Below, in pieces: positions 1 to 64,000 of a stretch of 64,000 nucleotides of DNA. The stretch's first letter is position 1. Every line of letters begins with the position of its first letter. The stretch is from positions 124,001-188,000 of the forward strand of contig NZ_BOOO01000013.1 of assembly GCF_016863275.1 (NCBI RefSeq), in the 5' to 3' direction. The translations under genes were made by a program, and so were the position numbers. The notes below the pieces were generated by a model, which saw only the letters and a program-made list of their open reading frames with translations, made no database searches and was not told where the DNA came from. This stretch comes from Planotetraspora mira. Its GTDB lineage: Bacteria; Actinomycetota; Actinomycetes; Streptosporangiales; Streptosporangiaceae.

Positions 1-1298
1 AGGGAGGCCACGACGCCCACGTACGGCCCGGCCCCGGCGACGGGAAGGCCGACCATGAGGCCGAAGCGGAACTCCGCGGCCACGACGATGCCCTCGACGC
101 CGATGGAGACGCCGCGCAGGGAGTCCATGATGCTCTTGCGCACCGAGAACGTGGGCGTCAGGACGGTCCCGCCGTCGAGGCCGAGCGGGCCGCTGAGCCC
201 CCACTCCCCGCCCGCGGAGATCGTGGCGTTCTTCGCGGAGAACGCCGTCTCCACGAGGAGCTTGAACGTCTGCTTGAGCGTCGCGGGGAACCCGCCGATG
301 AGGATCGGCTGTTTGAGCTCGACGGGCAGCTCGATGCGCGCCTTCTTGTTGTCGGTGTATCCGCCGCCCGCCCCCGCGTGCACGGAGATGGCGAGGCCCG
401 TGATCCCGAGCAACCGCAGCTGGGGCTTGACGATGGTGCCGTTGGCGACGGTCATGCTGGACCTGATCCGCAGGTCGTCGAACTTCAGGGTGACGTCCAG
501 GCCGACCTTCAGGCCCTTCTTGGCGGTCGCGGCGTGGTCGGCGTGGAGGGTGAGCTGGGTCGGGCTCTTGGCCGCCTGGAGCTCCCAGGGGCCCACCTTG
601 GCCGGCTGCTTCTGCGGTCCCGGGCTCGGGGCGCGCCGGTCGCGGGCGACCAGTTGGAGGGCGGGAGCGGCCACGGCCACCGTGCCGGTCGAGGCCGCCG
701 GCGCGAGGGCGGACACCACGCGGGGGCCGCTCGCGGGCCGCCCCGGCACGGGGACGGGGGGCGCGGCGATCCCTCCGGACGAGGGGCCGCTCTCCGGGAC
801 GGAGACCGAGTCGGGGCCGGCCGCGTCGGGATCGACCTCCCCCAGGAGGTCGGGCAGGGTCTGGAAACTCTGTGCCTCGACGTCGAGCGGCTGGTCGATC
901 GAGAACGTGCCGTTGCGGACGATGTCGGTCAGCTCGACAGGGGCGAGCGTCACCGCGAGGTCGTCGTTCGAACGTTCCACCCGGATGACGCGGCCGGCGG
1001 CCTCGCCCGTGACGAACATGACCTTGCCCGGCCGTAGGTCGCCGGTCCCGTCGGCGTCCCCGTCGATCGTGTAGGTGAGACCGTCCTTGCTGACCGAGCG
1101 GATGATGGAGCCGCCGCCCTTCACGATCACGACGTCCGGCTGGTACTCGACCGAGGAGTCCGGGCGCGGGGCGTACCCGTATTCGAGGTTGTCCGCCGCG
1201 GGGGTGTCCGAGCCTGCGCCGCAGGCGGCGACCAGCACGAGGCACAGGACGGACAGGACGCCGCACGTGCCGCGGCGGATGAGCCCGAGTGATCTCAT
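1..1298 (-). CDS. Predicted lipoprotein, partial (C-terminus beyond left edge)
   Basis: The first 432 codons are visible and the gene continues past the left edge. The N-terminus has basic residues, a hydrophobic stretch and the lipobox LVAAC with Cys26, so export and lipidation are predicted. After the lipobox comes an acidic linker, then a polar beta-rich part (about residues 45-120), a Pro/Ala/Gly-rich low-complexity stretch (about 140-210), and a second part rich in alternating hydrophobic residues. I do not recognise the family. The start ATG overlaps the stop of the 27-aa leader as ATGA, so translation is probably coupled. No better upstream start is visible, and the start is backed by the signal sequence. 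Confidence 0.75.
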   Translation of the reverse strand, partial: MRSLGLIRRGTCGVLSVLCLVLVAACGAGSDTPAADNLEYGYAPRPDSSVEYQPDVVIVKGGGSIIRSVSKDGLTYTIDGDADGTGDLRPGKVMFVTGEAAGRVIRVERSNDDLAVTLAPVELTDIVRNGTFSIDQPLDVEAQSFQTLPDLLGEVDPDAAGPDSVSVPESGPSSGGIAAPPVPVPGRPASGPRVVSALAPAASTGTVAVAAPALQLVARDRRAPSPGPQKQPAKVGPWELQAAKSPTQLTLHADHAATAKKGLKVGLDVTLKFDDLRIRSSMTVANGTIVKPQLRLLGITGLAISVHAGAGGGYTDNKKARIELPVELKQPILIGGFPATLKQTFKLLVETAFSAKNATISAGGEWGLSGPLGLDGGTVLTPTFSVRKSIMDSLRGVSIGVEGIVVAAEFRFGLMVGLPVAGAGPYVGVVAS

Positions 1299-1378
1299 GT
1301 GCGGTTCTGCGGTGTGCGGGGGCGGACCTCGATGCCGTCGAGGTCGTTGACGTGACAGAGGCCGCTGAACACGGCCAT
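1295..1378 (-). CDS. 27-aa leader peptide coupled to the lipoprotein gene
   Basis: A short frame starting at an ATG preceded by a strong Shine-Dalgarno GGAGG, 6 nt upstream. It encodes 27 residues (begins MAVFSGLCHVNDLDG, ends PQNRT) and its TGA overlaps the lipoprotein ATG in an ATGA junction. The lipoprotein start has no good ribosome-binding site of its own, so the leader probably delivers ribosomes to it. It contains one Cys and one His but no run of a single amino acid that would mark an attenuator. Whether the peptide has a function is unknown. Confidence 0.55.
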   Translation of the reverse strand: MAVFSGLCHVNDLDGIEVRPRTPQNRT

Positions 1379-1431
1379 CGGGCACCTCCGTCAGGGGGCA
1401 GCGTGGCAACCGATGATGTTGAGAGTGAGAC

Positions 1432-1450
1432 TTTAAAGGAGTGCCTTAAA
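1432..1450. promoter_or_regulatory. TetR-type operator-like imperfect palindrome
   Basis: TTTAAAGGAGTGCCTTAAA is a 19-bp imperfect inverted repeat with A+T-rich arms, standing out in very G+C-rich DNA. It lies between the divergent leader/lipoprotein unit and a TetR-like coding remnant, the usual place for a TetR operator. No protein partner is proven. Confidence 0.4.
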
Positions 1451-1462
1451 CAAACGGCCGGG

Positions 1463-1525
1463 GTCAAGGGGCGGCGGTCCGAACAGACGAAGAACAGGAT
1501 CGTCGAGGCGGCGCATTCTGTTCAT
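1463..1525 (+). pseudogene. TetR-family N-terminal remnant
   Basis: About 20 codons translate as VKGRRSEQTKNRIVEAAHSV, which reads like the first helix of a TetR-family repressor (typical form: RRSEQTRxRIxxAA). It has no proper start codon: a GTC stands where the start would be expected. The homology stops just before the 3' end of the convergent nucleoside hydrolase gene, so helix-turn-helix helices 2-3 and the ligand domain are absent. I read it as a truncated regulator that once controlled the divergent lipoprotein unit. Confidence 0.4.
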
Positions 1526-1571
1526 CGTGCATGGTCACGCCCAGGTCGCTCCGTACGGGTCGCTCGCCGGC

Positions 1572-2498
1572 TCAGGCGATCGTCGCGGCGACCTGCGCGT
1601 AGGTGCCGAGCATGAGATCCCAGAAGCGCCCGGTGTCGATCGAGGTGCCGACGAGCGCGTTGGGAGCCCGGTCACCCAGGTGGAAGTCCACCACGGTCAT
1701 CCCCGAGGTGAAGCGCCCCATGGTCTCGACCTGGACCACGGCCTGCTGGATCTCGATCAGCGTCGGGTCGATGAGGTAGGCGATCGCGCACGCGTCGTGG
1801 ATGGCGGGCCCGTCGCTGGCCGTGACCATCCCGTAGAACTCGGCGCAGGGGACGAGCAGGTCCGAGCCCAGCCGTCCCATCTCCCGCATCCGGTCCACGA
1901 CGGCCATCGTCGCGAGTGCGGTGCGGCTGACGTCGAGGCCGATCATGGTGACCGTCCATCCCGCGGAGAACACGATGGCCGCGGCCTCGGGGTCGGCGGC
2001 GATGTTGAACTCGGCAGCCGGGCTGAAGTTGCCCCGGGTGTAGGAGCCGCCGAGGATGACGAACTCGCGCGCCCACTCCACCAGGCGGGGCTCCTTGCGC
2101 ACGGCCAGTGCGATGTTGGTCAGCGGGCCGATGGCGACGAGCGAGATCTCCCCGGGGGCGGACGCCAGTGTGTCGATGATGAAGTCGACCGCATGGCCGT
2201 CCGCGGGGGGAAGGGTCGGCGGCGGCAGTCGCGTCTCACCGAGCCCCGAGTCTCCGTGCACCTCCGCCGCGTCGATCGTGGGACGCAGCAGGGCGCCCGG
2301 GCTCCCCGGCACGACGGGAACCTCGGGGAAGCCGAGGAACTCGCGGAGCCGCAGGGCGTTGGCCGTCGTCTTCGGCAGCGAGACGTTGCCCCCGACCGTG
2401 GTGATTCCGAGGATCTCCAGTTCGGCGCTGCCGTGGGCGAGGGTGATGGCCAGCGCGTCGTCGATGCCCGGGTCGCAGTCGATGAGGATCTTCTTCAC
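1572..2498 (-). CDS. Inosine-uridine preferring nucleoside hydrolase
   Basis: Hydrolyses the N-glycosidic bond of ribonucleosides to free base and ribose, in the cytosol. The protein opens with the Ca-binding signature KKILIDCDPGIDDALA, the family DxDxxxDD motif. Later conserved pieces include GPLTNIALA and the EFNIAADPEAA segment. Length (308 aa) matches the family. I chose the GTG directly before KKILID; an alternative GTG at 2537 adds 13 residues and lies only 4 nt after the stop of the CysRS-like gene. The two genes are therefore tandem and probably co-transcribed. Confidence 0.85.
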   Translation of the reverse strand: MKKILIDCDPGIDDALAITLAHGSAELEILGITTVGGNVSLPKTTANALRLREFLGFPEVPVVPGSPGALLRPTIDAAEVHGDSGLGETRLPPPTLPPADGHAVDFIIDTLASAPGEISLVAIGPLTNIALAVRKEPRLVEWAREFVILGGSYTRGNFSPAAEFNIAADPEAAAIVFSAGWTVTMIGLDVSRTALATMAVVDRMREMGRLGSDLLVPCAEFYGMVTASDGPAIHDACAIAYLIDPTLIEIQQAVVQVETMGRFTSGMTVVDFHLGDRAPNALVGTSIDTGRFWDLMLGTYAQVAATIA

Positions 2499-2541
2499 CC
2501 CGGCAGCGTAGTCCTGAGGGCCTCGGCGCCCGGTCACTGAG

Positions 2542-3894
2542 CTATCTGATAAGCGCGGAGTGCTTGATTTGGCGGCGCTTTCTCACGGCGATCTCTATCT
2601 GGCGTTCCATGATCCGGGCCCGCTCGTGATCTCCCTGGCGGGCACTCGACGCGGCGAGATTCGCCACGACCGCCAGAACGGCTTCCGCGACATCCTGGAG
2701 ACGCGTTTCCGACGCCCAGATCTCGCTCATCGGGTCGAGTCCGAGGACATTCAGCATCGCCCGGACGGAACGGCATTTCGCGGCCGCTCCTTCGTGGTCT
2801 CCCGCGTCCAGCGCCGCGTTGCCCGCGCCGACCGCCGCATGGACGACGGCCAGGGCCTGGGACACGTTCAGGTCGCTGTCCATGGCCTCGCTGAACTGCG
2901 GGGGAAGCGAGCCGAGAGACGAGCCGACCCGGAGCACGAACCGTTCGATCCTCCGGTAGGCCGTGGCCGCCTCCTCGACCGCCTCGACCGAGAATTCGAC
3001 CGGCGAGCGATAGTGGGCGGCGGCCAGGTAATAGCGGAGCTCCACCGGCCGAATCCGATCGAGTACGGCCCGGACGGCGAGCGGGTTGCGCACGTGTTTA
3101 CGGATTTTCTCCCCGCGATGGGTGACCGGTCCGTTGTGCAGCCAGAAACGTGCGAACGCGTCTCCCGTCGCCTGTGACTGAGCCATTTCGTTCTCATGAT
3201 GGGGAAATATGAGATTGGCTCCGCCGCCGTGGATGTCGAATTCTCCGCCGAGATATCTCCGGGCCATCGCCGAACATTCCAGGTGCCATCCGGGCCGTCC
3301 TTCTCCCCAGGGGGCGGACCAGACCGGCTCGCCCGGCTTGGCGCGTTTCCACAGGGCGAAATCACGGGGGTCGCGTTTTCCCCGCTCGTTCTCCTCGGCG
3401 CCGTGCATATGCTTCGCCTGCCGTCGTGAGAGCGACCCGTAATTGGGATAGGAATCGACCGCGAAATAGACGTCCCCGTCCGCCTCGTAGGCGTGGCCGG
3501 CGGCGACGAGTTCCTCGATCATCTCGATCATCTCGGGGATGTGGCCGGTCGCCCGGGGCTCCACGCTGGCAGGAAGGCACCCGAGCGTCGCGTAGGCGCG
3601 GGCGAAGGACCGGTAGACGGGGCCGGTGATCCGCCACCACGGCGTCCCCTCGGAAAGGGACCTGCTGATTATCTTGTCTTCGATGTCCGTGACGTTCCGA
3701 CATAACAGGACTTTGTGGCCGGTGCTTCTCAGCCAGCGGTGAAGAATGTCGAAACTCACCTGCGACCTGATCTGCCCGACATGGGGAGGAACGACGACGG
3801 TGGGACCGCACAGATAAATCGATACCCTGCCGGGAATTCGAGGGGTGAAATCGCGGACCATGCGACGACGCGTATCGTAAAGGCGAAGACCCAC
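2542..3894 (-). CDS. Divergent cysteinyl-tRNA synthetase paralogue
   Basis: A 450-aa class I synthetase fold of CysRS type with the expected order of motifs: YLCGPTV (Zn Cys), a HIGH region, TDIEDKII, GWHLECSAM (Zn Cys), DIHGGGANLIFPHHENE (Zn His), a KMSKS region, and a DALR-like helical C-terminus. Both nucleotide-binding signatures are altered. HIGH reads HVGQ, losing the second His. KMSKS reads KIRKH, keeping the lysines but losing the serines. Zinc ligands are retained. CysRS and the shorter mycothiol ligase MshC are the nearest families; length and C-terminus fit CysRS. It is probably a second copy, perhaps drug-resistant or repurposed. The housekeeping cysS is not in the window. Confidence 0.75.
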   Translation of the reverse strand: MGLRLYDTRRRMVRDFTPRIPGRVSIYLCGPTVVVPPHVGQIRSQVSFDILHRWLRSTGHKVLLCRNVTDIEDKIISRSLSEGTPWWRITGPVYRSFARAYATLGCLPASVEPRATGHIPEMIEMIEELVAAGHAYEADGDVYFAVDSYPNYGSLSRRQAKHMHGAEENERGKRDPRDFALWKRAKPGEPVWSAPWGEGRPGWHLECSAMARRYLGGEFDIHGGGANLIFPHHENEMAQSQATGDAFARFWLHNGPVTHRGEKIRKHVRNPLAVRAVLDRIRPVELRYYLAAAHYRSPVEFSVEAVEEAATAYRRIERFVLRVGSSLGSLPPQFSEAMDSDLNVSQALAVVHAAVGAGNAALDAGDHEGAAAKCRSVRAMLNVLGLDPMSEIWASETRLQDVAEAVLAVVANLAASSARQGDHERARIMERQIEIAVRKRRQIKHSALIR

Positions 3895-4029
3895 CTATCC
3901 GAGGGTAAGCGACTAATCCGCTCGCTGTCGATAGCGGTGCGCGGGCCCATGAGCGCACAACGCGGAATGCGGATTGTGAGACGTGCGGAAGGGGGAATAA
4001 GCGGACGGCGTCCCGTGGTTCGCGCTGAC

Positions 4030-4746
4030 ATGGAGACGACGAACCGGGGCCGCGTCCGCGTCGAGACGACGGCCAAGCGCGTGCGGGCCTTCGTGGACGG
4101 GCGTCCGGTGGCCGACACCACCCACGCCCTCCTGGTCTGGGAGAGCCCGCACTTTCCGACCTACTACTTCCCCGCCGGCGACGTCGACACCGACTCGCTC
4201 AAGGCGACCGGCGGGACCAGGCACTCCCCGAGCAGGGGTGACGGACTCCTGCACGACCTGGGGGAGCGGAGGGACGCGGCCCTCCTCTACGGGGACGACG
4301 CCCCGCTCAAGGAGATCCGCGGGCACGTCCGACTCGAGTGGGACTCCGTCGACAACTGGTTCGAGGAGGACGAGGAGGTCTTCTTCCACGCGCGTGATCC
4401 GTACACGAGGGTGGACATCCTCCCGAGTTCCCGACACATCCGGGTGGAGGTCGGCGGGGTCACGGTCGCCGATTCGAAGCACACGCGGATCCTGTTCGAG
4501 ACCGGACTGCGGCCGCGTTACTACCTGCCGAAGACCGACGTCAGGCTCGACCTGCTGACGCGTTCCGACGCCGTGACCCACTGCCCGTACAAGGGCACGG
4601 CCGAGTACTGGTCGATCGGGGAGGGCAAGGACCTCGTCTGGTCGTACCCGACACCCCTGCCCGAGAGCCAGAAGATCGCCGGCCTCGTCTCGTTCTACAA
4701 CGAGAAGGTGGACATCTACGTGGACGGCGTCCTCGAGCAGCGGTGA
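4030..4746 (+). CDS. DUF427 domain protein (two domains)
   Basis: A 238-aa cytosolic protein with two copies of the DUF427 fold. Each begins with a beta-strand motif of the form VRVxxxxKRVRAFVDGxxVADT and HIRVEVGGVTVADS, followed by WESPHFPTYYFPAGDV and FETGLRPRYYLPKTDV. The second half also has the THCPYKGTAEYWS signature with its conserved Cys and His-Trp surroundings. The catalytic role of the family is not established. The gene starts at the ATG that precedes the first domain; the reading frame is open further upstream, but that part has no family similarity. It is divergent from the CysRS-like gene. Confidence 0.75.
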   Translation: METTNRGRVRVETTAKRVRAFVDGRPVADTTHALLVWESPHFPTYYFPAGDVDTDSLKATGGTRHSPSRGDGLLHDLGERRDAALLYGDDAPLKEIRGHVRLEWDSVDNWFEEDEEVFFHARDPYTRVDILPSSRHIRVEVGGVTVADSKHTRILFETGLRPRYYLPKTDVRLDLLTRSDAVTHCPYKGTAEYWSIGEGKDLVWSYPTPLPESQKIAGLVSFYNEKVDIYVDGVLEQR

Positions 4747-4778
4747 CCGGATCTCCCGGGCCGAGCGGATCGATGCGG

Positions 4779-5063
4779 CTAGCGGCGGATGACGTGCAGG
4801 ACGCTCGCGATGCGCTCGGCGGCGGTGACGACGTCGGAGGCGTGCCCGATGCGACCGGCCCACGACAGCCAGTACCACCACTCGCCGTCGTTGGCGTTCG
4901 ACGCGAGGACGTCCTCGGCCATGGCGGGGGCCATGGGGTTGATCACGCGCAGGCGGGGATACAGCCCCGCCGGCGCCGTCAGTCGGACCTGGAACGAATG
5001 GGCCTCCAACTGGGCGGCGAGCCGCTCCAGATGGTCCATCGCCTCGCTGCGATCTGGCGTCAT
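4779..5063 (-). CDS. Small conserved protein divergent from XRE regulator
   Basis: 94 residues, start ATG preceded by GGAGG at 7-nt spacing. It has an N-terminal amphipathic helix (about 8-22), a beta-strand region and a Trp-rich patch GEWWYWLSWAGRIG at about 64-77. There is no signal peptide or membrane segment. Proteins of this size and pattern often sit divergently from XRE/TPR regulators in actinomycetes, as here; that is family knowledge from memory. The function is unknown. Confidence 0.6.
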   Translation of the reverse strand: MTPDRSEAMDHLERLAAQLEAHSFQVRLTAPAGLYPRLRVINPMAPAMAEDVLASNANDGEWWYWLSWAGRIGHASDVVTAAERIASVLHVIRR

Positions 5064-5249
5064 GGTCGGCCTCCGGGGGATGTCGGTACCTTTCAATCGG
5101 AAGCCTGAACCCGACCCGACCGCCGGGCAATCGGGGCCGATCCGCGAAACCGTGCAATAACCAGGGAATTCATCGATATTCCGTGGAACATCCTCGGGTC
5201 CCCGGCCACGAACACGTAACGGTGCGAGACGTCGGGTGCACCCCGTTTT

Positions 5250-5266
5250 ACATTTGGGAAACATTT
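5250..5266. promoter_or_regulatory. Two ACATTT direct repeats between divergent genes
   Basis: ACATTT occurs at 5250-5255 and 5261-5266, 11 bp apart, so on the same helix face. They lie 38 nt before the XRE regulator start in an A+T-richer island of the 240-bp divergent spacer. Position and pitch suit an autoregulatory site or promoter core. The rest of the spacer shows nothing definite. Confidence 0.3.
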
Positions 5267-5303
5267 CGTACAGGGCGACACTCCAACTGCGGAGGGCACG
5301 CAC

Positions 5304-6746
5304 ATGGCCCGTGGAGAGCACTCACCGGCATGCGCCCGGCGCTGGCGTGAGCAGGCCGAAGGCCGCCAGTGGACGCTCTGGCAGACCGTCCAGGCGATCC
5401 ACGGATGTTGTGGTGTGAGCCTGCTCAAGGCCCACCGTCTCGGCCGCGGCTGGTCGGCAAGGCAGGCGATAGAGGAGCTGGAGTTCCTCTGCGAGCAGCA
5501 GTCCCTCGGGCTGCCGCGCGCCAGCATCGACCTGCTGAACGCCTGGGAGAACAACCGGGCGAGGCCCCGCCCGCAGACGATCGACCTGCTGGCCCGGCTC
5601 TACCGGGCCAATGCCGTACGGCTCGGCCTCGCCGCCGACTACTGCGAGGACCAGGGCGGGCAGAAGGTCGTGGTCGTCGGCCCCGGCCAGCCCGACGAGA
5701 CCGTCCATCTGGAGGACACCGGCGACGACACCGAGCGGCGGGCGCTGTTCCACCAGGCCATGCTCCTCGGCACGCCCAACGGCCGGTTCTTCGCCGAGGT
5801 CGAGGGCACCCGGCACGACATCGACAGGACCCTGGCCGCCGGATCCGTGACCGAGGACCAGCTCGACCGGCTGGACGAGCAGGTGCTGCGTTACCGCCGC
5901 GAGTACATGACCACGCCGCCGATGCCGATGTTGTGCCGCGTCATGCTGGAGATCTCGGACGTGCGGAGGCTGAGCGCGGCCCGCCAGCCGTCCTCGGTGC
6001 AGCGCCGCCTGCTGACCGCGACGACGATGCTGGCCCTGCTCTCGGCGGACGCGCTGATGAAGCTGGGCGACACCCGCCAGGCCCACTCCTGGTACGGCAC
6101 GGCCCGCGCCTCCTCCGACGACGTGGGGGACCTGAGGTTGCGTGCCCTCGTGCGGGCGCAGCAGACGATGTTGCTCTACTACTACGGCGACCTCAACGAG
6201 ACCGTACGGCTGGCCAGGGAGGCCCGGATGCTCGCGGGATCGGCCCCGAGCTCTCCCGCGGCGCTCGCGGCGGCGGCCGAGGCCCGGGCGCTCGCCCGGA
6301 TGGGGGACGGCAAGGCGGCCAGGCTGGCCCTGGCCGAGGCCGAGCAGATCTTCGCCAGGATGCGCGGCATGAGCCAGGACGACCTGGCCTTCGTCTTCAC
6401 CGAGAAACGCATGAAGTTCTACCGGACCGGGACGCTGATCGAGCTGGGCGACGCCGACGACTTCGACGGCCTCGACGGCTTCTCCTCCGGCTTCCACACG
6501 ATCGACCCGGCCCTCATCCAGCTCGACCAGGCCAGCCATCTGGCCAGGCACGGGGATCACGAGGAGGCGTGCAGGATCGCGGCCGACGCGCTGGGACAGG
6601 TGCCGGCCGAGCACCGCACCTCGATCGTCGTCACCCGCGCGAAGGCCCTGCTCGCCGACGTCGACCCGGGGCTGCCGGCCGTACGGCACCTGCGGCAGGT
6701 GCTCTCGGAGTCCTCTTCGCGGCTCGCCCTGGACAGCCGGCTGTGA
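5304..6746 (+). CDS. XRE-family HTH regulator with TPR-like C-terminal domain
   Basis: A 480-aa DNA-binding protein. The N-terminal 90 residues hold a helix-turn-helix of XRE type, with the signature ASIDLLNAWENNRARPRPQTIDLLARLYR, after an insertion-like region. The remaining residues are helical repeats rich in Ala/Leu/Arg of TPR type (about 180-450), which in such regulators sense a small molecule or peptide. The start ATG has GGAGGG 7-8 nt upstream. The next gene begins 7 nt after the stop, so the regulator and the APH-like kinase form an operon. Confidence 0.75.
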   Translation: MARGEHSPACARRWREQAEGRQWTLWQTVQAIHGCCGVSLLKAHRLGRGWSARQAIEELEFLCEQQSLGLPRASIDLLNAWENNRARPRPQTIDLLARLYRANAVRLGLAADYCEDQGGQKVVVVGPGQPDETVHLEDTGDDTERRALFHQAMLLGTPNGRFFAEVEGTRHDIDRTLAAGSVTEDQLDRLDEQVLRYRREYMTTPPMPMLCRVMLEISDVRRLSAARQPSSVQRRLLTATTMLALLSADALMKLGDTRQAHSWYGTARASSDDVGDLRLRALVRAQQTMLLYYYGDLNETVRLAREARMLAGSAPSSPAALAAAAEARALARMGDGKAARLALAEAEQIFARMRGMSQDDLAFVFTEKRMKFYRTGTLIELGDADDFDGLDGFSSGFHTIDPALIQLDQASHLARHGDHEEACRIAADALGQVPAEHRTSIVVTRAKALLADVDPGLPAVRHLRQVLSESSSRLALDSRL

Positions 6747-6753
6747 GGCGGCG

Positions 6754-7662
6754 ATGAGAGCCGGGGGGCGGCCTCCGCTCGCCGAGGAGGCGTTCGGCCT
6801 TCTGCGTGAAGTGTGCGGCCAGCTGGGCGTGGATTCCCGGGGCGCCCAGCTCATGCGGTTGCGCAGCAACGCGGTCTTCAAGCTCCGCGGCGACATGGTC
6901 GTGCGGATCGCCACCGCCCCCGACGCCCTGACCCGGCTGCCCGTGGTGCTGGCGGTCGCGCGCTGGCTCGCCGACCGGGGCTTCCCGACCGTGCGCCCGG
7001 TGGACGAGATCCCGGGCCAGCCGATCGTCTACGGCGGCAGGGCGGTGACCTTCTGGCGGTACGTGCGGTCCAGGGGCCGTCCCACGACCCGGGAACTCGG
7101 CCGGATCCTGCGGAACCTGCACCGCGAGCCCGTGCCCCCCATGCCGCTGCGCCGGCTCACCGACCCCCTCTCGGAGGTGCGCCATGCCGTCGAGCACCGG
7201 GCGGAGGTGCTGACCGCCGGGCAGCGGGCCTGGCTCGGCGACCGGATCGAGGAGCTCACCGGGCGCTGGGGCGACCTGGAGACCGGGCCTCCCGTCCTCC
7301 TGCACGGCGACGCGTGGATCGACAACCTCCTGCGCTGCCAGGACGGCCACGTCGTGCTGCTGGACTGGGACGGCGTCGCGGTCGGCCCCCGGGAGTGGGA
7401 TCTCGTGCACACCTACCACGGGCAGCGCCGTTTCGGCCTGTCCGCGGCCGATGTCGAGGAGTTCGCCCACGCGTACGGCGCCGACCTGCGGCTGTGGCCC
7501 GGCTACGGCACTCTGATGGAAGTCAGGGACATGTACGCGGTCGGCATCCACATCCGCAACGCCCTGGGAGACCCGTTCTCACGGCAGGAACTTCCCCGCA
7601 GGCTCGACTCGTTGACCCGTGGTGACGGCCACGCGAGGTGGTACATGGCATCGCCCGCATAG
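6754..7662 (+). CDS. Aminoglycoside phosphotransferase-family kinase
   Basis: A 302-aa protein with the APH/choline-kinase fold. The catalytic loop reads HGDAWIDNLL (HGDxxxxN), followed by the metal-binding segment VLLDWDGVAVGPREWDL. The N-lobe has the nucleotide-binding pattern LRSNAVFKLRGDMVVRIA. The substrate cannot be told from sequence; members phosphorylate antibiotics, sugars, homoserine or other alcohols. It is tightly linked to the preceding XRE regulator, a recurrent actinobacterial pair, so the substrate or product may be the regulator's ligand. This is inference. Confidence 0.7.
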   Translation: MRAGGRPPLAEEAFGLLREVCGQLGVDSRGAQLMRLRSNAVFKLRGDMVVRIATAPDALTRLPVVLAVARWLADRGFPTVRPVDEIPGQPIVYGGRAVTFWRYVRSRGRPTTRELGRILRNLHREPVPPMPLRRLTDPLSEVRHAVEHRAEVLTAGQRAWLGDRIEELTGRWGDLETGPPVLLHGDAWIDNLLRCQDGHVVLLDWDGVAVGPREWDLVHTYHGQRRFGLSAADVEEFAHAYGADLRLWPGYGTLMEVRDMYAVGIHIRNALGDPFSRQELPRRLDSLTRGDGHARWYMASPA

Positions 7663-7882
7663 GTATTCGGCGATCCGGGTACTCTCCGGATAGGCTGTTG
7701 TTGTTGCAGCGGTGATTTCCTAGAACGTGTTTTAGCCAAAGGCACGCTCTCGGGGAATCTCCCGGCGGCGGGCGTGCTTGCTTGCTTTTCCAGCGTGATA
7801 CGCGGATGCAGGGTAAGGTCCGCTGAGCAGCCCCGTGTCTCCGACCTGGTGACATGGTGAGGCTCCCGTAAAGGAGAAGCAG
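7663..7882 (+). promoter_or_regulatory. Leader/promoter region of the cold-shock gene
   Basis: 220 bp without a gene, A+T-richer than its surroundings at the left (a TTGTTGTTG run, then CTAGAACG and GTGTTTTAG). Cold-shock genes usually carry long structured 5' leaders, and the spacing fits. No defined RNA motif could be recognised by eye. Confidence 0.3.
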
Positions 7883-8086
7883 TTGTCTGAAGGCACCGTC
7901 AAGTGGTTCAACGCCGAAAAGGGCTTCGGGTTCATCGCTCCTGACGACGGTACACCTGACGTGTTCGTTCACTACTCGGCGATCACCTCGAGTGGTTACC
8001 GAAGCCTGGACGAGAACCAGCGCGTCAGTTTTGTGACCGTACAGGGCGCCAAGGGTCCGCAGGCCGAGCAGGTCACGCCCCTCTAG
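7883..8086 (+). CDS. Cold-shock domain protein (CspA family), TTG start
   Basis: A 67-aa single cold-shock domain, an RNA/ssDNA chaperone. RNP1 is KGFGFI and RNP2 is VFVHYSAI; the N-terminus [15 protein letters not shown] is canonical. The start codon is TTG, chosen because it has AAAGGAG at 6-nt spacing and gives the exact family N-terminus SEGTVKWF. It is monocistronic: a long leader lies upstream and two hairpins follow. Confidence 0.93.
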
Positions 8087-8108
8087 GCTCAAGAGAAGTT
8101 CGAAGATT

Positions 8109-8180
8109 CGGGCTCGCGCTCACGAGCCCGACATATCGAAATCCGGACCCGCGTCGCACCGGCGGCGCGGGTTTCCGGAT
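8109..8180 (+). terminator. Tandem hairpins after the cold-shock gene
   Basis: The first hairpin has an 8-bp stem CGGGCTCG/CGAGCCCG with a 6-nt loop (8109-8130). The second pairs ATCCGGA-CCCGCG with CGCGGG-TTTCCGGAT with a small bulge (8141-8180) and is followed by GTTTTG and a TTTTT run. This is a good intrinsic terminator for the cold-shock gene and isolates the GH13 gene. Confidence 0.75.
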
Positions 8181-8216
8181 GTTTTGCCGACTTTTTACCG
8201 GGCAGCCATCAGCCTT

Positions 8217-9905
8217 ATGAGGCTGAGCGTCACGTCCGATCTGTGGTGGAAGAACGCGGTCGTTTACTGTCTTGATGTCGAGACATATGCCGACGGGAAC
8301 GGCGACGGAGTCGGGGATTTCCGGGGCGCCATCCAGCGGATCGACCACCTCGACCGGATGGGTGTGACGTGCATCTGGCTGATGCCGTTCTTCCCCAGCC
8401 CGGATCGTGACGACGGCTACGACATCACCGACTTCTACAACGTGGATCCTCGGCTGGGCACGCTCGGCGACTTCGTGGAGTTCATGCGGGTGGCCAGGGA
8501 CCGGGGCATCCGGGTCATCGCCGACCTCGTCGTGAACCACACCTCCGATCAGCACCCGTGGTTCCTGGACGCCCGATCGGGTAAGGACTCGCGATATCGC
8601 GACTGGTACATCTGGTCCGACGAACCACAGCCCGACGACCCCAAGGGAGTGGTGTTCCCCGACAAGGAGAACAGCCTGTGGGAGTTCGACGAGAAGACCG
8701 GCCAGTATTACTTCCACCGGTTCTACCGGTTCCAGCCCGACCTCAACACCAACAATGCCGAGGTGCGCGACGAGATCGCGCGGATCCTCGGCTTCTGGAT
8801 GGAACTCGGCCTTTCCGGATTCCGTGTCGACGCGGTGCCGTTCCTGGTGGAGCAGGTCACCGATCCCGGTGACGAGAAGCTTCCCGATCCGCACGAGTTC
8901 TTCGCCGACCTGCGCGCCTTCATGAATCGCAGGGACGGCTCCGCCGCGCTGCTCGGCGAGGTGAACCTGCCCTACGACGACCTCGTGAAGTATTTCGGCG
9001 ACTCGCTCGGCAACCAGATCACGATGTGCTTCGACTTCATCGGCATGCAGAACATGTATCTCTCGCTGGCCCGGGGCGACGCGGGGCCGCTCGCCGCGGC
9101 GCTCAGGGAGCGGCCCCGGCCGCCCAGGGACGCCCATTGGGCGACCTTCGTCCGCAACCACGACGAGCTCACCTTGGACAAGCTCAGCGACTCCGAGCGC
9201 CAGGAGGTCTTCGCGGCCTTCGGCCCCGATGAGGACATGCAACTGTACGGCCGCGGCCTGCGCCGGCGCCTGCCCACGATGCTCGGGGGCGACCTGGAGC
9301 GGATCAAGATGGTCTACAGCCTGCTGTTCTCCCTCCCCGGCACCCCCGTCCTGTTCTACGGGGAGGAGATCGGCATGGGGGAGAACCTGGACCTGGAGGG
9401 CCGGCAGGCCGTCCGTACGCCGATGCAGTGGACCCCCAACCGCAACGGCGGTTTCAGCACCGCCGACCCCGCGAAGATCCACAACGCCATGCCCTCCGGG
9501 GACTACGGCCCCGAGCATGTGAACGTCAGCGCGCAGCAGCGCGACCCCGGCTCCCTGCTGCTCTGGATCACCCGGCTCGTCCGGCACTACCGGGAGTGTC
9601 CCGAGCTCGCCTGGGGCGACTACACCGTCCTCGACTGCGGGGCCGACGCCGTGCTGGCCCATCGGGCGGACGCGGAGGGGGAGACCGTCGTCGCCGTGCA
9701 CAACTTCGGCGAGGAGGAGACCGAGGCCGAGGTCGTCCTCGAAGGCCTCGACTCGTCCAAGGTGCTGACCGATCTCATGGTGGACGGGACGGTGGAGATC
9801 TCCGACGCCGGACGCGCGCGATTCGGCCTCGGAAGGTACGGATGCCGCTGGTTCCGCGTCTCCACCCCCGAGACCGCCCCTGCCGATTCGGGGGACCCGT
9901 CCTAG
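8217..9905 (+). CDS. GH13 alpha-glucan enzyme (trehalose synthase/alpha-amylase-like)
   Basis: A 562-aa cytosolic GH13 protein without a signal peptide. The TIM-barrel motifs are present: DLVVNHTS (region I), GFRVDAVPF with the nucleophile Asp (II), LLGEVN with the acid/base Glu (III) and FVRNHDELT with the transition-state Asp (IV). The N-terminus LWWKNAVVYCLDVETYADGNGDGVGDF and a C-terminal beta domain after residue 470 resemble trehalose synthases and related maltose-active enzymes, but I cannot assign the substrate. I chose the ATG at 8217; an upstream ATG at 8184 would start almost in the preceding terminator. No Shine-Dalgarno is visible. Confidence 0.75.
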   Translation: MRLSVTSDLWWKNAVVYCLDVETYADGNGDGVGDFRGAIQRIDHLDRMGVTCIWLMPFFPSPDRDDGYDITDFYNVDPRLGTLGDFVEFMRVARDRGIRVIADLVVNHTSDQHPWFLDARSGKDSRYRDWYIWSDEPQPDDPKGVVFPDKENSLWEFDEKTGQYYFHRFYRFQPDLNTNNAEVRDEIARILGFWMELGLSGFRVDAVPFLVEQVTDPGDEKLPDPHEFFADLRAFMNRRDGSAALLGEVNLPYDDLVKYFGDSLGNQITMCFDFIGMQNMYLSLARGDAGPLAAALRERPRPPRDAHWATFVRNHDELTLDKLSDSERQEVFAAFGPDEDMQLYGRGLRRRLPTMLGGDLERIKMVYSLLFSLPGTPVLFYGEEIGMGENLDLEGRQAVRTPMQWTPNRNGGFSTADPAKIHNAMPSGDYGPEHVNVSAQQRDPGSLLLWITRLVRHYRECPELAWGDYTVLDCGADAVLAHRADAEGETVVAVHNFGEEETEAEVVLEGLDSSKVLTDLMVDGTVEISDAGRARFGLGRYGCRWFRVSTPETAPADSGDPS

Positions 9906-9976
9906 GGGAACCTCAGGGGTCGGTCGGGTAGATCTCCGATGGGCCGGCGTCCTCCCCACGGCCACAGTGATGAGCC

Positions 9977-11773
<1,797 letters not shown>

Positions 11774-11778
11774 TCAGG

Positions 11779-12168
11779 GTGAAAGGTCTCTCCCCCGGTG
11801 GTGAGGCGCCCGATCCCCGGCTCGGCGCCACTCTGCGGTTCGCGACGGAACTGGTGGCGTGGGTGGCGACACCGTGGGCGCTGTGGAGCCACTCCGTGGT
11901 GCTGGCGCTCGTCTCGGTCCTGGTGCTGATCGGCCTGCCGACGTTGTTTTCCACACCTGGGGACAAGGCCTCGGTCATCGTCCCCGTCCCGGGGTGGGTG
12001 GTGATCCTCCTCGTCCTGCTGCAGTTCGCCGCCGCGGCGGTGGCCTCGTGGTTCGCCTGGCCTCCGGTGGTCGCCGTGCTCGTCTGGATCCTCGTCGTGG
12101 CAGCGGCCGTCACGCAGGGGCCGCGCTGGCGATGGCTCGCCCTCAACCCGGGAGCGCCCAGGAGCTGA
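11779..12168 (+). CDS. DUF2568/YrdB-like membrane protein
   Basis: 129 aa, GTG start, with about four membrane segments. The N-terminal LGATLRFATELVAWVATPWALW and the central short loop IGLPTLFSTPGD match the general pattern of YrdB/DUF2568 proteins. The function is unknown. It is divergent from mdh and separated by 242 bp from the cellulase gene, so it is probably a single transcription unit. Confidence 0.55.
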   Translation: MKGLSPGGEAPDPRLGATLRFATELVAWVATPWALWSHSVVLALVSVLVLIGLPTLFSTPGDKASVIVPVPGWVVILLVLLQFAAAAVASWFAWPPVVAVLVWILVVAAAVTQGPRWRWLALNPGAPRS

Positions 12169-12357
12169 GTCCGTGCCGGGCCGTGCACGCCCGGCGCGGA
12201 CGTCGAATCTGAAACTTTCACGGGGCCCGGAGGGGGCTCCTGCCGTGGCGCGGCACGGATGTCCTGCTCGGAGGCCGGGTGGTCGCCGTCGGCGAGACTC
12301 GTCCCATGGTCCCCGCGGACCGGTCCCTGTACGGCGGGGAGGGTCGTGCCTACGTTC

Positions 12358-12375
12358 TTTGGGAGCGCTCCCAAA
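12358..12375. promoter_or_regulatory. CebR/CelR-type operator
   Basis: The perfect palindrome TTTGGGAGCGCTCCCAAA contains TGGGAGCGCTCCCA, the operator bound by the LacI-family cellobiose repressors CebR (Streptomyces) and CelR (Thermobifida). It lies 36 nt before the GH6 cellulase start. Cellobiose-dependent derepression of this gene follows from that family knowledge. The regulator is not in the window. Confidence 0.9.
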
Positions 12376-12410
12376 GCGTACTGACGAACCTCGCCAGGAG
12401 GACCCACGCA

Positions 12411-14216
12411 ATGAGATCCACCCCCCGCCCCGGAGCCGCGCGCTCCCCGGTGCGCCGCGGCATGATCGCGGCGGCCGCGCTCGCGCTCGGCGCCACGATG
12501 GCCGTGGCCGTCGCCACCTCGGCGAGCGCCGCGGTCGCGTGCGGCGTCACCTACGCCTCGAACGAATGGACCTCCAGCCCCGGCCAGGGCGGTTTCACCG
12601 CCAACCTCACGATCAGGAACGTGGGTGACCCGGTCAACGGGTGGACGCTTACGTTCGCCTTCCCCAACGCCGGCCAGAAGGTCACCCAGGGCTGGTCCGC
12701 GAACTGGACCCAGTCCGGCGCGAACGTGACGGCCACAGGGCTCGACTGGAACAGGAACCTCGCCGCCGGCGCCTCGCTGGGAGTCGGCTTCAACGGCACA
12801 TGGAGCGGCAGCGACCCCGCGCCCACGTCGTTCAAGATCAACGGAGTGGCCTGCAACGGCTCCACTCCGACTCCGACGCCCACGGTGACTCCCACGCCGA
12901 CCCCGACCCCGACTCCCACGCCGACCCCGACGCCCACCCCGACTCCGACCGGTCCTTCCGGGCCGCACGTGGACAACCCGTACGCCGGGGCCACGGGCTA
13001 TGTGAACCCGGAGTGGTCGGCCAAGGCGGCGGCGGAGCCCGGCGGCGGCGCGGTCTCCAGGACCTCGACCGGCGTCTGGCTGGACCGCATCGCGGCCATC
13101 GCGGGCTCCTCGTCCTCCATGGGCCTGCGGGCGCACCTGGACGAGGCGGTCAGGCAGGACGCCGCCAACGGAAGCGCGCCGCTGACGGTCCAGTTCGTCG
13201 TCTACAACCTGCCGAACCGCGACTGCTCGGCGCTCGCCTCCAACGGTGAGCTGCTCATCGCTCAGAACGGTCTGAACCGCTACAAGACCGAGTACATCGA
13301 CCCGATCGCCGCGATCATGGCGGACCCGAAGTACGCGCAACTCCGGATCGCCACCGTCATCGAGATCGACTCGCTGCCCAACCTGATCACCAACCTCAAC
13401 GTGGCGAAGTGCCAGGAGGCGCAGTCGAGCGGGGCCTACGTCCAGGGCATCCAGTACGCCCTGAACAAGCTGCACGCGATCACCAACGTCTACACCTACC
13501 TCGACGCCGCCCACCACGGCTGGATCGGCTGGGACACGAACTTCGGCCCCACCGCCGACCTGATGGCCTCCACCGCGAGGGGCACGACGGCCGGCTACGC
13601 CAGCGTCGACGGCTTCATCACCAACACCGCCAACTACTCCGCCCTGACCGAGCCGTACTTCACCGTCAACTCCACGGTGGGCGGCCAGTCGGTGCGGCAG
13701 TCGAAGTGGGTCGACTGGAACTTCTACGTCGACGAGCTCTCCTTCGCCCAGGCGTTCAGGGCCAGGCTCGTGCAGGCCGGCTTCCCCTCCGGGATCGGCA
13801 TGCTGATCGACACCTCCCGCAACGGCTGGGGCGGCGCAGCACGCCCGACGGGACCGAGCACCTCGACCGACGTGAACACCTTCGTCAACCAGTCGCGCAT
13901 CGACCGCAGGATCCACGCGGGCAACTGGTGCAACCAGAGTGGCGCCGGTCTCGGTGAGCGCCCGCGTTCCAGCCCCGCCGCGGGTCTCGACGCCTACGTC
14001 TGGATCAAGCCGCCGGGCGAGTCCGACGGCTCCAGCTCGGCGATCCCGAACGACGAGGGCAAGGGCTTCGACCGCATGTGCGACCCGACCTACACGGGCA
14101 ACGAGCGCAACGGGAACAGCATGACCGGTTCCCTGCCGAACGCCCCGGTCTCGGGACACTGGTTCTCCGCGCAGTTCCAGGAACTGCTGCGGAACGCCTA
14201 CCCGCCCGTCTCCTGA
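12411..14216 (+). CDS. Secreted GH6 cellulase (cellobiohydrolase-like) with N-terminal CBM2
   Basis: A 601-aa exported enzyme that cleaves beta-1,4-glucan. A signal peptide occupies about residues 1-41 (arginine-rich n-region, Ala-rich core, TSASA cleavage). A family 2 cellulose-binding module follows (about 42-145; Cys pair, NEWTSSPGQGGFTANLTIRN, WSANWTQSG), then a Pro-Thr linker, then the GH6 domain (about 185-601; VDNPYAGATGYVNPEWSA, TVIEIDSLPNL, YLDAAHHGWIGW, WCNQSGAGLGERP, DAYVWIKPPGESDG). The AGGAGG site is 9 nt before the ATG. A CebR box sits just upstream. The exo-mode is inferred from similarity to actinobacterial Cel6B enzymes. Confidence 0.92.
   Translation: MRSTPRPGAARSPVRRGMIAAAALALGATMAVAVATSASAAVACGVTYASNEWTSSPGQGGFTANLTIRNVGDPVNGWTLTFAFPNAGQKVTQGWSANWTQSGANVTATGLDWNRNLAAGASLGVGFNGTWSGSDPAPTSFKINGVACNGSTPTPTPTVTPTPTPTPTPTPTPTPTPTPTGPSGPHVDNPYAGATGYVNPEWSAKAAAEPGGGAVSRTSTGVWLDRIAAIAGSSSSMGLRAHLDEAVRQDAANGSAPLTVQFVVYNLPNRDCSALASNGELLIAQNGLNRYKTEYIDPIAAIMADPKYAQLRIATVIEIDSLPNLITNLNVAKCQEAQSSGAYVQGIQYALNKLHAITNVYTYLDAAHHGWIGWDTNFGPTADLMASTARGTTAGYASVDGFITNTANYSALTEPYFTVNSTVGGQSVRQSKWVDWNFYVDELSFAQAFRARLVQAGFPSGIGMLIDTSRNGWGGAARPTGPSTSTDVNTFVNQSRIDRRIHAGNWCNQSGAGLGERPRSSPAAGLDAYVWIKPPGESDGSSSAIPNDEGKGFDRMCDPTYTGNERNGNSMTGSLPNAPVSGHWFSAQFQELLRNAYPPVS
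12861..12951 (+). repeat. Hexameric repeat coding the Pro-Thr linker
   Basis: About 90 bp of near-tandem CCGACN/CCCACN hexamers encode a (Pro-Thr)n linker between CBM2 and GH6. Such tracts vary in length by slippage without shifting the frame. Confidence 0.8.
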
Positions 14217-14247
14217 CCCTCACCCGCTGTTCCAGCGGGCCGACGAC

Positions 14248-14281
14248 GGCGGGCCCTGCCGGATCACCGGCAGGGCCCGCC
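14248..14281. terminator. Perfect 15-bp hairpin between cellulase and CDF genes
   Basis: GGCGGGCCCTGCCGG pairs perfectly with its complement across an ATCA loop. It lies between the convergent stops of the cellulase and the cation-efflux gene and can end both transcripts. A CCCCTT follows on the plus strand, with no clear T-run. Confidence 0.8.
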
Positions 14282-14299
14282 CCCTTGCGATCAGGTGGA

Positions 14300-15385
14300 T
14301 CAGGTGGCGCCGGGGTGGGAGGGGCCGTGCGGGTCCCGGCAGTGCGGGCCCTCCTCGCCGATGATCAGCAGCTTGGGGGAGGCGTGGTCCACCTGGAGCG
14401 TCGTGTGCTCGATGCCGTAGGTGTCGTGCAGCATGGCCTCGGTGGCCTGCCGTACGGCATGGCAGTCGGAACCGGGGGCGACGAGCACGTGGGCGGAGAG
14501 CGCGGCGTAACCCGAGGTGACCGTCCAGATGTGCAGGTCGTGCACCTCGACGACGTGCTCCGTCGCCGCCATCCGGGCGCCGATCTCGTCGGGCGCCATC
14601 CCCGTGGGCGCCGCCTCGAGGAAGACGCGTCCGGAGTCGCGGACCAGGCCCCAGCCCGCCTTGGCCATCAGGGCGGCCACCACCAGGGCGGCGATGGCGT
14701 CCGCCCGGGCCCACCCGGTCAGCCAGACCACGAGACCGGCCGCCGCCGTCGCGATGAACGCGTAGAGGTCGCTGAGGATGTGCTGGAAGGCCCCTTCGAC
14801 GTTGAGGCTCGACCGGTTGGCCTTGCTGATGAGCCAGGCCGCGATCACGTTGACGACGATGCCGACGAGGCCGGTCACGGTCACGAGCGCACCCTCGACC
14901 ACGGGCGGGGACACCAGCCGGTGCACGCCTTCGGCGACGAAGAACACCGTGAGCAGCAGCAGGGTGATGCCGTTGATCTGCGCGCTGATGATCTCCACGC
15001 GCTTGAGCCCGTAGGTGAAGCCGCCCTTGGCCGGACGTGCGGCGATCCGCATGGCGACGAGCGCCAGCCCGATCGCGGCGGCGTCGGTCAGCATGTGGCC
15101 GGCGTCCGACAGCAGCGCCAGGGAGCCGGCCAGCAGACCGGTCACGACCTCGGCCGCCATGAAGCCGAGGATCAGGAGCAGCGCTCCCACGAGTGGGCGC
15201 CGGTCGGCGTCCGAGCGCACGGCGTGCCCGTGGCCGTGCCCGTGTGCCGTGTCGAGGTCGTGTGCGGTGTCGTGGTCGTGGTCGTGGGCCGTGTCGTGGT
15301 CGTGCCCGTCTCCGGGCCCGTGTCCCCGCTCGGCTCCGGGTCCCGGGGCGTGCCCCCGGCCGCGGGCGGCCCGTTGATCAGTCAT
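14300..15385 (-). CDS. Cation diffusion facilitator (CzcD/ZitB-like metal efflux)
   Basis: A 361-aa inner-membrane antiporter exporting Zn or related divalent metals. The N-terminal 55 residues are a His/Asp-rich loop with many DHD and HGH steps, a metal-binding tail. Six membrane segments follow; the transport site residues appear in SLALLSDAGHMLTD (HxxxD) and HILSDLYAF. The C-terminal cytosolic domain has HDLHIWTVTSG. The start ATG overlaps the end of the upstream arsR-type gene by 8 nt, so the pair is one operon with metal-responsive control. Confidence 0.9.
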   Translation of the reverse strand: MTDQRAARGRGHAPGPGAERGHGPGDGHDHDTAHDHDHDTAHDLDTAHGHGHGHAVRSDADRRPLVGALLLILGFMAAEVVTGLLAGSLALLSDAGHMLTDAAAIGLALVAMRIAARPAKGGFTYGLKRVEIISAQINGITLLLLTVFFVAEGVHRLVSPPVVEGALVTVTGLVGIVVNVIAAWLISKANRSSLNVEGAFQHILSDLYAFIATAAAGLVVWLTGWARADAIAALVVAALMAKAGWGLVRDSGRVFLEAAPTGMAPDEIGARMAATEHVVEVHDLHIWTVTSGYAALSAHVLVAPGSDCHAVRQATEAMLHDTYGIEHTTLQVDHASPKLLIIGEEGPHCRDPHGPSHPGAT

Positions 15386-15749
15386 GCGAGCCGGCCTCGT
15401 CGTGGGTCACGTGGGTGAGGCCGAGATCGAAGAGCATCCGTACGTGCGAGTCGGCCAGCCGGTAGTACGCCATCCGGCCGGACCGCCGCACCTTCACCAC
15501 ACGGTTGAGCCGGAGCAGCCGCAGCGCGTGGGAGACGGCCGACTCGCTCTGGCCGCACGCCGCCGCGAGATCGCAGACGCACATCTCGCCACCCTCGAGG
15601 AGCGCGGCCATCAGCCGGAGCCGCCCGGGATCGGACAGAAGCCCGAAGACCTGGGCCAGGCCCTCGATCGCCGTCTCAGGGGGGAGCGACGCCATGACGG
15701 CGCTCACCCGGTCGGCGTCGACCACCCGTGCGTGTGAAGAGGTGCTCAT
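15378..15749 (-). CDS. ArsR/SmtB-family metalloregulator
   Basis: A 123-aa winged-helix repressor. The alpha-3 region carries the metal-thiolate motif GGEMCVCDLAAACGQSESAVSHALRLL with the CVCD core, followed by the wing VKVRRSGRMAYYRLAD. A C-terminal HVTHDEAGSHD tail adds His/Asp ligands, so both alpha-3 and C-terminal sites may exist (Cd/Pb/Zn type; inference). It overlaps the CDF gene by 8 nt. A -10-like TACCAT stands 11 nt before the ATG with no Shine-Dalgarno, so the mRNA may be leaderless or nearly so. Confidence 0.88.
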   Translation of the reverse strand: MSTSSHARVVDADRVSAVMASLPPETAIEGLAQVFGLLSDPGRLRLMAALLEGGEMCVCDLAAACGQSESAVSHALRLLRLNRVVKVRRSGRMAYYRLADSHVRMLFDLGLTHVTHDEAGSHD

Positions 15750-15755
15750 ATGAGC
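15744..15755. promoter_or_regulatory. Palindrome GCTCATATGAGC over the arsR start codon
   Basis: A perfect 12-bp palindrome covers the ArsR ATG, next to the -10-like TACCAT. ArsR/SmtB operators are A+T-centred palindromes near the transcription start, so this is a candidate autoregulatory site. Confidence 0.5.
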
Positions 15756-15817
15756 GATGGTATGCGCCGAATGAGCGGTTGGCCCGGCGGCTCCCATGAT
15801 GCCGCGTGGACGGGCCC

Positions 15818-15846
15818 CGGCCGGCCGCGGCGCCCACGGCCGGCCG
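15818..15846 (-). terminator. 10-bp hairpin after the small membrane protein gene
   Basis: CGGCCGGCCG repeats in inverted orientation around a 9-nt loop. It lies 14 nt after the stop of the small membrane protein gene on the minus strand. There is no T-tract. Confidence 0.55.
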
Positions 15847-15859
15847 CCGGGATGAGTGG

Positions 15860-16039
15860 TCAGGCGTAGTGATCGCGGCTTCCGCCGGAGCGGGTCAGCT
15901 TGACGACGACGGACACGATCAGTGCGACGGCACCGATGATCAGCACCCACTTCAGCGCGCCGAAGATGAGAGAGATGACCGAACCGAGCACGAAGAAGCC
16001 GACGATGACCGCCGCTGCGATGAGGAGAATGCGTCCCAT
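15860..16039 (-). CDS. 59-aa two-segment membrane protein
   Basis: Begins MGRILLIAAAVIVGFFVLGS and ends with the basic, polar tail VKLTRSGGSRDHYA. Two hydrophobic segments (about 4-25 and 31-47) suggest a helical hairpin in the membrane with the basic tail in the cytosol. GGTGAAG precedes the ATG. Hairpins bracket the gene on both sides, supporting an independent short transcript. The family is not recognised; the layout resembles small hydrophobic stress or cell-division-linked proteins of actinomycetes, which is a weak analogy. Confidence 0.7.
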   Translation of the reverse strand: MGRILLIAAAVIVGFFVLGSVISLIFGALKWVLIIGAVALIVSVVVKLTRSGGSRDHYA

Positions 16040-16055
16040 GTCTTCACCGTAAGCT

Positions 16056-16085
16056 CCGCCCGCCCCACGATCACAGGGCGGGCGG
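16056..16085 (-). terminator. 10-bp hairpin after dapD
   Basis: CCGCCCGCCC pairs with GGGCGGGCGG across a 10-nt loop, 35 nt after the dapD stop and just before the small membrane protein gene. Confidence 0.65.
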
Positions 16086-16120
16086 CCAAGTTCAGGGCTG
16101 CCTCAGGGACATCTCAGGGG

Positions 16121-17089
16121 TCAGTCGTTGGCGTGGAGCGCGGAGTTCAGCTCGATGCCCGTGCCTGCCCGGTGGACCGCCTCGACCGCGCCGGTCGTGG
16201 AGTTGCGGCGCAGCAGGAGCCCGCTCTTGCCGGACAGCTCCCTGCCCTTCACGACCTCGCCGCCCGGCAGCGTGACCTTGGTGCCCGCCGTGACGTACAG
16301 GCCCGCCTCGACCACGCAGTCGTCGCCGAGGGAGATGCCGATCCCGGAGTTGGCCCCCAGAAGGCACCGCTCTCCGACGGAGATGATCTCCTTGCCGCCG
16401 CCCGACAGGGTGCCCATGATGGAGGCCCCGCCGCCGACGTCCGAGCCGTCGCCCACGACGACCCCGGCCGAGATCCTGCCCTCCACCATCGAGGCGCCGA
16501 GGGTTCCGGCGTTGAAGTTGACGAAGCCCTCGTGCATGACGGTGGTGCCGCTCGCGAGGTGCGCGCCGAGCCGTACGCGATCGGCGTCGGCGACGCGGAC
16601 CCCGGTGGGCAGCACGTAGTCGACCATCCGGGGGAACTTGTCCACGCCGTAGACGGTCACGGGCCCCCGGGCGCGCAGGCGGAGCCGTACGGACTCGAAG
16701 CCCTCCACCACGCACGGGCCGTGGTTGGTCCACACGACGTTGGCCAGCAGGCCGAAGAGCCCGTCCAGGTTGAGGCCGTGGGGGCGTACGAGGCGGGAGG
16801 ACAGCAGATGGAGCCGCAGGTACGCGTCGTGTGCGTCGGCGGGCGGCGCGGACAGGTCGGCGATCCCGGTGCGCACCGCCACGACCTCGACGCCGCGGGC
16901 GGGGTCGGGCCCCAGGAGCGCGGCCAGGTCCTCGTCGAGACCGGCCACCGCGAGCGGTTCTGTTCCGATGACGGGCGGCTCGCCCAGAGCGGGGGAGGGG
17001 TACCACGTGTCGAGGACGGTGCCGTCCGTCGCGATCGTCGCCAGGCCGATTCCGTGGGCGCCCGAGGTTGTGGGGTCCATAGCTGTCAT
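16121..17089 (-). CDS. dapD: 2,3,4,5-tetrahydropyridine-2,6-dicarboxylate N-succinyltransferase
   Basis: Succinylates tetrahydrodipicolinate in the lysine/meso-diaminopimelate pathway, feeding peptidoglycan. A left-handed beta-helix of hexapeptide repeats fills the centre ([59 protein letters not shown]). The actinobacterial form has the extended N-terminal domain seen here. About 322 aa. I chose the ATG giving [10 protein letters not shown] because a -10-like TAGCGT lies 9 nt upstream with no Shine-Dalgarno, which would be a near-leaderless transcript; the next ATG is 9 nt downstream. Confidence 0.93.
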
Positions 17090-17292
17090 GGCACCCAACG
17101 CTACCGGCATCGCCAGGTGAGAGCCTTGCGTGGAGGGACGGCCGGGCGAAGTGCTCTTTTTTCCCGCTAAATCCCCTGGTTTTATGGCAATTCAGGTTAG
17201 TTCGTGAAGCTTCCGGGGAGAACTCGTTCCCCGGAACGTTCTGCGCCATTCGCGGAGTCTGGCGATCCGCGTGGACGCCGATGGAGGGGCGA

Positions 17293-18417
17293 ATGACCGA
17301 CGTGCAGGCGTACGCGCGGAAGTGTTTTCGTGGCGCCACCACCGACCGGGTCGGCGTCGAGCTGGAGTTCCTCGTCTTCGACGCGGAGGTCCCCGCGAAG
17401 CACGTCCCCATCGCCCGGACCACGGCGGCCCTTCCGTCGTTGCCGGGCGGCAGCCGGATCACCTTCGAACCGGGCGGGCAGCTCGAGCTCTCAGCTCCGC
17501 CGGGGCCGCTCCCGCGGGCCGTCGCCGATCTCGTCGCCGACGTCGACGTCGTGCGGCGCGCGCTGGCCGGGGCCGGGCTGACCCTGGGGGCGGCGGGCCT
17601 CGACCGGTTGCGGCCGCCGAAACGCCAGCTCCGGGAGCCGCGCTACGACGCCATGGCGGCCTACCTCGGCGTGCCGTACGGGCTCACGATGATGTGCTCG
17701 ACGGCCTCGATCCAGGTCAACGTGGATTTAGGCTCCGACCCCGCGGAGCGGTGGGCACGTGCCCACGTGCTCGGGCCGGTCCTCGTCGCGGCCTTCGCCA
17801 ACTCGCCCGCCGACGGCTGGATGTCCGGCCGCCAGGCGGTGTGGTTCAACCTGGACCCGTCCAGGACCGCCTCCGCGGCGGCGGGCGGCGACCCGGCCGG
17901 CGACTGGGCCCGGTACCTGCTGGACGCCGGGCTCATGATGATCCGGGACGGCGACGGCATCCGCGCCGTGCCGGCAGGATCGGCGTTCCGCGACTTCGAG
18001 GCCGTGGCCGGGCGGCCGCCGGAGGAGGACGACGTGGCCTACCACGCGACGACCCTCTTCCCGCCCGTACGGCCACGCGGCTGGCTCGAGATCCGCTATC
18101 TCGACGCCCAGGGAGCCGGCGACTGGCCGGTCTGCGCCGCCGTCGTGAGCGCCCTTCTCATGGACGACCGCGCGGCCGCCGTCGCGCTCGACGCCGCCGC
18201 GCCGGTGCGCGACAGCTGGGTGCCGGCGGCCCGCCTCGGCCTGGCCGACCCCGCGCTGCGCGAGGCGGCCGGGGCGTGTTTCCTGGCGGCGGCCGAGGCG
18301 CTTCCCCGGCTGGGGGCCGAACCCTGGCTGGTGGCCCGTGTCTGCGCCTTCGCCGCCAAGCACATCGAGTCCGGCCGCTCGCCGGCCGTCGATCTGATGG
18401 AGGAGATGTACGCGTGA
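17293..18417 (+). CDS. egtA: Glutamate-cysteine ligase EgtA
   Basis: Makes gamma-glutamylcysteine, the sulfur donor for ergothioneine. The 374-aa protein has the GCS2-like fold with VGVELEFLVFD, an ATP/Mg site around RITFEPGGQLELSAPP, and LTMMCSTASIQVNVDLGSDP. I chose the ATG with GGAGGGGCGA just upstream rather than the ATG 12 nt earlier. Codon 146 is TTA (17728-17730), very rare in this G+C range and possibly dependent on a bldA-type tRNA. It is first of the egtABCD operon and overlaps egtB by GTGA. Confidence 0.93.
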   Translation: MTDVQAYARKCFRGATTDRVGVELEFLVFDAEVPAKHVPIARTTAALPSLPGGSRITFEPGGQLELSAPPGPLPRAVADLVADVDVVRRALAGAGLTLGAAGLDRLRPPKRQLREPRYDAMAAYLGVPYGLTMMCSTASIQVNVDLGSDPAERWARAHVLGPVLVAAFANSPADGWMSGRQAVWFNLDPSRTASAAAGGDPAGDWARYLLDAGLMMIRDGDGIRAVPAGSAFRDFEAVAGRPPEEDDVAYHATTLFPPVRPRGWLEIRYLDAQGAGDWPVCAAVVSALLMDDRAAAVALDAAAPVRDSWVPAARLGLADPALREAAGACFLAAAEALPRLGAEPWLVARVCAFAAKHIESGRSPAVDLMEEMYA

Positions 18418-19718
18418 CCGATTCCATCAAGGTCCCTGATGTGACCGCCCTCAAGGAGAAGATCGCCGCCGAGTTGGCCGCCGTGCGCGACCGCTCCCTG
18501 GCCTACACCGACGTCGACGACGACCTGCTCGTCCGCCAGCACTCGCCTCTGATGTCCCCGCTCGTCTGGGACCTCGCCCATGTCGGGAACTACGAGGAGC
18601 TCTGGGTGCTGCGCGAGGTCGGGGGGATCACCCCGCTGCGGCCGGAGATCGACGATCTCTACGACGCCTTCACCCACACGCGGGACGCCCGGCCGAGCCT
18701 GCCGCTGCTCGGGCCCGACGAGGCCAGACGGTACATCTCGGGGGTGCGCGGGAGGGTGCTCGACGTCCTGGACAAGGTCGATCTCGACGACCCGGACCCG
18801 CTGCGGGCGGGAGGCTTCGTCTTCGGGCTGGTCGTGCAGCACGAGCATCAGCACGACGAGACCATGCTTGCCACCCTGCAGCTGTCCAGGGAGCCCGGCC
18901 TGGTCCGCGAGGGCGACCTGCCGCCCGGCCGCTCCCCGAACCTCGGTGCGTCCCGGGAGGTCCACATCCCCGGGGGGATCTTCACGATGGGCGCCGGCGT
19001 CACGCCCTGGGCGTACGACAACGAGCGGCCCGCCCACCGGATGTACCTCCCGGGCTACTGGATCGACCGGTTCCCCGTGAGCAACGGCGCGTACATGGAG
19101 TTCGTCGCCTCGGGCGGCTACGAGGATCCCCGCTGGTGGACGGCCGAGGGATGGCAGTGGGTGGAGGTGAAGGGCGTCCGCGCCCCCCTCTTCTGGACGA
19201 GGGACGGCGACACCTGGTGGCGCACCCGGTTCGGCCGGCCGGAGCCCGTGCCCGCGGACGAGCCGGTGCAGCACGTGTCCTGGTACGAGGCCGACGCCTA
19301 CGCCCGCTGGGCCGGCAGGCGGCTGCCGACCGAGGCCGAGTGGGAGAAGGCCTGCGGCGGGCGAACCTATCCGTGGGGTGACGCCGATCCCACGCTCGAC
19401 CAGGCGAACCTCGGCCACCTGGCGGCTCGTCCCGCGCCGATCGGGGCGTTCCCCCAGGGGGCGAGCCCGTACGGGGTGGAGCAGCTCATCGGCGACGTCT
19501 GGGAGTGGACCGACTCGTGGTTCCTGCCCTACCCGGGCTACCGGAGCTTCCCCTACAAGGAGTACAGCGAGGTCTTCTTCGGCCAGGATCACCGGGTGCT
19601 CCGCGGCGGCTCCTGGGCCACCCATCCCTCCGCCGTCAGGACCACGTTCCGCAACTGGGACTATCCGGTTCGCAGGCAGATCTTCTCCGGGTTCCGGTGC
19701 GCCCGCTCGGAGGATTAG
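18414..19718 (+). CDS. egtB: Hercynine oxygenase EgtB
   Basis: A non-heme iron enzyme joining gamma-glutamylcysteine to hercynine and oxidising the sulfur. The N-terminal DinB-like bundle carries the iron ligands in DLAHVGNYEELW and HEHQHDET. The C-terminal FGE/sulfatase-modifying domain (about 180-434) contains FTMGAGVTPWAYDNERPAHRM, RLPTEAEWEKAC, GDVWEWTDSW and FRNWDYPVRRQIFSGFRC. The start is GTG, overlapping the egtA stop, with GGAGGAG upstream. The 434-aa length is normal. Confidence 0.95.
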   Translation: MTDSIKVPDVTALKEKIAAELAAVRDRSLAYTDVDDDLLVRQHSPLMSPLVWDLAHVGNYEELWVLREVGGITPLRPEIDDLYDAFTHTRDARPSLPLLGPDEARRYISGVRGRVLDVLDKVDLDDPDPLRAGGFVFGLVVQHEHQHDETMLATLQLSREPGLVREGDLPPGRSPNLGASREVHIPGGIFTMGAGVTPWAYDNERPAHRMYLPGYWIDRFPVSNGAYMEFVASGGYEDPRWWTAEGWQWVEVKGVRAPLFWTRDGDTWWRTRFGRPEPVPADEPVQHVSWYEADAYARWAGRRLPTEAEWEKACGGRTYPWGDADPTLDQANLGHLAARPAPIGAFPQGASPYGVEQLIGDVWEWTDSWFLPYPGYRSFPYKEYSEVFFGQDHRVLRGGSWATHPSAVRTTFRNWDYPVRRQIFSGFRCARSED

Positions 19719-20426
19719 ATGTGCCGCCACGCGGCCTGGCTGGGGCCGTCGCGGAGCCTGTCCTCGCTGATCTTCGAGCCTGATCAGGGGCTGCTCCGGC
19801 AGGCGTACGCCCCGCGCATGCAACGGTTCGGAAGCGTCAACGCCGACGGGTTCGGGCTGGGATGGTACGACCCCTCCCTCCCCGAGCCGGTCCGCTACCG
19901 CAGGTCGATCCCGATCTGGGCCGACGCCAACCTGCCCGGCATCGCCGGTGTCGCGCGCTCCTCCTGCCTGATGGCCGCCGTCAGGTCGGCGACCGTGGGC
20001 ATGCCCATCGAGGAGTCCGCCACCGCACCGTTCGCGGCCGGCATCTGGCTGCTCAGCCACAACGGCCGAGTCCGGACAGAGGCCGTCCGGCCACTGGCGC
20101 CCGGCGCGGAGAGCGCGTGCGACTCGGCCTGGCTCGCCTCCGCCGTGTTCGCGCGGCTCCGCGAGGGGATCCCGCTCGCCCGGGCGCTTCCCCTCGTCGT
20201 CAGGGGTGCCGCGGAGGCCGACCCGGCCGCCCGGCTCAACCTGCTCGTCTGCGGCGGGATGGAGCTCGCCGCGACGGCATGGGGCGACACCCTTTACGCC
20301 CATCTCGGAGAGGGCGTGCTCGTGGCGAGCGAGCCGCTCGACGACCGCCCCGGATGGCAGGCCGTGCCCGACCGCAACCTCCTGCTCGCGTCCCCCGACG
20401 GCGTGCTCGTGACACCCATCGACTGA
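19719..20426 (+). CDS. egtC: Gamma-glutamyl hercynylcysteine S-oxide hydrolase EgtC
   Basis: Removes the gamma-glutamyl group from the EgtB product. This is a class II glutamine-amidotransferase fold: the start Met is followed directly by the catalytic Cys (MCRHAAWLG), with NADGFGLGWYD, RSSCLMAAVRSAT and LLSHNGRV of the Ntn pocket. The ATG directly abuts the egtB TAG. 235 aa. Confidence 0.94.
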   Translation: MCRHAAWLGPSRSLSSLIFEPDQGLLRQAYAPRMQRFGSVNADGFGLGWYDPSLPEPVRYRRSIPIWADANLPGIAGVARSSCLMAAVRSATVGMPIEESATAPFAAGIWLLSHNGRVRTEAVRPLAPGAESACDSAWLASAVFARLREGIPLARALPLVVRGAAEADPAARLNLLVCGGMELAATAWGDTLYAHLGEGVLVASEPLDDRPGWQAVPDRNLLLASPDGVLVTPID

Positions 20427-20437
20427 GGAGTGACCAC

Positions 20438-21397
20438 ATGACGCTGATCGACCATCTCCACGGTGACTACCTGCGGCAGGCGCTGGAACACGACGTGCGC
20501 ACCGGGCTGACCTCCACGCCCAAGTGGCTGCCCCCGAAGTGGTTCTACGACGCGACCGGCAGCGACCTGTTCTCGCGGATCACGCGGCTCGACCAGTACT
20601 ACCCGACCCGCAGGGAGCTCGCCATCCTGCGCAGGAACGCGGCCGACATCGCCGCACGCAGCGGGGCGGACACGCTCGTCGAGCTCGGCTCGGGCACCAG
20701 TGAGAAGACCGTCCTGTTGCTCGACGCGCTGTCCGGCTCGGGCACGTTGCGGACCTACATGCCCGTGGACGTCGACGCGGTCACCCTTGAGGCCGCCGCC
20801 GGGCGGCTCGCCGCCCGCTATCCCCGCCTGGCCGTACGGCCGGTCCGCGCCGACTTCGAGCACCACCTCTCGCTGCTGCCGAGGACGGGACGGCGGATGG
20901 TCGCCTTCCTCGGTGGGACCATCGGGAACCTCCCTCCGGCGGCCCGCGAGGTGTTCCTCAAAGAGCTGCGCTCCACTCTCAGGCCGGGTGACACCCTGCT
21001 GCTCGGGACCGACCTGGTGAAGGACGTCCGGCGGCTGATCGCGGCCTACGACGACGACCACGGGGTCACGGCCGCGTTCAACCGCAACGTGCTCCACGTG
21101 ATCAACCGGGAGCTGGACGGCGACTTCGAGCCGGACGCCTTCGAGCACGTCGCCCGGTACGACGAGGACAACGACTGGATCGAGATGCGCCTCAGGGCGA
21201 CCAGGGCCATGCCCGTACGGCTGGGCGGCCTCGGCCTGTCCCTCGCCTTCGAACCCGGTGAGGAGATGCGGACCGAGATCAGCGCCAAGTTCCGCGAGGA
21301 GGGCGTTCGGGGCGAACTGGCCGCCGCGGGATTCGACGTCGTCCGCTTCTACACCGACCCCGCGGGCGACTTCGGTCTCACCCTGGCCGGTCGCTGA
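20438..21397 (+). CDS. egtD: L-histidine N-alpha-methyltransferase EgtD
   Basis: Trimethylates histidine to hercynine with SAM. The 319-aa protein has PPKWFYDATGSDLFSRITRLDQYYPTRRE, the SAM loop LVELGSGTSEKT, GGTIGNLPP and the C-terminal FEPGEEMRTEISAKF. GAGGAG lies 7 nt before the ATG. It is last in egtABCD; no egtE is adjacent, which is common because unspecific C-S lyases can finish the pathway. Its 3' end overlaps the convergent PucR-type gene by 20 bp. Confidence 0.95.
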   Translation: MTLIDHLHGDYLRQALEHDVRTGLTSTPKWLPPKWFYDATGSDLFSRITRLDQYYPTRRELAILRRNAADIAARSGADTLVELGSGTSEKTVLLLDALSGSGTLRTYMPVDVDAVTLEAAAGRLAARYPRLAVRPVRADFEHHLSLLPRTGRRMVAFLGGTIGNLPPAAREVFLKELRSTLRPGDTLLLGTDLVKDVRRLIAAYDDDHGVTAAFNRNVLHVINRELDGDFEPDAFEHVARYDEDNDWIEMRLRATRAMPVRLGGLGLSLAFEPGEEMRTEISAKFREEGVRGELAAAGFDVVRFYTDPAGDFGLTLAGR

Positions 21398-22418
21398 CGG
21401 CGGCTGCCGCAGGCGCGTGGTGGTGCAGGCGCCGTAGCGCGAGGGCGAGTTGCAGTCGCAACCGTCCCTGCGGCCCGTGGACGGACCAGCCGAGCACCTG
21501 CTCGGCGTGGGCCAGCCGATCCTGCAGCGTGGAGTGGTGCATGTGCAGTGCCGTCGCCGCGGTGCGCAGGCTGGACTGGGAGGCGACCGCGTCGAGTGTG
21601 GCCAGCATCCACGGGGCCGCCGCGGCGGCGCGATCCAGGGCGTGCACGTCCGGGATGGGATCGCTTCCCGGGCCGATCGCCGCGGCGAGGACGGCGAGTC
21701 CGCCCATCTGGTCGGCGTGCACGACCCGCGGTCCGGGGTCCTGCTCGGTCCCTTCGGCGGTCAGCCGGAGGGCGACGAGCGCGGCCGACCAGGACGCCGG
21801 GAGGCCGAGGAGGGGCACCGCCGGGCCGACGCCCGCGCGCGGGTCACCCGGCGGCGGAGCGGCGCCGGAGGGAGGCACGGACTGGATCAGGGCCTGACCG
21901 CCCGCGAGTGCCACGGCCCTGGCCGGGACGCCGGGGCGGAGGCCGAGACGCCGGGCCGCGTGCAGACGCGCGGTCTCCGAGGCGGACGCGTCCAGCAGGA
22001 CCTCGGCTAAGGCCTGGTCGCCCGCGGCGTCCGCCGGGGCGCTGCCGCGCGTGCGGTCGAGCACGGCGCGGATCGAGGCCGCGGCCCGTTCCAGCACCAT
22101 CGCGTCGACCACGCCGGCAGGTCCCTCGCGTTCCAGCCACAACGCGGGCGGGCCGTCGGGCGTCAGCGGCGCGGACAACCACGCGGGGTCGGCGGGCCCT
22201 TCGTCGTCGGCCCGCCGGCCGTCGGCGTCCACCTTGATGTGGACGCCGCGCTTCTCGTCGGCCAGCCGGGCCGGGCAGCCGGCCAGCACCGCCGCCCCGC
22301 GCACCAGCGCCTCCAGGCCCGCGCGGGTCTCGAGGAGCCGATCGAAGTAGGCGATCACCCGGACCGCCGCGCCGGCGTCGGGGTCGAGTGCCGTGAGCCG
22401 GCCGGCAAGCTCCTTCAC
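21378..22418 (-). CDS. PucR/CdaR-type transcriptional regulator
   Basis: A 346-aa protein with a C-terminal PucR-type HTH: LDAVASQSSLRTAATALHMHHSTLQDRLAHAEQVLGW (about 282-320). The N-terminal part (ALDPDAGAAVRVIAYFDRLLETRAGLEALVRGAAVLAG) resembles the sensor half of actinobacterial CdaR-like regulators. I chose the GTG that precedes KELAGRLTALDP; longer frames upstream are Arg/Pro-rich and not family-like. It follows the esterase gene by 71 nt on the same strand and probably regulates it. Confidence 0.78.
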   Translation of the reverse strand: MKELAGRLTALDPDAGAAVRVIAYFDRLLETRAGLEALVRGAAVLAGCPARLADEKRGVHIKVDADGRRADDEGPADPAWLSAPLTPDGPPALWLEREGPAGVVDAMVLERAAASIRAVLDRTRGSAPADAAGDQALAEVLLDASASETARLHAARRLGLRPGVPARAVALAGGQALIQSVPPSGAAPPPGDPRAGVGPAVPLLGLPASWSAALVALRLTAEGTEQDPGPRVVHADQMGGLAVLAAAIGPGSDPIPDVHALDRAAAAAPWMLATLDAVASQSSLRTAATALHMHHSTLQDRLAHAEQVLGWSVHGPQGRLRLQLALALRRLHHHAPAAAAVSDRPG

Positions 22419-22489
22419 AGGCCCAATCCTGCATCGTGCGGTGAACCGGTGCCAGGGTCGCCGCTCCGCGAAGGCGCGCCGACTCGGCG

Positions 22490-23488
22490 TCAGCGTGCCA
22501 GCAGGCGGCGCAGCCAGTCGGTCCTGGCGGCCCGGGCCGCCTGGGAGATCGCGGCCTGGGGCACCATGATGTCGAACCCGTGGAACCCGCCCGGCCACAC
22601 GTGCAACTCCGCCTGGCCGCCCGCCTGCCAGATGCGGGTGGCGTAGGCCACGTCCTCATCGCGGAACGTCTCGGCGGAACCCACGTCGACGAAGGCGGGC
22701 GGCAGCCCGGAAAGGTCCTCCGCGCGGGCCGGGGCGGCGTACGGGGAGACGTCGGGGCCGCCCCGCCGTTCGCCGAGCAACGCCGTCCATCCGGTGTCGT
22801 TCGACGTCCTGTCCCATACGCCCAGTCCGGCCATCTGCAGGCTCGACACGGTGTCGTTGCGGTCGTCGAGCATCGGGCAGGCCAGCAGTTGCCCGGCCAG
22901 AGCCGGGCCGCCGCGGTCACGGGCGAGCAGCGCGACGGCCGCGGACAGGCCGCCTCCCGCGCTGCTGCCGCCGACGATGATCCTTTCCCGATCGACGCCG
23001 ATCTCCTCCGCGTGCTCCGCCGTCCAGACCAGGCCGGCGTAACAGTCCTCGACCGGGGCGGGATGCGGGTGTTCCGGCGCCAGGCGGTATTCCACCGACA
23101 CCACGGCGAGCCCCAACTCCTGAGCCGTCTCCAGGGTGGCCTCGATCCCGGTCCGGTTGTCGCCCATGACCATGCCGCCGCCGTGGATGTTGTAGAGGGC
23201 GGGGATCGGACCGGTCACCCCGGCGGGCCTGCAGATGAGCAGCGAGATGTCGGGGGCGCCCTCCGGTCCGGGCACGGTGCGCTCCTCGATCTCGAAGGCG
23301 CCCCCTCGGCGGAGATCGTCGTCCGACGGCCGCATCAGGACGGCGCCGCTCTGCAGGCCCGGGATCATCTCCGGCAGCAGCGAGGAGGGGATGTTCTCCG
23401 CCACGATCGCCAGAGCGGCGGCCAGTTCGGAGTCGAACGGCGGAGGGCTCAGGCGGTCGTGGTGCGGCGGGGAAGACGGGGTGGTCAT
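22490..23488 (-). CDS. Alpha/beta hydrolase, hormone-sensitive-lipase family
   Basis: A 332-aa cytosolic esterase of family IV. The oxyanion motif is NIHGGGMVMG, the nucleophile elbow IIVGGSSAGGGLSAA, and the acid/base part DVGSAETFRDEDVAYATR and WPGGFHGFD. The start ATG has GGAGGGC at close spacing. Substrates of the family are short acyl esters or acetylated carbohydrates and drugs; the natural one here is unknown. It is followed by the PucR-type regulator. Confidence 0.9.
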   Translation of the reverse strand: MTTPSSPPHHDRLSPPPFDSELAAALAIVAENIPSSLLPEMIPGLQSGAVLMRPSDDDLRRGGAFEIEERTVPGPEGAPDISLLICRPAGVTGPIPALYNIHGGGMVMGDNRTGIEATLETAQELGLAVVSVEYRLAPEHPHPAPVEDCYAGLVWTAEHAEEIGVDRERIIVGGSSAGGGLSAAVALLARDRGGPALAGQLLACPMLDDRNDTVSSLQMAGLGVWDRTSNDTGWTALLGERRGGPDVSPYAAPARAEDLSGLPPAFVDVGSAETFRDEDVAYATRIWQAGGQAELHVWPGGFHGFDIMVPQAAISQAARAARTDWLRRLLAR

Positions 23489-23553
23489 CGGCCCTCCAGG
23501 TTGCGTGTCAGCGTGGTAGACCCATGCTGCAACGGGCCGGGAGTCCAGGACAG

Positions 23554-23586
23554 CGCCATGTGGCGGGGACGGCCCGCCACATGGCG
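23554..23586. promoter_or_regulatory. Perfect 14-bp inverted repeat upstream of the esterase
   Basis: CGCCATGTGGCGGG is followed by a 5-nt loop and its exact complement. It lies 66 nt upstream of the esterase start and 86 nt beyond the stop of the zinc-finger gene on the same strand. It could be a T-less terminator of that gene, or an operator for the PucR-type regulator. Confidence 0.55.
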
Positions 23587-23671
23587 GGCGTCGCCGGTGG
23601 TCGGCCGATCGTTCATACGGGAGACGGCACCGGTGATCGGACGGCGGTGCCGGCGTGGTGAGCGACCGGCG

Positions 23672-24235
23672 TCATAGCGACCGCGCTGCGATGATCTCGT
23701 CGCAGAACCGCGCGCAGCCCTCGCAGATGCGGACTCCTCCGCCGGTCACGAGTGCCGAGACCTCCGTGGCGGACTTGTCGCAGAAGGAACACGACAGCGC
23801 GCTGGGGAGTGCCACGAGTTCCAGATGGGCGTGTGACGCGTCCGGCCGCCCGGCTTCCTCGACGACCCGGCAGGCGATCGAGACGCAGCCGTCGCAGATG
23901 AACACGCCGGGCCCGGCGACGAGCCGGGTGACCTCGGTCTTGCCCGCCCCGCAGAAGCCGCACGCGGGGTCGGCGGGTTTCCTGCGGGACCTCCAGCCGG
24001 CCGTGCCGCCGGTGAGTTCGATGATCTGGTGAACCCGCTGGTGGCTGATGTCGAGGGCCTCGGCGATCTCGCGCAGCGACGCTCCTCCCAGGTGCAGGCG
24101 CCGGACGGCCTGGTGGTAGGCGGCCTTGGCCTGCACGGCGTGGTCCTGCGCCTCGGCCCACCGAGTGCCCGCCTGACGCGCCCGGAGCAGCAGTTCCTCG
24201 TCGAGAGCCATGGCGACCGGGTTGTCTGGGTCCAT
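23672..24235 (-). CDS. HTH protein with two ClpX-type C4 zinc fingers
   Basis: 187 aa without an ATPase domain. A helical N-terminus ends in an HTH-like segment GGASLREIAEALDISHQRVHQIIE (about 50-73). Two ClpX-type zinc fingers follow: Cys92/95/114/117 (CGFC...CDGC) and Cys149/152/171/174 (CSFC...CEGC), each with the ClpX-like spacing TEVxxLVxGxGVxICxGC. In ClpX this domain dimerises and binds adaptors and substrates. A DNA-binding HTH fused to two such fingers suggests a regulator that recruits, or is handed to, the ClpXP machinery; this is inference. AGGAGG precedes the ATG. Confidence 0.75.
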   Translation of the reverse strand: MDPDNPVAMALDEELLLRARQAGTRWAEAQDHAVQAKAAYHQAVRRLHLGGASLREIAEALDISHQRVHQIIELTGGTAGWRSRRKPADPACGFCGAGKTEVTRLVAGPGVFICDGCVSIACRVVEEAGRPDASHAHLELVALPSALSCSFCDKSATEVSALVTGGGVRICEGCARFCDEIIAARSL

Positions 24236-24259
24236 CGGGGGTGCCTCCTGAAAGAGGGG

Positions 24260-24278
24260 TGTCTATGGGTAGTAGACA
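24260..24278. promoter_or_regulatory. Inverted repeat TGTCTA-N7-TAGACA upstream of the zinc-finger gene
   Basis: Six-bp arms with 13-bp centre spacing lie 25 nt before the zinc-finger gene start. The geometry suits a dimeric HTH regulator, possibly the gene's own product. Confidence 0.4.
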
Positions 24279-24335
24279 AGGAGTCTGCCGTCTAGCATCC
24301 CTTGACGCAAGCGAGCCCACGTGACCGGAGGGTTC

Positions 24336-24860
24336 TCAGGACACCGGTTGCGGCGGGGTCAGGAACTTCGACTGCTCGTATTCGGAGCGCTCGCTCGGCA
24401 GGATCCGCGCACCCGGGGTCCTGTCGGTCCTGAGCCGGTTCATCGAGATCGCGAGAGACGTTCCGTACACCACGTGGCCCAGTGCCAGGAGGGCCTGGCG
24501 CCCCGGGCTGTCACGGGAGATCGGCGGATAGGCGCCCAGCCGGGGCGCCACGTGCTGGAAACTGGCGTACCAGACCGCCAGGCCGTAGGCCGCTCCGACC
24601 GGGAGAGGGATCCGCTGGCCGCGGAACAGCAGGCCGAGCACGGCTCCCGCGCCGCTGCCGTACGCGAAGTGGGCGATCGTCGCGAGCACCCCCTCACCCG
24701 GCTTGCGGCGGTGCCTGCTGCCGGGGAGCGTGATCCGCATGATCTTCTTGGGTGGCGGCTGGTCCAGCAGCCCGGCCCGGTCTCCCGCCATCAGCACGGC
24801 GCTGTAGACGGCGGTCGCGAGCGCACCGCCGACGGCGCCGTTCACCAGGTTGCGCGTCAT
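24336..24860 (-). CDS. Small integral membrane protein (YagU/DUF1440-like layout)
   Basis: 174 aa with about four membrane segments (NLVNGAVGGALATAVYSAVLMAG, the GVLATIAHFAYGSGAGAVLGLLF region, PVGAAYGLAVWYASFQHVAP, LLALGHVVYGTSLAISM) and a charged C-terminal tail. The order resembles YagU-type inner-membrane proteins, but the assignment is weak. The ATG giving MTRNLVNG was chosen because the longer frame has an arginine-rich, non-hydrophobic extension. It lies divergent from cydAB. Confidence 0.5.
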   Translation of the reverse strand: MTRNLVNGAVGGALATAVYSAVLMAGDRAGLLDQPPPKKIMRITLPGSRHRRKPGEGVLATIAHFAYGSGAGAVLGLLFRGQRIPLPVGAAYGLAVWYASFQHVAPRLGAYPPISRDSPGRQALLALGHVVYGTSLAISMNRLRTDRTPGARILPSERSEYEQSKFLTPPQPVS

Positions 24861-25026
24861 GATGGGGCCTATTCCCCTGGCTCGCGGGCGCGTTCCCCGC
24901 AACCGGCCCGCTTCGGGTAAATACCTCACCCGGCATCATCCGCGACTCGCCCTGCCGATCACCCTTGATCACTTCCATACCCGCCGCGCGGTTTGTGCGG
25001 CGGCGGTGCCGGGGCACGGACCAGCC

Positions 25027-26376
25027 ATGACACCGCTCGCCGTCCTGGCAGGCCCGGCGAGCCCAGCTGATCTGGTGGCGGCGCGGACCCAGATGGCGCT
25101 CTCCCTGGGCTGGCACATCGTCTTCGCCTGTCTCGGCGTGGGCATGCCCGCGCTGCTGCTGTTCACCGAATGGCGAGCCCATCGGACCGGCGACGCGGAC
25201 TACATGCGTCTCGCCCGGCGGTGGGCCACGGCGGTCGGCGTGCTCTTCGCGGTGGGGGCGGTCTCCGGCACCATCCTCAGCTTCGAGATGGGTCTGCTGT
25301 GGCCTGGCCTGATGGGCGTCTACGGCGAGGTGATCGGCCTTCCGTTCGCGCTGGAGGGCATCGCCTTCTTCATCGAGGCGATCTTCCTCGGCATCTACCT
25401 CTACGCCTGGGACCGGCTTTCTCCCCGGGCGCATCTGCTCAGCGGGGTGCCCGTGCTCGTGGCGGGCGTGGCGTCGGCCCTGTTCGTCGTGTCCGCCAAC
25501 GCGTGGATGAACCAGCCGCGCGGCTTCGACCTCGAAGGCGGGCGGGTCACCGGGGTCGCCCCGTGGGCCGCCATGTTCAACCCGGCCACGGCCCCGCAGA
25601 GCGTCCACATGATCATCGCGGCCTTCATGGTGTCCGGATTCGGCACCGCCGGGGTCTACGCGGTGGCGCTGCTGCGCGGCCGCCGGGACCGTTACCACCG
25701 CCTCGGCTTCCTGGTCCCGTTCACGCTCGCGGCGGCGCTCTCGCCGGTCCAGATCCTCGCGGGCGACTTCGCCGCGAGGTTCCTCGCCGGTTACCAGCCC
25801 ACCAAGCTCGCCGCCGCCGAGGCGTTGTTCCGCACCGGCCCGAACGCGCCGCTGCATCTCGGCGGGCTGGTGGTCGACGGTCGGATCCGGTACGCGGTCG
25901 AGATCCCCAGCGGGCTGTCGATGCTGGTGGGCTTCACGCCCGGGACGGTCGTCCAGGGGCTGGACCGGGCCGCGCCCGCGGACCGGCCGCCGATCGCGCC
26001 CGTCCACCTCGCGTTCGACACGATGGTGGGCATCGGGACGTTGTTGCTGCTCCTGTCCGCCTGGCTGGCCCTGACCTGGTGGCGGCGCCGCGACCTGCCC
26101 GCCTCGCCGTGGTTCCTGCGGCTCGCCTCGGTCGCGGGCGTGCTCGCCGTCGTCGCGGTCGAGACGGGCTGGGTCGTGACCGAGGTGGGCAGGCAGCCGT
26201 GGATCGTGTACGGCAGGATGCGGACCTTGGAGGCGGTGAACCCCGCGCCCGGCCTGTGGGCCGGGTTCGCCGTGGTGGCCGTCGTCTACGCGGTCCTCAC
26301 GGTCGCCGTCGTCTACGTCCTGCGCCACGTGGCCCGCACCGGGCACGTCGCCCCCCAGGAAACCGCGGAAATGTGA
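25027..26376 (+). CDS. cydA: Cytochrome bd-type ubiquinol oxidase subunit I
   Basis: Heme-bearing subunit of the bd oxidase: oxidises quinol and reduces oxygen at high affinity. 449 aa with about nine membrane helices. Heme ligand regions are visible: LGWHIVFACLG (His30), EGIAFFIEAIFLGIYLYAWDRL and QSVHMIIAAFMVSGFGTAG. The Q-loop after GDFAARFLAGYQPTKLAAAEALF is short, the CioA/short-Q-loop type common in actinobacteria. The quinol-side segment GRQPWIVYGRMRT is intact. The stop overlaps the cydB start as TGATG. Confidence 0.95.
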   Translation: MTPLAVLAGPASPADLVAARTQMALSLGWHIVFACLGVGMPALLLFTEWRAHRTGDADYMRLARRWATAVGVLFAVGAVSGTILSFEMGLLWPGLMGVYGEVIGLPFALEGIAFFIEAIFLGIYLYAWDRLSPRAHLLSGVPVLVAGVASALFVVSANAWMNQPRGFDLEGGRVTGVAPWAAMFNPATAPQSVHMIIAAFMVSGFGTAGVYAVALLRGRRDRYHRLGFLVPFTLAAALSPVQILAGDFAARFLAGYQPTKLAAAEALFRTGPNAPLHLGGLVVDGRIRYAVEIPSGLSMLVGFTPGTVVQGLDRAAPADRPPIAPVHLAFDTMVGIGTLLLLLSAWLALTWWRRRDLPASPWFLRLASVAGVLAVVAVETGWVVTEVGRQPWIVYGRMRTLEAVNPAPGLWAGFAVVAVVYAVLTVAVVYVLRHVARTGHVAPQETAEM

Positions 26377-27386
26377 TGGAACCGGCGCAGATCCTCCTGG
26401 CCGTCATGTGGGTGGGGCTCACCCTCTACGCGCTGCTGGGCGGGGCCGACTTCGGCGCCGGCGTCCTGGACCTGCTCGCCGGGCGCAGCCGGGCCGGGAT
26501 GCCGCAGCGGCGGCTCATCGAGCACTCGATCGGGCCGGTCTGGGAGGCCAACCACGTCTGGCTGATCTTCGTGCTCGTGGTGTTGTGGACGGGCTTCCCG
26601 CTGGTCTTCGCCTCGGTGATGTCCACCCTCTACATCCCGCTCACGCTGGCCGCGCTCGGGATCATCGCGAGGGGCGCCGCCTTCGCCTTCCGCAAGGCCA
26701 GCACGGAGTTGTGGCAGCAACGCCTCTTCGGCGGGGCCTTCGCCCTGTCGTCCGTCCTCACTCCGTTCTTCCTCGGAACGGTCGCCGGGGCGATCGCGTC
26801 CGCCAGGGTCAAGCCGGGCCTCGCGGCCGGTGACCTGGTGAGGAGCTGGCTGAACCCGACCTCGCTGCTGGGAGGCGCGCTCGCGGTCCTGGTCTGCGCC
26901 TACCTGGCGGCGGTCTACCTGTGCGACGACGCCGCGCGCTCAGGAACGCCGGAACTGGCGGACGGGTTCCGCCGCCGTGCCCTCGTGGCCGCCGCCGCGA
27001 CCGGCGCCGTCGCGCTCGCCGGCATCGCGGTGCTCCATCAGGACGCGCCCCGCCTGTACTCCGGCCTCACCCACCGGGCGCTGCCCCTGGTCGTGGCCAG
27101 CGCCGTCCTCGGGATCGCGTCGATCGTCCTGCTCTGGCGGCGGCGCTACCTGCTCGTGCGGGTGGCGGGCGTGCTCGCCGTCGTGGCCGTCATGTGGGGC
27201 TGGCCGGTCGCCCAGTATCCCGCCGTGTTGCCGCCGGGGCTCACCTACCGGGACGCCGCCGCGGCGCCGGTGGTGATCAGCACCGTCCTCGTGGTGGCCG
27301 GAGTGGGCGCGCTGCTGGTGCTGCCCTCCATCCTCTGGCTGTTCCTCCTCCAGCGCCGCATGCCGTACGACTCGCATCAGACGTGA
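26376..27386 (+). CDS. cydB: Cytochrome bd-type ubiquinol oxidase subunit II
   Basis: 336-aa membrane partner of CydA. The N-terminus MEPAQILLAVMWVGLTLYALLGG, then ADFGAGVLDLLAG, and GPVWEANHVWLIFVLVVLWTGFP are diagnostic. Translation is coupled to cydA through the TGATG overlap. The assembly transporter genes cydDC do not follow here; the next gene is convergent. Confidence 0.95.
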   Translation: MEPAQILLAVMWVGLTLYALLGGADFGAGVLDLLAGRSRAGMPQRRLIEHSIGPVWEANHVWLIFVLVVLWTGFPLVFASVMSTLYIPLTLAALGIIARGAAFAFRKASTELWQQRLFGGAFALSSVLTPFFLGTVAGAIASARVKPGLAAGDLVRSWLNPTSLLGGALAVLVCAYLAAVYLCDDAARSGTPELADGFRRRALVAAAATGAVALAGIAVLHQDAPRLYSGLTHRALPLVVASAVLGIASIVLLWRRRYLLVRVAGVLAVVAVMWGWPVAQYPAVLPPGLTYRDAAAAPVVISTVLVVAGVGALLVLPSILWLFLLQRRMPYDSHQT

Positions 27387-27400
27387 CCGAAGCGGCGTGG

Positions 27401-28120
27401 TCAGCCGGTCCCCGCGACGCGTGACGCACTCTCCACGATCGCTTCCAGTCGGTTCCCGTGCGCTCCGCGCCAGTAGACGTGGCCGCAGTCGAGGCATCGG
27501 GCGAACGTGTCGTAACTGCGCCTGGTCCCCGGCGGCAGGACCTCTTCGATCTCGGCCTTGGCGACCGGGGACAGGAGGCCGTTGCACGCCGTGCACCGGG
27601 TCCAGGGCGCGAGTGGCGGCGCGAAACGATCGAGCGCGTCCCGGAGCTGATCGTCCGCGCGGGCGCCGCGGACGTAGGCGCCGAGCCACAGGCTCCGGCG
27701 GAACAGAAGCCGGCGATCCTTGGTGAGCAGCACTCTCCGCTCCGCGTTCGCCTGCGCGATCAGCGCGTCGTCGTCGAGGTCGTTCCGGTAGGCGACGTCG
27801 ACGCCGACGAGGCGCAGCCGCCTGGCGAGTGTGCCGAGGTGGACGTCGAGGACGAACCGGGGAGCGGGAACCCGCTGCGGCCTCGGCACCCCGAGCACGT
27901 GGACGACGTCGGCCGTGCTCGGACGGTACGACGGCGTGATCGGCCGCCCGCCGACCAGAAGTGAGCCGATCTCCGTGAGCGGGACGCCTGCCGACTCGAC
28001 CACATGCCCGAGCGACGACGTGCCGTCGTAGGGGAGGCGCAGATCGGCGTGCCGCCGGCGGGGCGGAAGGAACAGCCACAACTCCGCCGCGACGCGGAGG
28101 TCGAGTTCCGCGCGGACCAT
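27401..28120 (-). CDS. Mut7-C RNase domain protein with N-terminal ubiquitin-like domain
   Basis: A 239-aa cytosolic protein. Residues about 1-80 match the Mut7-C ubiquitin-like module (LRLPYDGTSSLGHVVESAGVPLTEIGSLLVGGRPI). Residues about 85-230 are the Mut7-C PIN-like RNase domain: FVLDVHLGTLARRLRLVGVDVAYRNDLDDDALIAQANAERRVLLTKDRRLL, then a zinc ribbon CTACN...CLDCGHVYWRG. Acidic residues of the nuclease site (DVHLG, NDLDDD, TKDR) are kept. The ATG is very close to GGAGG; a start at 28180 would add 20 residues. Confidence 0.82.
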   Translation of the reverse strand: MVRAELDLRVAAELWLFLPPRRRHADLRLPYDGTSSLGHVVESAGVPLTEIGSLLVGGRPITPSYRPSTADVVHVLGVPRPQRVPAPRFVLDVHLGTLARRLRLVGVDVAYRNDLDDDALIAQANAERRVLLTKDRRLLFRRSLWLGAYVRGARADDQLRDALDRFAPPLAPWTRCTACNGLLSPVAKAEIEEVLPPGTRRSYDTFARCLDCGHVYWRGAHGNRLEAIVESASRVAGTG

Positions 28121-28180
28121 GCCTCCATCATGCCGGGATGGTCGGGACGGGTGCTCGACCGCGGTGGCCGGCACTGACAT

Positions 28181-28228
28181 GTAGGAGATTTCCTACGGTT
28201 GACATGTAGGAGATCTCCTACCTATTGT
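28181..28228. promoter_or_regulatory. ArsR promoter with two operator palindromes
   Basis: A perfect 16-bp palindrome GTAGGAGATCTCCTAC (28206-28221) and a one-mismatch copy GTAGGAGATTTCCTAC (28181-28196) lie 25 bp apart. A -35 TTGACA (28199-28204) and -10 TATTGT (28223-28228) flank the inner palindrome with 18-bp spacing. The -10 ends 6 nt before the arsR ATG, so the transcript is leaderless and a bound repressor would block RNA polymerase. Confidence 0.8.
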
Positions 28229-28234
28229 GTCCCC

Positions 28235-28588
28235 ATGACAGGAAGCGAGCGCATGACGGCGGGAAACGCGGACGTCTTCGCCGCTCTCGCCAGTCCCGTG
28301 CGGCGTGAGCTGACGGCGCTGCTGCTGAGCGGGCCGCGGTCGGTGAACGACCTGGCCTCGCACTTCGAGATGAGCCGTCCGAGCGTCTCGGAGCATCTCC
28401 GGGTGCTGCGCGACGCCGGGCTGGTCAGCGAGGAGCGCAGCGGACGGCTGCGGCTCTACCGACTGGAGGCGGAGCCGCTCATGGAAGTGTCGCGGTGGCT
28501 GTCGCCGTACGAGCGGTTCTGGCGGGACAGGCTCGCCGGGCTGCGTGAACTGCTGGATGAGGAGAACGGAGACGACCATGAGCGCTGA
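28235..28588 (+). CDS. ArsR-family winged-helix regulator (metal-independent type)
   Basis: 117 aa. The HTH reads SVNDLASHFEMSRPSVSEHLRVLRDAGLVSEERSGRLRLYRLE. It lacks Cys-rich metal motifs and has the C-terminal WLSPYERFWRDRLAGLRELLDEE of the ArsR subfamily that pairs with SRPBCC/AHSA1 proteins. The start is leaderless, 6 nt after a -10 TATTGT. It overlaps the next gene by 11 nt and probably represses its own operon. Confidence 0.88.
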   Translation: MTGSERMTAGNADVFAALASPVRRELTALLLSGPRSVNDLASHFEMSRPSVSEHLRVLRDAGLVSEERSGRLRLYRLEAEPLMEVSRWLSPYERFWRDRLAGLRELLDEENGDDHER

Positions 28589-29009
28589 CCGGACGTCGAT
28601 CGAGGTCGACGAGTTCCTGCCGCACCCGCCGGCCAAGGTGTGGCGTGCCCTGACCGATCCCGCTCTGCAGGAGCGGTGGCTGATGGCGGGTGACATGAAA
28701 CCCGTGGTGGGGCACCGCTTCACCTTCACCACCCGGCCGATACCGCAGGTCGAGTTCGACGGGGTGATCTCGTGCGAGGTGCTCGACGTCGACGAGGAAC
28801 GCCTGCTGCGCATCAGCTGGCGAGGCGGAGCGCTGGACACCACGGTCACCTGGAGGCTGGTCGCCGAGGGACAGGGCACCCGGTTGCTCGTCGAACACGC
28901 GGGCTTCGACCTCGACGACCCGGCTCAGGCCTTCGCGTTCAGGAACATGGGCAGCGGCTGGCGTTCCGAGGTGATGCAGTCGCTCCAAAAGACGCTCAGC
29001 GCGATGTGA
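28578..29009 (+). CDS. SRPBCC/AHSA1-domain protein
   Basis: 143 aa with the START/Bet v1-like hydrophobic-pocket fold: FLPHPPAKVWRALTDPALQERWLM at the N-terminus and VTWRLVAEGQGTRLLVEHAGFDLDDP in the core, ending in the usual amphipathic helix GSGWRSEVMQSLQKTL. Ligand unknown. Start chosen at the ATG overlapping the arsR end, preceded by GGAG. The ArsR/AHSA1 pair is widespread in actinomycetes. Its 3' end overlaps convergent soxG by 14 bp. Confidence 0.85.
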   Translation: MSADRTSIEVDEFLPHPPAKVWRALTDPALQERWLMAGDMKPVVGHRFTFTTRPIPQVEFDGVISCEVLDVDEERLLRISWRGGALDTTVTWRLVAEGQGTRLLVEHAGFDLDDPAQAFAFRNMGSGWRSEVMQSLQKTLSAM

Positions 29010-29568
29010 CCGTCCCCTCCGGCAGGTATTCGGCGGCGGCGTCGAGGAGCCAGTCCGCGAGGTAGCCCGCGAACGAGGACCGCACGAACACGCGGAACCC
29101 GTCGTCCTCCCGGGCGGCGAGGACGACCTGCGCGCGGGCGAGCATCGTCTGCGCGCAGCGCCCCGGGCCGAACACCCGGGGGTGCAGGTCGAGCGCGCAG
29201 CCGTGTGCGAGCAGGTCACGGGACCTCGGGCCGTCCACGGCGACGACCGTGCGCTGGGCCGACACGTCAGTGATCCCCACGTGGGCCGTCCCCGCCGCCG
29301 TCCGGATCGTCTCCTCGAGACCGTCCCCGACCGGGCCGACCACCAGCCACTCGTCGGGCCCCATCCAGAGCACGTCGGCGCCCGCGCTCGTGCAGGTGCC
29401 CGGCTCGGTCGGGAGCGGCGCACCCAGGGCGAGCCCGATGTCGGCGGCCGCCCGGCTCTTCGGGTCCACCCGCAGGTTGATCTGCGTGAGGAAGGGGATC
29501 TCCGCGATCCGCAGATCGTCGGCCGACACCGGCGTGAACCGGGCCAGCGGGCTCAGTCGCTCAGCCAT
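28996..29568 (-). CDS. soxG: Sarcosine oxidase subunit gamma
   Basis: 190-aa small subunit of heterotetrameric sarcosine oxidase, related to the GcvT/YgfZ C-terminal fold. Features are INLRVDPKSRAAADIGLALG, WMGPDEWLVVG, DVSAQRTVVAVDGPRSRDLLAHGCALDLHP and a C-terminal FRVFVRSSFAGYLADWLLDAA. The ATG overlaps the soxA stop by 8 nt; it is last in the soxB-soxD-soxA-soxG order. Confidence 0.92.
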   Translation of the reverse strand: MAERLSPLARFTPVSADDLRIAEIPFLTQINLRVDPKSRAAADIGLALGAPLPTEPGTCTSAGADVLWMGPDEWLVVGPVGDGLEETIRTAAGTAHVGITDVSAQRTVVAVDGPRSRDLLAHGCALDLHPRVFGPGRCAQTMLARAQVVLAAREDDGFRVFVRSSFAGYLADWLLDAAAEYLPEGTVTSR

Positions 29569-32332
29569 CGCGGCGGGCTCCCTCGGGGTCGTAGAGGATG
29601 TGGGACGTGACGGTGACGGGGACCTGCTCGTCGCCGAGCGGGACGTACAACACCTCGCCCATCCGATCGCGCCCGCCGCTGACCAGGGCGAGTGCGAAGG
29701 TGCTGTCGAGCACCGCGCTCCGGTAGCTCGACGTCACGTGGCCGAGGGTCGGGACGGGCGGCTCGGGCAGCGTGCTCGTCTCCACCAGGTGGGCGCCTTC
29801 GGGGAGCAGGCGGCCGGGATCGGCGGGCAGCAGGCCGACCAGGTGCTTGCGGTCCGGCCGGCTCGTGTCGGCTCTGGCGAACGACCGCTTCCCGATGAAG
29901 TCGGGCTTCTTCTTCGACACGACCCAGTCCATGCCGAGGTCGGCGGGGGTGACCGTGCCGTCGGTGTCCTGGCCGACGATCGGGTAGCCCTTCTCCGCGC
30001 GCAGCACGTGCATGGTCTCGGTGCCGTAGGGCGTGACCACCCCCGTCTCCATGACCGCCTCCCACAGGGCGAGGCCGTCCCACGCGTTGACGTTGATCTC
30101 GTAGGCGAGTTCGCCGGAGAAGCTGATCCGGCACACCCGCGCGGCCAGCCCGGCCACCTCGGTGTCCCGCCAGGTCATGAAGGGGAAGCTCGCCGCGTCC
30201 ACGGCCAGGCCCGGGGCCAGCCCGGCCAGCACGTCACGGGAGCCGGGGCCGGCGAGGGCCACCGTCGCCCAGTGCTCGGTGACCGACGTGCAGTAGACCC
30301 GCAGCCCCGGCCACTCGGTCTGGAGCCATTCCTCCATCCAGTCGAGCACGGCCGCCGCGTTGCCCGTGGTCGTCGTCACCAGGAACCGGTCGTCCGCCAG
30401 GCGGATGACGGTGCCGTCGTCGAAGACCATTCCGTCGGGCCTGCACATGACGCCGTAGCGGATCGCACCCACCTTGAGGGTGCTCATCATGTTCGTGTAG
30501 ATCCGGTCGAGGAACTCCGCCGCGTCCGGGCCCTGCACGTCGATCTTGCCGAGTGTGGAGGCGTCCATCGCGCCCACGGACTTCCGTACGGCACCGCACT
30601 CGCGCAGGACCGCGGTCTCCATGTCCTCTCCCGCACGCGGGTAGTACCAGGGGCGCTTCCACTGGCCGACGTTCTCGAACGGCGCGCCGTAGGCCACGTG
30701 CCATTCGTGCAGCGACGTGGTCCGCACCGGATCGTGCAGCGCGCCCCTGTGCCGTCCCGCGAGCGTCGCGAAGCCGACGGGCACGTACGGCGCGCGGAAC
30801 GTGGTGGTGCCGAGATCGCCGAGCGGCAGGCCGAGGGCGTGGCCGACCACCGCGCTGGTGAGGACACCCGACAGCTTGCCCTGGTCGTGTGCCGTGCCCG
30901 CCGTGGTGTAGCGCTTGACGTGCTCGACCGAGCGCAGGCCCGCTCCGGTCGCCCGCATGACGTCGGCGACGGTGACGTCTCGCTGGAGGTCCACGAAGTG
31001 CGTGCTGTAGTCCGCCGCGGGGACGAGCCACAGGTGCCCGGGCGGTGTGCCTGGGTCCTCGTCCGGCGTGCGCGGGATTTCGAACGTGCCCTCCACGCGG
31101 AACCCGGCGGCCTCGGCGGCCCGCGCTCCGGTGGCGGCGCCGTCCTCCAGGCATCCGGCGAGGGTGAAGACTCCGCGAGCGGCGCCCGCGACCTCGACGG
31201 CCTGCCGCGCGGACGCGGGCACGAACGAGCCGATCCCGTCATCGAAGCGCAGGTCGCCGCCCGACTGGCTGAACAGGTGGACCAGAGGGCTCCAGCCACC
31301 GGAGACGAGCAGCAGGTCGGCCTCGATCTCCCGGCCGGCCCCGCCGTCAGAGGGGGCGACCGCGACCGACGAGACGCCGTCGTCTCCGCCGACCGCGGTG
31401 ACCACGTGGCCGGCGAGGACCTCCACGCCGTCGGTGCCGCCGCCGGTCGTGTCCCGTGTGTCGACGATGGCGGCGATCTCCACGCCGGCCGCCGCGAGGT
31501 CCCGGGCGGCGGCGTAGGCGCTGTCGTTCGTGGTGAACACGACCGCGCGGTCGCCGGGGAGGACGCCGTGGCGGTTGGCGTACGCGCGCGCCGACCCGGC
31601 CAGCATGACGCCCGGCCGGTCGTTGCCCGCGAAGGCGATCGGCCGTTCGTGCGCTCCCGTGGCCAGCACGACGCGGCGGGCCCGGATGCGCCACACGCGC
31701 TCGCGCGAGTGGGCGTGCTCTCCGCGGCGCTCGACGGCGACGAGGTAGTTGTCGTCGTAGTAGCCGAACACGCTGGTGCGGCGCAGCACCCGGATGTCGG
31801 GACGGCCGTCGAGCGCGTCCAGCGTGGCGGCCGCCCACTCGGCTCCCGGCACGCCGCCGACCGTCTCCGCCGTGTCCGGCAGGCTGCCGCCCGCGATCGG
31901 CCGGTCGTCCGCGATGATCACCCGGGCGCCGGTCTCCGCCGCCACCGTCGCGGCCGCCAGCCCGGCCGGGCCCGCGCCCACGACGAGGACGTCGCAGTGC
32001 GCGTGGACGGCGTCGTAGCGTGCCGTGTCCGTCTCGTCGGTCAGCCGGCCTCTTCCCGAGAGGCCGTGCGCGGCGAGTCCGTCGCGCAATTCGACGGTCG
32101 TGGCCTGCAACATCGGCTCCGCGGCGACCTGGACGAGGGCGTTGGGCTCCTCCGTCCAGGCGGCGTAGATCCCTCGAGGGCGGCCGAGCGCCGGACTGGC
32201 GGCCACCGCGCGCACGCCGTTGGCGAGCAGGGCGGAGGCCAGCGTGTCGCCTCGGACCCCCTCGTAGTCGCGGCCGTCGAAACGGAACCGCACCGTCTCG
32301 CCCTGCCACCCGGTCATCCGACGGGATGTCAC
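29561..32332 (-). CDS. soxA: Sarcosine oxidase subunit alpha
   Basis: 923 aa; channels the methyl group of sarcosine to tetrahydrofolate. An N-terminal 2Fe-2S-like domain without cluster Cys (VRFRFDGRDYEGVRGDTLASALLANG) is followed by the NAD-binding domain (DVLVVGAGPAGLAAATVAAE near residue 120; VVLATGAHERPIAFAGNDRPGVMLAGS). The C-terminal GcvT-like folate domain includes YTNMMSTLKVGAIRYGVMCRPDG, SFSGELAYEINVN, and MHVLRAEKGYPIVGQDTDGTVTPADLGM. The GTG start overlaps the soxD TGA as GTGA; an ATG 15 nt downstream is possible. Confidence 0.94.
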   Translation of the reverse strand: MTSRRMTGWQGETVRFRFDGRDYEGVRGDTLASALLANGVRAVAASPALGRPRGIYAAWTEEPNALVQVAAEPMLQATTVELRDGLAAHGLSGRGRLTDETDTARYDAVHAHCDVLVVGAGPAGLAAATVAAETGARVIIADDRPIAGGSLPDTAETVGGVPGAEWAAATLDALDGRPDIRVLRRTSVFGYYDDNYLVAVERRGEHAHSRERVWRIRARRVVLATGAHERPIAFAGNDRPGVMLAGSARAYANRHGVLPGDRAVVFTTNDSAYAAARDLAAAGVEIAAIVDTRDTTGGGTDGVEVLAGHVVTAVGGDDGVSSVAVAPSDGGAGREIEADLLLVSGGWSPLVHLFSQSGGDLRFDDGIGSFVPASARQAVEVAGAARGVFTLAGCLEDGAATGARAAEAAGFRVEGTFEIPRTPDEDPGTPPGHLWLVPAADYSTHFVDLQRDVTVADVMRATGAGLRSVEHVKRYTTAGTAHDQGKLSGVLTSAVVGHALGLPLGDLGTTTFRAPYVPVGFATLAGRHRGALHDPVRTTSLHEWHVAYGAPFENVGQWKRPWYYPRAGEDMETAVLRECGAVRKSVGAMDASTLGKIDVQGPDAAEFLDRIYTNMMSTLKVGAIRYGVMCRPDGMVFDDGTVIRLADDRFLVTTTTGNAAAVLDWMEEWLQTEWPGLRVYCTSVTEHWATVALAGPGSRDVLAGLAPGLAVDAASFPFMTWRDTEVAGLAARVCRISFSGELAYEINVNAWDGLALWEAVMETGVVTPYGTETMHVLRAEKGYPIVGQDTDGTVTPADLGMDWVVSKKKPDFIGKRSFARADTSRPDRKHLVGLLPADPGRLLPEGAHLVETSTLPEPPVPTLGHVTSSYRSAVLDSTFALALVSGGRDRMGEVLYVPLGDEQVPVTVTSHILYDPEGARRDG

Positions 32333-32586
32333 GCGGTCACCTCGCCGGCCTCGATCTCGTTGGTGGCGGTGTTCCGTACGGCGTTGAACCAGCGGCGGCA
32401 GCCCGCCGTGTGGTTCCACCGTTCGGCGAACCGCCCCTTCGGGTTGTCACGGAAGAAGAGATAGCGGGCCCACTCCTCGTCGGAGAGCGCCGCGGGGTTC
32501 TCGGGGTAGGCGACGTGCGCCTGCCCGCCGTAGTGGAACTCGGCCTCGTCTCGCGGCCCGCACCACGGACAGGGGATCAGCAGCAT
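32329..32586 (-). CDS. soxD: Sarcosine oxidase subunit delta
   Basis: An 85-aa zinc-binding subunit. The ligands are Cys6 and Cys9 (MLLIPCPWCG), His59 and Cys63 (RWNHTAGCRRWF). EFHYGGQ and LFFRDNPKG are typical. The ATG has AAGGAG at 9-nt spacing. It sits between soxB (14-nt gap) and soxA (4-nt overlap). Confidence 0.95.
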   Translation of the reverse strand: MLLIPCPWCGPRDEAEFHYGGQAHVAYPENPAALSDEEWARYLFFRDNPKGRFAERWNHTAGCRRWFNAVRNTATNEIEAGEVTA

Positions 32587-32600
32587 CGGGTGGATCTCCT

Positions 32601-33815
32601 TCAGTGGGCCACGGCCGCCGCGCCGTGCTCGTCCACGAGCGCGCCGGTGGTGAACCGTTCGAGCGAGAAGGGGGCGTTGAGCGGATGCGGCTCGCCGTGG
32701 GCGATCGTGTGCGCGTAGCACCAGCCCACGCCCGGCGTCGCCTTGAAGCCGCCGGTCCCCCAGCCGCAGTTGACGAGCAGGCCGTCCACGGGCGTCTTGC
32801 CGACCACGGGGGAGGCGTCCGGGGTGACGTCGACGATCCCCGCCCAGGTACGCAGGACGTGGGCCCGCGCGAAGATCGGGAAGAGCTCCAGCGCCGCCGA
32901 CATCTGCTGCTCGATGATGTGGAACGCGCCGCGCTGGCGGTAGGAGTTGTACGGGTCGATGCCCGCCCCCATGACCAGTTCGCCCTTGTGGGCCTGGCTG
33001 ACGTAGACATGCACGGCGTTGGACATGACCACCGTGGGGTGCACCGGCTCCAGCAGTTCCGACACCAGCGCCTGGAGCGGATGGGTCTGCACCGGCAACT
33101 CGACCCCGGCGGTCGCCGCGACGACGGAGGAGTGCCCCGCGGCGGCCAGGGCCACCGTGCCCGCCGCGATCCTGCCCTTCGTCGTCTGGACGGCCTGGAC
33201 CCTGCCGTCGGCCACCTCGACGCCGGTGACCTCGCAGTTCTCGATCAGGTGCACGCCCATCGCCGCGGCGGCCCTGGCGAAGCCCCAGGCCACGTAGTCG
33301 TGCTTGGCGATGCCCGCGCGCGGCTGGTAGGTCGCGCCCAGCACCGGATAGCGCACGTCGGGCGAGACGTTGACGATCGGGCAGATCTCCTTGACCTCGT
33401 CCGGCCCCAGCCATTCCGCGTCGACGCCGTTGAGGCGGTTGGCGTGGACCCGGCGGACGCTGTCCCTGACGTCCTGCAGACTGTGCGCCAGGTTGAGCAC
33501 GCCGCGCTGGCTGAACAGGATCGGGTACCCGAGGTCGTCCTCGAGCCCCTCCCACAGTTTGAGGGCGTGCTCGTAGATTCCGGCGCTCTCGTCCCACAGG
33601 TAGTTGGACCGGATGATCGTGGTGTTGCGGGCCATGTTGCCGCCCGCCAGCCAGCCGCGCTCCAGCACCGCCACGTCGGTGATCCCGTGGTTCTTGGCCA
33701 GGTAGTAGGCCGTCGCCAGCCCGTGGCCGCCCCCGCCGACGATCACCACGTCGTACGAGCGCTTCGGCTCGGGGCTGCTCCACAACCAGTCGGGATGCTC
33801 CGGGACGTCCCGCAT
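32601..33815 (-). CDS. soxB: Sarcosine oxidase subunit beta
   Basis: 404 aa; the FAD/FMN subunit that oxidises sarcosine. The Rossmann motif [20 protein letters not shown] is at about 21-40. [16 protein letters not shown] supplies His172, matching the covalent-FMN His of the family. The C-terminal substrate domain has [42 protein letters not shown]. The ATG forms a TGATG overlap with the glyA stop; a GTG lies 3 nt earlier. Confidence 0.94.
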
Positions 33816-35113
33816 CACGAACCATCTCCGGCGTTCTCGTCGGTGTAGAGCGGATGCTTGGCGGCCAGGGCCTCGACGCGTCCGCGCAGGTGGGCGATGG
33901 AGGGCTCGCCGCCGTCGCCGATCAGGGCCGCCGCGATGACGTCGGAGACCTCCTGGAAGTCGGCGGCCTGGAACCCGCGCGTCGCGAGCGCGGGGGTGCC
34001 GATCCTGAGTCCGGAGGTGACCATCGGAGGGCGGGGGTCGAACGGCACGGCGTTGCGGTTGACGGTGATCCCGGCCGCGTGCAGCCGGTCCTCCGCCTGC
34101 CTGCCGTCCAGTTCGGACTCGCGCAGGTCGACCAGCACCAGATGGACGTCCGTACCGCCGGAGATGACCCGCACGCCCGCCGCGGCGGCGTCGGGCTCGA
34201 GGAGGCGGTCGGCGAGGATGCGCGCCCCTTCGAGCGTGCGCCGCTGTCGGTCGGCGAACCAGTCGCTTGCCGCGATCTTGAAGGAGACCGCCTTGGCCGC
34301 GATGACGTGTTCGAGCGGGCCGCCCTGCTGACCGGGGAACACCGCCGAGTTGATCTTCTTGGCCAGCTCCTCCGTGGAGAGGATGACGCCGCCCCGCGGG
34401 CCGCCGAGGGTCTTGTGGGTGGTCGTCGTGACGACGTGGGCGTGCGGCACGGGGGAGGGGTGCAACCCCGCGGCCACCAGGCCGGCGAAGTGGGCCATGT
34501 CGACCATGAGGTACGCCCCGACCTCGTCGGCGATCCGCCGGAAGGCCGCGAAGTCGAGGTGGCGGGGGTACGCCGACCAGCCCGCGATGATCAGCTTGGG
34601 CCGGTGCTCTCTGGCCAGCCGCTCCACCTCGTCCATGTCCACGAGGTTGTCGCTCTCGCGCACGTGGTAGGCGACCACGTTGTAGAGGCGGCCGGAGAAG
34701 TTGATCCGCATGCCGTGCGTGAGGTGGCCGCCGTGCGCGAGATCCAGCCCGAGGATCGTGTCGCCGGGCTCGAGCAGGGCCGCCATGACCGCCGCGTTGG
34801 CCTGGGCGCCCGAGTGCGGCTGCACGTTGGCGGCCTCCGCGCCGAACAGCGCCTTCACCCGGTCGATCGCCAGTTGCTCGATGACGTCGACGTGCTCGCA
34901 GCCGCCGTAGTAGCGCCTGCCCGGGTAGCCCTCGGCGTACTTGTTGGTCAGGACGGACCCCTGCGCCCGCATGACCGACACCGGGGCGAAGTTCTCCGAG
35001 GCGATCATCTCGAGCGTGGACTGCTGGCGGTGCAGTTCGGCGCCGATCGCCGCCGCCACCTCGGGGTCGGCCTCGGCGAGCGGTATGTCGACCAGCGATT
35101 CGGGTGAGTTCAA
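33815..35113 (-). CDS. glyA: Serine hydroxymethyltransferase
   Basis: 432 aa, PLP enzyme. Here it would combine glycine with the 5,10-methylene-THF released by the two demethylating oxidases to give serine. Signatures are [43 protein letters not shown] and the PLP-lysine loop [14 protein letters not shown]. The start is TTG: it has GGAGG at 7-nt spacing and no better codon is near. It is placed inside the sox operon, 39 nt after the dimethylglycine oxidase gene. Confidence 0.95.
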
Positions 35114-35152
35114 GGCGGGTCCTCCAGAGGTGGTGCTCGTGCGGCGACCGCG

Positions 35153-37570
35153 TCAGCCGCGGAGGCGTTCCATGGCGGGGTCGAACAGTGGCTCCTCGGC
35201 GACGACCGCGGCGATCCGCCGGTCGAAGTACCCGATGTGCACCACCTGACCGGGGGTGGACAGCTCGGCGGGAAGCCAGGCGTAGGCGATGCCCTTGCCG
35301 ATCGTGTAGCCGTAGGCCGCGCTCGTGACGTAGCCGACGCAGCGGTCGCCGTCGTACACCGGCTCCTTGCCCATGACCACGGCCTCAGGGCCGTCGATGG
35401 TCAGGCAGGTCAGGCGCCGCCGTACGTCCTGGCGGCGTTCGAGCAGGGCCTCGCGGCCGATGAAGTCGCCCTTGTCGGGCTTGACGGCGAAGGCGAGGCC
35501 CGCCTCGTAGGGATCGTGCTCGTAGGTCATGTCCGTGCCGAACGACCGGTAGCCCTTCTCCAGCCGGAGGCTGTTGAAGGCCCCGCGGCCGCCCGCGATG
35601 ATCCCGTGCTCCCGGCCGGCCTCCCACAGGGTGTCCCAGAGCTTGGCGCCCATGTCGGCGGTCGTGTAGAGCTCCCAGCCGAGCTCCCCGATGTAGGACA
35701 GCCGTAGCGCCGTGACGGGAACCGCTCCGACGTAGGCCTTCTTGCCCCGGAAGTAGCGGAAGCCGTCCTTGGAGAAGTCGCGTCCGGCCAGTGGCGCGAC
35801 GACCTCACGGGCGCGGGGACCCCAGATGCCGATACAGCATGTCCCGGCCGTGATGTCGCGGACGACGACCGTGCCGTCGGCGTGCCGGTGGAACCAGTCC
35901 AGGTCGAGGTTGCCGTTGGCGCCCACCTGGTAGTGGTCGCGGCCCAGCCTCGCGATGGTGACGTCGCTGCGGATGCCGCCGTCCTCGTCGAGCAGCAGGC
36001 AGTACGTCACCGAGCCGACGGACTTGTCGACGTCGCCGGTCGACAGGCGCTGGAGGAAGGCCGTGGCCCCGGGCCCGCTGACCTCGATGCGCTTGAGCGC
36101 CGACATGTCGTACACGGCCACGGACTCGCGGGACGCCTGGGCCTCCGCGCCGACGATGGGCGACCAGTGGCGGGACGCCCAATCACCGGGGTGGGGGATG
36201 TCCCTGCCGTCGACCAGGCCGGCGTTGGCGCCGTACCACTGGGGCCGCTCCCAGCCGGTCGCCTCCAGGAAGTACGCGCCGAGCTCGCGCTCGCGGGTGT
36301 GGAAGGGGCTGGTCCGCAGCGGCCGGAGGTTCGCCGGGGGCTCCAGCGGATGGATGATGTCGTAGACCTCGACGTAGTTCTGGCAGTCGCGGGCCAGGAC
36401 GTAGTCGGGGGCGAGCTGGTGTTGCTCGAACCGGTTCACGTCGCACTCGTGCAGATCGAACGACGAGCAGTGGCCGTCGGCCAGCCACTCGGCCATGGCC
36501 CTGCCCACGCCGGCCGAGTGCGTCACCCACACGGCCTCGGCCACCCAGAAGCCCTTGACCTCGGGGGACTCGCCGAGCAGCGGCATGTTGTCGGTCGTGA
36601 AGGAGAACAGCCCGTTGATGCCCTCCTCGACCTTGGCGTCGCGGGTGTCCGGCAGCAGCGACTGGGTCTCGGCCCAGGCGGGTGCGAAGTCGTCCTCGGT
36701 GAAGGTCAGCACCGAGGGCATGACCTCTGCCTCGCCGAAGGGCAGGATCTCGTCGGAGGTGATCGGCAGGGGGCGGTGGCCGTAGTAGCCGATGCCCAGC
36801 CGGTCGAACCGCTCGCGGTAGTACAGGTCGGCGTCCTGGTGACGCAGGATCGGGCGGACGGCCTCGTCGGTCTGGCCTTCGAGAGCGGCGACGGGGCCGG
36901 TCCAGGCGAGCTGGTGCGCGAGCGGTGTGAGGGGGAGCGTCATCCCCGCCATGCGGGCGACCTTGGGCCCCCAGATTCCGGCGCAGCAGACCACGATGTC
37001 CGCGGGAATCTCGCCCTGGTCGGTCACAACGCCGGTCACTTGACCGTCCTCGCTGCGGATGTCGAGGACCTCGTGCCGGTCGAGGACGCGGACGCCGCGC
37101 TCACGCGCCTTCTCGAGCTGCACCTCGACCGCGCGTACGGCCTTCGCGAGGCCGTCGGTGGGGACGAACAGCCCGCCGAGCACCCGGTCCGTCGACAGGA
37201 GCGAGTGGCGTTCCACGCACTCCTCGGGGGTGAGCAGGCGCGCGTCGAGGCCCCAGGCGGTGGCCCAGCCGTGACGGCGGCGCAGTTCGGTGAGCCGCTC
37301 GGGCGTGGTGGCGACCTCGAGCCCGCCCACCTGGAGGAAGCAGCCGAGCGCGCTCAGCTTCTCGACCGTGTACCTCGCCATCTCGGTCATGGTCTTGGAC
37401 GAGTTCGTCTGGAAGACCAGGCCGGGGGCGTGGGACGAGGAGCCGCCCGTGGCCGGTACGGGGCCCTGGTCGACGACCGTGATCTCGGTCCAGCCCTTGG
37501 CGGAGAGCTCTTCGGCGAGGGCGGCCCCGACGACTCCGGCTCCGATGATGACGACGCGCGGGCCAGCCAT
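35153..37570 (-). CDS. Dimethylglycine oxidase/dehydrogenase (FAD + folate domains)
   Basis: 805 aa; demethylates N,N-dimethylglycine to sarcosine and passes the one-carbon unit to tetrahydrofolate. The N-terminal DAO-type FAD domain has [17 protein letters not shown] and [15 protein letters not shown], where His47 matches the covalent-FAD His of Arthrobacter dimethylglycine oxidase. A middle FAO_M-like linker is followed by the GcvT-type folate domain from about residue 430 ([81 protein letters not shown]). The ATG with GGAGGTGTAC was chosen. First gene of the dimethylglycine-to-serine operon. Confidence 0.93.
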
Positions 37571-37583
37571 GTACACCTCCGTC

Positions 37584-37649
37584 GTTGCGCATGTCGAAAC
37601 GTCATGCGCGTCCCGCAACAGCGTCCTATTCACCCCATATGCCTGTCAA
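37584..37649 (-). promoter_or_regulatory. Promoter/operator region of the dimethylglycine oxidase operon
   Basis: A perfect -35 TTGACA (minus strand, 37644-37649) is followed by a weak -10 near 37623-37628. The 11-mer ACGCTGTTGCG (37614-37624, given as read on the minus strand) comes next, then GCGCATG/CATGCGC arms separated by 9 nt (37587-37609). The 11-mer recurs exactly in front of the Rieske ferredoxin gene. It is a candidate site for the locus IclR regulator. Confidence 0.5.
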
Positions 37650-37687
37650 GAACATCCTTCTCCCCTAAATCCCCCCGCCCTTTCCCG

Positions 37688-38144
37688 CGTGATCATGCAC
37701 AGGTTCGGCGGGACCCCGCCCAGTCAGCCCAAACCCCCGGCGTGATCATGCACAGGTTCGCGAATGTATCCGGTGACCTGCACAGACTCCCCGCGTGATC
37801 ATGCACGGGTTCGGTGGAACGGCCGATGGCCTGCGGGAATCTCGGTCGTGATCATGCGCAAGTTCGGGATCATGCCCGTCTATCGGCGGAGATTCATTTC
37901 GTGATCATGCGCGAGAGGGCTGCATGATCACGCTGGCCATCGGCGCTGGTCGGACCGTACATTCGCGAATCTGTGCATGATCACGTCGTGGATTCGGGCA
38001 GCTCAAGCCGCCTGCAGTCGAACCTGTGCATGATCACGACAGAGGTTCGCGCAGGTCGGCAGGCGTACCGCCGAAGGTGTGCATGATCACGCCGAGGGTT
38101 TGGGCAGGCAGAAGGGCGTGATCACGAATGTGTGCATGATCACG
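37688..38144. repeat. Head-to-head array: ten 20-bp elements on exact 53-bp pitch
   Basis: Consensus CGTGATCATGCACAGGTTCG. Plus-strand copies start at 37688, 37741, 37794, 37847 and 37900. Minus-strand copies start (at their right end) at 37932, 37985, 38038, 38091 and 38144. Every step is exactly 53 bp. The two halves meet at 37900-37932, where CGTGATCATGC and GCATGATCACG form an 11-bp stem with an 11-nt loop. The first 11 bp are invariant except at the innermost right copy's far end; bases 12-20 vary slightly. The 33-bp interiors differ between units but correspond in mirror order. No gene is supported inside this 592-bp intergenic space between betB (3' end) and the dimethylglycine oxidase gene (5' end). 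53 bp is close to five helical turns, so all elements face one side of the DNA. Confidence 0.97.
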
Positions 38145-38162
38145 CCCGAGGGGGTTGGGGGG

Positions 38163-39629
38163 TTAGGGGGTGAACCAGTTTTGGGGGGTGGGGGAGATGT
38201 TCTGCCAGATGTGCTTGGGTTCGCGGTATTCGTTGAGGCCGGTCGGGCCGAGCTCCCGCCCGACGCCGGACTGCTTGAATCCGCCCCACTCCGCCTGTGG
38301 CACATAGGGGTGGTAGTCGTTGATCCACACGGTTCCGTGGCGCAGGCGCCGGGCCACCCGTGCGGCCTTGCCCGCGTCCTGGGTCCACACCGCGCCCGCC
38401 AGGCCGTAGTCGGTGTCGTTGCCGAGCCTGACCGCCTCGTCCTCGTCGCGGAAACGCTCGACCGTCAGCACGGGGCCGAACGACTCCTCCCGGACCACGC
38501 GCATCTCGCGGTGGCACTCGTCGAGCACGGTCGGCGGGTAGAAGTTGCCCTTCCCCGGCAGCCGCTGCCCGCCACAGCGCAGCACGGAGCCCTCGGCCAC
38601 GCCGGCCGCCACGTAGGCCTCGACCTTGGCCAGGTGCGCCGCCGAGATCAGCGGTCCCGTCTCCGCCTCGGAGTCGAACGGCCCGCCCAGCCTGATCCGC
38701 GAGGCCCGCCGTACGACCTCGTCGACGAAAGCGTCGTGCAGCGAGTCCTCGACGAGCAGGCGCGCGCCCGCCGAGCAGACCTGTCCCGAGTGGAGGAAGA
38801 CCGCGGTGAGCGCGAAGTCGACGGCGGCCTCGAAGTCGGCGTCGGCGAAGACGATGTTGGGGTTCTTGCCGCCGAGTTCCAGGGCGACCTTCTTCACCGT
38901 CGCGGCCGCGGAGGCCATGATGACCCGCCCGGTGGCGAGTCCGCCGGTGAAGGACACCATGTCGACGTCCGGGTGGTCCGCGAGCGGGGCGCCCACCGAG
39001 GCTCCCGCGCCGAGCACGAGGTTGGCCACGCCCTCGGGCAGCCCGGCCTCCTCCAGCAGCCGCATGAGCATGATGGCCGTGGACGGCGTGAGCTCACTCG
39101 GCTTCAGGACGAAGGTGTTGCCGGTGACGAGCGCGGGGGCGACCTTCCACGACGTCTGCAGCAGCGGGTAGTTCCAGGGCGTGATGAGCCCGCACACGCC
39201 GACGGGCTCGTACACGACCCGGCTGATCGCGTCGTCACGACCGGTGTCGATCACGCGCCCGGCGTCGGTCCCGGCGAGGCCGCCGAAGTAGCGGAAGCAC
39301 TTCACCACGTCGTCGACGTCGTACTCGCTCTCCACCAGCCGCTTGCCGGTGTCGAGCGACTCGGCCGTGGCGATCTCCTTGCGGTCGCGCTCCAGGAGGT
39401 CGGCCACGCGCAGCAGCAGCGCTCCGCGCTCCCGCTCGGGCGTCCCCGGCCACGGTCCCTCGTCGAACGCGGTCCGCGCCGCGGCGATGGCCAGCTCGGT
39501 GTCGGCCCGGGTCGCCTCGGCGACCGTCGTCACGAGCCCGCCGTCGGCCGGCGAAAGAATCTCGCGGCTGCCGCCTTCGACCGGCTCCCGCCAGGTACCG
39601 CCGATGTAGAGATCTTTCAACGTGCTCAC
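38163..39629 (-). CDS. betB: Betaine-aldehyde dehydrogenase
   Basis: 488-aa NAD(P)-dependent aldehyde dehydrogenase converting betaine aldehyde to glycine betaine. Motifs are [43 protein letters not shown], the general base in [14 protein letters not shown], and the catalytic Cys in [42 protein letters not shown] is the C-terminal signature. The GTG start overlaps the betA stop by 4 nt. The specific substrate is inferred from linkage with betA and betaine catabolism. The stop codon lies in the C-rich flank of the repeat array. Confidence 0.9.
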
Positions 39630-41260
39630 TTCACCTTCTGGTGACGGTAGAACTCGACCGGCTCGGCGGGCAGGGGGGTGTTGCCGAGGATCAGGTCGGC
39701 GGACTTCTCCGCCAGCATCATCACCGGGGCGTAGATGTTCCCGTTGGTCACGTACGGCATGGCCGAGGCGTCCACCACCCGCAGTCCCTCCAGGCCGTGC
39801 ACCCGCATGGTCAGCGGGTCGATGACGGAGAGCTCGTCGACGCCCATCCGCGCCGTGCACGAGGGGTGCAGCGCGGTCTCGCCGTCCTTGGCCACCCAGT
39901 CGAGGATCTCCTGGTCGGTCGAGACGGAGGGTCCGGGCGACAACTCTCCCGCGTTGTACCGGCCCATCGCGGGCTGGTTGAGGATGTCACGGGCCACCCG
40001 CACGGCCTCGACCCACTCGCGCCGGTCCTGGTCGGTGGACAGGTAGTTGAACCGGAGCGCGGGGTGCTCCCGGGGGTCGGTGCTCTTGATCTTCACGGAG
40101 CCGCGGGCGTCGGAGTACATGGGCCCGATGTGCACCTGATAGCCGTGACCGCCCGCGGGAGAGCTGCCGTCGTAGCGGACGGCGACGGGCAGGAAGTGGA
40201 ACATCAGGTTCGGGTACTCGACGTCCTCGTTGCTCCGGGTGAACCCGCCGGCCTCGAAGTGGTTGCTCGCCCCGGGGCCCTTGCGCAGGAACAGCCACTG
40301 CGCCCCGATCCACGGCCGCTTGTACAGCTTCATGGCGGGCTGCAGCGAGACGGGTTCCTTGCAGCCGTACTGGATGTAGACCTCCAGATGGTCCTGCAGG
40401 TTCTCCCCGACGCCCGGCAGGTCGTGGACGACGTCGACGCCGAGCGCCTTCAGTTCGGCGGCGTTGCCGACGCCGGAGAGCTGGAGCAGCTGGGGCGAGT
40501 TGATCGCGCCGCCACAGAGGATCACCTCGCCGGCCCGGACGGTCTTGCCGTTGTACTCGACGCCGACCGCCCGCTTCCCCTCGAAGAGGATCTTCGTGAC
40601 GAACGCCCGGGTCTTGATCTCCAGATTGGGACGGTTCTTCACGGGGTGGAGGTAGGCGCGGGCGGCCGACAGGCGGCGCCCTCGCCGGACGTTGCGGTCG
40701 AAGCGGGCGAAGCCCTCCTGCCGGTACCCGTTCACGTCGTCCGTCAGCGGGTAGCCCGCCTCCTGGACGGCCTCGAAGAACGCCGAGAACAGCGGATTGC
40801 GCACCGGCCCGCGCTCGAGCACCAGCGGGCCGTCGTGCCCGCGCATGGGGTCGTCCGCGTCGGCCGCGAGGCAGGTCTCCATGCGCTTGAAGTACGGCAG
40901 GCAGTGGGCGAAGTCCCAGGTCTCCATGCCGGGGTCGGCTCCCCAGCGCTCGTAGTCCAGGGGGTTGCCGCGCTGGAAGATCATCCCGTTGATGCTGCTG
41001 GAGCCGCCCAGCACCTTGCCCCTGGCGTGGTAGATCCGGCGGCCGTTCATGTGCGGCTCGGGCTCGGACTCGTACTTCCAGTCGTAGAAGCGGCTGCCGA
41101 TCGGAAAGGTCAGCGCCGCGGGCATGTGGATGAACACGTCCCACGGATAGTCCGGTCTGCCGGCCTCCAGCACGAGTACCCGGTTCGACGGGTCGGCCGA
41201 CAACCGGTTCGCTAAAGCGCTTCCGGCCGATCCACCGCCGACTATGACAAAGTCGTACAT
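39626..41260 (-). CDS. betA: Choline dehydrogenase (GMC oxidoreductase)
   Basis: 544-aa FAD enzyme oxidising choline to betaine aldehyde. It has the ADP-binding [48 protein letters not shown] (GMC signature 1), [15 protein letters not shown] (signature 2) and the catalytic His in [11 protein letters not shown] with [19 protein letters not shown] at the end. GGGAGG precedes the ATG. It is first of betA-betB and divergent from the IclR regulator. Confidence 0.93.
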
Positions 41261-41290
41261 GTCTGCCTCCCGGGCAGGATGATATTGGGC

Positions 41291-41317
41291 TGCGCAATAG
41301 GGTGCGTAATTCGCAAC
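41291..41317. promoter_or_regulatory. Candidate IclR operator between betA and iclR
   Basis: TGCGCAATAG is followed by the near-palindrome TGCGTAATTCGCA and AC. The CGCAACA piece (41312-41318) matches the core shared with the promoters at 37614 and 44965. It lies in the 107-bp divergent spacer, the normal place for an IclR site. Confidence 0.5.
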
Positions 41318-41367
41318 ACGGGCTTGAGATGGACCGTGCCGTCCAACCCGCGCGCTACAGTCCGGCT

Positions 41368-42156
41368 ATGACCGAAGATTCCTCCAGCACCCGGTCCGAA
41401 GGCGGTGGCGTCCAGTCCGTCGATCGCGCCATCAGCATCCTGGAGATCCTTTCGCGCCGCCGTGAGGCCGGCGTGAGCGAGATCGCTTTGGAGATCGCGG
41501 TGCACAAGTCGACGGCGTTTCGCCTGCTCGGCGCGCTGGAGGCCCGGGGTCTGGTGGAGCAGGCCGAGGACCGGGGCAAGTACCGCCTCAGCTTCGGGCT
41601 CGTCCGCCTCGCCGGAGGCGTCGCGGCCAGGCTCGACCTCACACAGCAGAGCCGTCCGGTGTGCCGCCGTCTCGCCGACGAGATCGGCGAGACGGTGAAC
41701 CTGGCCGTCGCCCGGTCCCACTACGCGGTCAACCTCGACCAGGTACGCGGCCCGTCCGCGGTCACCGCCCACAACTGGGTCGGGCAGCTCACCCCGCTGC
41801 ACGCCACGTCGAGCGGCAAGGTGCTGCTCGCCCACCTGGACGAACAGCAGCGCGACGAGCTGCTCGGCGTCTCGGGACTCGAGCGGTACACCCCCGGCAC
41901 GATCACCTCGGCCGAGCAGCTGAGATCGGAGCTCGACGAGGCCAGGCGGCGGGGATACGCGGTGACCGTGGAGGAGTTCGAGATCGGGCTGAACGCCATC
42001 GCGGCCCCCATCCGATCCCACGACGGCGAGGTGGTCGCCGCCGTCAGCGCCTCGGGCCCGGCCTACCGCTTCAGCGAGAAGCGGATGCACGAACTCGCGC
42101 CGACCCTCATCGCCGGTGCGGATGACATCAGCCGCCGCATGGGATACGGCGGCTGA
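41368..42156 (+). CDS. IclR-family regulator of the choline/betaine locus
   Basis: 262 aa. The N-terminal winged HTH reads VQSVDRAISILEILSRRREAGVSEIALEIAVHKSTAFRLLGALEARGLVEQ. The C-terminal GAF-like effector domain contains LHATSSGKVLLAHL and EEFEIGLNAIAAPIRSHDGEVVAAVSASGPAYRF. The ATG lies 6 nt after a -10 TACAGT and has no Shine-Dalgarno, a leaderless arrangement; an in-frame GTG at 41302 would overlap the operator. Effector is probably choline or betaine (inference). Confidence 0.9.
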   Translation: MTEDSSSTRSEGGGVQSVDRAISILEILSRRREAGVSEIALEIAVHKSTAFRLLGALEARGLVEQAEDRGKYRLSFGLVRLAGGVAARLDLTQQSRPVCRRLADEIGETVNLAVARSHYAVNLDQVRGPSAVTAHNWVGQLTPLHATSSGKVLLAHLDEQQRDELLGVSGLERYTPGTITSAEQLRSELDEARRRGYAVTVEEFEIGLNAIAAPIRSHDGEVVAAVSASGPAYRFSEKRMHELAPTLIAGADDISRRMGYGG

Positions 42157-42190
42157 GCCGTCCGGCGATCCTGAGGAGATCACTCGCCGG

Positions 42191-43321
42191 CTAGGCGAGC
42201 GTCGTGCCCAGGCGGTCGAGCACCCACTCGTGGAAGCCGCCGATGTGGTGCTCACTCGGCACGAGCACCCCGCCCCTGGCGTACGCGCGGGAGCCCATCC
42301 CGAGCTGGGTCCGCTCGCAGGCCTCGAAGTCCTGCACGTTGACCCGGTGGAACAGCTCGATGGACGAGTCGAGATCGCGGCCGCTGTCGACCACGTCCTT
42401 GCGGAACAGCCAGTCGCACTCGACCACCGTGCGGTCCACCGCGAGCGGGAACATCCGGTGCAGGATCACGTGGTCGGGCACGAGGTTGATGAACACCAGC
42501 GGCCTGACCGTGAGCCCGTAGTAGCGGCGGTTCTGGTCCTCGCTGACTCCGTCGATCCGGTCGGCTCCGGCCGAGCCGTCCACCGTGAAGCCCTCGATGT
42601 CTTCGCCGAACTCGGCCCCGTGACCCACGGACAGCTGCGTGGCGAGCCCCTCGGCGAACTCCGGGATCACCTCGGTGAGCTCCGGGTGGATCGTCGCGCA
42701 GTGGTAGCACTCCATGAAGTTCTCGACGATGAGCTTCCAGTTCGACTTCACGTCGTAGACGGTCCGCCGGGCCAGCCCGAGGTTCGCGACGTCGTAGTTG
42801 TGGATGGAGTCGAGGTCGCCGAGCCGTTCCACGACCTGGCCCTGCACCTCCTCCTCGAACGGCGTGGGGTCGTCGGCGAGGTTCACCCACACGTACCCGA
42901 GCCACTCCCGGACGTGGACGTTGATCAGGCCGTACTCGACCCGGTCGATGTCGGGCATCTTGGTGAGGTTGGGCGCGGCGATGAGCTTGCCCTCGAGGTC
43001 GTACGTCCACGCGTGGTAGGGGCACTGGAAGGCCCGCTTGACCTCGCCGCACTCCTCGGCCTTGATCCGTGCGCCGCGGTGGCGGCAGACGTTGAGGAAC
43101 GCCCGGATGGAGTTGTCCCGCGCCCGCGTGACGAGCACGCTCTCCCGGCCCACCTGCACCGTCTTGAACGCGCCCGGCTTGGCCAGATCGGCGGCGCGGA
43201 CGACGCAGACCCACATCGACTCGAAGACGCGGGCCTGCTCGAGGGCGAAGATGTTCTCGTCGGTGTAGTGACCGCCGGGCAGGGTGGCGATCACGCTCGG
43301 GGGCAGGCTGCTCGTGGTCAC
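42191..43321 (-). CDS. Rieske non-heme iron oxygenase, probable glycine betaine monooxygenase
   Basis: 376-aa oxygenase component. The Rieske cluster motif is CRHRGARI...CPYHAWTYD. The catalytic mononuclear iron site is in WKLIVENFMECYHCATIHPELTEV. This pattern fits the GbcA/stachydrine-demethylase group, which oxidatively removes one methyl from a quaternary N-methyl compound. Linkage to choline oxidation upstream and dimethylglycine oxidation downstream makes glycine betaine the likely substrate. GTG start with AAGGAGG upstream. It lies 72 nt after the reductase gene. Confidence 0.85.
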   Translation of the reverse strand: MTTSSLPPSVIATLPGGHYTDENIFALEQARVFESMWVCVVRAADLAKPGAFKTVQVGRESVLVTRARDNSIRAFLNVCRHRGARIKAEECGEVKRAFQCPYHAWTYDLEGKLIAAPNLTKMPDIDRVEYGLINVHVREWLGYVWVNLADDPTPFEEEVQGQVVERLGDLDSIHNYDVANLGLARRTVYDVKSNWKLIVENFMECYHCATIHPELTEVIPEFAEGLATQLSVGHGAEFGEDIEGFTVDGSAGADRIDGVSEDQNRRYYGLTVRPLVFINLVPDHVILHRMFPLAVDRTVVECDWLFRKDVVDSGRDLDSSIELFHRVNVQDFEACERTQLGMGSRAYARGGVLVPSEHHIGGFHEWVLDRLGTTLA

Positions 43322-43393
43322 GCCGCCTCCTTCGCGGGCCGCGCTCCGGTGGACGCTCCGGCCGTTGGCTGGTTCACATGCACTCCCTATCCC

Positions 43394-44563
43394 TCAACCC
43401 GTGCTGACGGTGCCTAGCCTGCGGCGCCACCGGGTGAACTGGCGGACCTGGTCCACCCCGAGCACCGCGACGGGCCGGTCCTCCCGCCGGTAGACGGCGA
43501 GAAAGCTGCGGGCCGCCACGTCGCCCTCCTCGACGGTGACCGAGTCACCGGGGCGCGTGTGACCGGCGAACTGGATGCGCATGCCGTACTGGTCGGACCA
43601 GAGGTACGGCGGGGCCTGCGGAGGAGCGGGTGCGGTCCCGCCGGACAGGAGCGTCGCGGCGGCGACGGTGGGCCGCTGCACCGCACCGGTCCAGTGCTCG
43701 ACCCGGTGGTGGTGCCCGAGTCCCGGATCGAACCAGGACGCGCAGTCGCCGACCGCGACGACGCCGGGCACGCTCGTGCCGCCTCCGGAGTCGCAGAGCA
43801 CCCCGTCGCCGAGGTCGACCCCGCTGCCCTCCAGCCAGCCGGTCTCGGGCCGCGCGCCGATGCCGACGAGCACGACGTCCGCGTCCAGCCGGCGCCCGTC
43901 GGCGAGCAGGACCCCGTCCACGCGGTCGTCTCCGGTCAGGGCCTGTACGGCGACGCCGCAGATCAGGCGGACTCCGCGGTCTTCGTGGAGGGCGCCGAGC
44001 GCGGTGCCCATCTCCCCGCCGAGCGCCCTGGCGAGCGGCGCGGGAGCCGTCTCCACGATGGTCACGCCGAGGCCCAGATCGCGAGCCGTCGAGGCGACCT
44101 CGGCCCCGATGAAACCGGCGCCGATGACGACCAGACGGCGGCCGGTCACGAGGTCCGCGCGCAGCGCCAGAGCGTCGTCGAGCGAGCGGAGCGTGTGGAC
44201 TCCGCGCAGTGAGGGGGAGTCGCCGGGGAGGGAGCGGGCGGTGGCGCCGGTGGCCACCACGACGCCGTCGGCGGCGATCGACGTTCCGTCGGCGAGCAGG
44301 ACACGGCGATCGTGGCGGTCCAGGCCCGAGGCCCGGACGCCCAGACGCCACTCCGCGCCGAGATCCTCGTCCTCGGTCTCGAGCGCGAGGTCGGCCTCGG
44401 TGATCCGGCCGGCGAGGAACTCCTTGGACAGAGGAGGCCGGTCGTAGGGGCGATGACGTTCGGACCCGATGATCGTGAGCGTGCCGTCGAACCCCTGGTC
44501 ACGCAGTGCCCGGGCGGTGTACAGGCCCGCCAGCGACGCTCCGACGATGGCGACGGACCTCAT
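43394..44563 (-). CDS. FAD-dependent ferredoxin reductase
   Basis: 389 aa, BphA4/rubredoxin-reductase type. The FAD site is VAIVGASLAGLYTARALRDQGF, the NAD site VVIGAGFIGAEVASTARDLG, and VVAVGDCASW is the second FAD motif. The early RPPLSKEFL is typical of the oxygenase-coupled class. It presumably passes electrons from NADH to the Rieske ferredoxin encoded 7 nt upstream, and so to the Rieske oxygenase. Confidence 0.9.
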   Translation of the reverse strand: MRSVAIVGASLAGLYTARALRDQGFDGTLTIIGSERHRPYDRPPLSKEFLAGRITEADLALETEDEDLGAEWRLGVRASGLDRHDRRVLLADGTSIAADGVVVATGATARSLPGDSPSLRGVHTLRSLDDALALRADLVTGRRLVVIGAGFIGAEVASTARDLGLGVTIVETAPAPLARALGGEMGTALGALHEDRGVRLICGVAVQALTGDDRVDGVLLADGRRLDADVVLVGIGARPETGWLEGSGVDLGDGVLCDSGGGTSVPGVVAVGDCASWFDPGLGHHHRVEHWTGAVQRPTVAAATLLSGGTAPAPPQAPPYLWSDQYGMRIQFAGHTRPGDSVTVEEGDVAARSFLAVYRREDRPVAVLGVDQVRQFTRWRRRLGTVSTG

Positions 44564-44570
44564 GCCGGCC

Positions 44571-44921
44571 TCACACGGTCCTCGCGCGGGCCCCTGGCGG
44601 CAGGTTGGGCGGCAGGTCCGACGGGACCACGTAGACGGTGCCGTCCTCGACCACCACGCCGTGCGTCCTGACCGGCAGCTTGGCCGGAGGACCGTCGGCG
44701 TGACCGGTCCGCAGGTCGAAGCGGGAGGCGTGCAGCGGGCACTCCACCTCGCAGCCCTCCAGCCAGCCGTCGGCGAGTGAGGCGTCCTGGTGGGTACACG
44801 TGTCGTCGACCGCGTACAACTCGCCGTCGTCGGTGTGGAAGACCGCGATCGGCGGTTCGACGGTGTCGAGCCGGAATGCCTCGCCCCGGGGGAGGGCCGC
44901 GAGGGCGCACGCAGGGATCAT
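44571..44921 (-). CDS. Rieske-type [2Fe-2S] ferredoxin
   Basis: 116 aa. The cluster motifs are CTHQDASL and CPLHASRFDLRTG (CxH...CxxH). ELYAVDDTCTHQ and the C-terminal VRTHGVVVEDGTVYVV complete the fold. It is the electron carrier of the three-component oxygenase. I chose the ATG giving MIPACALAALPRGEAF, with GGGG 8 nt upstream; longer frames upstream are not ferredoxin-like. First gene of ferredoxin-reductase-oxygenase. Confidence 0.92.
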   Translation of the reverse strand: MIPACALAALPRGEAFRLDTVEPPIAVFHTDDGELYAVDDTCTHQDASLADGWLEGCEVECPLHASRFDLRTGHADGPPAKLPVRTHGVVVEDGTVYVVPSDLPPNLPPGARARTV

Positions 44922-45239
44922 GCGGCAAACCCCAGTTTCGTCTGACGGAACAAGCAGCACTATGCGCAACAGCGTGACCGCGCACGAGTCTGATGTCAAG
45001 AGGCGACATATCGGGCTAAATCGTGGTACTTGAATGGCGCGACGGTCCTCGCGCGAGGTCCGCCCGGAGCGGCCGTCCGGGCTTCGCGTCCCCGGGAGAA
45101 CGAGGTTCCGGCACAGGTAATGTGCCGGTCTACTTTTGCCCTTATATGGGCCTTTCATGGATTTCTTACGGTTACCTTCAAGAGGGGATCTGACCTGGAC
45201 ATTTCCGCCAAAGAGTGAGCCGCGTTGGGAGGCGGACGG
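44922..45239. promoter_or_regulatory. Divergent control region, ferredoxin vs sensor kinase
   Basis: 318 bp without a supported gene. On the minus strand a perfect -35 TTGACA (44994-44999) is followed, 18 nt later, by ACGCTGTTGCG (44965-44975) and CATA. This is the same arrangement as in front of the dimethylglycine oxidase gene. The right half (45115-45200) is A+T-richer and probably holds the kinase promoter, but I see no convincing hexamers. Confidence 0.5.
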
Positions 45240-46634
45240 TTGCTTCTTCCGGACTCGGTCCGCGCACGTACCACGATCGCCGTCGCGGGATTCGCTCTGC
45301 TCTTTCTCACCGCCATCGGCACGAGCATCGACTTCCTGGTCGTCGGCGGGATCCGGGCCCAGATCTTCCAGGAGGCGCAGAGGGCCGCCGCCAACTACCT
45401 GGGCACCGTGCAGCCCGGATACACGCCGCGGCCGGCTCCGAAGACGCGCATCGACCTCGTCCAACTCGTCGACTCCCGCGGCCGGGTGCTGACGGCCAGT
45501 CCCGCGGCGGCGGGCAGACCGGCCCTGAGCACGGCGCGCCCTCCTGTCGACGACCGGATGCAGGATCACACCGTGTGCGACGCACGGGGGGAGTGCGTCA
45601 TGCTCGCCGCCGTGAGGGTGGCGCCACTGGAGACCCGCGTCATCTGGCACGGTGAGCCGCACTACCTCTACGCGGGAACCACTCTGCCGCCCCTGCTGGC
45701 GACGCACCGGCTCGAGTTCCTCACCGCTGCCGTGATCACGCTGGCCACCGCCCTCATCGCCTGGGGGAACTGGTGGGTGGCGGGCCGCAGCCTCCGCCGG
45801 GTGGCGGCGATCCGCGCGACCATGGCGGAGATCACCGCGAGCGACCTGAGCCTGCGGGTGCCCGAGCCACCCGGTCACAATGAGTACGCGCTGCTCGCCC
45901 GCACCGCCAACCGGACCCTGGCCCGGCTGGAGGAGGCGGTGAGGCAACAGCGCCGGTTCGCCTCAACCACCTCCCACGAACTCAGGACGCCGCTCACGGG
46001 TCTCCGCGCCCGTCTGGAGGAGGCGTTGCTCTACCCCCACGAGGTCGACCCCCACGAGACCATCCGGGAGGCCGTGTCCGTCACCGATCGACTGGAGACG
46101 ATCGTCGACGACCTGCTGGTGCTGGCCCGGCTGCGCGCCGGCGACCCGGCCGCACACGAGCCGGTCGACATCGGTGCGCTGGTGATAGAGGAGGCGACCG
46201 CCCAGGTGGGCGGAGTGCCGGTCCACGTCCGCGCGCGCCGCGATGTGTACGTCCTGGGCAATCGGATCCAGCTGATCCGTGTCATCGACAACCTCCTGGC
46301 CAACGCCCGGCGGCACGCCTCCACGAGGGTCGAGGTCACCGGTCGGCGCATCGGCGACCAGGCCGTGATCACGGTGTGCGACGACGGCGACGGCATCGCG
46401 CCACAGGATCGTGAGCGTGTCTTCGAGCGCTTCGTCCGCCTGGCCGACGGACAGCGCCGCGAGCCCGGGGGCAGCGGGCTCGGCCTGGCCATCTCCCGTG
46501 ACATCGCCCATGCCCACAACGGAACGCTGCTGATCGAGGACTCGCCGGAAGGCGCCCGATTCGTCCTGCGGCTGCCCCTGAAGCCGGCCGTGCAGGCGAC
46601 CACGCCGGGTGTCCCCATCGAGGAGTTCTCATGA
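45240..46634 (+). CDS. Sensor histidine kinase (orphan), TTG start
   Basis: 464-aa membrane kinase. Two membrane segments (about 12-36 and 157-182) bracket an extracytoplasmic domain that contains CDARGEC (Cys113, Cys119) followed by VMLAAVRVAP. HAMP-like linker, then the H-box TSHELRTPLTGL with His246, N-box NLLANARRHA, DDGDGIAP and GGSGLGLAIS. No response regulator is adjacent. The TTG was chosen for its GGGAGG site at good spacing and the following LLLPDSVRART. The stop overlaps the next start as ATGA. Confidence 0.85.
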   Translation: MLLPDSVRARTTIAVAGFALLFLTAIGTSIDFLVVGGIRAQIFQEAQRAAANYLGTVQPGYTPRPAPKTRIDLVQLVDSRGRVLTASPAAAGRPALSTARPPVDDRMQDHTVCDARGECVMLAAVRVAPLETRVIWHGEPHYLYAGTTLPPLLATHRLEFLTAAVITLATALIAWGNWWVAGRSLRRVAAIRATMAEITASDLSLRVPEPPGHNEYALLARTANRTLARLEEAVRQQRRFASTTSHELRTPLTGLRARLEEALLYPHEVDPHETIREAVSVTDRLETIVDDLLVLARLRAGDPAAHEPVDIGALVIEEATAQVGGVPVHVRARRDVYVLGNRIQLIRVIDNLLANARRHASTRVEVTGRRIGDQAVITVCDDGDGIAPQDRERVFERFVRLADGQRREPGGSGLGLAISRDIAHAHNGTLLIEDSPEGARFVLRLPLKPAVQATTPGVPIEEFS

Positions 46635-47059
46635 CGATCGGCGACCAAGAGGTCACAGACGAGTTGATAGCCGCGTTCAACGCGCATGATGTCGGGAAGG
46701 CGGCGAGCTTGTTCAGCCCGCGTGCCACCTACGTGTGCCCGGGCGGCATCGCCGAGGGACGGGAGGAGATCGCGTCCTACTTGGCGCTCTACCTGGAGGG
46801 GTTCCCCGACATCACGCTGACGCCCCACGGCAAGGCCGAGACGGGGGATCTCGTGGTGCTGGAGTGGACGGTCACGAGCACCCATGCCGGGCCGTTCCTG
46901 CTGCCCACCGGAGAGATCGTCCCGCCCACCGGCAGGCACGTCGTCGTCCGCGGCTGCGATCTCCGCACCATGGACGACGGACTGATCGCCAGTCAGCGCG
47001 TCTATTACGACCAGTTGGAGATGATCACCCAGATCGGTGCCGACCGCCCCCTCGGATGA
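46631..47059 (+). CDS. SnoaL-like polyketide-cyclase-fold protein
   Basis: 142 aa, cone-shaped alpha+beta barrel. VTDELIAAFNAHDVGKAASLFSPRATYVCPGGIAEGREEIASYLALYLEGFPDITLT is the SnoaL/ester-cyclase signature, followed by VVLEWTVTSTHAGPF and ending QLEMITQIG. Catalytic role unknown; many members bind small hydrophobic ligands. The ATGA overlap with the kinase gene makes co-translation likely, an odd partner for a sensor kinase. Confidence 0.8.
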   Translation: MTIGDQEVTDELIAAFNAHDVGKAASLFSPRATYVCPGGIAEGREEIASYLALYLEGFPDITLTPHGKAETGDLVVLEWTVTSTHAGPFLLPTGEIVPPTGRHVVVRGCDLRTMDDGLIASQRVYYDQLEMITQIGADRPLG

Positions 47060-47064
47060 CCCCC

Positions 47065-47088
47065 GGCGAGCGTACGGCCCCGCTCGCC
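47065..47088 (+). terminator. 8-bp hairpin after the SnoaL-like gene
   Basis: GGCGAGCG and CGCTCGCC pair around an 8-nt loop, 6 nt after the stop. There is no T-run. Confidence 0.5.
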
Positions 47089-47207
47089 TCTCGCCGACAG
47101 CGAGGGGGCGGGCGGGGCCGCCGGTTCACGAGACGCCGGGGGGTTCCGGTCGAGCGGCTTCTACGGGGTGCTTCGGACGGGCGGGGATTCGGACGGGTGG
47201 GATCCGT

Positions 47208-47555
47208 TCAGGCGCGGGCGGGGGCCGCGCTGCGGGCTTGGAGGGTGGTCAGCAGGCCGACGACGACGGTCACGGCCCCGGCGATCCACGCGGTCCACGC
47301 AGCGGCCGAGGTGCCGTCGAAGCCGAAGGCCCAGGGGGACACGAACAGCAGTGCCCCGAACGCGGCGGTGACCCAGGAACTCGCGCCGCCGGCGCCCAGG
47401 ATCGCCCACAAGGCGGACACGATCAGGAGTGTCCCGAGGATGAGCAGTGGCTGGCCCGCGGCGCCGGCGTTGTCGGCCCAGAAGAACGGCGCGAGCGCCG
47501 CGACCAGACCGGCCAGCAGGGCGACGACGTCGGACAACGATCTCGTGAGATCCAT
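47208..47555 (-). CDS. SPW-repeat membrane protein
   Basis: 115 aa with four membrane segments and one clear SPW motif (FGALLFVSPWAFGF); the first half has the variant LVAALAPFFWADN. SPW proteins are small inner-membrane proteins of unknown role in actinomycetes. I chose the ATG giving MDLTRSLSD because it has GGAGG at good spacing; the longer frame adds a non-hydrophobic 23 residues. Confidence 0.8.
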   Translation of the reverse strand: MDLTRSLSDVVALLAGLVAALAPFFWADNAGAAGQPLLILGTLLIVSALWAILGAGGASSWVTAAFGALLFVSPWAFGFDGTSAAAWTAWIAGAVTVVVGLLTTLQARSAAPARA

Positions 47556-47697
47556 CCGTGCCTCCGAAACATGGGAGAGATGACCCTTTGATCCGACCAT
47601 GTTCCTGATTGACCGACCGGTCAATGTTCCAATTCGTCAGGATTTCCTCACCATCCGTAATCCCTGGCGGTGAGATGGGGCGGCCGTTCCCGGCGGC

Positions 47698-49218
47698 TCA
47701 GCCCGCGGGGTCGGTCCTGCCGGTCAGGGTCATCGGGGCGATCGGAGTCCGCGCCGGCATCGGGGCGAAGGCCCGCTCCGTCTTACGGCCGCTGCCGCTG
47801 AGGACCGTCCTGACGGTGACAGACCCGGTCTCTTCCTGGCGCGGCGCCGCGAGAGGCAGCCTGAGCACGAAGCGCGCTCCGCCGAGATCGGATTTCTCCA
47901 CGTGCAGGGTGCCGTGGTGGGCCACCGTGATGTCGCGGGCGATCGACAGGCCGAGACCTGTTCCGCCGCGGTTGCGGCACCGGGCGGTGTCGAGGCGGGT
48001 GAACCGGTCGAAGATCTGGTCCCTGTCCGCCTCGGGGATGCCGGCGCCGTCGTCGCTGACGCTCAGTTCGGCCATGTCGCGGTCGCGGCGCACCTCGACC
48101 CGCACGCGGCGTACGGCGTGGCGCCGGGCGTTGTCGAGGAGGTTGACCAGGACCCGGTCGAGCTGTGCGGGAACGCCCTCGACGATGATCCGGGGGGTGA
48201 GCCGCAACTCGACGGCGGGTCCGCCCCCACAAGGGGGGACACCCGTACGTACCAGGCAGTCGAGGTCCACCTGCTGCCGCTCGACCGGCTCGTTGGCGCC
48301 GACCCGGGCCAGCAGGAGCAGGTCGGTCATGATCAGCTCGAGCCTGTCCACGTCGCGCAGCGTGTTCTGGAGCAACTCGGGGATGCCGTCCGCGTCGGGA
48401 TGGAGCAGGGCCTCCTCCAACTGCGCGCGAACGCCCGCGATGGGAGTGCGCAGTTCGTGGGAGGCGTCCGAGGTGAACCGTCTCTGCTGTTCGAGCGCTC
48501 GTTCCGTGCGCTCCTGCGAGCGTTCCAGCCGCCGCAGGGTGTTGTTGACGGTCTGCGCGAGCCGGGTGATCTCGTCGTCCCCGGAGGGCTCGGGCACGCG
48601 GCTGCTCAGACTGTTGGCGTTGATCCCCGCGAGTTCGGCCCGGATCCCCTCGACGGGCCGCAGCGTCCGGCCGGTGACCTTCCACGTGGCCAGGGACGCG
48701 AGCGCCAGCAGGCCGAGGGCCTGGGCTCCGAACAGCAGGTCCAGCACTCCGGTCGATAGTCCGTGCGGCGTGGACCGGCCCGCGTACACCACGGGGGAGT
48801 CGGCGGAAGGCCCGACCCGCACGGCGGCGAGCCGCACGCAGCCGACACGCGGATGGCCGCAGGTCTCCAGGTCCTTCAGGGAACCGACGGTCGGCTGGAC
48901 GGTCGCCAGCGGGCCCAGGCCGCGTGCCGCGTCCGAGGACGCGGTGATCTGATGTGCCGGTGACACGACCTGGATGAGATCGATGCCGGGGACCTGCGGC
49001 GTGATCCCGCCGATCGCCCGCCCGGCACGGATCTCGGCGGCGGTGAGGGTGGCCTGGCTTCTCGCGTCCAGCCAGGCGGCCCTGGCGAAGGCCTGGCGGG
49101 CCACCACCGCGCCGACCACGGCGGCGGGCACCAGCAGGAACGCGGCGACAACGGTGACGAGCAGCGTGACACGGCCGCGAATCGTTCGCGGCCCGGGGAG
49201 ACGTGCGGATAGCGGCAT
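47698..49218 (-). CDS. Sensor histidine kinase (orphan)
   Basis: 506-aa membrane kinase. Two membrane segments (about 18-42 and 150-172) enclose a periplasmic domain with CGHPRVGC (Cys120, Cys127) followed by VRLAAVRVGP. HAMP, then the H-box SDASHELRTPIAGVRAQLEEAL, N-box NLLDNARRHA, DDGAGIPEAD and GGTGLGLSIA. It is clearly related to the kinase at 45240 over the whole length and has an extra C-terminal tail of about 45 residues. No response regulator is adjacent. ATG with GGGGGACG upstream. Confidence 0.88.
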   Translation of the reverse strand: MPLSARLPGPRTIRGRVTLLVTVVAAFLLVPAAVVGAVVARQAFARAAWLDARSQATLTAAEIRAGRAIGGITPQVPGIDLIQVVSPAHQITASSDAARGLGPLATVQPTVGSLKDLETCGHPRVGCVRLAAVRVGPSADSPVVYAGRSTPHGLSTGVLDLLFGAQALGLLALASLATWKVTGRTLRPVEGIRAELAGINANSLSSRVPEPSGDDEITRLAQTVNNTLRRLERSQERTERALEQQRRFTSDASHELRTPIAGVRAQLEEALLHPDADGIPELLQNTLRDVDRLELIMTDLLLLARVGANEPVERQQVDLDCLVRTGVPPCGGGPAVELRLTPRIIVEGVPAQLDRVLVNLLDNARRHAVRRVRVEVRRDRDMAELSVSDDGAGIPEADRDQIFDRFTRLDTARCRNRGGTGLGLSIARDITVAHHGTLHVEKSDLGGARFVLRLPLAAPRQEETGSVTVRTVLSGSGRKTERAFAPMPARTPIAPMTLTGRTDPAG

Positions 49219-49406
49219 GACCCGTCGTCCCCCTGTCGTCGTGCGCCCGGGCCCGCCGAAGGCCTCCGGCGGGTCGTATTCATGGTGGCCCGAGAACCCT
49301 TTGCTCCACATCGCACGTCCGCGTAGCTTGCGCCCCAAGGCGCCGCGGAGCCGCTGCCATGGCCCCCACTTGCAGGCGCCGGCGGGAGAAGTGGTGTCAT
49401 GACTTC

Positions 49407-52292
49407 ATGGGAGGCTCGTCCTCGCACGACTCGGGGTCCGCGGCCGACTTCAAGTCGTCGTCGAGGCCAGGCTGGCGTGGCCGGGAGCGGGAATGGGCCG
49501 CGGTGGCCCGGGCCCTGCGGGCCGCGGCGGAGGGCCGGGGTGGCGTCCTGCTCGTCGAAGGCCAGATGGGCATGGGGAAGAGCCGGCTCCTGCACGAGGC
49601 GGCCGAGGTGGCGGAACACACCGGCTTCGCCGTCCTGCGGGGCACGGCCGATGAGCTGAGCCAGATGATGCCCCTGATGCCGCTGATATCGGCCCTGGGG
49701 GAGTCGCCGCACGCGCTGCTCACGGGGATGGCCGTCTCCGACGTCCTCGATCTCCGCCTGCTGATGACCGAGCAACTTCGATCACGGCTGGAGGGCCGGG
49801 CGGCCCAGGGCCCCGTGCTGGTCACCCTCGACGACCTCCACTGGGCGGACTCCACGACCATGCTGGCCCTCAGGACGCTGGCGGCGGATCTCGCGAGCTA
49901 TCCGCTGGTGTGGATGCTCGCCCTCGCCAGGGGGTCGGGCGACGACCCTCCTCGCCTGGACCGGCTGTTCGAGGCGCTGGAACGCGACGGCGCCACGCCG
50001 GTCCGGCTGGGCCCGCTCACGGACGACGCCGTTGCGCAGATCGTCGAGGATGTCCTGCAGGCGTCCCCGGGACCGGACGTCCTCGCGCTATCCGGCGCGA
50101 CGGGCGGCAATCCGTTCCTGCTGGTCGAGCTGCTCGGAAAGATCAACGAGGAGGGCGCGGTCCAGATCGACGGGGGCCACGCGCGGCTGGCGTGGGCGGA
50201 GTTGCCCTGGGTCCGGGCGATCACGCGCAAGCGCCTGGACGGGCTGTCGGCGACCACCCGCCACATGCTCCAGGTCGCGGCGATCCTCGGCCGCTCGTTC
50301 GCCGTCCATGATCTGGCCGAGATGCTCGGTGAGCCGGCGAGCCGCCTGCTGCCCGCACTCGAGGAGGCGACGGCCGCGGGCGTCCTGGTGCCGTCGGGTG
50401 ATCTGCTGGCGTTCCGCCACGACCTCCTGCGCCAGGCCGTGACGGACGCCGTCCTCCCTCCGGTGCGCCTGGCGTTGCGCCGGCAGGCGGGCGAGATGCT
50501 GCTCAACAGGGGAGGAAGCACCGTCCCGGCAGCCGCCCACCTCGTGCACAGCGCCCGCCCCGGCGACACCCGGGCGCTCGACGGTCTCGACAGGGCGGCT
50601 CGCGAGGTGCTCTGCGCCTCCCCGCAGACCGCGGCCGACCTCGCCCTCCGGGCGCTGGAGCTCACTCCTGACGACGATTCCCACCGGTTGGCGCGCACGG
50701 CGGCGGCCGTCGACGCCCTCACCGTCACCGGACGGCTCGCCGAGGCGGCCGATCTCGTTCGCGAGGCCCTGGCCACGCTGCCCGACGCGAAGTCCGTGGA
50801 ACTGCGGTGCAAGCTCGCGATCATCATGCTGCTCGGCGGCCAGCCGGGCGAGTCCCTGGCGGAGGCGGAGATCGCCCTCGCCCAGCCCGACCTCCCCCCG
50901 GACCTGTCCGGCGTCGTCGAGCTCTCCTGGTTCAAGGCACTGATCGCGCTGAACGAGTTCAAGCGCGGCGAGGAGCGGGCAGTGGCCGTCCTCGCCGACC
51001 CCGTCAGGTCTTCTGACGCCAGGGTCGGCGCGCTCCTGCTGCTGGGGCACCTCAACTTCCTCGACGGGCACGTCGAGGCGGGGCTCGACCAGCTCCGGGA
51101 GGCCGTCGTCATCGCGAGTGAGGGATCGATCTCGGCTCGCCTGACCCATCCCCGGCTGCTGCTGGCCCGGATCCTCACGTGCATGCAGCGGGTGGAGGAG
51201 GCCGAGACGAACATCCAGGCCGCGGAGGAGGAGGTCCGCGGGGAGGGCCACACTCCCTACGCCGCGAACCCGGCGTTCTTCCGTGCCCGCCTGCGGCTCG
51301 TCGCCGGCCGGATGGACGACGCCTCCGTCGAGGCGCAGACCGGCCTCTCCCTCGCCGAAGAGTTCGGCACGCACGCGTTCGAGTTGTTCGGCTATGCCGT
51401 GCTCGCCATCGTCGCCGTGCGCACCGGTGACATCGCGGCGGCGACCCGCCACATCGAGAGTTACCGCTCCGAGCAGGCCGCGCTCGGCCTGAGGTTCGGT
51501 TCCCTGTGGGGACTGTGGGCCCTGGCCCTGTTCGCCGAGGCCACGGGGGGGCCGGGGGCGGCGAAGGAGATGCTCGAGAGCGCCGACCGCACAAGGCGCA
51601 TGTGGCTGCTCGTCGTGGAGCCCCCCTCCGCGGCCTGGATGACCCGGATCGCGCTGATGACCGGCGACCGCGAGACCGCGGAAGAGGTCGTCGAAGCCGC
51701 CGAGCGCCTCAAGCGCGACAACCCGGGTTTCCCGGTTCTCGCCGCGGCGGCGGACCACGCACGAGGGCTCCTCGACGGGGACTCCGCCAGGCTCTCCCGG
51801 GCCGCGGCCTCCTACCGGGATCCATGGAGCCGGGCCTCCGCGTCGGAGGACCTCGGCGCCCTGCTGGGGAGCACGGCGGGCGCGCCCGACACCGACGCCG
51901 CCGTCCTCTGCCTGGAGCAGTCGCTGGAGGGCTACGAGCGGGTCGGCGCCCTCCGTGACGTCGCCCGCGTGCGAGCCCGGCTCCGCCAGCTGGGGGTGCG
52001 GCGGAGGCACTGGACCTACAGCGAGCGGCCGTCGACCGGTTGGGGCAGTCTCACCGAGACGGAGGGCACGGTCGCCTCCCTCGTGGCCCACGGGCTGACC
52101 AACCGTCAGGTCGCCACCCGGATGTTCCTGTCACCGCACACCGTGTCGTTCCACCTACGGCAGGTCTTCCGCAAGCTCGGCATCGGCTCGCGGGTCGAGC
52201 TGGCGAGACTCGCCGCCGAGCTCGCACCGGAGGAGAACGAGGTCCCGACGCCGTCGTCCCCCGACCGCGCCCGCCGTCCGCGTCCCCGCTGA
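49407..52292 (+). CDS. LAL-family LuxR regulator (large ATP-binding)
   Basis: 961 aa. The N-terminal AAA-type ATPase has Walker A EGQMGMGKSRLL and Walker B LVTLDDLHWAD. A long helical TPR-like middle follows (about 400-850). The C-terminal LuxR HTH reads LTETEGTVASLVAHGLTNRQVATRMFLSPHTVSFHLRQVFRKLGIGSRVELARL. LAL proteins are activators of catabolic or antibiotic gene sets, often sensing a ligand through the TPR part. The start is uncertain; ATGs lie at 49359 and 49407, and I prefer the one closest to the conserved WRGREREW. Divergent from the kinase gene across a 188-bp spacer. Confidence 0.85.
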   Translation: MGGSSSHDSGSAADFKSSSRPGWRGREREWAAVARALRAAAEGRGGVLLVEGQMGMGKSRLLHEAAEVAEHTGFAVLRGTADELSQMMPLMPLISALGESPHALLTGMAVSDVLDLRLLMTEQLRSRLEGRAAQGPVLVTLDDLHWADSTTMLALRTLAADLASYPLVWMLALARGSGDDPPRLDRLFEALERDGATPVRLGPLTDDAVAQIVEDVLQASPGPDVLALSGATGGNPFLLVELLGKINEEGAVQIDGGHARLAWAELPWVRAITRKRLDGLSATTRHMLQVAAILGRSFAVHDLAEMLGEPASRLLPALEEATAAGVLVPSGDLLAFRHDLLRQAVTDAVLPPVRLALRRQAGEMLLNRGGSTVPAAAHLVHSARPGDTRALDGLDRAAREVLCASPQTAADLALRALELTPDDDSHRLARTAAAVDALTVTGRLAEAADLVREALATLPDAKSVELRCKLAIIMLLGGQPGESLAEAEIALAQPDLPPDLSGVVELSWFKALIALNEFKRGEERAVAVLADPVRSSDARVGALLLLGHLNFLDGHVEAGLDQLREAVVIASEGSISARLTHPRLLLARILTCMQRVEEAETNIQAAEEEVRGEGHTPYAANPAFFRARLRLVAGRMDDASVEAQTGLSLAEEFGTHAFELFGYAVLAIVAVRTGDIAAATRHIESYRSEQAALGLRFGSLWGLWALALFAEATGGPGAAKEMLESADRTRRMWLLVVEPPSAAWMTRIALMTGDRETAEEVVEAAERLKRDNPGFPVLAAAADHARGLLDGDSARLSRAAASYRDPWSRASASEDLGALLGSTAGAPDTDAAVLCLEQSLEGYERVGALRDVARVRARLRQLGVRRRHWTYSERPSTGWGSLTETEGTVASLVAHGLTNRQVATRMFLSPHTVSFHLRQVFRKLGIGSRVELARLAAELAPEENEVPTPSSPDRARRPRPR

Positions 52293-52374
52293 CCGGCCGG
52301 CTGTCGCGGGCCGGCGAAGGACGTCCACGTCCCCCGCTGACGAGCCGGTGGACGGCGGGCCGGTGCCAGACGGA

Positions 52375-53037
52375 TCAGCGGAAGACCAGCAGGCGGATGG
52401 CCTGGTCGATGGGAACGCCTCCGCCGATGAGCTCCAGCGTGCGGTGCCGGGTCTCCGGTCGGTCGAGCAGCGCCGCGATCACCGATGCCACGTCGTCGCG
52501 TGACACCTCGCCGTAGGGGAGCGGCGGGTCCGCCAGCGTGACGAGCCCGGATCCCGGCTCGTCGGTCAGGCGCCCGGGACGCAGGATGGTCCAGCTGAGC
52601 TCACGGGACCTGAGGTCCTCCTCGGCCGCGGCCTTCGCCGTGATGTACGCGCTCCACGACTCACCCGACCCGCGCGTGCGTGGAGAACCGCCGCCCATCG
52701 TGGAGATCTGGATGAACCGCGGCACCCCCGCGTGTTCGGCGGCGTCAGCCAGGAGGACCGAAGCGTCCCTGTCGACCGTCTGCTTGCGCGCGGCCCCGCT
52801 GCCGGGACCCGCGCCCGCCGCGAACACCACGGCGCCGGCGCCCAGGACGATCTCCGCGACCTCGCCGACCCCGGCCCGTTCCAGGTCGCAGAGCACGGGT
52901 TCGGCGCCGGCCGACCTGAGGTCGTCGGCCTGGGCCGGGTCGCGGATCAGGCCGACGGGGGCGTCGTCGCGCTCGGCGAGCAGCCGTTCCAGCCGCAGAG
53001 CGATCTTGCCGTGCCCGCCCGCGATCACCACGCGCAT
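52375..53037 (-). CDS. NAD(P)-binding SDR-like protein (atypical SDR)
   Basis: 220 aa. RVVIAGGHGKIALRLERLLAERDD carries the atypical nucleotide motif GGxGxIxxxL. FIQISTMGGG and SAYITAKAAAEEDLRSRELSWTILRPGRLTDEPG are typical of the YwnB/YhfK-like NmrA-related group. Substrate unknown. The ATG has a near-perfect GGAGGTGATC Shine-Dalgarno. Confidence 0.88.
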   Translation of the reverse strand: MRVVIAGGHGKIALRLERLLAERDDAPVGLIRDPAQADDLRSAGAEPVLCDLERAGVGEVAEIVLGAGAVVFAAGAGPGSGAARKQTVDRDASVLLADAAEHAGVPRFIQISTMGGGSPRTRGSGESWSAYITAKAAAEEDLRSRELSWTILRPGRLTDEPGSGLVTLADPPLPYGEVSRDDVASVIAALLDRPETRHRTLELIGGGVPIDQAIRLLVFR

Positions 53038-53346
53038 GTGGATCACCTCCGTCGACGCACTGATGGATGTACCCGGCGGGGAACGTGGTGGCGGTGCCGC
53101 CGCCGGGAAATCAGACGGCCGCCGAGACCAGGAGGGCGCGAGGCGGGAGCGCAGACACCACCTCGGTCTCATTTCCATAGAGGGTGGCGACCATCTCCTC
53201 AAATATCACCCCGAACCACCCCGAACCGCGCGTCCGATCTTTGCGGTAAGGCGAGCCTCAACGTCACTTCATGTGGTAGTCATGTAACGCAAAGTGATCG
53301 GGAAAGCCTCCGGCCTGCCGGCTGAACTCGTCTATGGGGATGGTCA
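53038..53346. promoter_or_regulatory. Divergent spacer with tandem CACCCCGAAC
   Basis: 309 bp between the SDR gene and the DUF4239 gene. The decamer CACCCCGAAC occurs twice in tandem (53207-53216, 53217-53226). The remainder is featureless apart from a modest A+T rise around 53255-53300 that may hold the plus-strand promoter. No gene is supported. Confidence 0.35.
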
Positions 53347-54105
53347 ATGCTCGTCTGCGCATTCGCCGTGGTGGCGGCGGTCGGCCTCGTGGCCGGGTCC
53401 GCCTTCCTGTTCCGGAAGCTGGCCCGGGGGAAGACGGGGGACGAGACCTCCTCGGGGCACGCGGGGGCGATGCTCTCCTCCCTGTTCCTGCTCGTGTTCG
53501 CCATCGCGATCGTCGTGCCGTGGACGACCGTCGACTCCGCCAGGCAGAACACCTATACCGAGTCCCAGGCGGCGGTGGAGGCCTACTGGTCCGCGGCCGC
53601 GCTGCCGGCCCCGGGCGGCGCCGAGGTGCAGGCGGGGCTGCGTGACTACGTCGGCTTCGTGCTCGACCGTGAGTGGCCGCTCATGGCGTCGGGCCGGCTC
53701 AGCCCCGAGGGCTCGTGGCGTCTGGACTCCCTGCGCACCCAGGTGGCGGCGCTCAACGTGACCGACGACGACGCGCGGGGGGCCAAGGGCGCGGCCCTCG
53801 ACCGGTTGGCGGACCTGTCGGCCGCCCGCCGCCAGAGGGCGGCCGACGCCAAGGCCACACCTCCCGCCGGGGTGATGCTGCTGACGATCGTGACGGGCGT
53901 CGTGGTCGTGGTCTTCCCGTTCCTGGCGGGCGCGCGGCCTCGCGGACTCGCCCTCGTGCCGATGCTGGCCATGGCGGTGATGCTGGGAGTCGGCATCTAC
54001 CTGGCCTGGGACATCTCACGCGTGTTCACCGGTGGGCTGGCGGTCACGCCGGACGCCTTCGCGAGCGCGCTGCAGGAGTTCCAGCGAATCCCCGAGAGTC
54101 GGTGA
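53347..54105 (+). CDS. DUF4239 (bestrophin-like) membrane protein
   Basis: 252 aa. Two N-terminal membrane segments (about 1-21 and 40-61) precede a helical soluble region of about 110 residues (AVEAYWSAAALPAP, YVGFVLDREWPLMA, LDSLRTQVAALNVTD), then two further membrane helices (about 176-197, 201-222). This 2+2 arrangement with the central helical part is the DUF4239 pattern. Function unknown; it is an envelope protein. The next gene starts 3 nt after its stop. Confidence 0.72.
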   Translation: MLVCAFAVVAAVGLVAGSAFLFRKLARGKTGDETSSGHAGAMLSSLFLLVFAIAIVVPWTTVDSARQNTYTESQAAVEAYWSAAALPAPGGAEVQAGLRDYVGFVLDREWPLMASGRLSPEGSWRLDSLRTQVAALNVTDDDARGAKGAALDRLADLSAARRQRAADAKATPPAGVMLLTIVTGVVVVVFPFLAGARPRGLALVPMLAMAVMLGVGIYLAWDISRVFTGGLAVTPDAFASALQEFQRIPESR

Positions 54106-54108
54106 CCC

Positions 54109-54687
54109 ATGGGCTTCACACGGATGCTCGCGGTGGCGGGCGGCACCGTCGCGGGCTTCACGCTCGTGGCCGCCGGGGTGGCCCTGCCGGCCGTGGCCGA
54201 ACCTCCACCGGCCCCTCTGGTGCGGGCCGACGTCAAGGTGAAGGTGGGGCCGCAGCCTCCGGACAACGGCGGTCTGGGCATCGGCGTCTGCGTCGATCTC
54301 CACACACTGGTCCGGCTGAAGGCCGAGGTCGGCATCCTGGCGCAGCCCCCGTGCGCCCGCTCGGAGCCTCAGCCGTCGCCGGACCCCCCGCCCCCGCGGC
54401 CCTCCCCTTCCCCCTCACCGACACGGCGGGTGTCCGCCCCCGCCCCCGCACTCGCCAGGCCCGCGCCCCCGCCGCCGCTGCCTGCCGTGCGGCAGCGAAC
54501 GCCGACGCCCAAGCCGCCGTCCCCCCGGCCGGAGCCTTCGACGGTCACCTCCGCCTACCCCGTGCGCACGCCGCTGGCCGCCCCCGCACGGCGGCACCGC
54601 AACCCGCTCGGCACGATCATGGTTCTCGTCATCTTCTCCACGGTGATCGCCACCGCGGCGGGAGTGGCGTTCGCGGCCTTCCGCTGA
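54109..54687 (+). CDS. Proline-rich single-pass envelope protein
   Basis: 192 aa: signal peptide (about 1-31, ending ALPAVAEPP), a short domain with a Cys pair (GIGVCVDLHTLV...QPPCARSE), a Pro/Ser/Arg-rich extended region of about 70 residues, and a C-terminal membrane helix (about 168-191) preceded by RRHRNPLG. The chain is probably held at the outer face of the membrane at both ends or anchored at its C-terminus. Not a known family to me. It is co-transcribed with the DUF4239 gene (3-nt gap). Confidence 0.65.
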   Translation: MGFTRMLAVAGGTVAGFTLVAAGVALPAVAEPPPAPLVRADVKVKVGPQPPDNGGLGIGVCVDLHTLVRLKAEVGILAQPPCARSEPQPSPDPPPPRPSPSPSPTRRVSAPAPALARPAPPPPLPAVRQRTPTPKPPSPRPEPSTVTSAYPVRTPLAAPARRHRNPLGTIMVLVIFSTVIATAAGVAFAAFR

Positions 54688-54688
54688 G

Positions 54689-54722
54689 CCGGGGCCGCCT
54701 TCGAGCGAGGAGCCGGCCCCGG
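54689..54722. terminator. Hairpin between convergent genes
   Basis: CCGGGGCCG and CGGCCCCGG pair around a 16-nt loop in the 42-bp space between the convergent stops of the proline-rich protein and chitinase genes. Can serve both strands. Confidence 0.6.
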
Positions 54723-54729
54723 TGTGGCG

Positions 54730-57285
54730 CTATTTCAGGCCGGCGTCGAGAGCGGTGGTCAGGGATCCGGTGTCTCCGGACATCTCCCAGATCATCGCGC
54801 CGAGCAGCCCCTTGCTCTTCAGCCACGCGGTCTTGCGGCCGATCGACCAGGCGTCGTCGAAACTCCACCACTGGCCGCCGTTTCCGGTGAAGCAGTAAGT
54901 GGCGACCGCCTGCTCGTCATGCCGTACGGTGCAGCCGGGCACGCCGGACACCAGGTTCGAGTACCCGCGGGTACCGGCCTCCTCGGCGAACTGTCCGGGA
55001 GCCGCTCCGCCCGCCGCCTGCCACTCGCCGGACCTTCCGCCGTCGGCGACGCCCTGCCAGCCCCGCCCGTAGTAGGCGAGGCCGATGGTGAGTTTGCGTG
55101 GGTTCACTCCGGCCTGGAGGTAGGAGTTCACCGCGTTCTCCACACTGAAATGGAACGAGTACGGATCGTCGGCGTCGGCGTAGAGGTTGCCCTGGTGCCC
55201 CGTCCTGCCGGGCTCCCACGAATTGTCGCTTCCGGCGCCGTGGAAGTCGTAGCCCTGGATGTTGAAGATGTCCAGGGACTTGGCGACCTGTGGCAGGTCC
55301 CATCCCGCCGCGATCTTCGCCGGGTCGGCCGGGGTGAAGGCGGTGAGCTGGTAGCGCTTGCCCGTCTCCGTGGTCAGGGCGTCGAGTTGCCTGCGGAACT
55401 CGGCGATCAGAAGGGTGTTGTTCGCCTTGTCGTTCGGGCTGACGTGGTTGCCCGGATGGCCGTCCGAGCCTGGCCACTCCCAGTCGAGGTCGATGCCGTC
55501 GAAGATCCCGGCCGCGCTGCCCGGCCCGCCCGCGCTGTTGTACACCGGCAGGTTGCCCTTGATGTACATGTCGATGCACGAGCTGACGAACTTCCTGCGG
55601 GACGCGTCGGTGGCCGCCACATCGGAGAAGTACTTGGAGTAGGTCCACCCGCCGATCGAGATGAGCACCTTCAGGTTCGGGTACTTGGCCTTGAGCTTGC
55701 GCAGCTGGTTGAAGTTGCCGCGCAGCGCCTCCCAGCCGGTGTCGCCGACCCCGTCGACGGACTGCGCCGCGCTCATCGGCCTGCCGTAGTCGGCGTCGGC
55801 GTCGCCCGAGCCGTCACCCTGGTTGGGATCCTGCGGGTTGGCCGTGGTGCCCTTGGTGACACCGTTCAGGCAGGTCAGGTTGACCGGGTCGATGTTGGCG
55901 AAGGCGTAGTTGAGGTGGGTCAGCTTCGCCGCCGCGCCCGTGGTGTCGAGGTTGCGGACGAAGTACTGCCTGCCGTAGATGCCCCACTGCACGAAGTAGC
56001 CCACCCGGGCGTACCCGCTGCCGATGATGTCGCCGGTGGAGGCCGTCACGGTGTTGCTCGGCGCCGAGGTGTTGTCGTACAGGTCGCGGGCGCGGACCTG
56101 GAAGGTGTACTGGGTGGACGGCGACAGCCCGGACACCGTGGTGGTGGTGCCGGCCACGGTCGTGGTGAGCGTGCCGCCCACGTAGACGTCGTAGCCCGCG
56201 ACGCCCTTGTCGTCGGTCGAGGCGTTCCACGCGAGCGCGACCGTCGACGACGTCGTCCCGGTGCTGCGCAGGTTCGCCGGAGCCGTCGGCGGCTGGGTGT
56301 CGTCGGCCGGGTTGTTCGTCCGGACGGCCAGTGCGGCGCTCGCGGCGGACAGACCGCCCTTGCGGTCCCTCGCCTTGACGGTGAAGGAGTAGGCCGTGTT
56401 CGGGGACAGTCCCGTGACCGTGGTGGAGGTCCCGGCCACCGTCATGGCGAGGGCCGCGCCGTTGTAGACCTCGTAGCCGGTGATCGGCAGGCTCCCCGGG
56501 GTCGCGGCGTCCCAGGCCAGGGAGACGGTCCTGGTGGTCTTGACGGGTGAGCGCATGTTCGCCGGCGCCCCGGGCGGCGAGTCCGCCGAACCGTCGCACT
56601 TCGCGTCGTTGACCCGGCAATTCGTGGCCTGCGCCGCGGAACTGAGCGTGAACGCCGGGCTGTACGGCTCGGTCGAACCGTGGGCCGCCACCGTGGTGTT
56701 GTAGAAGGCGGGGTTCAGCGTCACCTGACGGCCTGTCTGGCTCAGCGTGCCGTTCTGCGCCGCGCTCGCGGTGACGCCCGCGGGCAGTTCGAAGGTGATC
56801 GACCAGCCGTTGAGGGCGGCGCCGGAGTTGTTCTTCACCACGAACTTCGCCTGAGTGCCGTTGGCCGAGTACGTCGCCGTGAGCGGGGCCGGCGGGGGAG
56901 CGGGATCGCCGGTGCCGTCACAGCGGGCGCCGTCGATGGTGCAGCCGGCCGGCTGGGCCGCCGCGCTGAGGGTGAACGTGGGGCTGTACGGCTCGGTGTT
57001 CCCGTTCGCCCGGACGGTGTCGATGTAGAAGGCGGGGGTCAACGTGACATGGGTCCCGGCCTGCGAGGTCGTCGCGTTCTGGGCGTTGCTCACGGTCACC
57101 CCGGCCGGCAGGTCGAACTCGATCGACCAGCTGCTGATCGCGGAGGCGCCCGGGTTGCTCACCACGAACTTCCCCTGGGTGCCGTTCAGGGTGAAGGTGG
57201 CGATCAGGCGGTCGGCGGCGGAGGCGGGGGAGGCCAGGGCGATCGCCAGGACGATTACCGACAACACGGCGGCTAATCGGCGCAT
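54730..57285 (-). CDS. Modular secreted chitinase, GH18
   Basis: 851 aa. Signal peptide about 1-24 (LALASPASAA end). Two carbohydrate-binding modules of CBM2 type follow in tandem (about 25-128 and 135-235; both with GTQ.KFVV, SWSIEFDLPAGV / GWSITFELPAGV, and TEPYSPTF). Two fibronectin III domains (about 240-330 and 335-425) lead to the GH18 domain. Its catalytic motif is GIFDGIDLDWEWPG (DGxDxDxE) with SIGGWTYSKYF and MIWEMSGD at the C-end. AAGGAAG precedes the ATG. A palindrome sits just upstream. Confidence 0.95.
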   Translation of the reverse strand: MRRLAAVLSVIVLAIALASPASAADRLIATFTLNGTQGKFVVSNPGASAISSWSIEFDLPAGVTVSNAQNATTSQAGTHVTLTPAFYIDTVRANGNTEPYSPTFTLSAAAQPAGCTIDGARCDGTGDPAPPPAPLTATYSANGTQAKFVVKNNSGAALNGWSITFELPAGVTASAAQNGTLSQTGRQVTLNPAFYNTTVAAHGSTEPYSPAFTLSSAAQATNCRVNDAKCDGSADSPPGAPANMRSPVKTTRTVSLAWDAATPGSLPITGYEVYNGAALAMTVAGTSTTVTGLSPNTAYSFTVKARDRKGGLSAASAALAVRTNNPADDTQPPTAPANLRSTGTTSSTVALAWNASTDDKGVAGYDVYVGGTLTTTVAGTTTTVSGLSPSTQYTFQVRARDLYDNTSAPSNTVTASTGDIIGSGYARVGYFVQWGIYGRQYFVRNLDTTGAAAKLTHLNYAFANIDPVNLTCLNGVTKGTTANPQDPNQGDGSGDADADYGRPMSAAQSVDGVGDTGWEALRGNFNQLRKLKAKYPNLKVLISIGGWTYSKYFSDVAATDASRRKFVSSCIDMYIKGNLPVYNSAGGPGSAAGIFDGIDLDWEWPGSDGHPGNHVSPNDKANNTLLIAEFRRQLDALTTETGKRYQLTAFTPADPAKIAAGWDLPQVAKSLDIFNIQGYDFHGAGSDNSWEPGRTGHQGNLYADADDPYSFHFSVENAVNSYLQAGVNPRKLTIGLAYYGRGWQGVADGGRSGEWQAAGGAAPGQFAEEAGTRGYSNLVSGVPGCTVRHDEQAVATYCFTGNGGQWWSFDDAWSIGRKTAWLKSKGLLGAMIWEMSGDTGSLTTALDAGLK

Positions 57286-57303
57286 GTGGAAGCACTTCCT
57301 TAC

Positions 57304-57316
57304 AGGAAAGTTTCCT
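57304..57316. promoter_or_regulatory. Chitinase promoter palindrome AGGAAAGTTTCCT
   Basis: A perfect 13-bp palindrome, 18 nt before the chitinase ATG and extended to TACAGGAAAGTTTCCTAAC. Similar A+T-centred palindromes of the GGAAA/TTTCC kind have been linked, as I recall, with ROK-family control of chitosan/chitin genes in streptomycetes. The match to a named operator is unverified. Confidence 0.55.
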
Positions 57317-57371
57317 AACAATTGCGCGGATCGTAATCCCGGCTCCTTCTCCAGGCAAGGCCCAAAACAGA

Positions 57372-57405
57372 GCGCCGCCTCCGCCTGTACGGCGGGAGGC
57401 GGCGC
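57372..57405 (-). terminator. Hairpin after the GerW-like gene
   Basis: GCGCCGCCTCCGC pairs with GCGGGAGGCGGCGC (one-base bulge) around a 7-nt loop. On the minus strand it is followed by CTGTTTTGG. It terminates the GerW-like gene before the chitinase promoter. Confidence 0.65.
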
Positions 57406-57417
57406 CGGCCGGCGAGA

Positions 57418-57840
57418 TCAGCGACCGCGACGCGTCACACCGTGGGTGCCCGCGCGTGCCCTGGCCCTGCCGCGGACGATCGCCCACAGAGTGAGCAGGG
57501 CCACGACCGCGACGATCTGCCCCCCGACCACGAGGCGGTTGACGTCGAGAGCCGGCTCCCAGCGGACCTTGCCCTCCTTGATGACGTAGACGCCCGCCGG
57601 GGTCGCGGCCAGGCCGAAGCCCGCCCCCGCCCCCTCGGCGTGCCGATCGCCCGCATGCTCCCCGTCCGTGACGGGATCGCCGGGAAGCGCGCTCGGGCCG
57701 GCGCCCCCGCCTCCTCCGCCACCTGCGGCGATCCTGGCGACCGGGATGACCGTCACGCCGTCCACGGTGATCGGCTCCCCGAAGACCCGTTGAACCGTCA
57801 CGTTGTCGTGGATCCGCGAGATCAGTTTCATGACCTCCAT
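57418..57840 (-). CDS. GerW/YtfJ-family spore-associated protein
   Basis: 140 aa. The N-terminal VQRVFGEPITVDGVTVIPVARIAAGGGGGGGAG is the GerW/YtfJ signature, followed by GFGLAATPAGVYVIKEGKVRWEPALDVNRLV. A C-terminal hydrophobic stretch (about 105-124) and an arginine-rich tail suggest membrane attachment. GerW is a germination protein in Bacillus; in actinomycetes the role is unproven. The start could also be the ATG three codons later. AAGGGAG precedes the first ATG. Confidence 0.8.
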   Translation of the reverse strand: MEVMKLISRIHDNVTVQRVFGEPITVDGVTVIPVARIAAGGGGGGGAGPSALPGDPVTDGEHAGDRHAEGAGAGFGLAATPAGVYVIKEGKVRWEPALDVNRLVVGGQIVAVVALLTLWAIVRGRARARAGTHGVTRRGR

Positions 57841-58042
57841 GGCTTGACTCCCTTCGTAGGACCCGCGCCCCCATGGTCGTCGGTGGCGCGTTCCCGCGGA
57901 AGAGCGCCCTTCTCCGGCACCGCCGGGGGCGTGCGGATCACCCCGGGAATGTTTGACCGGACGTTGATCGACTGGTCGTAGATCATGCGGTCTGTGGTGC
58001 TTACTGTCGATCTCGTACTGTTATTAGCGTTGGGGGAAGATC

Positions 58043-58447
58043 ATGCCTTTCTGTGCCGTCATCGTGGCCGGCGTCCTGCTTGCCACGGGTTCTGGAACAT
58101 CCGCCGACCCGGCCCCGGCCGTGGACGCGCAGGGCGTCGTCTCCGCGCCGGAGGCCGCGTCCGGTCCCGTCCGGGGTGTGTTGTCGCAGCTCGCCTGGAT
58201 CGACGACCCCATGCCGACCTTCCCCGACGCGGCCGCGCTCCACGCGCCCACGCCACAGGACGTCGTGGTCGTGTGGCCGCCGGCCGACGGCACTGTGCCC
58301 GGAAGCCAGACGCTCATCCTAGACATCAAAGGCCACCAGCACGCGTCGTCGTGGTCCTCCGACGATTCCGACGGGTCCAGTTCGTCCGATGACTTCGGCT
58401 TCGACGGATCGGGAACGGATGACGCCGGCACGGGCTACGCGCACTGA
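58043..58447 (+). CDS. Small secreted protein with acidic Ser/Asp/Gly tail
   Basis: 134 aa. A short signal-like N-terminus (MPFCAVIVAGVLLATGSGTSA) is followed by a low-complexity Ala/Pro/Val region and a last 35 residues made almost only of Ser, Asp and Gly. GGGGGAAGATC lies directly before the ATG. No family recognised. It is divergent from the GerW-like gene across about 200 bp, suggesting but not proving joint regulation. Confidence 0.55.
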   Translation: MPFCAVIVAGVLLATGSGTSADPAPAVDAQGVVSAPEAASGPVRGVLSQLAWIDDPMPTFPDAAALHAPTPQDVVVVWPPADGTVPGSQTLILDIKGHQHASSWSSDDSDGSSSSDDFGFDGSGTDDAGTGYAH

Positions 58448-58472
58448 GGCCCGCGGCATCGTCCGAACCGTT

Positions 58473-59435
58473 TCAGCTCCAGGCCAGCGAGCCGCGCCGG
58501 GCCCAGTAGAGGTCCGGATCCTCGGTCATCGCGGCCAGTCGCCCTTCCAGCCCGTCGTCCCACGGGACCGTGACGGACGCCAGGTTGTCCCGCAGTTGGG
58601 CCGTGGACGCCGCGCCGCTCAGCACGGTCGTGACCCACGGCCGCGCGAGCACGGCGGCGAGCGCCAGCGCGTCCGCCGGGACGCCCTGTTCCCGGGCGGC
58701 CGCCGCGAGTGCCGCGGGCGCCGCGCGGGGCGTCAGCCGGCCGTTCGCCACGCCCTCCTTGACGATCACGCCGAGCCCGGCCGCGTGCGCCCGGGACAGG
58801 GCGGGTCCCGCTGAGCGCTCCAGCAGATTCCAGGTCGACTGCACCGTGTCGAAGACCCCGGTGTCCACCGCCCGGTCGATGGTCTCCGCCTGCCGCGGGC
58901 CCGTGGTCGACAGCCCGACCGCGACGCCCTCCGCCCGCAGGGTGCTCAACGAGCCGAGGACGTCATCGTCGTCGAGCACTCCACTCTCCACGGTCGCAGA
59001 ATGGATCTGGTAGAGCGACAGGTGCTCGCCGAGCAGTTCGAGTGTCTCGTCGAGCTGGCGGTGCAGCCGTTCGGCGGACAGGTCCTTGACCTCGTGGCGC
59101 TCCGCGTCCACCCGCCAGTCGCCGACGTATTCGTATCCCCACTTCGACCCGATCGTCGCGGCGCCCGGGGCGATCCCCCTGTCGTGCAGCCAGCCGGCGA
59201 GGAACTCCTCCGCCCTGCCGTACGAGCGGGCGGCGTCGAAGTAGCGCACTCCCGCGGCCCATGCGGCGTCGAGCACGGCCCAGCTCCGCGCGCGCATCGC
59301 GGCCACGCTCCGGTCCTCGCCGAGGTCCTCGTCGCGGCCGAGCGTGATGTAGGCCGGGCGGCCGACCGCGGCCAGGCCGAAGCCGACCGAGGTGACCCCC
59401 AGTCTCGTACGGCCGAGCGGATGTTCAGCGAGCAT
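58473..59435 (-). CDS. Aldo/keto reductase
   Basis: 320-aa NADPH-type (alpha/beta)8 reductase. GFGLAAVGRPAYITLG and GVRYFDAARSYGRAEEFLAGWL hold the catalytic Asp and Tyr; IGSKWGYEY holds the catalytic Lys; LYQIHSATVES the His. GLSTTGPRQAETIDRAV belongs to the cofactor site. Substrate unknown. I chose the second ATG (MLAEHPLGR), which has AGGA at good spacing; another ATG two codons upstream overlaps the glpK stop. Likely translated from the gylR-glpK transcript. Confidence 0.88.
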   Translation of the reverse strand: MLAEHPLGRTRLGVTSVGFGLAAVGRPAYITLGRDEDLGEDRSVAAMRARSWAVLDAAWAAGVRYFDAARSYGRAEEFLAGWLHDRGIAPGAATIGSKWGYEYVGDWRVDAERHEVKDLSAERLHRQLDETLELLGEHLSLYQIHSATVESGVLDDDDVLGSLSTLRAEGVAVGLSTTGPRQAETIDRAVDTGVFDTVQSTWNLLERSAGPALSRAHAAGLGVIVKEGVANGRLTPRAAPAALAAAAREQGVPADALALAAVLARPWVTTVLSGAASTAQLRDNLASVTVPWDDGLEGRLAAMTEDPDLYWARRGSLAWS

Positions 59436-59437
59436 GG

Positions 59438-60949
59438 TCATTCCTCGTGCGGTTTGATCCAGTCGAAGGTGCGCTCGACCGCGCGCTGCCAGCTGTCGTA
59501 CTCGCGGGCGCGGAGCGCCGGATCCATGGCCGGCAGCCACTGGGCGGCGCGGTGCCAGTTGCGGCGCAGACCTTCGAGGTCGGGCCAGTAGCCGACGGCG
59601 AGCCCGGCGGCGTAGGCGGCGCCGAGGGACACCGTCTCGGCGACCATGGGCCGGACCACCGGCACGTTCAGCACGTCGGCGATGAACTGCATGAGCAGGT
59701 TGTTCGCGGTCATGCCGCCGTCGACGTTGAGGGTCCGCAGGTTCAGTCCGGAGTCGGCGTTCATCGCGTCGACGACCTCGCGGGTCTGCCACCCCGTCGC
59801 CTCCAGGACGGCCCGGGCCAGATGCCCCTTGGTGATGTAGGAGGTGAGGCCGACGATGATGCCGCGCGCCTCGCTGCGCCAGTGGGGGGCGAACAACCCG
59901 GAGAAGGCGGGCACGATGTAGCAGCCGCCGTTGTCGTCGACGGTCCTGGCCATCGTCTCGATCTCGGGGGCGGTGCCGATGAGTCCCAGCCCGTCCCGGA
60001 ACCACTGGACGAGTGCCCCGGTGATCGCGATGGACCCCTCCAGCGCGTAGACGGCGGGCTCGTCGCCGATCTGGTAGCCGACGGTGGTCAGCAGGCCGTG
60101 GGTGGAGCGGATGGGCTCATGGCCGGTGTTGAGCAGCAGGAAGCTGCCCGTGCCGTACGTGCACTTGGCCTCGCCGACGGCGAAGCAGGTCTGCCCGAAC
60201 AGCGCCGCCTGCTGGTCGCCGAGGGCGGCCGCGATGCGCACGCCGGGCATGACGCGCGTGGCCGCGCCGTACGTCTGGGCCGACGGCCGGATCTCCGGCA
60301 ACATGGCGCGGGGCACACCGAAGAAGTCCAGGAGCGTGTCGTCCCAGCTCAGAGTGTTTATGTTCATCAGGAGCGTGCGGCTCGCGTTGGTCACGTCGGT
60401 GACGTGCACGCCCCCGTCGGGGCCGCCGGTGAGCTTCCAGATGAGCCAGCTCTCCATCGTGCCGAACAGGACGTCGCCCCGCTCGGCACGCTCCCGCAGG
60501 CCGGGGGTGTGGTCGAGCAGCCAGCGGATGGTCGGGGCCGAGAAGTAGGTGGCGACGTGGAGGCCGCAGAGTTCCTCGACGATGTACGCGTCGGGGCGGC
60601 GGGACAGCTCCTCCACCAGCATGTCGGTGCGGGTGTCCTGCCAGACGACGGCCCGGGTGACGGGGATCCCTGTGTGGCGGTCCCATAACACCGTCGTCTC
60701 CCGCTGGTTCGCGATGCCGACGGCGGCCACCTCCCCGGAGCCGATCCCGGCCTGCGCGAGCGCCTTCGGACCGATCTGCTCCAGGTTGCGCCAGATCTCG
60801 GTGGCGTCGTGCTCCACCCAGCCCGGACGCGGGAAGTGCTGCTTGTGCTCGCGCTGCGTCACCGACACCAGGCGGCCGCCGTGGTCGAAGAGGATGCAGC
60901 GGGTCGAGGTCGTTCCCTGGTCGATGGACATCACATAACGCTCAGCCAC
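59438..60949 (-). CDS. glpK: Glycerol kinase (copy 1)
   Basis: 503 aa; phosphorylates glycerol to sn-glycerol 3-phosphate. Signatures are [51 protein letters not shown], and [14 protein letters not shown] with [12 protein letters not shown] start with GGGAGGACACC upstream. It follows the IclR-type gene by 57 nt on the same strand and is coupled with the aldo/keto reductase gene. About half the residues I compared differ from the second kinase. Confidence 0.95.
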
Positions 60950-61006
60950 GGTGTCCTCCCTCCGTGTCAGGCGGGCAGCGGATTTCACCGGGTTCTCCGA
61001 GCGAGA

Positions 61007-61774
61007 TCACCAGCGAGGGGCTCCGAGATCGCGCGACACCGCCCGCGCGGCGTCGCGTACGAAGGTCACGAGATCGGGCCGAGGGCGGTTGTGCGGATCG
61101 CACAGCCGCTCGATAGGCCCGGAGATCCCCATGGCGCCGACGACCAGGCCGCCGTATCCGCGGATCGGGGCGGCCACGCTCGCCTCTCCCACGGTCGTCT
61201 CCTCGACGTCGGCGGCCCAGCCGACCTCGCGGATGCCGGACAGGGCGCGGGTGAGCTCCTTGGCCGTACGGATCGTGCGGCGGCTGAACGGCTCGAGGTC
61301 GCCGTCGGGTACGGCCGCGGCGGCGTTGGCGTCGTAGGCGAGCAGAACCTTGCCCATGGCCGTCGCGTGCATGGGCAGCAGCACGCCGACGTCCAGCGTC
61401 TGGAGGGTGTCGTCGGGCCGGAAGACGTGGTGCACCACGAGGAGCTTGCCCTGCAGATGGGTGCCGATCCGCACGGCCTCGCCGCTGCGGGCCGCGAGCG
61501 CGTCGGCCCAGTTGATCGCGCGGGACCGCAGCTCGTTGACGTCAAGGTAGCTGGTGCCGAGGTGCAGCAACGCGGCGCCGAGCTGGTACTTGCCGGTCGC
61601 CTCGTCCTGCTCCACGAAGCCGACCATCTGGAGCGTGCGCAGGATGCCGTGCGCCGTGCCTCGGGCGAGGCCCAGCGAGTTGGCGATCTCGCTGAGGCCG
61701 AGCCGCCCTGACCCCTGGGCGAGCAGGCGCAGGATGGCGGCTGCTCGCTCGATGGACTGAACTGGACCGGGCAT
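61007..61774 (-). CDS. IclR-family regulator, GylR-like
   Basis: 255 aa. HTH: VQSIERAAAILRLLAQGSGRLGLSEIANSLGLARGTAHGILRTLQMVGFVEQ. The effector domain has LLPMHATAMGKVLLAYDANA and VGEASVAAPIRGYGGLVVGAMGISGPIERL. The linkage with glpF and two glpK genes matches Streptomyces gylR, repressor of the glycerol operon. The ATG lies 7 nt after a -10 TACGAT with no Shine-Dalgarno, so the mRNA is leaderless. Confidence 0.9.
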   Translation of the reverse strand: MPGPVQSIERAAAILRLLAQGSGRLGLSEIANSLGLARGTAHGILRTLQMVGFVEQDEATGKYQLGAALLHLGTSYLDVNELRSRAINWADALAARSGEAVRIGTHLQGKLLVVHHVFRPDDTLQTLDVGVLLPMHATAMGKVLLAYDANAAAAVPDGDLEPFSRRTIRTAKELTRALSGIREVGWAADVEETTVGEASVAAPIRGYGGLVVGAMGISGPIERLCDPHNRPRPDLVTFVRDAARAVSRDLGAPRW

Positions 61775-62082
61775 GGAGCGGATCGTATCTCCGGCGAAAA
61801 GCGTTCGACAATGCCGACGCAAGATCTTGGCGTGAGGCTTTACCTCACCGGGTTTACTTCGATGAACGACCGGCCGGGACGTTATAGACGGAAATGAAGT
61901 GGCCTGCGTCACGCAACGAGCCTAATACGGACCACTGAGCCTGACCAGTGTTCGACAATGCCGACACTCATTCGTTGACGTACTTCACAGCGAAGCTTAA
62001 CGTCCCGTTGCATCCCCTGTGGGGGTCCCAATACCACCGCCCGTCCGCGTCATTGGAGGCGGACATGGTCTTAGGAGGAGAC
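61775..62082. promoter_or_regulatory. Divergent glycerol control region with two GylR-type boxes
   Basis: 308 bp without a gene. GTTCGACAATGCCGAC occurs identically at 61803-61818 and 61950-61965, 147 bp apart: one next to the gylR-like promoter, one upstream of glpF. Each is a 15-bp imperfect inverted repeat with TCG/CGA arms. GylR-family control of both promoters is the natural reading. Confidence 0.7.
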
Positions 62083-62922
62083 ATGGCGGAACGGTTCGCA
62101 AACCGAGGGCTGCTGGGCGAGCTGGCGGCCGAGTTCGCGGGGACGCTGATCCTGATCCTCTTCGGCACGGGCGTCGTCGCCCAGGTCGTCGGCGGCGGGA
62201 TCGGCGACCACGACAGCATCGCATGGGCGTGGGGACTCGCGGTCGTCCTCGGTGTCTACACGGCGTCCCGCGTCAGCGGCGCCCATCTCAACCCCGCGGT
62301 GACCGTGGCCCTGGCCGTCTTCAAAGGGTTCTCCTGGCGCAAGGTCCTTCCGTACGCCCTGGCGCAGACCCTCGGCGCGTTCCTCGCGGCGCTGATCGTG
62401 CGATGGAACTACAGCGAGGTCCTGGCCAAGGTCGACCCCGGGCACACCGTCAAGACGCAGGGGGTCTTCTCGACCCTGCCGGGCAACGGCACGCTGCCGG
62501 TCCACATGTGGGGCGGCTTCCGCGACCAGATCATCGGCACCGCCATCCTCCTGTTCCTGATCCTCGCCGTCACCGACGTCCGCAACTCCGCCCCGCTCGC
62601 CAACCTGGCGCCGTTCATCGTCGGCCTGATCGTGGTGGCGATCGGCATGGCCTGGGGGACGAACGCCGGTTACGCGATCAACCCCGCCCGTGACTTCGGC
62701 CCCCGCCTCGCCTCGTTCCTGACGGGGTATGGAACCGCCTGGCGCGACCAGTACGGTGACCTCTATTTCTGGGTGCCGATCGTCGCGCCCCTCATCGGCG
62801 GCGTCATCGGCGCAGGCCTCTACCAACTTCTGGTCGACCGCTTCCTGCCGCGTGAGGGAGCGCCTGAGCCGGGCCGCACCCCGCCGCCGGCCGACTACGA
62901 GGCCGCGACGGCCGCCCGCTGA
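62083..62922 (+). CDS. glpF: Glycerol uptake facilitator
   Basis: 279-aa aquaglyceroporin with six membrane helices and two NPA loops, SGAHLNPAVT and YAINPARDFGPR; the Asp after the second NPAR marks the glycerol-conducting class. LLGELAAEFAGTLILILFGTGVVAQVV is the first helix. AGGAGG lies 5-6 nt before the ATG chosen; the longer upstream frame crosses the control region. The hydrophilic tail is short. It is in operon with the second glpK. Confidence 0.95.
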   Translation: MAERFANRGLLGELAAEFAGTLILILFGTGVVAQVVGGGIGDHDSIAWAWGLAVVLGVYTASRVSGAHLNPAVTVALAVFKGFSWRKVLPYALAQTLGAFLAALIVRWNYSEVLAKVDPGHTVKTQGVFSTLPGNGTLPVHMWGGFRDQIIGTAILLFLILAVTDVRNSAPLANLAPFIVGLIVVAIGMAWGTNAGYAINPARDFGPRLASFLTGYGTAWRDQYGDLYFWVPIVAPLIGGVIGAGLYQLLVDRFLPREGAPEPGRTPPPADYEAATAAR

Positions 62923-62977
62923 TTCCCGACCCGGTATTAGATCGGTGTGACCCCACGACACGAGAGGCAGACGAACG

Positions 62978-64000
62978 ATGGCCGACTTCGTCGGAGCGAT
63001 CGACCAGGGCACGACGAGCACCCGTTTCATGATCTTCGATCACGGCGGCAACGAGGTGGCCCGCCACCAACTGGAGCACGAGCAGATCCTTCCCCAGGCG
63101 GGCTGGGTCGAGCACAACCCCACCGAGATCTGGGAGCGGACCCGCGCCGTCGCCGACACCGCGATGCGCGTGGCCAATCTGCACACCTCCGACCTCGCCG
63201 CGCTCGGCATCACCAACCAGCGGGAGACGGCGGTCGTGTGGGACCGCCGCACCGGCCGGCCGTACTACAACGCGATCGTCTGGCAAGACACCCGGACCGA
63301 CCGCATCGCCGCGGCACTGGAGCGCGAGGGCAAGGGAGACGTCATCCGGCGTAAGGCGGGCCTGCCCCCGGCCACGTACTTCTCGGCCGGCAAGATCCAG
63401 TGGATCCTCGAGAACGTCGACGGCGTCCGCGAGGCGGCCGAGCGCGGTGACGCGATCTTCGGCAACACCGACACGTGGCTGCTGTGGAACCTCACGGGCG
63501 GCGTCGACGGCGGTGTGCACGTCACCGACCCCACCAACGCCAGCCGCACGATGCTGATGAACCTGGAAACGCTCGACTGGGACGACGAGCTGCTCTCCTT
63601 CTTCGACATCCCCCGCCAGATGCTTCCGGAGATCAAGCCGTCGTCCAACCCCGACCTGTACGGCACCACCCGCCTGCTGGGCGGGGAGCTGGCGCTGTCC
63701 GGCGACCTCGGCGACCAGCAGGCGGCGACGGTCGGGCAGGTCTGCTTCGAGCCCGGCACCGCCAAGAACACCTACGGCACCGGCAACTTCCTGCTGCTGA
63801 ACACCGGCACCGAGCCGGTGCGCTCGCAGAACGGCCTGCTGACCACGGTCTGCTACCAGTTCGGCGACGCCAAGCCGGTCTACGCGCTGGAGGGGTCGAT
63901 CGCGGTCACGGGCTCGGCCGTGCAGTGGCTGCGCGACCAGCTCGGGATCATCTCGGGCGCCGCGCAGAGTGAGGCGCTGGCCCGGCAGGTCGAGGACAAC
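62978..64000 (+). CDS. glpK: Glycerol kinase (copy 2), partial at right edge
   Basis: The first 341 codons are present. [60 protein letters not shown] and [12 protein letters not shown] are intact. The C-terminal third is beyond the window. Start ATG is 55 nt after the glpF stop with GAGAGG upstream. This is the canonical glpF-glpK order of actinomycetes. Confidence 0.95.

Follow-up and report, generated by a model that had tools for sequence, protein, structure and literature searches.

Arrays of a short box at 53-bp pitch in Planotetraspora genomes: candidate phased protein-binding sites at gene ends

The genomes of Planotetraspora carry, at many places along the chromosome, arrays of a short box repeated at a pitch of 53 bp, in which the boxes are conserved while the spacers drift, which lie preferentially at gene ends and whose box suffix differs between lineages as a dialect. 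The best reading of these elements is a protein-binding array: phased sites for a putative sequence-specific DNA-binding protein, most probably acting at gene ends as an insulator or polar roadblock, a reading that we would put at about an even chance. One such array, at a betaine locus, had been noticed in a sequence-only reading of the window, by which we mean the whole 64,000-nucleotide stretch of Planotetraspora mira DNA analysed here.

In this array, five GTGATCATGC boxes starting at 37689, 37742, 37795, 37848 and 37901 form a direct arm, which is faced by an inverted arm of five boxes at 37922, 37975, 38028, 38081 and 38134. The ten head-to-head elements and eight exact 53-bp within-arm steps described earlier are all present in the window sequence, as is the central 11-bp stem (CGTGATCATGC / GCATGATCACG). 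Because the innermost box consists of the 11-bp core only, each arm is made up of four full 53-bp units and a terminal half-box, and the central dyad is formed by the two terminal half-boxes, one per arm. With at most one mismatch allowed, the window has 20 occurrences of GTGATCATGC where 3.6 would be expected, and none of 100 shuffles reached this number. The features of the locus are as follows.

37688..37707, plus strand: direct-arm box 1, the outer and full box (CGTGATCATGCACAGGTTCG), from the sequence and box alignment
37741..37760, plus strand: direct-arm box 2
37794..37813, plus strand: direct-arm box 3
37847..37866, plus strand: direct-arm box 4, a GTGATCATGCGC variant
37900..37910, plus strand: direct-arm terminal half-box, 11-bp core only, the left half of the central dyad
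37921..37932, minus strand: inverted-arm terminal half-box, the right half of the central dyad
37966..37985, minus strand: inverted-arm box 4
38019..38038, minus strand: inverted-arm box 3
38072..38091, minus strand: inverted-arm box 2
38125..38144, minus strand: outer box 1 of the inverted arm, with the 3' end of the betaine-aldehyde-dehydrogenase-like gene 18 bp away
37688..37899, plus strand: direct arm, four 53-bp units, with a GACCTGC-consensus stretch at unit positions 34-40 and C at 53 (94-box logo and per-genome consensus)
37933..38144, minus strand: inverted arm, four 53-bp units
35153..37576, minus strand: flanking gene, FAD oxidoreductase plus GcvT-like, of dimethylglycine/sarcosine dehydrogenase type (the family matches shown all fall below their cut-offs)
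38163..39629, minus strand: flanking gene, betaine-aldehyde-dehydrogenase-like (TIGR01804, 590.7 bits against a cut-off of 668.6)
39626-41260: choline dehydrogenase betA, adjoining the betaine-aldehyde-dehydrogenase-like gene (family match above cut-off)

Both flanking genes lie on the minus strand, and the FAD/GcvT-type oxidoreductase gene turns its 5' end to the array. A special link to the betaine genes, which this setting had suggested, does not extend to the class, as the other 24 array places read (864 kb) lie elsewhere. Between 37400 and 38400 of the window, intrinsic terminators (a GC hairpin followed by a T run) gave one match where 0.5 would be expected by chance, too little to mark the array as one, and no tRNA was found in the window.

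The betaine array proved to be one of many. In the 9.03-Mb genome to which the window belongs (G000), the exact word GTGATCATGCRC occurs 783 times (384 and 399 by strand), and its reversed control 0 times. The 864 kb of this genome that were read hold 39 arrays at 25 places, usually of three to six boxes in a single orientation or head-to-head (single arrays at 11 and head-to-head pairs at 14 of the 25 places, all with both neighbouring genes called), and all 103 exact GTGATCATGCAC words in this DNA fall inside arrays or at most 60 bp from one, with none elsewhere. Same-strand steps of 40-66 bp are almost invariably of one length: exactly 53 bp in 122 of 127 cases in G000 (four are 52 and one is 47), in 51 of 51 in G003 and in 45 of 48 in G001 (three are 52), where G001 to G004 denote other genomes of the same genus. 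Outside this range there are steps of 18-35 bp, which in part reflect imperfect boxes within units or, outside arrays, boxes spaced by 21 bp, together with steps of 83, 105 and 106 bp. The same value came out of a scan that used no motif and looked for threefold repeats at any pitch from 20 to 120 bp: pitch 53 gave 14 clusters in 400 kb of G000 and 13 in 388 kb of G001, whereas the means at the comparison pitches (others not divisible by three) were 0.18 and 0.05. Box pairs of this kind were found in all five genus members searched, three P. kaengkrachanensis loci align to window-genome contigs at 86-92% identity with arrays on them, and exceptions to the pitch in the form of 54-56-bp steps occur in 11 stretches, all from named Planotetraspora species and all bearing arrays. 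Further loci and relatives with the same pitch, which the sequence-only reading had proposed to look for, thus exist in number, making the arrays a class with many loci. The two findings that it had named as damaging are absent: relatives do not space their boxes at random, and the array is no unique recent duplication, given the many copies in G000 and the arrays at orthologous places in G003.

By a logo of 94 boxes and the consensus of three genomes, the unit has the order CGTGATCATGCAC-AGGTTCG, a drifting stretch, GACCTGC at positions 34-40 and a C-rich stretch, the leading C of the CGTGATCATGCAC-AGGTTCG motif being position 53 of the preceding unit. Outer boxes are less degenerate, with GTGATCATGCAC found in 20 of 21 at rank 0 as against 5 of 21 at rank 3. 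Mutual information across 178 distinct full units from three genomes is strongest for adjacent or near positions, and the weaker distant pairs (42-51, 32-45, 28-48) form no stems; this absence of stem-like covariation points to an element that is a DNA site.

The same result bears on an RNA-level reading, in which hairpins formed by transcribed arrays would terminate or stabilise transcripts, often acting from both sides. The head-to-head array of the window folds into one long hairpin (-266 kcal/mol), whole head-to-head arrays average a z of -14.7 (n=14), some central dyads in other lineages are perfect palindromes, and G000 single arrays average a z of -2.7 (n=11), or -2.5 as whole units (n=10). 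Against this, 11 of the 25 places are single-orientation, and single arrays come nearer to random in G003 (z -1.0, n=8) and G001 (0.1, n=4), while isolated arms fold weakly in all three genomes (z -1.1, -0.8 and -0.6; n=28, 10 and 16). Furthermore, unit halves pair no better with their own partner than with halves from other units, swapped arms pair as well as cognate arms (p 0.41, 0.38 and 0.53), and Rfam gave no match at gathering scores in the window. We therefore regard an RNA-level role as improbable. For direct arrays in particular, an RNA element was considered and set aside, being unsupported by Rfam, covariation, folding against shuffles and arm swaps, although G000 single arrays do fold somewhat better than shuffles.

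Head-to-head geometry, with an equal pitch in both arms, also raised the question of a cruciform or long double-stranded DNA arm as the functional form. In line with this, units of equal rank in the two arms are more alike than units of shuffled rank in G000 (74 of 5000 shuffles as high) and in G003 (17 of 5000), but the likeness is missing in G001 (1019 of 5000), and neither the single-orientation arrays nor the lack of any excess of cognate pairing would be expected of such a structure. The very long cruciform that had been proposed for the betaine array thus fares poorly, with 11 of 25 places single-orientation and cognate arms pairing no better than between-locus swaps, and we find it hardly credible. 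The equal-rank likeness in G000 and G003 is a sign of occasional exchange between arms.

Comparison of G000 with G003 revealed what is held in the arrays and what is free to change. Eleven of the 12 array places on contig C1 of G000 have an array at the orthologous G003 place (ten found in one direction and one more in the reverse), with box numbers that are often unequal, often by whole units; at C1:60118, compared in search of an empty site, the orthologous G003 place is occupied by another gene, giving no clean empty site. Among 37 matched full units (those with at least 36 of 53 letters identical, the rest being dropped), the two species differ at 3 of 370 sites in box positions 1-10, at 7 of 148 in positions 16-19 and at 61 of 370 in positions 32-41, and at about 40% of spacer sites (171 of 444 in columns 20-31 and 165 of 407 in columns 42-52), spacer rates that mix drift with unit turnover because the units were picked by similarity and others dropped. 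The spacer changes faster than both available yardsticks, namely fourfold sites, which differ by 19.2% (2,982 of 15,514), and 121 array-free intergenic regions, which differ by 14.0% and show 200 indel events, or 0.010 per base. This fast spacer change can be put down to unit turnover and occasional inter-arm exchange.

With intergenic DNA as the neutral yardstick for indels, about 34 changes away from 53 would be expected since the split among the 127 steps of G000, where 5 are seen (Poisson 1e-9), and 13.5 among the 51 steps of G003, where there are 0 (Poisson 1e-6). Off-53 steps are seven- to ten-fold rarer than the intergenic indel rate predicts, far beyond chance, and the pitch looks selected, as the first reading of the betaine array had supposed of its spacing. 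Both word and pitch are held and the intervening letters are not; a site and a spacing under selection, with a free spacer, are what define a phased binding array.

We next consider where the arrays lie. Of the 39 arrays in G000, 27 follow the 3' end of a gene that runs in their own direction; 23 of these begin no more than 30 bp past the stop, and in seven arrays the TGA of the first box doubles as the stop codon. A co-directional 3' end lies behind 14 of 18 arrays in G003 and 10 of 20 in G001, and a gene 5' end behind 12 of 39, 4 of 18 and 10 of 20 in G000, G003 and G001, respectively. Relative to background gaps of at least 100 bp, array places in G000 are more often convergent (11 of 25 against 49 of 355; Fisher p 5e-4) and less often divergent (3 of 25 against 120 of 355; p 0.03). 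The same is seen in G003 (convergent 6 of 13, background 29 of 166; divergent 0 of 13, background 52 of 166), and the trend is weaker in G001 (convergent 3 of 12, background 24 of 169; divergent 3 of 12, background 55 of 169). Five other genomes were sampled mostly in the neighbourhood of known boxes, with lone boxes included; the places in them comprise 29 tandem, 14 convergent, 3 divergent and 2 intragenic ones. These counts rest on genes called by a simple codon-usage script, so individual cases may be wrong. Since REP elements are described as having the same preference (PMC3733652), position alone does not prove function, and the 3'-end placement may only reflect tolerance. In addition, the arrays cannot be a general terminator, as 39 of them in 864 kb leave most genes without one.

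Within the genus, the boxes have a dialect. In G001 the box suffix has been switched genome-wide, with 649 GCAG-type pairs (starting with GTGATCATGCAG) against 6, 1, 9 and 5 in the other four genomes, and only 3 pairs of the GCRC type. At the betaine locus, G001 has arrays of 5 + 4 boxes with GCAG in eight of the nine, G004 has 3 + 6 boxes with GCAG in none, G002 retains a two-box remnant, and G003 has arrays within a wider gap, the betaine-locus genes there lying about 1.6 kb apart with an array at either side of the gap (L159 2963-3080, L163 1500-1617). The ratio of exact to relaxed pairs is 71/201 in G002, 492/717 in G000, 396/640 in G003 and 513/724 in G004. Box pairs in G002 are more degenerate than in its sister species (e.g. 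L164 1424-1489), as would be expected if selection were relaxed there. The change of suffix across the boxes of G001 would be best explained by a changed reader.

Further afield, scattered actinobacteria have the core CGTGATCATGCA in combination with different suffixes and pitches. The core CGTGATCWTGCA is present in more than 20 copies in 18 of 200 family genomes, belonging to 8 of 68 genera, with at most 8 copies in the rest. Pairs at 53 bp with up to three mismatches number 201-733 in g1 (five genomes), 532 in g93 (one genome), 55 and 243 in g34 (two genomes) and 13-170 in four of the ten genomes of g99, several of these sets having non-standard suffixes; 20 further genomes of the 200 hold 1-6 such pairs, which is near chance, and the reversed control gave 3 overall. 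In array-less g99 members (G107, G206 and G178; 60 kb each), arrays of another dialect were sought and none was found at pitch 53, the one match being a run of N. Outside the family, G093 has 288 core copies, with 37 bp as the commonest step (15 of the 41 listed same-strand steps that are no longer than 70 bp) and others from 23 to 61 bp; G282 has 287 core copies, with steps of 32-55 bp and facing pairs; and G091 has 35, including a tandem of abutting 22-bp boxes. Only G000 and G093 among 296 phylum genomes exceed six core copies, and the distribution is patchy within genera, with 287 boxes in G282 and 0 in its congener G245. Some 53-bp arrays of Planotetraspora are also accompanied, outside the array itself, by additional boxes at 21-22-bp steps (L040 ~1800-1900 in G001; G000 C1 22285-22327), in an abutting form like that of the long tandem in G091. 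The earlier suggestion that each box presents the same DNA face fits the 53-bp pitch (~5.05 turns) and these 21-22-bp cases, but not the 37-bp step (~3.5 turns) that another lineage uses most often, so equal facing is not a universal rule. Two further arrangements were seen: in G131 (L231 9958-14000), back-to-back boxes flank a 3.9-kb stretch with pentapeptide-repeat-like and AAA-ATPase-like ORFs, named by eye; and in G225 (L172, L173, L234), the innermost facing boxes overlap to give perfect or near-perfect 26-bp palindromes, such as CGTGATCTTGCAATTGCAAGATCACG.

A genome-wide word with a species dialect is also what characterises DNA uptake sequences (DUS), which act in DNA uptake through a ComP-type receptor. 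The conserved core with its species-wide dialect changes resembles the DUS dialects of Neisseriaceae (PMC3630211). The boxes might, by this analogy, be a DNA uptake or transfer signal spread by biased uptake and not by a cellular function. However, their density, with 783 words in 9.03 Mb or about 0.09 per kb, falls short of the thousands of DUS per genome, and an uptake signal explains neither the fixed 53-bp step nor the multi-box arrays, leaving this reading a very slim chance.

Patchiness could also reflect a dispersed mobile or selfish repeat (REP- or MITE-like) that is multiplied by a trans-acting transposase, lands harmlessly after genes and grows by unit duplication. Besides the patchy presence within genera, such an origin would suit the small facing-pair elements of other genera, the REP-like 3'-end and convergent placement (PMC3733652), the whole-unit differences in copy number between orthologous places, and the Y1 transposase genes found in 6 of 18 box-bearing genomes tested (G001, G037, G125, G159, G232 and G238). 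Yet the transposase search, which covered the Y1 family PF01797 (Y1, RAYT), found no member in 12 of the 18 box-bearing genomes, while 6 of the 8 others tested had one; among the 26 genomes, 12 were positive, and the box-bearing ones without it include G000, G002, G003, G004, G101, G225, G093 and G282. Boxes that stay fixed while spacers drift are not what an inert repeat would show, insertion at the C1 places is not recent because 11 of the 12 have an array at the orthologous G003 place, and searches for phage, plasmid and viral-contig matches were empty. A mobile repeat is therefore an unlikely explanation, though one to be taken seriously.

As for the identity of a reader, the candidates examined were PF01797 and ArgR sites, and no binder emerged from them. 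The box core holds a perfect ARG half-site, raising the possibility that the boxes are sites of the arginine repressor, ArgR. A Streptomyces coelicolor fragment listed as ArgR-shifted contains CCGTGATCATGCACCC (SCO5864, PMC5839063 Table 1). A matrix built from that table minus the CCGTGATCATGCACCC site gives 164 G000 boxes a mean of 8.5 bits (training mean 10.6) at the aligned offset only, and the box core is present in 43 of 101 sites scoring at least 11 in 864 kb. The best match to this matrix in the 864 kb (G000 C1 310163-310182) lies just upstream of an argG-like gene, named from its translation, which suggests that the S. coelicolor ArgR model also applies in this genus. However, a good fit is confined to the right half-site: on the left, the two positions that carry most information are G in 36% of boxes and never A, and the 8.5 bits compare with ~17 for the argG/argH operators. 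There is no tandem second ARG box, offsets of 20-22 averaging -8.7 to -15.3 in three genomes; the conserved TTCG and GACCTGC fall outside the ARG box; and about 4 in 10,000 genome positions score equally, for a match that was found after the fact. On this partial match ArgR is a candidate only, and quite an improbable one.

Returning to phased sites for a DNA-binding protein, the patterns above allow a mechanism to be outlined. A putative protein would read a box of about 20 bp, made up of the core CGTGATCATGCA and a lineage-specific suffix, and would also contact GACCTGC in the second half of the unit, with several molecules or oligomers sitting adjacently at the 53-bp step. A two-turn box, a second contact region, a five-turn step and a short array are features to be expected where several protein copies touch along one DNA face. 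The arrays tend to start just past stop codons and are directed away from the gene, with pairs often meeting head-to-head, and this directionality suggests a polar block between transcription units. The likeliest role would then be to act at gene 3' ends as an insulator or polar roadblock that halts run-on or convergent transcription, with nucleoid organisation as a second choice that would have the same anatomy. More tentatively, and with less than even confidence, we envisage an undescribed actinobacterial chromosome system in which a trans-acting protein reads a shared core in a species-specific manner, phased arrays cap gene 3' ends head-to-head and delimit insulated chromosome units, and protein and sites switch dialect jointly. 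We found no description of the motif or the arrays in the open-access literature, which mostly omits subscription papers, and a claim of novelty for the class would rest on that limited literature together with the comparisons with known classes below. Many sites whose distance hardly departs from one value, although the DNA separating them drifts, are a rare and direct sign that a hidden protein assembly exists on bacterial DNA. In a phylum in which intrinsic terminators of the classic type are few, the arrays would, if a protein does bind, represent a gene-end insulator or chromosome organiser of a new kind; if a transposase were found to move the boxes, they would be a new variant of dispersed extragenic repeats. 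The dialect switch of G001 offers a natural test of joint change in a protein and its many sites.

Several known systems share some of these properties. Sal-box arrays downstream of rRNA genes, which are eukaryotic and confined to rDNA, are bound by TTF-I and resemble the 53-bp arrays as orientation-dependent arrays after genes, being protein sites in the Sal-box case; we know of no homology between the two systems. CRISPRs are built from repeats a few tens of bp long that hardly vary, separated by unique spacers, and lie next to cas genes. The arrays differ in having an invariant part of only about 10 bp, spacers that share TTCG and GACCTGC, and 39 occurrences in 864 kb. By DFAST, 3-64 'CRISPRs' have been listed per Planotetraspora genome (PMC11431748), the main text of that paper not containing the word 'repeat'.

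REP elements of the GTAG and CGTC types are described as intergenic, near gene 3' ends and mostly convergent or co-directional, the CGTC type being said to lack a RAYT transposase, and protein-binding roles have been proposed for REP/BIME (PMC3733652). The arrays are like them in their hundreds of intergenic copies, often in opposed pairs, and in this placement, which is weaker in G001. They are unlike them in having no conserved hairpin or 20-40-bp imperfect palindrome, in running direct at a fixed 53-bp pitch and in combining a fixed core with species dialects, and unlike the GTAG type in that neither the window genome nor most of the box-bearing genomes tested have the Y1/RAYT family. With ARG boxes (PMC5839063) the arrays have in common the CATGCA half-site, 20-bp boxes and, in places, 21-22-bp steps, but they lack the left half-site and the tandem partner and add the 53-bp pitch and an extra conserved suffix. 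As these tested defining features are not found, we keep the arrays apart from REP elements, CRISPRs and ARG boxes. DUS (PMC3630211) likewise are short words with a conserved core and a genome-wide species dialect; the arrays are sparser, pitched and multi-box, with no known link to competence. Finally, the TAACTGA repeats of Beggiatoaceae (PMC4679880) form many intergenic sets of a short word, patchy across distant bacteria, with 2-6 direct copies per set and protein binding proposed. Those repeats are 7-bp units found mostly just upstream of start codons, whereas the boxes described here follow each other at 53 bp, lie mainly at gene 3' ends and in many cases face one another.
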